From positions 1 to 17,253 of the forward strand of contig DAIAMA010000003.1 in assembly GCA_027438535.1 (NCBI GenBank): DNA of 17,253 nt, given 5' to 3'. A model generated the notes under the pieces. That model saw only the letters and a program-made list of their open reading frames with translations, was not told where the DNA came from and did not search any database. The position numbers and the translations under genes are program-made. Each line of letters opens with the position of its first letter. Position 1 is the stretch's first letter. This DNA comes from a bacterium (GTDB lineage Bacteria > Pseudomonadota > Gammaproteobacteria > Burkholderiales > Thiobacteraceae). Positions 1-17,253 of the stretch are shown here, piece after piece.

Positions 1-219
1 ATCTTTCTGCCACAAATCGGGCTCGTCATCGGTGCTCAAGCCGTTGCCGAACGCCAAGGCTTCATGCGCGTGCAGCGCGAATGCCAGGATACGCACCATC
101 ATGCGTTCGTCGGTTTCCGACGGGTGCTGGGCGATGGTCAGCGTGTGCGTATGATAGTAATGCCGCTCCATATCGGCGATTTGCAGTTCTACTTTGAAAA
201 TTGTCGATTTGAGCGCCAT
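1..219 (-). CDS. yaeQ: YaeQ family protein, N-terminal 73 residues (gene runs off the left edge)
   Basis: The reverse strand reads from ATG (219-217) without a stop to base 1. The product begins MALKSTIFKVELQIADMERH and continues with HPSETDERMMVRILAFALHA, the hallmark N-terminus of the YaeQ family. Members are about 180 residues, so well over half of the protein is missing here. YaeQ proteins have a PD-(D/E)XK nuclease-like fold, but their cellular role is not firmly established; the E. coli protein was linked to suppression of RfaH-related defects. The start follows the stop of the S4-domain gene by only 9 bp, and no Shine-Dalgarno-like sequence precedes it, so it is probably translated by coupling to that gene. 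The three-gene order transglutaminase, S4 protein, yaeQ looks like one transcription unit. Confidence 0.88.
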   Translation of the reverse strand, partial: MALKSTIFKVELQIADMERHYYHTHTLTIAQHPSETDERMMVRILAFALHAHEALAFGNGLSTDDEPDLWQKD

Positions 220-238
220 GGCTGAATTTTATTCAGCC
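220..238. repeat. Perfect hairpin at the S4-gene stop / yaeQ start junction
   Basis: On the minus strand GGCTGAAT (238-231) and ATTCAGCC (227-220) are exact reverse complements separated by a 3-nt AAA loop. The S4-gene stop TAA uses the last stem base and two loop bases. The right stem arm abuts the yaeQ ATG directly. There is no U-run, so it is not a classical terminator. The most economical reading is that it blocks independent initiation at yaeQ until a ribosome finishing the S4 gene opens it. That function is inferred; the symmetry is seen. Confidence 0.6.
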
Positions 239-462
239 GTGCGGGGAGCTGCGATGACTTGGATTCGCACGTCCCCCAGGCTGACGGCTTGACCCGCTCG
301 AATCTTACACGTTTTGCGCAATTCCACTTTGCCGTCGACCGATACCCTGCCACTTGCCACCAATATTTTCCCCGCGCCGCCGCTATCGCATACGCCGGTC
401 AATTTGAGCAGCGCATTTAGTTCGATAAATTCGCTGGTGAGATGAAACACGAGTGCTTGCAT
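229..462 (-). CDS. Small S4-domain RNA-binding protein (YbcJ-like)
   Basis: This 77-residue protein is essentially one S4 domain. Residues about 12-60 read IELNALLKLTGVCDSGGAGK, then a VDG-containing turn and an ELRKTCKIRAG segment, as in the YbcJ/RlbA group of stand-alone S4 proteins (about 70 residues). Such domains bind structured RNA; the specific RNA target of this group is not well established. The start ATG (462-460) has no convincing Shine-Dalgarno sequence. The gene follows the transglutaminase-like gene after 23 bp and precedes yaeQ by 9 bp on the same strand, so co-transcription is likely. I am confident of the domain, not of the physiological role. Confidence 0.82.
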   Translation of the reverse strand: MQALVFHLTSEFIELNALLKLTGVCDSGGAGKILVASGRVSVDGKVELRKTCKIRAGQAVSLGDVRIQVIAAPRTAE

Positions 463-485
463 GAGGTGGTAAATAGACGCTGCAC

Positions 486-1559
486 TTAGACAGACAGCTC
501 CTCCGCCGTAATACGGTAGGCGAACCGCTCGGGCACGAGTTGTTCGCGTGGAATGCCCGCCAATTCCGCGTAGGGATACATCAGATAATTGATCGGGTTA
601 TTTTTCGCCGGGGGCGCGAGCGAGAAATCTCGCGCGTGGTTAAATGCCAACCAATTCATTTCCCAGAAACCGAACAGTTTCGCGCGCAATGCGATGATTT
701 CGGGGTGGCTAAGCGGCAACTTTTCTTCCAGCACGGCCTTGCGCACATCGGCCGGATCCACCGGTATCCAGCCGTGACCGGCCAAATAGAATTCCGCCCG
801 GCAGTGCTGGGCGCGGGTGACATCGCCAGTTTTACCCAGGCTTTTGAACTGCCGAGATTCCGCTACGCGGATGCCGAAAACATCGCGCGCGGGAATGCCC
901 GATGCCCGCGCCAGTCCGACGAACAGTGAGCTGATGTCGGCGCACTTGCCGCCAAGATTGCCGGTTTCCAGCATGGTTTTAATGTCGCCGAGACCGCAGC
1001 CTTGCGTTTTTGGGTCGCGAAAACTGTTCTCCACCACCCACTCGTAAATGGCGCGGGCTTTTTCCAAAGGGGTGTGGGCGCCTCGAGTGGCTTCGCGCGC
1101 GGTATCGAGCACGATGCCATCCACGGGAATGTGCCGGCTGGGCTTGAGGAATGCTTGCACCGCTGCCGGCAAGCTTGGCTTGAATCGGGTAGTCAAGGGT
1201 TTGGGCGGGGCGCTGCGATCCACGGTGCGCGCCACACAGGAAACACTGAGCTGCCGTGGTTTGCTCTCCTGCCAGAGTGCGTTGTAATAGCTGGTATCGG
1301 CGTGCGTATCGACCACGACCCGGTTACTATCGGCCTCGCCGCTATATTCGACCTCGCTGGCCTGTTGCCACCCGCCCATCGCGGTTTCCGGCAGGGGGAG
1401 CCACAGGTTGGCGGGCGTGCCCGCGGCGGGTAAGTCGATGTGGTAAGTCAGGCGGAATGTGCGCCAATGCCGAGCCGGTTCGGCGGCGCTTAGACGCGGA
1501 GAAATACAGGATAGGGCGCTACTGGCAGCGCTAAATTTGACAAAATCGCGGCGTTTCAT
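486..1559 (-). CDS. Tat-exported transglutaminase-like (cysteine protease fold) protein
   Basis: The product is 357 residues from ATG 1559-1557, which is preceded by GGGAG at a sensible distance. An upstream in-frame ATG at 1631 would bury the export signal and is not preferred. The N-terminus MKRRDFVKFSAASSA matches a twin-arginine signal (RR-D-F-V-K) followed by a short hydrophobic stretch and a likely cleavage after SAA near residue 26, so the enzyme is probably periplasmic. The transglutaminase core carries GGKCADISSLFVGLARASG with Cys206, then QHCRAEFYLAGHGWIPVDPAD with His252 and Asp268, a complete Cys-His-Asp triad. Prokaryotic members are usually proteases, amidases or cross-linking enzymes; the substrate cannot be read from the sequence. 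It is the first gene of a probable operon with the S4 protein and yaeQ. Confidence 0.85.
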   Translation of the reverse strand: MKRRDFVKFSAASSALSCISPRLSAAEPARHWRTFRLTYHIDLPAAGTPANLWLPLPETAMGGWQQASEVEYSGEADSNRVVVDTHADTSYYNALWQESKPRQLSVSCVARTVDRSAPPKPLTTRFKPSLPAAVQAFLKPSRHIPVDGIVLDTAREATRGAHTPLEKARAIYEWVVENSFRDPKTQGCGLGDIKTMLETGNLGGKCADISSLFVGLARASGIPARDVFGIRVAESRQFKSLGKTGDVTRAQHCRAEFYLAGHGWIPVDPADVRKAVLEEKLPLSHPEIIALRAKLFGFWEMNWLAFNHARDFSLAPPAKNNPINYLMYPYAELAGIPREQLVPERFAYRITAEELSV

Positions 1560-1624
1560 GTGCTTCTCCCAAGGGGATTGAGGTGCGGAGGACGATATAA
1601 ACATCCTGGCTGCTCGAATTCGTC

Positions 1625-1653
1625 TTGTCAATTATTCCCCGCGCGGTTATTGT
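1625..1653 (+). promoter_or_regulatory. Candidate sigma-70 promoter for egtD
   Basis: TTGTCA (1625-1630, 5 of 6 matches to the -35 consensus) is separated by 17 bp from TATTGT (1648-1653, 4 of 6 matches to the -10 consensus). Transcription would start near 1660, giving a leader of about 36 nt before the egtD GTG. The -35 is part of TTGTCAA, whose complement TTGACA (1631-1626) is a perfect -35 box facing the transglutaminase gene, but no good -10 is seen on that side. Confidence 0.42.
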
Positions 1654-1695
1654 CGCGCTCCTGGATAATCATGAAAGTGATGCGGCAGTCTCATC

Positions 1696-2652
1696 GTGTC
1701 CCCGCGTTTTTTTCAGTGCTATGTAGAAAATGCCGCCGAGGTTGTGCTTGAACTGGCGCGCGGCCTGCTCGCGCGCGACGCTTGTATCGCACCCAAATTT
1801 TTTTATGACTTGCTCGGATCGCGCCTGTTCGCGGCGATCACGGCCTTGCCGGAGTATTATCCGCCGCGCGTCGAAGCGGAAATTTTTTCGATCTACCGCG
1901 ATGAAATTACGCACGCCCTCGGCACGCAGGGAACCCTGATCGATTTGGGCGCGGGCAATTGCGAAAAAGTCGCGCGGCTGTTTCCGGCGCTGCAACCGGC
2001 ACAATATGTCGCCGTCGATATTTCAGTAGAATTTCTGCGCGATGCTTTGGCGCATCTGAGCCGGCAATACCCGGATACCGATATGCTGGGCGTGGGCGCG
2101 GATTTTTCCACGCGGCTGGATTTGCCCGCGGAGGTCGCGGATAAGCGGCGCACTTTTTTTTACCTGGGCTCTTCCATCGGTAATTTTTCCGGTGCCGATG
2201 CGGCGATGCTGCTGGGGCGTCTGCGTCAAAACATGAAGACCGGCGATGGCTTGTTGATCGGGATGGATTTAGTCAAAGCCAGCGCCACGCTGGTAGCGGC
2301 TTACGACGATGCTCTAGGCGTCACCGCTGCGTTCAATCGAAATGTGCTATTGCATGTGAACCGCATTTTGGGCAGTGATTTCAAACTCGAGGATTGGCGG
2401 CATGTGGCCTTGTTCAATACGCAAGCCGCGCGGATTGAAATGCATCTTGAGGCAGTGCGCGACGTGCGCATCGCATGGCCCGGCGGCAGCCGCCTATTCG
2501 CCGCGCATGAGCGCATCCATACGGAAAACGCTTATAAATACACACCGGAATCGGCGCGCACCTTGCTACAGCAAGCAGGACTCGCGGTGCGGCAACTTTG
2601 GACCGACCCCATGCGCTATTTCGCGCTCCTCTACGCCACGCCTGAGGCTTAA
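1696..2652 (+). CDS. egtD: EgtD, L-histidine N-alpha-methyltransferase
   Basis: EgtD transfers three methyl groups from S-adenosylmethionine to the alpha-amino group of histidine, giving hercynine (histidine betaine). The 318-residue product has the family pattern throughout: PKFFYDLLGSRLFAAIT then LPEYYPPRVE (34-60), the SAM loop LIDLGAGNCEK (81-91), VAVDIS (105-110), YLGSSIGNFSG (156-166), GIDLVKA-like GMDLVKA (189-195), AAFNRNVLLHVNR (211-223), and HERIHTENAYKY (271-282) for the histidine-binding Glu. The start is GTG; in-frame stops at 1666, 1672 and 1678 exclude anything longer, and no clear Shine-Dalgarno is visible. Its stop overlaps the stop of the convergent selD by 4 bp. Next to selD, senB and senA its hercynine most probably feeds selenoneine synthesis; ergothioneine would need an EgtB-type enzyme not seen here. 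Confidence 0.93.
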   Translation: MSPRFFQCYVENAAEVVLELARGLLARDACIAPKFFYDLLGSRLFAAITALPEYYPPRVEAEIFSIYRDEITHALGTQGTLIDLGAGNCEKVARLFPALQPAQYVAVDISVEFLRDALAHLSRQYPDTDMLGVGADFSTRLDLPAEVADKRRTFFYLGSSIGNFSGADAAMLLGRLRQNMKTGDGLLIGMDLVKASATLVAAYDDALGVTAAFNRNVLLHVNRILGSDFKLEDWRHVALFNTQAARIEMHLEAVRDVRIAWPGGSRLFAAHERIHTENAYKYTPESARTLLQQAGLAVRQLWTDPMRYFALLYATPEA

Positions 2653-3707
2653 CGCACCAGCAATTGCGCCGGCCCGGCTTGCACCTCGCCGATTACCGCG
2701 GCATGCGCAAAACCACCGGCCGCAAAAATCGCCAATACTTCGTCTACGGCCTCTGGCGCGCACGCGGCCAGTAGTCCGCCCGAGGTTTGCGGATCCGTCA
2801 GCAAATCCTGCTGCACTTGTCCCAGTGCCGGGGATAGTTGAATTTCCTTTCCATAGCTGAGCCAGTTGCGGCCGGATGCGCCAGTCACGGTGCCCGCGCT
2901 AATCATCGCTTCCACATGCGGCAGCAGCGGTACTTTGGCCCAATCGATGGCTACCGTCGCTTTGCCGCCACGCGCCAGTTCCAGCGCATGCCCACCCAAA
3001 CCAAAGCCCGTGACGTCGGTTAATGCGTGCACGCCGGGAAGCTCGGCCAAGGCAATGCCCGGCTTGTTGAGTTGCGTAGTCAGTGCCACGAATTGTGCGT
3101 AGCCTTGCGCATCCAATTGACCTTTTTTCAATGCGGCGGAATACACGCCGACGCCTAAAGGTTTGCCGAGAATGAGCCGGTCGCCCGGTTTTGCGCCGGC
3201 ATTTTTCTTCACTCGCTTGGGATGCACCAGCCCCATTACCACTAGGCCATAAATGGGTTCAACCGAGTCAATGGTGTGCCCCCCCGCGATCGGGATACCG
3301 GCTTCGCGGCAAGCGGCTTCGCCGCCTTGAATGATTTTTCCGATGATCTCGGTAGGCAGTTTATTCACCGGCATGGCGACCAGCGCCAAGGCCATGATGG
3401 GTTTGCCGCCCATGGCGTAAATATCCGAAATAGCGTTGGTGGCGGCGATACGCCCAAAATCAAAAGGGTCATCCACGATAGGCATGAAAAAATCCGTGGT
3501 GGCGATCAGCGCCTGCGTCTCATTGATTTGATACACCGCGGCGTCATCGGAAGTCTCGATGCCAACCAGTAGTTGTTCCGGGAGGGGCGTACCCTGGCTA
3601 TTCCGGAGTATTTCGGCGAGCACGGCAGGCGCGATTTTGCAGCCGCAGCCGCCGCCATGCGAAAACGCGGTGAGTTTAATTTCGGGAATTTCTATGGGAA
3701 TATTCAT
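2649..3707 (-). CDS. selD: Selenide, water dikinase (SelD; SenC of the selenoneine pathway)
   Basis: SelD makes selenophosphate from selenide and ATP. The 352-residue product has the diagnostic N-terminus FSHGGGCGCKIAP with Cys21, Cys23 and Lys24 corresponding to the catalytic Cys-x-Cys-Lys of E. coli SelD, so this copy uses cysteine, not selenocysteine. DDAAVY (about 53-58), TTDFFMPIVDDPFDFGRIAA, NAISDIYAMGG, GGHTIDS, TDVTGFGLGGH and DLLTDPQTSGGLL are the ATP- and metal-binding signatures of the family. It lies 11 bp downstream of senB on the same strand, so the two are almost certainly co-transcribed. That pairing marks it as the SenC-type supplier for selenosugar formation, although it may also feed tRNA or protein selenation elsewhere in the genome; no selA, selB, selC or mnmH is present in the window. 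Confidence 0.95.
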   Translation of the reverse strand: MNIPIEIPEIKLTAFSHGGGCGCKIAPAVLAEILRNSQGTPLPEQLLVGIETSDDAAVYQINETQALIATTDFFMPIVDDPFDFGRIAATNAISDIYAMGGKPIMALALVAMPVNKLPTEIIGKIIQGGEAACREAGIPIAGGHTIDSVEPIYGLVVMGLVHPKRVKKNAGAKPGDRLILGKPLGVGVYSAALKKGQLDAQGYAQFVALTTQLNKPGIALAELPGVHALTDVTGFGLGGHALELARGGKATVAIDWAKVPLLPHVEAMISAGTVTGASGRNWLSYGKEIQLSPALGQVQQDLLTDPQTSGGLLAACAPEAVDEVLAIFAAGGFAHAAVIGEVQAGPAQLLVR

Positions 3708-3718
3708 AAGTAGCTCAC

Positions 3719-4705
3719 TTATCTGGCATAATTTTCCGAATGTTCGAGTCTAGCATCCTTGAACAATTGCCGCACCAACTGCCGTTCGCGTTCCGGTTCG
3801 AACAGCGCCGAGCGTGCCGCGCATTGCGTCAGTAAATGCGCGGCAAAGGTCTGATCCGAGGCAAAGCGTAGCATCAGTTTAGCCAGTGCTGCGGCGTCGC
3901 CCAATGGAAAATAACCCGTGTAATCCTGCCCCAGCATGCCAATATTACCGCCGATAAAACTGGCCAGCACCGGCACATTGGATTGCACGGCTTCGATAAT
4001 GACATGGGCGCCGCCTTCCATTGCCGATGGGTGGATCAGCGCCCGACTGCGCGCGATCCAACGCCGGGCCTGGCTTCGCGGTAAACCGCCAAGCCAGCGA
4101 TAGCCGGGACAGCGGGCCATGGTTTGCCGCGCGGCTTGCCCTAGCGTCTCATCCAAGGGATTGCCGATATGCACCACGCGGATAACCGATGACGCGGGCA
4201 GGAGTTGCACCGCGCGCATCAGCGTCAGCGGATCTTTTTCAGCGCGCAAATGGCCCACGGCAACAAAATCAAAAGTGCGCTTATTGGGTTTGAGGCGTGT
4301 TAAACGAGGCGCGGACTGGATGATGACACGCGCTTTTATGCGCAGGCTAGGCGCAAGCTCCAGCAAGGCTTGCTCCTGCAACACGACCAAGTGAGTTGCC
4401 GCCTCCAGGGAGTGCAATACGGCGCCATCCAGCTTCATGTCGCGGTAAAGATCGGTCCCCGTCAGCACGACAACCAGGGGACGGTCTGGATGCGCATCGG
4501 CGAACCGGGCGATGCTATCGGCCGAACGCCGCGCATGCAAGGCGATCATGACGTCTGCCGGCGTACCGTCCCATGTCAGCGCTACCGAGGCATCGGCATC
4601 CGCGGCAAGAAATGTTTGCCAGCGCGATGCGGTATGCCAGTTGCCGTTATTGGCGTTTGCCAATGCCGGGCTGATAATGGCGCATGTGGGTTGAGTATCT
4701 GACAT
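3719..4705 (-). CDS. senB: SenB-type selenosugar synthase (GT-B glycosyltransferase fold)
   Basis: The 328-residue product has a two-domain GT4-like layout: an N-terminal domain starting CAIISPALANANNGNWHTAS, LTGTDLYRDM (81-90) in the middle, and a C-terminal nucleotide-sugar domain with FDFVAVGHLRAEKDPLTL (145-162) and the EX7E signature EGGAHVIIE (Glu230, Glu238). The NGNWHTA and TGTDLYRD blocks are characteristic of the SenB family, formerly an orphan glycosyltransferase family of proteobacteria. SenB joins selenophosphate to the sugar of a UDP-sugar (UDP-GlcNAc in the characterised Variovorax enzyme), making a selenosugar. It sits directly upstream of selD and divergent from senA, the arrangement expected for this pathway. 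No strong Shine-Dalgarno precedes ATG 4705-4703. The assignment rests on family motifs plus neighbourhood. Confidence 0.9.
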   Translation of the reverse strand: MSDTQPTCAIISPALANANNGNWHTASRWQTFLAADADASVALTWDGTPADVMIALHARRSADSIARFADAHPDRPLVVVLTGTDLYRDMKLDGAVLHSLEAATHLVVLQEQALLELAPSLRIKARVIIQSAPRLTRLKPNKRTFDFVAVGHLRAEKDPLTLMRAVQLLPASSVIRVVHIGNPLDETLGQAARQTMARCPGYRWLGGLPRSQARRWIARSRALIHPSAMEGGAHVIIEAVQSNVPVLASFIGGNIGMLGQDYTGYFPLGDAAALAKLMLRFASDQTFAAHLLTQCAARSALFEPERERQLVRQLFKDARLEHSENYAR

Positions 4706-4720
4706 GGGTATAGAGTAGAT

Positions 4721-5926
4721 ATGCTACAGCTAAACCAGCAAGGCATGCTTGCCAGGCACTATAACAAGGATCAATTAGCCGCGGCAATGCGCGATGCGCG
4801 CGCCAATTTATTGGCGTGCGTGGATGATTTGTCCGATGCGCAGTGGCGCGTACCTTACCATCCCAACTATAACCCGGTGGCGTGGGAAATCGGCCATGTC
4901 GCCTGGTTCGCGGAATGGTGGACTTTGCGCGGCCCGCATCGGATGGATGACAGTGGCCAGCCGCAAGCACGGCTGCCCGTGCGCCATGCCGGGCCCGATC
5001 ACACCTTCAACTCAAGCATCATTCCGCACACGGCGCGCTGGGAAGTCAGCCTGCCGGAGCGCCGCGCGCTATATGACATGCTGGCGGCGCAACTTGAGTC
5101 GACCTTGGCGAGCCTGGCGCGCTGCGGCGATTCCGATGCGGATTTGTATTTTTACCGGCTAGCCTTGTTTCACGAAGACATGCATGTGGAGGCGCTCACC
5201 TATTTACGCGACCATTTATGTTTTTCTGCTCCCGCGGGAACGGTATTGCCCAGCGTGCCGATGGAGGCCGCGCAGGTAACGATAGCGGCCGGTGCGGCGC
5301 GTATCGGCCAGGAGCCGAACGGCGCCGGGTTCTACTTCGACAATGAAAAATGGGCACACGAGGTCATGATTCCCTCACTACACATGGATGCCACGCCCGT
5401 CTCGTGCGGCGCGTTTTTGCGTTTTGTGGAAGCCGGCGGATACGACACGCCGGATTTTTGGCCGGATGCGGCAGGGCATTGGCGCGGCAGCGTAACGCGA
5501 TCCCATCCGGAGCGCTGGCGCAAGACGGCAAACGAATGGCAATGCCGGTGGTTCGATCGGTGGCTACCCTTGCCGGCGGATATGCCCATCACGCACGTCA
5601 ACGCCTATGAGGCGCAGGCTTACTGCCTCTGGGCAAAACGCGACTTGCCGACCGAGGCGCAATGGGAGGCTGCCGCACGGCACGACGCCATGCAATGGGG
5701 TGGCCTGGTATGGGAGTGGATGAGCAATCCGTTCATGCCTTACCCGGGCTTTGCTCCGGATCCTTACCGCGATTATTCCGCGCCATGGTTTTCCAGTCAC
5801 CGCAGCCTGCGAGGCGGCAGTTTCGCGACCCATGCACGCATGCATCATCTGCAGTATCGAAACTTTTATCTACCCGAGCGCAGCGATATCTTTGCGGGAT
5901 TTCGGACTTGCCTCAGCGCCCGATAA
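4721..5926 (+). CDS. senA: SenA, selenoneine synthase (EgtB-like non-haem iron enzyme)
   Basis: The 401-residue product combines a DinB-like N-terminal domain with a C-terminal formylglycine-generating-enzyme-like domain, as in EgtB. The iron ligands are His59 (WEIGHVAWF) and His151/His155 (FHEDMHVEAL). The C-terminal half shows VSCGAFLRFVEAGGY, VNAYEAQAYCLWA, LPTEAQWEAAAR, GLVWEWMSNPFMPYPGF, LRGGSFATH and YRNFYLPERSDIFAGFRT. The VWEW block and the SenB/SelD neighbours favour SenA over EgtB. SenA couples hercynine to the selenosugar with oxygen, forming the carbon-selenium bond that leads to selenoneine. Two starts are possible: ATG 4721, where a TATAGA -10-like box (4709-4714) would give a leaderless message, and ATG 4745, preceded by AAGG but very closely. 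The divergent senB start is only 15 bp from ATG 4721. Confidence 0.88.
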   Translation: MLQLNQQGMLARHYNKDQLAAAMRDARANLLACVDDLSDAQWRVPYHPNYNPVAWEIGHVAWFAEWWTLRGPHRMDDSGQPQARLPVRHAGPDHTFNSSIIPHTARWEVSLPERRALYDMLAAQLESTLASLARCGDSDADLYFYRLALFHEDMHVEALTYLRDHLCFSAPAGTVLPSVPMEAAQVTIAAGAARIGQEPNGAGFYFDNEKWAHEVMIPSLHMDATPVSCGAFLRFVEAGGYDTPDFWPDAAGHWRGSVTRSHPERWRKTANEWQCRWFDRWLPLPADMPITHVNAYEAQAYCLWAKRDLPTEAQWEAAARHDAMQWGGLVWEWMSNPFMPYPGFAPDPYRDYSAPWFSSHRSLRGGSFATHARMHHLQYRNFYLPERSDIFAGFRTCLSAR

Positions 5927-5972
5927 TACTGGTGGTGGACGCACTGTTGTGCGCTGGCCATGATCGGAAAGG

Positions 5973-6002
5973 AAAAAGGGCTAGCCCGTAAGCTAACCCT
6001 TT
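5973..6002 (-). terminator. Rho-independent terminator of the tRNA-Asn gene
   Basis: Read on the minus strand, AAAGGGTTAGC (6002-5992) and GCTAGCCCTTT (5985-5975) pair over 11 positions with one G-U, leaving a 6-nt loop, and the second arm runs into TTTTT. It begins 11 nt beyond the tRNA CCA end, the right place for a tRNA terminator. It may also slow plus-strand transcripts leaving senA, but there the trailing sequence is less U-rich. Confidence 0.75.
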
Positions 6003-6013
6003 GATTGATGTTT

Positions 6014-6089
6014 TGGCTCCCCGACCTGGACTCGAACCAGGGACACACGGATTAACAGTCCGTTGCTCTACCGACTGAGCTATCGGGGA
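6014..6089 (-). tRNA. tRNA-Asn (anticodon GUU), CCA encoded
   Basis: The 76-nt minus-strand sequence folds as a standard cloverleaf. The acceptor stem is TCCCCGA (6089-6083) with TCGGGGA (6024-6018), followed by discriminator G and CCA. The D-arm is AGCTCAGTCGGTAGAGC, the anticodon arm CGGACTGTTAATCCG with anticodon GTT, and the T-arm has GGTTCGAGTCC. It closely resembles the bacterial tRNA-Asn sequence. It has its own promoter upstream and terminator downstream, so it is a monocistronic transcription unit. Confidence 0.97.
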
Positions 6090-6104
6090 ATTTGTGAGCC
6101 GCGT

Positions 6105-6134
6105 ATGGTAACGGTTTTCTTCCCTCGCGGTCAA
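6105..6134 (-). promoter_or_regulatory. Promoter of the tRNA-Asn gene
   Basis: On the minus strand TTGACC (6134-6129, 5 of 6) and TACCAT (6110-6105, 4 of 6) are separated by 18 bp. The segment after the -10 is ACGCGGCTC, a GC-rich discriminator as expected for stable-RNA promoters under stringent control. The predicted start, near 6098, leaves only about 8 nt before the mature tRNA 5' end. Confidence 0.58.
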
Positions 6135-6183
6135 CCAAAGCGCGCGACATTGCGCCGATACAGTGGCTGAAATTCCACGTCAT

Positions 6184-7377
6184 TTAAGCTAAAGCTTGAT
6201 GAATACGTGCCAGCGCCTGTTCTAAATTCTGCATCGAGGTGGCGAACGACAGACGAATATAGCCCTCGAGGCCGAATGCCGAGCCCGGCACCACCGCGAC
6301 GCCGCTTTTTTCCAGCAAGTAGTTGCTGAGGGCAATGTCGTTGGCCGCGGCAATCACGCCCTTTTTATGCAGGTGAGCGATAGCCGTGCGCACATCGGAA
6401 AAGGCATAGAACGCGCCGCCGGCAGGCAAGCATTGCACGCCGGGAATTTTATTCAGCGCATCCACCACGAACGCATGCCGCTCGCGGAACGCTTTCAGCA
6501 TGGGCTGAATGCAGGCTTGGTCGCCGTTCAAGGCCGCTTCCGCCGCGACTTGCGAGATCGAGGTCGGATTCGATGTACTTTGCGATTGCACATTGGTCAT
6601 GGCGGTAATCAGCGCCTCGGCTCCCGCCGCGTAGCCGATGCGCCAGCCGGTCATGGCATAAGCCTTGGAAACGCCGTTCAAGATCATGGTGCGTTCATAC
6701 AGATCGGGACAGGCATTGAGGATATTGGCGAACGGCGCATCCCCGAGCAGAATGTGCTCGTACATATCGTCGGAGGCGATTAGGATTTCGGGATGCCGGC
6801 GCAGCACCGCGCCCAAGGCTTCCAATTCCGCTTGGGTATAAATCGCGCCGCTGGGATTGCTCGGGCTGTTAATTACCACCATGCGCGTCTTAGGGGTGAT
6901 GGCCACGGCAAGTTGCGCGGGCGTGATCTTGAAACCCTGCTCGATACCGGCATTGACGATCACCGGCTTGCCATCGGCCAAAATCACGATATCGGGATAG
7001 GACACCCAATATGGCGCGGGAATGATGACTTCGTCGCCCGGATTAATAAAGGCCTGCACCAGATTGAAAAAGCTCTGCTTACCTCCGCACGAAACCAGGA
7101 TTTGCCTAGGCGTGTAGGCGAGCCCATTGTCGCGCTTGAGTTTAGCGATAATGGCTTGCTTCAACGAAGGCATGCCATCCACCGCGGTATATTTGGTGAA
7201 GCCGGCGTTGATCGCCGCGATCGCCGCATTTTTAATGTGCTGCGGGGTATCGAAGTCCGGCTCGCCGGCGCCGAGCCCGATAATATCCTTGCCTTGCGCC
7301 TTGAGGCTGGCGGCGAGTGCCGTGACTGCGAGAGTGGGGGAAGGCTTGATGGCCTGTACGCGTGTCGAGAGTTTCAA
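6184..7377 (-). CDS. aspC: Pyridoxal-phosphate class I aminotransferase (aspartate / prephenate type)
   Basis: The 397-residue product is a full-length fold-type I aminotransferase of the aspartate aminotransferase I-gamma group. It opens with LSTRVQAIKPSPTLAVTALA and GLGAGEPDFDTP, and has NSPSNPSGAIYT (170-181, Asn174), SDDMYEH (202-208), NGVSKAYAMTGWRIGYAAG with the cofactor lysine Lys238, and GYIRLSFA near the C-terminus for the carboxylate-binding Arg. Such cytosolic enzymes transfer an amino group between aspartate or glutamate and 2-oxo acids; several also use prephenate for tyrosine and phenylalanine synthesis. The exact substrate cannot be decided by eye, so the symbol is a family label. 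The gene is divergent from uvrB across a 79-bp gap, a pairing commonly seen in betaproteobacteria. Confidence 0.92.
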   Translation of the reverse strand: MKLSTRVQAIKPSPTLAVTALAASLKAQGKDIIGLGAGEPDFDTPQHIKNAAIAAINAGFTKYTAVDGMPSLKQAIIAKLKRDNGLAYTPRQILVSCGGKQSFFNLVQAFINPGDEVIIPAPYWVSYPDIVILADGKPVIVNAGIEQGFKITPAQLAVAITPKTRMVVINSPSNPSGAIYTQAELEALGAVLRRHPEILIASDDMYEHILLGDAPFANILNACPDLYERTMILNGVSKAYAMTGWRIGYAAGAEALITAMTNVQSQSTSNPTSISQVAAEAALNGDQACIQPMLKAFRERHAFVVDALNKIPGVQCLPAGGAFYAFSDVRTAIAHLHKKGVIAAANDIALSNYLLEKSGVAVVPGSAFGLEGYIRLSFATSMQNLEQALARIHQALA

Positions 7378-7416
7378 TTGCGGTCCTATGCTGGCTGCCG
7401 GGCGGGTTTTTGCCCG

Positions 7417-7425
7417 TGGTAGAAT
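7417..7425 (+). promoter_or_regulatory. Candidate extended -10 promoter element for uvrB
   Basis: TGGTAGAAT matches the extended -10 form TGN-TATAAT with one mismatch. There is no good -35 at 17 bp upstream, which an extended -10 does not need. Transcription would begin near 7432, about 25 nt before the TTG start. No LexA box (CTGT-N8-ACAG) is visible in the 79-bp gap. Confidence 0.4.
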
Positions 7426-7456
7426 CTAACGTTTTGTAAGAGCGGCAATTTTACCT

Positions 7457-9484
7457 TTGATCGCGACATTCCCCAATAGCCCGTATCAATTGCACCAGCC
7501 GTTTGAACCGGCGGGCGATCAGCCGCAGGCGATCGCTAAAATCACCGAAGGCTTCGAGGATGGGCTTAAATTCCAAACATTGCTGGGCGTAACGGGCTCG
7601 GGTAAGACCTATACCATGGCCCACGTAATCGCGCGCCTGGGCCGGCCCGCGATCATCATGGCGCCGAATAAAACGCTCGCGGCGCAGTTGTATTCCGAGA
7701 TGCGCGAATTCTTTCCCGAAAACGCCATCGAGTATTTCGTCTCCTATTACGATTATTACCAGCCGGAAGCCTACGTGCCGTCGCGCGATCTGTTCATCGA
7801 GAAAGATTCCTCGATCAACGAACACATCGAGCAGATGCGGCTCTCGGCCACGAAAGCGCTGCTGGAACGCAAAGATGCCATCATCGTCGCCACCGTATCG
7901 GCGATCTACGGCATCGGCTACCCGGTGGATTACCACAGCATGATTTTGCATTTGCGCCAGGGCGAGAAATTTCCCCAGCGCGATGCCATCAAGCGCCTGA
8001 CGGAAATGCAGTACGAACGCAACGAGTTCGAATTCCGGCGCGGCACGTTCCGCGTGCGCGGCGATGTGCTGGACATCTTCCCGGCGGAAAATGCCGAGAC
8101 CGCGGTGCGGCTGTCGATGTTCGACGACGAGGTCGAGCGCATTTCTTTGTTCGATCCGCTGACTGGTCACCTATTGCAAGATGTGCCGCGCTTTACCGTT
8201 TACCCTTCCAGCCATTACGTGACGCCACGCGTCACCACGCTGCGCGCGATGGAAGCGATCAAAGCGGAGTTACGCGAGCGTATCGAGTATTTCCAGCAGA
8301 ACGGCAAGCTTATCGAGGCGCAGCGGATAGCGGAGCGTACGCGCTTCGATCTGGAAATGCTGAACGAGCTTGGCTTTTGCAAAGGCATCGAAAACTACTC
8401 GCGGCATTTATCCGGGCGTAAAGAAGGCGAAGCACCGCCCACCCTGATCGATTACATGCCGGCGAATTCCCTGATGATCATCGACGAATCGCACGTCACT
8501 ATCCCCCAGATCGGCGGCATGTATCGCGGTGATCGCGCGCGTAAGGAAAACCTGCTCGGCTATGGCTTCCGCTTGCTTTCGGCATTGGATAACCGGCCGC
8601 TGCGCTTCGACGAATTCGAGCGCCTCATGCCGCAAACCCTGTTTGTCTCGGCCACGCCCGCCGAATATGAAGCCACGCACGCGAGCCAAGTCGTCGAGCA
8701 AGTGGTACGCCCCACCGGTCTCATCGACCCGCAAATCGAAGTGCGCCCGGCGGCGACTCAAGTAGACGATTTACTTTCGGAGATCAATCTGCGCGTAGGC
8801 AAAGGCGAGCGCGTGCTGGTAACTACGCTCACCAAGCGCATGGCGGAAGATCTCACCGATTATTTGGCCGAGCATGGAATAAAAGTGCGCTATCTGCATT
8901 CCGATATCGATACCGTGGAGCGCGTAGAAATCATCCGCGATCTGCGTTTGGGCGAGTTCAACGTACTGGTCGGCATCAACCTGCTACGCGAAGGCTTGGA
9001 TATTCCCGAGGTATCGCTGGTGGCGATTTTGGATGCAGATAAAGAAGGCTTTCTGCGTTCCGAACGTTCGCTGATCCAAACCATCGGCCGCGCCGCGCGC
9101 CACATCAACGGCAGTGCGATTCTGTACGCCGATAAGATGACCAATTCCATGCAGCGTGCCATCGGCGAAACCGATCGCCGCCGCAAAAAACAAGTGACCT
9201 ATAACGCCGAGCACGGCATCACACCTATTGGAGTGACCAAGCGCATCAAAGATATCATCGACGGCGCCTACGATTACGAAGAAGCCCAGCAATTGCGCAA
9301 AGCCGCGCAGCAAGAAGCCGCCTATACCCATATGAGCGAAAAGCAGTTGACGCGCGAAGTGAAGCGCCTAGAAAAAGCGATGCTCGACGCCGCGAAAAAC
9401 CTGGAATTCGAAAAGGCCGCGGAACTGCGCGACCAGATGAAAATCCTCAAACAGCAGTTATTCGGCGTGGTGGAACATGATTAA
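7457..9484 (+). CDS. uvrB: UvrB, excinuclease ABC subunit B
   Basis: UvrB is the damage-verifying helicase-like subunit of nucleotide excision repair; it is loaded by UvrA and recruits UvrC. The 675-residue product matches the family length. It contains the N-terminal [11 protein letters not shown] block (16-26), Walker A GVTGSGKT (44-51), the damage-probing beta-hairpin [17 protein letters not shown], the DESH motif at 343-346 followed by [21 protein letters not shown], the helicase motifs HSDIDTVER and [35 protein letters not shown], and the C-terminal UVR domain [12 protein letters not shown] that contacts UvrC. The start is TTG: the in-frame codons just upstream offer no ATG or GTG. The Shine-Dalgarno is weak. 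lnt follows after 30 bp and may be co-transcribed. Confidence 0.97.
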
Positions 9485-9514
9485 GGTGCTGTCGGCATAG
9501 TAGAACTTAAAGCG

Positions 9515-11035
9515 ATGAATTTTTTTGCCGCCCTTGCCTTAGCCAGCTTATCCGGCGCATTCAGTGTGCTGGGCTGGGATCCATTCGGCAGGTGGCCGAT
9601 CGCGCTCTTGGGGTATGCCGCTCTATTTTGGATGGTATCGAACAGCCGCACTGCCTTGCAGGCTTGCCTGTTGGGCTTGGCTTTCGGGCTTGGCTTGCAT
9701 CTATCCGGAAGTGGTTGGGTCTTCGGTGCACTGCACAGCAAGGCTGCCATGGGGCTGATTCCAGCCGTATTCAGTACATTGATATTTGTCCTTTACCTGG
9801 CCCTTTTTACTGCCGTGCCGTGCTTGATCTGGCGCGTCTTATTCAAGCGCGGCGAGGATAGCGCGTCGGCTATCGGCAATTTGAGAGCCATTTTTTCCGC
9901 GATCGTGATTTTTGCCGCGTTGCTGACCTTGGGCGAATGGGCGCGCGGCTTATTCTTCAATGCCTTTACCTCGCTGGCATTAGGCTACAGCCTGATTGAT
10001 ACATGGCTGGCTGGGTATGCGCCAGTGCTCGGGCTTTATGGAGTGAGCTGGATCGGCTTTTGTCTGAGCGGAATAGCGGTTGCCTTAACAAGCAGTCATC
10101 GTACCGTCAAAGCCACGGGCTTGATTTTCGTCTTGGCCATCACCGGGACAGGCTTCGTGCTCAATCAGGCTACATGGACGCAGCCGTCCGGCGCGCCATT
10201 GCGCTACCGTCTGATTCAATCGAATGTCGCGCAAGAACGCAAGTTCGACCCCTTGTACGCACGCCGGCAAACGCAACGGCTGGTCGATATGATCGAACGC
10301 CAACCCGCGGATTTGATTGTCACGCCAGAAACCGCCTTCCCCCTGTTCCTGAATGAATTGCCGGATGATGTCTTATCCAGCCTGCAGCAATTTAGCCAGC
10401 ATACGGGCAGCCATGTGTTTGTGGGCATTGCCACTATCGCCGCCGATTCCGATGGCTACAACAGCGTGATTCATATTGCACCCGGCCAGACCGGGATTAC
10501 CCGATACAATAAAATCTGGTTGATGCCCTTTGGAGAATACAGCCCGATAGGCTTTGGCTGGTTCACCGATTCGCTCAGCATTCCGCTGAAAGATATGAGT
10601 GCGGGGGCGCGCGATCAAGCGCCATTTATCGTTGGAACGCAACGCGCCGGGACATTGATCTGCCAGGAAGACCTGACCGGCCAGGCGGCGCGCCACTGGT
10701 TGCCGGCGGCTACGCTGCTGCTCAATCCGAGCAATTTGGCATGGTTCGCGGGCAGTCTCGCGATCAGTCAGCGCCTGCAAATCGTGCGCATGCGCGCGCT
10801 GGAATCCGGGCGCCCCATATTGCGCGCTACCAATACCGGTATCACCGCGCATATCGATTATCGCGGCAGAGTGGTGGATCGGCTGCCCGAGGCCGAGGAG
10901 GGCGTGCTTGCGGGGATGATCCAGCCGGTTCGAGGGTTGACGCCCTATGCGCGCTGGGGCGATTGGCCAACCGTGCTGAGCAGCGCTGCCTGTGTACTGC
11001 TCGTCGGAGCTATCCGCCGTCGGCGAGGCGCTTAG
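9515..11035 (+). CDS. lnt: Apolipoprotein N-acyltransferase (Lnt)
   Basis: Lnt adds the third acyl chain to the N-terminal cysteine of lipoproteins in the inner membrane. The 506-residue product has an N-terminal membrane region of several hydrophobic helices (about 1-215) and a periplasmic nitrilase-like domain (about 225-465). The catalytic triad is visible as Glu272 (VTPETAFP), Lys333 (YNKIWLMPFGEYSP) and Cys383 (LICQEDL). ILRATNTGITAHIDYRGRV and a last hydrophobic segment (about 485-500) complete the usual architecture. The gene begins 30 bp after uvrB, with no strong Shine-Dalgarno. In many betaproteobacteria lnt lies beside the CorC/YbeX-type transporter gene, so this location next to uvrB and a Tad locus is less usual and could be a second copy; the window cannot show that. 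Confidence 0.93.
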   Translation: MNFFAALALASLSGAFSVLGWDPFGRWPIALLGYAALFWMVSNSRTALQACLLGLAFGLGLHLSGSGWVFGALHSKAAMGLIPAVFSTLIFVLYLALFTAVPCLIWRVLFKRGEDSASAIGNLRAIFSAIVIFAALLTLGEWARGLFFNAFTSLALGYSLIDTWLAGYAPVLGLYGVSWIGFCLSGIAVALTSSHRTVKATGLIFVLAITGTGFVLNQATWTQPSGAPLRYRLIQSNVAQERKFDPLYARRQTQRLVDMIERQPADLIVTPETAFPLFLNELPDDVLSSLQQFSQHTGSHVFVGIATIAADSDGYNSVIHIAPGQTGITRYNKIWLMPFGEYSPIGFGWFTDSLSIPLKDMSAGARDQAPFIVGTQRAGTLICQEDLTGQAARHWLPAATLLLNPSNLAWFAGSLAISQRLQIVRMRALESGRPILRATNTGITAHIDYRGRVVDRLPEAEEGVLAGMIQPVRGLTPYARWGDWPTVLSSAACVLLVGAIRRRRGA

Positions 11036-11181
11036 CGCTCTAATCTAAAGCACTTTCTCCACTTTGCTTGTGCGAATTCTATTCAATGTAGATTTTCGCA
11101 AACAATCAAATTGCAACAAAATCCGAAAAATCAGCCTGTTCGCTAAATCATCCCCCTAATTCTCGCTTGACCTATTGACAA

Positions 11182-11211
11182 TTGGGTGTAAAAATACCAA
11201 TGTGCTATATT
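11182..11211 (+). promoter_or_regulatory. Candidate sigma-70 promoter of the Tad pilus operon
   Basis: TGCTATATT (11203-11211) is an extended -10 element with TATATT as the hexamer. TTGGGT (11182-11187) lies 18 bp upstream as a weak -35. A better -35, TTGACA (11175-11180), is 25 bp from the -10 and too far. The start would be near 11218, giving a leader of about 150 nt before the pilin ATG. Confidence 0.35.
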
Positions 11212-11212
11212 T

Positions 11213-11330
11213 ACAATAGTTAACAGATGCTATATATGTAGGCAATATATCTGTATCGCTTACGTACCACGGTTGGGTGCCCGGATCAAACTTGCTCGGG
11301 CATCTTTACACTGATTACGTTAACTATTGT
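11213..11330. repeat. 12-bp perfect inverted repeat spanning the pilin leader
   Basis: ACAATAGTTAAC (11213-11224) and GTTAACTATTGT (11319-11330) are exact reverse complements, with centres 106 bp apart. The left arm lies at the predicted transcription start; the right arm runs into TTTTATTAATATTTTT just before the pilin Shine-Dalgarno. Possible readings are a pair of operator sites, an attenuator stem or the ends of a small inserted element. The symmetry is certain; the role is not. Confidence 0.5.
11275..11305 (+). promoter_or_regulatory. Leader hairpin upstream of the pilin gene
   Basis: GGGTGCCCG (11275-11283) and CGGGCATCT (11297-11305) can pair over nine positions, two of them G-U, around a 13-nt loop. 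It is not followed by a U-run, so it is not a classical terminator. It lies inside the 12-bp inverted repeat and about 60 nt before the pilin start, so it may shape the mRNA leader. Confidence 0.4.
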
Positions 11331-11365
11331 TTTTATTAATATTTTTATCAGAGGGGGGAGATTTC

Positions 11366-11635
11366 ATGCGCATGTACACACCGAAAATCAAGCAATATGG
11401 CCAAGGCATGACCGAATATATCGTTATCGTGGCGTTGATTGCGATCGCGGCAATCGCCGTTTACCAGTTTTTTGGCCAAACCGTCCGTAGCCAGACAGCC
11501 GGTATCGCCGATGAGATTTCAGGCAAGTCGGCGGCCACGGCAACCGCAGCGGCGCAAGCTTCCGCTGGTTTGGCTGAAACGGAAGGCACCACGAAAAAAG
11601 GTCTGGATAACTATAAAAACGATAATTCCCGTTGA
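11366..11635 (+). CDS. flp: Flp-type (type IVb) major pilin candidate
   Basis: The 89-residue product is a class IVb prepilin. A short basic leader ends KQYG, followed by QGMTEYIVIVALIAIAAIAV. Cleavage after Gly12 puts Glu at +5 and Tyr at +6 of the mature protein, the Flp signature, followed by the single hydrophobic helix that packs in the pilus core. The C-terminal part (45-89) is Ala/Thr/Lys-rich and polar. At 77 mature residues it is somewhat longer than the classical 50-60-residue Flp. ATG 11366 is chosen because GAGGGGGGAG lies just upstream; an in-frame ATG at 11327 would lack that. It heads the pilus cluster after a long AT-rich leader, so it is probably the major subunit and highly expressed. 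Confidence 0.88.
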   Translation: MRMYTPKIKQYGQGMTEYIVIVALIAIAAIAVYQFFGQTVRSQTAGIADEISGKSAATATAAAQASAGLAETEGTTKKGLDNYKNDNSR

Positions 11636-11661
11636 TGCAGACTCGATAGCCGAACAACAAC

Positions 11662-13065
11662 GTGGTGCAACACGTCAGCTTCAAACGAAGCTGGCCGTTG
11701 TTGAAGGGGAGGCGTTACCAGCAAGGGCAAGCACTCGTCTACGGCATTTTTGTCATGATGGGCGGACTTGCGGCGTTGTTCTTCCTCTTTAACACCGGCC
11801 AGCTTTCGCGCGAGAAAACTAAGCTCGTCAACACCGCCGACGCAGTGGCTTATAGCGCCGGAGTAATGAATGCGCGCGCGCTGAATTTCGAGGCCTACAC
11901 CAATCGTGCGATGGTGGCCAACACAGTTGCCATTGCGCAATTGGTGAGCCTGTCTTCGTGGATGCAGTATGTGAACAATCTGGCCGACTACGGCTGGGTA
12001 GCGGATAACCCGAAATTTGCTCCGTTCTATCCCTCTTACGAAGCGGCGCTATCGGCCAAGGGTTTGGTTGACCCCAGCGATCTTGGGAAACTTGCCGAAA
12101 TCTCCGATGACATCATCCGCAAGGCGCTGATGACCGCTCAGCAGGTCGCCTACGCGGGTCTTATTCCCGCACGCCAAGAAATAATGGATGATGTGGCAAA
12201 AGCCAATTATCACAGCGATGGATTGGTCACGGTTGAGCAATTGACACTGCCTTCCAATGATTTCACCGGCTTCGTCTCGCGCTATAGCGATGACCAGCGC
12301 ACTCGCTTTGCCGAGGTCGCCAAAATCGCCGCCTACCGGGATAAATTTTTGCCCAAGCGCAGTTGGCTACTGCCAGGCTTATGGTCCGATTGTGGCGGCG
12401 CCACGGCAACCGGCAGGGTTGATTTTCTCACGCGCCGGGGCGGCACGGAATTACTCGGCTTCGATGAGTGGAAAGCCATGGATACGCTGTCGGAGAAACG
12501 CTGGGTGCCAAAAAGCAAAACCGATGCGCTGTGCATGGCGATTGCCGAAACCCCGGCTGGCTGGGGGCTGCAATCCGCCGCCGACAGTCCGTCGCTTGAC
12601 CTTGATCCCACCCATTACGACTATTCCCTAGCGGTCAATCCGGGCTCCAGCGCCTTGGCGATAGCGACATCCAGTGACGCCTGGGGCTATTCCGGCCTGC
12701 CGAATTTTTACGACCTCTCGGACGATGCGCTCAAACAGGATGATCCGCGTCTGCAATTCGCCATCCGCGTGCGGCGCGACAAAAGCCAAACTGTGACGTC
12801 CGAGGGGCGTTCGACTATCGCAACTAGCAGCCGGCTGAATGCTTACCACGCGCTCCCGGCCGGCGGCAGTGAATTGGTGGCGGTATCGGCCTCGGAAGTT
12901 TTCTTCCAGCGGCCCGCGGATGCTCAAAATAATGTTTATGGAGAAAGTATTGGCAAGCCGCACGAGATCGGCAGCCTGTTCAACCCCTATTGGCAAGTGC
13001 GGCTGATTCAATCCGCGGACAATATTCGGAAAGCCCAAGCCATGCAGGGGGCGGTATTGCCATGA
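11662..13065 (+). CDS. TadG-like pilus-assembly protein with pilin-like N-terminus
   Basis: The 467-residue product starts at GTG 11662, 26 bp after the pilin stop. Its N-terminus QQGQALVYGIFVMMGGLAALFFLFNTGQ resembles TadE/TadG-type proteins, with one hydrophobic helix (about 27-45), followed by KLVNTADAVAYSAGVMNARALNFEAYTNRAMVANTVAIAQLVS, a block typical of betaproteobacterial Tad-associated proteins. At the candidate processing site GQALVYG the +5 position is Tyr, not Glu, so prepilin processing is doubtful and it may simply stay membrane-anchored. The rest is a large periplasmic domain ending in PYWQVRLIQSADNIRKAQAM. TadG-like proteins are thought to help pilus assembly or anchoring in the envelope. 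The neighbouring TadE-like gene and cpaB support that context. Confidence 0.82.
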   Translation: MVQHVSFKRSWPLLKGRRYQQGQALVYGIFVMMGGLAALFFLFNTGQLSREKTKLVNTADAVAYSAGVMNARALNFEAYTNRAMVANTVAIAQLVSLSSWMQYVNNLADYGWVADNPKFAPFYPSYEAALSAKGLVDPSDLGKLAEISDDIIRKALMTAQQVAYAGLIPARQEIMDDVAKANYHSDGLVTVEQLTLPSNDFTGFVSRYSDDQRTRFAEVAKIAAYRDKFLPKRSWLLPGLWSDCGGATATGRVDFLTRRGGTELLGFDEWKAMDTLSEKRWVPKSKTDALCMAIAETPAGWGLQSAADSPSLDLDPTHYDYSLAVNPGSSALAIATSSDAWGYSGLPNFYDLSDDALKQDDPRLQFAIRVRRDKSQTVTSEGRSTIATSSRLNAYHALPAGGSELVAVSASEVFFQRPADAQNNVYGESIGKPHEIGSLFNPYWQVRLIQSADNIRKAQAMQGAVLP

Positions 13066-13075
13066 GAACAGCATC

Positions 13076-14005
13076 ATGAGACGCCTGCCGCTCCCGGCTT
13101 TGAACAGCAATACTTGGATTACGCTGGGGATGGTTGCCGGGCTGGCCATGGCGTCACTTGATGTCCATGCTGCTTGGCACGACGAACACCCAGGTGCCGA
13201 GCTACAGGTGCATTTCGTGCATTTGACTGGCTACGCCGGAGATAACGCGGTAAATCGCCGCAATCTCTTGGACGAGCACAAGGCTTGCGTCGACCTGAAT
13301 CGGTCTCTTGGGCGACCCGCTCGCCCGTTGCCACCGGATGGCATTCCTGCCAATGCGCATCCGGAAGATGTCGAGATTTATTATTCGCCCAACCGGACGC
13401 TTACCGTCACTAAGGGCACACTGTACAAAATTAATTTCGATACCTGTGCGCTCACCGCCTTTCCCCATCACAGACTGGAATTACATTCCGCGATTGGGCG
13501 CTGCGATATCGACTTGATCCAGCGAGAAGCGCGTGGCGTGTGCGACGACCGGGCGCATGCGCGCGCGCCCAATACTACCTTGGCGCATCTTGCGCCCACC
13601 GAAGTTCCGCCGGTTGATCTCGACAAGGTGCCGCCCGCCATGCGCGCCCAAGTCGCAGCACAATTGGAGCGGCTCAAAAATTTACCCCAAGGACCCAAGA
13701 ATTTGTATGGGGCAGCACTCGTCGCAACCGGCGCATACAAGGACATTGCCGGTTACCGGTGTGAATCCTATCGCGCCGATGCGTTGAAGAGCGAACGGTG
13801 TATTGCGCATCCGCATAGTCCTTTCCCGATTCCCGCCGCCTCCTTCAATGCCGGTATTCCCGGCTTATTGCTGGACATGGAAAACACGGGATGGACGCTG
13901 CGCGCGCAAGAAGTGCGGATGAATATATGGGTATCCAAAGATTTATTCGTGGTACCCGCAGGCTTGAAAATGAAAAGTATTGCCTCGCCGGGAGTCCACC
14001 CGTGA
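13076..14005 (+). CDS. Secreted six-cysteine protein of the Tad locus, function unknown
   Basis: The 309-residue product has a signal peptide (MRRLP..., hydrophobic 14-28, likely cleavage after HAA at 33), so it should be periplasmic or outer-membrane associated. The mature part has six cysteines (71, 124, 143, 156, 229, 242), enough for three disulfides. The C-terminal half reads IAGYRCESYR and KSERCIAH, then SKDLFVVPAGLKM. This faintly recalls secreted beta-rich DUF4412/LolA-like proteins, where an AGxxCxxY turn is common; that is a suggestion only. It starts 10 bp after the TadG-like gene, and its TGA overlaps the GTG of the TadE-like gene by 4 bp, so it is translationally embedded in the pilus operon and probably serves it. 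I do not recognise a named family. Confidence 0.78.
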   Translation: MRRLPLPALNSNTWITLGMVAGLAMASLDVHAAWHDEHPGAELQVHFVHLTGYAGDNAVNRRNLLDEHKACVDLNRSLGRPARPLPPDGIPANAHPEDVEIYYSPNRTLTVTKGTLYKINFDTCALTAFPHHRLELHSAIGRCDIDLIQREARGVCDDRAHARAPNTTLAHLAPTEVPPVDLDKVPPAMRAQVAAQLERLKNLPQGPKNLYGAALVATGAYKDIAGYRCESYRADALKSERCIAHPHSPFPIPAASFNAGIPGLLLDMENTGWTLRAQEVRMNIWVSKDLFVVPAGLKMKSIASPGVHP

Positions 14006-14829
14006 CGAGCTTCAGCATAAAAACGCAGCGCTTGTGTCCACTGAAGACACCGCATAAGAACCAGCGGGGGCAGGCGCTGGCAGAGTTTCTGGCGGTGTCG
14101 GTGGCCATGATCCCGCTTTTCCTGCTCATGCCCATGATCGGTAAATATCAAGACATCAGCCACAGCACGCAGATGGCGAGCCGTTATGTCGCGTTTGACG
14201 CCATGAACCGTAACGACTCGATGGGTACTTGGAAACCCGAAAGCCAGTTGGCGGATGAAGTGCGACGGCGTTTCTTCAGCAATTCCGATGCGCCCATCAA
14301 AACCGATGACGTCGCGGGCGATTTCCCGGCGAACCGGAATCTGTTCTGGAGCGACCCCAAAGGCGCTCCGCTGATCAAGCGTTTCAATAGCGATGTCAGT
14401 GTCAGTTTTGGATTCGGCAACGGCGCCCACCATGGCGACGCGTTCAGCAAGACTTCGGACGGCGTGCCATTTGGGCTGCACGACCAGCTTGGTTTGCGGG
14501 CTCGCGGTATCTACACCGCCAATGTCTCGGTGACGCTGGCCAATTTGCCAAGCGGCTTGAAGTTTTACGAACCGTTCGATCGGATCAATCTGTCGATTAC
14601 GCGCAGCACCAGCGTGGTGTTTGATCCATGGGCGGCCAGAAATCCAGAGCAAGTAGAGGCGCGTATCGGCGGCAATCCGCTTATTTTCCCCGCAGCCAGC
14701 TTGCTGGGGGTCGGCTCGCTTGTTGACGCGTCGGTGGCAATTATCGATCTGCCGGGGGCGCTCTCCGGACCCAAACTCGGCAAGCTCGATTTCTGGCGCG
14801 ATGTCGTGCCAGCAGACCGGTTGAAATAG
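14002..14829 (+). CDS. TadE-like pseudopilin
   Basis: The 275-residue product uses GTG 14002, with GGGAG 8 bp upstream and a 4-bp GTGA overlap with the preceding stop. A longer ATG-started reading exists but lies inside the upstream gene. Residues 20-45 are NQRGQALAEFLAVSVAMIPL followed by FLLMPM. Cleavage after Gly23 places Glu28 at +5 with Phe at +6, matching the TadE pseudopilin signature, then one hydrophobic helix. KYQDISHSTQMASRYVAFDAM follows the helix, as in betaproteobacterial TadE-like proteins, and the remainder is a periplasmic domain. TadE-type pseudopilins are processed by the prepilin peptidase TadV and are needed for pilus assembly rather than forming the main fibre. Position between two secreted unknowns and upstream of cpaB fits that role. 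Confidence 0.85.
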   Translation: MTSFSIKTQRLCPLKTPHKNQRGQALAEFLAVSVAMIPLFLLMPMIGKYQDISHSTQMASRYVAFDAMNRNDSMGTWKPESQLADEVRRRFFSNSDAPIKTDDVAGDFPANRNLFWSDPKGAPLIKRFNSDVSVSFGFGNGAHHGDAFSKTSDGVPFGLHDQLGLRARGIYTANVSVTLANLPSGLKFYEPFDRINLSITRSTSVVFDPWAARNPEQVEARIGGNPLIFPAASLLGVGSLVDASVAIIDLPGALSGPKLGKLDFWRDVVPADRLK

Positions 14830-14841
14830 GGCAGGGCAAAA

Positions 14842-15636
14842 ATGATGCGTGATCATCCTCAACCCGGTTCCACAGCGATTGTGTTCCGGGTGGCGCACAA
14901 GCAGCGTTGGCGCGCGCTTGTGCTTGGACTGGCGCTTATGGCGCCGGAAAATTTTGCGCTAGCGCAAGCATCCTGGCCGACGATTGCGTTGCCGAAGGAC
15001 GTCCGGGCCTTTGACATTGGCGAGCAGTTAACCATCAACGGCTTGCCGATGCGTATGCAAGGTTTTGTCTCCGCCCTCAAACCGGTGCAACTGGCCGAGT
15101 GGTTTCGTCAGCGCATGGGCAAGCCGCTGGTCGAAAATACATTGGCGAACAAGCTGATACTGGGGCGCGCGCAGGGCGAATATTATTTGACGGTGCAACT
15201 GGAACCCGCCGCAACGGGTACCCGCGGTATCGCTGCCGTCTCGCATCTGAAAGCGGCTTACGACGAGCGCGCCGAAAATCGCGCAAGCACCGAGCATTGG
15301 CTATCCCGGTTCCCGGCAGGTTCAAAATTGCTGAGCCAGATGCGCTCCGAAGATGCGGGCAAAGTCTCCACGTACCTGCTGGTGGTCAATACCCAAAGCG
15401 AAAATCTCAACCGCAAGCGCTTGAAGAACCTGATGCGCAACGACGGCTTTGAGCTCGAACATGAAGCCATGCCGGACAATAAAACCGGCGCCGCATTGCC
15501 CGAGGGTATCGCGCATGGGAAAACCCTGTTTTTCAAAGGCCCGGGCAAAGAAGCGATGGCGACCATTTATCGGGACAACCACGGCCGCACGGCCATCGTG
15601 CTCAACACACTTACCCAGATGGAGCGATTCAAATGA
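14842..15636 (+). CDS. Exported two-repeat protein of the Tad locus, function unknown
   Basis: The 264-residue product starts at ATG 14842 behind AGGG, 12 bp after the TadE-like stop. Residues 22-43 form a hydrophobic export segment ending FALAQA, so the protein is probably periplasmic. There seem to be two similar halves. The first (about 55-135) runs strand NGLPMRMQGF, helix LKPVQLAEWFRQRMG, strand GEYYLTVQLEP, strand TRGIAAVS. The second (about 157-260) runs strand KVSTYLLVVN, helix NLNRKRLKNLMRNDGF, strand GKTLFFKG, strand GRTAIVLNTL. This suggests a duplicated alpha/beta module, perhaps for binding a partner in the envelope. There are no cysteines and no catalytic pattern I recognise. 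Its stop overlaps the next start as ATGA, so it is coupled to the small pilin-like gene. No family name can be given. Confidence 0.75.
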   Translation: MMRDHPQPGSTAIVFRVAHKQRWRALVLGLALMAPENFALAQASWPTIALPKDVRAFDIGEQLTINGLPMRMQGFVSALKPVQLAEWFRQRMGKPLVENTLANKLILGRAQGEYYLTVQLEPAATGTRGIAAVSHLKAAYDERAENRASTEHWLSRFPAGSKLLSQMRSEDAGKVSTYLLVVNTQSENLNRKRLKNLMRNDGFELEHEAMPDNKTGAALPEGIAHGKTLFFKGPGKEAMATIYRDNHGRTAIVLNTLTQMERFK

Positions 15637-15857
15637 TCCAGCCGCCACACCGCAGGTGCGAGTTTGCTCGCATGCAAATTACCCGCATTGCCTATCAATG
15701 CGGTCAGTCGTCAATTGAATACACGGTGGTTTGTACGGCCATCGCCTTTGCTCTGGGTGTGGGCATGAGCGATCACAGCAGCGTTTTATGGGTACTCATC
15801 GAGGCTTTCAAAACCGCTTACCAAAAAATCAGCTACGCGATGTCTCTGCCGACTTAA
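15633..15857 (+). CDS. Second small Flp-like pilin or pseudopilin
   Basis: The 74-residue product overlaps the previous gene by 4 bp (ATGA). Residues 22-47 read QCGQSSIEYTVVCTAIAFAL. Cleavage after Gly24 gives QSSIEY, with Glu at +5 and Tyr at +6, the Flp processing signature, followed by a hydrophobic helix that is broken by GVGMSDHSS and a C-terminal segment VLWVLIEAFKTAYQKISYAM. The mature form would be 50 residues, typical for Flp pilins. An internal ATG at 15672 would give a shorter leader and is also possible. The sequence differs strongly from the first pilin and it lies late in the operon, just before cpaB, so it is more likely a minor pilin or initiator than the main subunit. Expression is inferred from coupling. 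Confidence 0.68.
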   Translation: MIQPPHRRCEFARMQITRIAYQCGQSSIEYTVVCTAIAFALGVGMSDHSSVLWVLIEAFKTAYQKISYAMSLPT

Positions 15858-15859
15858 TC

Positions 15860-16798
15860 ATGAAACTACTCCAATTTAAAAAAATTAAACCCAACAAAAC
15901 CTGGATCGTGCTGGGCGTCGCCCTCGCCATCGGTTTGCTGGCCGCGCTCGCCGCGCGCAGCTATTTGTCCAGCCGGATGGACGCCATCGATGCGCGTGCC
16001 AGGGGCAGAATGGTCAATGTGGTGGTCGCCAAACGCGATCTTAACAAAGGCGCCAGGCTATCCCCCGATAGCGTCGCCGTGCGCGCGATCCCTCTCGACT
16101 ATGCGCAGTCGCTCGCCGTCACTCCCGATGCCTTCGATCGTATTGATGGCCAGGTATTGGCCTACCCGGTCAAAGCGGGTGAAATGATTCTGTGGGGCTT
16201 AACGGAAGGGAAAAAGGTAGCGACGTTTTCCACGCAGGTAGAAGCCGGACATCGCGCCATGACCGTCCCGGTGGATGAGATCAATTCCATTTCCGGCTTG
16301 CTCGAGCCTGGCGATATCGTTGATCTGATTGCCACGTTCGACAAGAACGGTAAAAAAATTACTTTCCCGCTACTGCAAAACGTGCAAGTCATGGCGACCG
16401 GACAGCGCTCGGTGGACGATCCGAAGAGCGGGACGCGTCGCGAATATTCCACAGTCACGTTCGACATCACGCCGGAGCAGGCGCAAAACGTCATCGTCGC
16501 GCGCGACGCAGGCAAGATCACCGCGCTATTGCGTAATCCGCAAGATAAGCAAGTTTTTGGCAAGACGCGAGATGTGGCCGCCCTGCTTGGCCTGAAGGGC
16601 GAGGGTGGGGTGAACGACACGCAAGTGCCGGTTCTCTATGGCGGGCGCAGCGGCAAGATTTCGCCGGAGGGTTTGAAGTTGAGACAGTATATGAGCGCCG
16701 CCAGCGTGGGCGACGTTACTCAGGCCACTCAGCGGCAGAATGAGAGTACTCCGGCGATACCTTACCCGCCGGTGATGAACAGCGGCAATCCGTATTAG
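15860..16798 (+). CDS. cpaB: CpaB/RcpC, Flp pilus assembly protein with SAF domain
   Basis: The 312-residue product starts at ATG 15860, 2 bp after the preceding stop. A longer in-frame start at 15731 lies inside the small pilin gene and is rejected. The order is a basic N-terminus, one membrane helix (about 14-33), a SAF domain (about 51-115: VVVAKRDLNKGARLSPDSV, then YPVKAGEMI) and the RcpC/CpaB domain (about 120-265: MTVPVDEINSISGLLEPGDIVDL, FPLLQNVQVMATGQ, VTFDITPEQAQNVIVARDAGKITALLRNP), ending in a proline-rich tail. CpaB/RcpC proteins are periplasmic, inner-membrane-anchored partners of the Tad secretin; SAF domains suggest peptidoglycan or glycan binding. The adjacent downstream secretin gene confirms the assignment. 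A 60-bp piece (16192-16251) recurs at the right edge. Confidence 0.93.
   Translation: MKLLQFKKIKPNKTWIVLGVALAIGLLAALAARSYLSSRMDAIDARARGRMVNVVVAKRDLNKGARLSPDSVAVRAIPLDYAQSLAVTPDAFDRIDGQVLAYPVKAGEMILWGLTEGKKVATFSTQVEAGHRAMTVPVDEINSISGLLEPGDIVDLIATFDKNGKKITFPLLQNVQVMATGQRSVDDPKSGTRREYSTVTFDITPEQAQNVIVARDAGKITALLRNPQDKQVFGKTRDVAALLGLKGEGGVNDTQVPVLYGGRSGKISPEGLKLRQYMSAASVGDVTQATQRQNESTPAIPYPPVMNSGNPY
16192..16251 (+). repeat. 60-bp direct repeat, copy 1 (inside cpaB)
   Basis: Begins GTGGGGCTTAACGGAAGGG and ends GTAGAAGCCGGACA. It is in the correct cpaB frame, encoding about residues 112-131, so it is the genuine context. Every base matches 17194-17253; the base before the repeat (T against C) differs. 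Confidence 0.97.
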
Positions 16799-16863
16799 CC
16801 CTGCCAGCGAGCCAGTGACTGAGATAAGCCCCATAAAATCGAATTGAGAAAGTTGCGTACACC

Positions 16864-17253
16864 ATGACTGATTACAAGAATCGCCGCCCACGGTTTATAA
16901 GTGGAGGGGCTGCTGAAAAAACCAAAACGGTGCGCTCTATAATGAGCATCAAGCTATTGTCGATCAGTCTGGTGTTGGCGCTGATCGGCGCCAGCGGGGC
17001 TAGCCTCGCACAAACCAGCTCCTCTCCAGGGCTTGTCATTGACAGCACCGATACAGTCACCCGGGCTCCACGCAATACCTTTGCCGAGAACTGGAAGCCT
17101 AAAGTCAGGCGCGTTGCCGCTCTGCATAACCGGGTTTACAACCCGATCAAGAAACAGGATGACCAAGCGCAAATTCCCGAAATAGAAATGTTCGTGGGGC
17201 TTAACGGAAGGGAAAAAGGTAGCGACGTTTTCCACGCAGGTAGAAGCCGGACA
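16864..17253 (+). CDS. cpaC: CpaC/RcpA secretin, N-terminal fragment with a chimeric end
   Basis: The frame from ATG 16864 is open to the edge. The second in-frame ATG, 16942, gives MSIKLLSISLVLALIGASGA followed by SLA, a clean signal peptide, and is the likelier start; neither has a good Shine-Dalgarno. The segment VRRVAALHNRVYNPIKKQDDQAQIPEIEMFVG is consistent with the start of a Tad secretin pilus-assembly domain, just where a cpaC gene should stand after cpaB. From about 17194 the DNA is an exact copy of a cpaB segment read in another frame, so residues beyond EIEMFVG (LNGREKGSDVFHAGRSR) should not be trusted as CpaC. The secretin would form the outer-membrane channel for the pilus. The assignment rests on position plus the short N-terminus. 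Confidence 0.68.
   Translation, partial: MTDYKNRRPRFISGGAAEKTKTVRSIMSIKLLSISLVLALIGASGASLAQTSSSPGLVIDSTDTVTRAPRNTFAENWKPKVRRVAALHNRVYNPIKKQDDQAQIPEIEMFVGLNGREKGSDVFHAGRSRT
17194..17253 (+). repeat. 60-bp direct repeat, copy 2 (right edge, probable assembly chimera)
   Basis: An identical copy of 16192-16251, offset by 1002 bp and cut by the window end. It joins the cpaC reading frame after ATGTTC and is out of the cpaB frame. An abrupt, frame-breaking, identical copy at a contig-like end is typical of assembly error, though a real tandem rearrangement is not excluded. Confidence 0.95.

Follow-up and report, generated by a model that had tools for sequence, protein, structure and literature searches.

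A predicted selenoneine biosynthesis cluster with its own egtD in a Thiobacteraceae bacterium

Introduction

The SenC, SenB and SenA steps of selenoneine biosynthesis have been described for Variovorax paradoxus (PMC9814287; PMC10702425, PMC10891094). Here we analyzed a 17,253-nucleotide stretch of contig DAIAMA010000003.1 (the window), which contains a further member of the published SenABC system, of a four-gene kind that is already known, in an environmental beta-proteobacterium. By homology, the pathway in the window is expected to run as follows. SelD/SenC would convert selenide and ATP to selenophosphate, SenB would transfer the selenium of selenophosphate onto a UDP-sugar, releasing a 1-seleno-sugar, and EgtD would trimethylate histidine to hercynine. 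From the seleno-sugar and hercynine, SenA would then form, with iron and oxygen, a selenoxide whose breakdown gives selenoneine. The cluster SelD would also supply MnmH, which makes 2-selenouridine in tRNA, and, in genomes that have it, SelA, for selenocysteine.

Results

Gene content and layout of the cluster

A preliminary description of the window had placed four contiguous genes, egtD, selD/senC, senB and senA, at positions 1696 to 5926. All four open reading frames were found there, uninterrupted from start to stop, and all four products scored above the curated cut-offs of their NCBIfam models. In a sequence search, the nearest solved chains of the window proteins were SenA, SenB, SelD and EgtD structures. 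The features are:

1696..2652, forward strand: egtD, predicted histidine N-alpha-trimethyltransferase (hercynine); TIGR03438, PF10017, 4pim
2530..2532, forward strand: EgtD codon 279, GCT (Ala), Ser in 51 compared EgtD rows; alignment
2649..3707, reverse strand: selD/senC, predicted selenophosphate synthetase, Cys type; TIGR00476, 3u0o, tree
3719..4705, reverse strand: senB, predicted selenosugar synthase; TIGR04348, solved SenBs, key residues
4706..4720, no strand: 15 bases separating the start codons of the divergent genes senB and senA; sequence, locus comparison
4721..5926, forward strand: senA, predicted selenoneine synthase, EgtB-like iron enzyme with His59, His151 and His155; NF041186, 8ryz/8k5i, tree

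The selD gene converges on egtD, with an overlap of 4 bases. In three relatives in the genus (G002, G003 and G004), these four genes recur in identical order, the egtD of G004 being cut by a contig end. The pathway assignment of the preliminary description is thus backed by family models, solved relatives, SenB residues, SenA and SenB trees, and gene order in three relatives, and positions 1696 to 5926 very probably constitute a complete selenoneine biosynthesis cluster of EgtD, SelD/SenC, SenB and SenA. This high confidence is a single joint judgment on the best explanation as a whole, i.e., the selenoneine cluster and the second inference, on SelD, presented below.

The split, two-direction layout had initially been described as different from a simple single operon. 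We rejected the view that it is unusual, since senB and senA diverge in 93 of the 96 loci that include SenB. EgtD was present in 36 of 118 loci, and direct convergence of egtD and selD was rare (5/118). The senB-senA spacer is 15 bases in the window versus a median of ~65 bases in the 93 divergent loci, the latter being taken from tblastn ends.

Surroundings of the cluster

We also considered a mobile island at the tRNA-Asn gene. No repeat of at least 12 bases of the tRNA 3' end was found elsewhere in the window, and Pfam revealed no integrase among 13 proteins of the window other than UvrB (the transglutaminase, the four cluster proteins, the aminotransferase and the products of seven ORFs farther downstream). 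On these two grounds the island was rejected. The tRNA was the sole Rfam match at the gathering threshold. Promoter-like sites numbered 6, versus 3.1 on average (sd 1.6) in shuffled sequence, and terminator-like sites 7 versus 7.6; we gave these counts no weight. The position of the cluster differs among genus mates, an observation that concerns position only.

SenA groups with selenoneine synthases

The senA product scored 476.4 bits with NF041186 (cut-off 420) and 101.7 bits with the C-terminal signature TIGR04373 (cut-off 71), and its best solved chains were the selenoneine synthases 8ryz and 8k5i (6e-91). The three histidines noted earlier in this EgtB-like enzyme, His59, His151 and His155, were invariant in a 20-sequence alignment; by analogy with EgtB, they are the presumed iron ligands. 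In a FastTree tree of 142 rows that included solved SenA, OvsA and EgtB, the window protein grouped with SenAs, far from the EgtB clades and outside the OvsA pair, and it was also inside the SenA group in a 41-row IQ-TREE tree. A tree test rejected a single origin of the SenAs of the genus (p 1e-5). One locus, L096 (G012), exceeded the SenA cut-off yet grouped with OvsA in the tree, so that a match to the SenA model alone is no proof of SenA.

These data bear on the alternative of an ergothioneine cluster, whose SenA-like gene would encode an EgtB that uses a sulfur donor, with the adjoining selD and glycosyltransferase gene having other functions. An egtD gene is indeed present, and SenA is homologous to EgtB, matching the EgtB model TIGR03440 with 224.8 bits. 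However, this score is far below the cut-off of 360, whereas genuine EgtBs from the order reach 395-600 bits with this model and form a separate group in the tree. Furthermore, SenB and SelD directly adjoin the window SenA, as in most SenA loci with SenB. We rejected this very improbable alternative on model scores and the tree. The window SenA is instead predicted to make selenoneine from a seleno-sugar and hercynine.

SenB retains the residues of the studied enzyme

The senB product scored 429.9 bits with TIGR04348 (cut-off 300), and its solved relatives were 8k5u, 8jjq, 8jjn and 8fbx (about 1e-87). Its description as a SenB-type glycosyltransferase with an E-X7-E motif held, as Glu230 and Glu238 were invariant in a 17-sequence alignment. 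The window SenB is identical to V. paradoxus SenB at the equivalents of all the residues whose importance has been demonstrated or proposed there (N20, T23, H58, D86, R155, K158, E231 and E239, in V. paradoxus numbering). At position 157 it has Glu, versus V157 in the studied SenB; so do 96 of 101 other SenB rows.

A SenB above the TIGR04348 cut-off occurred without SenA in nine genomes of the order, with an adjoining selD in two of them, suggesting that seleno-sugars may have other fates. This observation would fit the proposal that a selenium compound other than selenoneine is made, with the seleno-sugar or another methylated amine as its precursor, as might a change of substrate caused by the altered EgtD residue described below. 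Nevertheless, SenA and EgtD are both present here, and SenA lies inside the SenA group, making this the least probable of the alternatives and leaving selenoneine as the expected product.

EgtD differs at a conserved serine

The egtD product scored 354.8 bits with TIGR03438 (cut-off 290.9) and matched PF10017, with the EgtD chain 4pim as its best solved relative (3e-60). The examined Tyr, Asn, Tyr and Glu, presumed residues of the substrate pocket, are retained, and one Ser is replaced by Ala: residue 279 is Ala in the window and Ser in 51 of 51 compared rows. A literature search for EgtD residue numbers found none. Ala279 could lower the supply of hercynine. The proposal that the cluster, having its own egtD, is self-sufficient from histidine calls for caution in view of this conserved residue.

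A decaying cluster, with egtD impaired, selenoneine production lost and selD kept for tRNA and protein selenium, would account for Ala279 and for the EgtD end branch of 0.22, the longest of its three-row clade (others 0.05 and 0.08), and other selenium uses would hold selD in place. However, the four frames are all open, and the end branches of SenA (0.13 versus 0.10-0.11) and SenB (0.11 versus 0.09) resemble those of sister species. Just 6 EgtD columns conserved in at least 90% of rows differ in the window, versus 4 in each sister. We consider decay improbable, and a functional selenoneine cluster remains the preferred reading.

No EgtB above the cut-off was found in the genus; EgtD thus has no known other client there and can be tied to selenoneine. 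The window had been described as lacking a sulfur-specific EgtB; in agreement, the only matches in its own assembly, which is 66% complete, were SenA itself, under the cut-off. Because of this incompleteness, an egtB or a second selD could be missing from the assembly.

The cluster SelD seems to have replaced the native copy

The selD product scored 429.5 bits with TIGR00476 (cut-off 125), and its best solved chain was 3u0o (1e-101). As described previously, it is of the Cys type, with Cys rather than selenocysteine in SHGGGCGCKI, the GCGCK of which aligned with 3u0o; the Cys/Sec-Lys loop is presumably catalytic. It was the only SelD above the cut-off in its own genome and in G002, G003 and G004, all of which also have mnmH above the cut-off. 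A selA fragment lies next to formate-dehydrogenase genes where a contig of the window's genome ends, and SelA, SelB and tRNA-Sec are present in G002. Selenium had been proposed to be used for a small molecule "rather than (or besides)" selenoprotein or tRNA; mnmH and the selA fragment favor "besides" and speak against "rather than".

All 5 SenA-less relatives that have an mnmH locus carry a native selD beside mnmH. In all 4 SenA carriers this selD is missing from that position, and one of them retains a remnant; the selD-free mnmH loci of the carriers keep matching flanks. Trees rejected the sen and native SelDs as one group (p-AU 0.007 and 0.004). Since the mnmH-linked native gene has been lost, the cluster SelD also seems to be the general selenophosphate synthetase of the cell, taking over from the deleted original copy. 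For the genus, we lean toward a broader scenario in which sen clusters of two separate origins each took over the supply of selenophosphate entirely. Deletion of the mnmH-linked native selD would have occurred at least two times independently, only in sen-cluster lineages, after which tRNA selenation, selenocysteine (formate dehydrogenase) and selenoneine would all have depended on one gene of an acquired cluster.

If true, this dependence would hinder loss of the cluster regardless of what benefit selenoneine itself brings: where the sen SelD has taken the place of the housekeeping enzyme, the antioxidant pathway would be retained through selection acting on tRNA selenation or on a selenoprotein formate dehydrogenase. 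This account of sen-cluster persistence is testable. It also means that the presence of selD in a genome does not tell which selenium trait SelD serves. The window cluster itself adds one more likely selenoneine producer, linked to egtD.

Comparison with known systems

As in the sen cluster of Variovorax paradoxus DSM 30034, SenA, SenB and a SelD-type SenC are encoded together in the window, and six Variovorax loci (L140-L142, L144, L147 and L148) share its divergent senA / senB-selD order. In contrast to the V. paradoxus cluster, the window has an egtD that converges on selD, and in trees its SenA and SenB belong to a different subclade from that of the solved chains of V. paradoxus type. Bacterial egtB-egtD ergothioneine genes likewise encode EgtD and an EgtB-like iron enzyme, but the window has SenA in place of EgtB, plus SenB and SelD. 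The ovoselenol route employs a related selenoxide synthase, OvsA (8ux5, 7e-60 to the window SenA), whose pair in the tree excludes the window SenA. Finally, a housekeeping selD beside mnmH (selU) also makes selenophosphate, whereas, within the family, the SelDs encoded natively beside mnmH group separately, and joining the window SelD to them was rejected.

Gene content and identity of the cluster

The window spans all of contig C333 (17,253 bases), which belongs to an assembly of 1.75 Mb in 497 contigs with a completeness of 66%. Relatives are labeled G001-G007 (same genus) and G008 and G009 (same family). The family models identified the cluster genes as follows.

Features of the cluster, with NCBIfam scores
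1696-5926, strands +, -, -, + respectively: four open frames (EgtD, SelD, SenB, SenA) filling this span
+ strand: EgtD, 354.8 bits (cut-off 290.9)
Minus strand: SelD, 429.5 bits (cut-off 125)
Minus strand: SenB, 429.9 bits (cut-off 300)
+ strand: SenA, 476.4 bits (cut-off 420); TIGR04373 signature, 101.7 (cut-off 71)

The egtD and selD genes converge with a 4-base overlap, and senB and senA diverge with start codons 15 bases apart. Searches of solved chains matched SenA first to 8ryz and 8k5i (6e-91), then to OvsA (7e-60) and EgtB 4x8b (1e-39), and the NCBIfam EgtB model gave it 224.8 bits, below the cut-off of 360. The top chains were 8k5u, 8jjq, 8jjn and 8fbx for SenB (~1e-87), 3u0o for SelD (1e-101), which we take to be the E. 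coli protein, and 4pim for EgtD (3e-60), presumably the M. smegmatis protein. The SenA proteins of G002 and of a public Burkholderiales MAG (JADMJT010000050.1, isolate MAG_47) are each 80% identical to that of the window.

The residues studied in V. paradoxus SenB (PMC10891094, PMC10702425; N20, T23, H58, D86, R155, K158, E231 and E239) all have identical equivalents in the window SenB. Position 157 is Val in the studied protein and Glu in the window, as in 96 of 101 other rows.

The preliminary description had named placement of SenA inside sulfur-specific EgtB clades as evidence against a selenoneine function. In a FastTree of 142 rows that included solved SenA, OvsA and EgtB, the window SenA fell outside the EgtBs. 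With those of G002 and G004 it belonged to a group of 23 rows (support 99) that also holds SenAs of Variovorax and Rhizobacter, and the EgtBs were split from the SenA-OvsA side by a branch of 2.09 (support 100). One control speaks against relying on the SenA model by itself: locus L096 (G012:C6) exceeds its cut-off with 427.1 bits but forms a pair with OvsA in this tree, and the model may label some OvsA-type enzymes as SenA. Altogether, the family models, solved relatives, SenB residues and SenA tree support the earlier prediction of a complete selenoneine cluster.

Residue 279 of the window EgtD is Ala (codon GCT), and the aligned residue is Ser in 51/51 rows (33/33 from SenA loci, 17/17 from EgtB loci, with the G031 and G064 genes counted in both sets, and the solved EgtD). 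The Ser is expected to hold the imidazole of histidine together with a neighboring Glu, and the window retains the Glu; a literature search found nothing on the role of the Ser. Ala279 could reduce activity or have no effect, or it could stem from an assembly error.

Gene layout and genomic position

We compared 118 non-redundant SenA loci, comprising the window, 40 above-cut-off loci from 150 Burkholderiales genomes and 77 public loci (the best 80 matches gave 79 distinct loci, from which L159, the same as G002, and L212, a duplicate, were removed). Contig ends cut many of these, and gene absence there proves nothing. In this set, with public loci limited to the best 80 matches, SenB was within the locus in 96/118, selD followed senB in 56 and EgtD was present in 36; senB and senA were divergent in 93 of the 96 SenB-bearing loci and co-directional in 3, and egtD and selD converged directly in 5/118 (window, G002, G003, G004 and L165). 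The divergent senA/senB layout, which the preliminary description had contrasted with a simple single operon, is normal; egtD-selD convergence is uncommon, yet also occurs outside the window. Published descriptions give sen clusters as selD together with two or more genes (PMC9814287) and as a cluster of three genes (PMC10702425).

The cluster adjoins tRNA-Asn, an aminotransferase gene and uvrB. No sen genes were found around this block in the corresponding stretches of nine relatives, of which those of G001 and G009 end near the aminotransferase and are little informative. The cluster lies beside an alpha-amylase-family gene in G002 and G004, and at yet another place in G003. In another MAG (L183), an egtD-senA pair lies beside the same aminotransferase-uvrB pair, with tRNA-Arg there. 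Window positions 486-1631 (-) encode a transglutaminase-like protein whose KRRDFVKFSAA stretch resembles a Tat signal by eye, with a 46% relative in one other sen locus (L174) among the matches listed. Flp/Tad pilus genes occupy 11327-16798 (+), including a TadE/G-like protein (11662-13065) and CpaB (15731-16798). Promoter-like matches for senB (4787-4758, -) and senA (4650-4678, +), each within the other gene's coding start, are weak evidence, as the scan gave 6 sites vs 3.1 expected.

Distribution among Burkholderiales

Among the 150 genomes, the window's included, SenA was above cut-off in 38, EgtB in 35 and SenB in 48. The SenA count is conservative, since four genomes (G084, G120, G132 and G147) carry sub-cut-off SenA-like genes (352-409 bits) with SenB on the same contig. 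SenB without SenA above cut-off occurred in nine genomes (G008, G009, G023, G037, G052, G070, G077, G096 and G113; loci L226-L234), and all nine rows retain the SenB key residues. In one of these loci (L228) the neighbors are motAB, HDOD, SpoU and feoB genes. In G052 and G077 senB adjoins selD (one contig each), which offers a lead to a different seleno-sugar product. In L149, L170, L172, L183, L185, L187, L190, L196 and L086, egtD is paired with senA and the locus contains neither senB nor selD; the last is from G109, in which SenB lies ~50 kb away on the same contig.

Selenophosphate supply and probable loss of the native selD

As the preliminary description had proposed, we looked for other selenium uses in the rest of the genome, and found mnmH above cut-off (365.8 bits vs 219.75) and, below cut-off, a partial selA gene at the end of a contig (253.9 vs 267.9 bits, model positions 2-198 of 455). 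By model-based labels, that contig also encodes the beta and gamma subunits of formate dehydrogenase, FdhE and the C-terminal portion of the alpha subunit. SelB above cut-off was not found in this genome, which carries little weight in a 66% complete assembly. G002 (98% complete) has selA (549.9/267.9), selB (488.3/242.25), tRNA-Sec and mnmH. G004 carries selA as well as a gene for formate dehydrogenase-N alpha (1517.4 bits, cut-off 814.2) in which a single TGA is in frame, read as residue 217. G003 (93% complete) has mnmH and no match to selA.

SelD was searched in ten genomes (the window's, G001-G007, G008 and G009). One copy above cut-off was found in the window's genome, G002, G003, G004, G008 and G009, two in G001, G005 and G006, and none in G007 (70% complete). 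In the window's genome, G002, G003 and G004, the sole SelD above cut-off is the cluster copy. In the five genomes with an mnmH locus and without SenA above cut-off (G001, G005, G006, G008 and G009), a native selD lies beside and divergent from mnmH, towards a response-regulator gene, with two more large ORFs in between in G008; G007, without mnmH above cut-off, was left out of this count. All four SenA carriers have only 398-498 bases between the response regulator and mnmH, and no selD. The G004 spacer aligns first with positions 1-418 of the G005 locus (82%) and next with positions 1387-1458 (94%), and it retains coding sequence for the C-terminal 30 residues of a native SelD (80% identity, E 8e-14 in a four-spacer database; 62% over 29 residues to another native SelD, E 3e-4 with ten loci searched). 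Against G005, the G002 spacer has matches at its two ends (84% over 280 bases and 90% over 48), that of the window's genome more weakly (69% over 182, 86% over 42) and that of G003 at one end only (72% over 179).

In G008 and G009, SenB is above cut-off, with neither SenA nor EgtD. G006 (L104), G005 (L106) and G001 (L108) each have an additional, divergent SelD (52% to that of the window) immediately next to a TauE/SafE-type membrane protein; SelA was not found in these three genomes.

In an IQ-TREE analysis of 40 SelD rows, the five native SelDs formed one group (96/97), the SelDs of the window, G002 and G004 clustered with those from sen loci of Variovorax, Rhizobacter and others (89/98), and the G003 SelD joined those from sen loci of Glaciimonas and Herminiimonas (89/80). 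Grouping with the native SelDs was rejected for window, G002 and G004 (p-AU 0.0068) and for G003 (p-AU 0.0036), and a single clade of all four was rejected less strongly (0.027), these values being somewhat optimistic because the groups were first seen in a quick tree. A single SenA clade for the genus was also rejected (p 1.2e-5), in a tree into which a name match had brought one long-branched EgtB row (L169_p_3). A further tree, built on UvrB, aminotransferase, MnmH and response regulator, joins the window's genome to G003 (91/94, not starred) and places G005, with its native selD intact, alongside G002, G004 and G007 (100/99). This implies that native selD was lost at least twice in the genus, unless regained.

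On balance, we favor the reading that two selenoneine clusters of separate origin each took over selenophosphate supply in this genus, with native selD deleted at least twice. We hold it with moderate confidence and not higher because it draws on a small sample, two SenA-bearing lineages from a single genus with selD counted in four of the 38 SenA-bearing genomes, and because of the weaker p of 0.027. Among the titles and abstracts listed by PMC text searches, whose coverage leaves out most subscription journals, none dealt with a sen-cluster SelD replacing a housekeeping selD. The cluster itself is a further case of the known selenoneine system, ordinary in kind, and the extra interest of the locus is the apparent SelD take-over in the SenA carriers.
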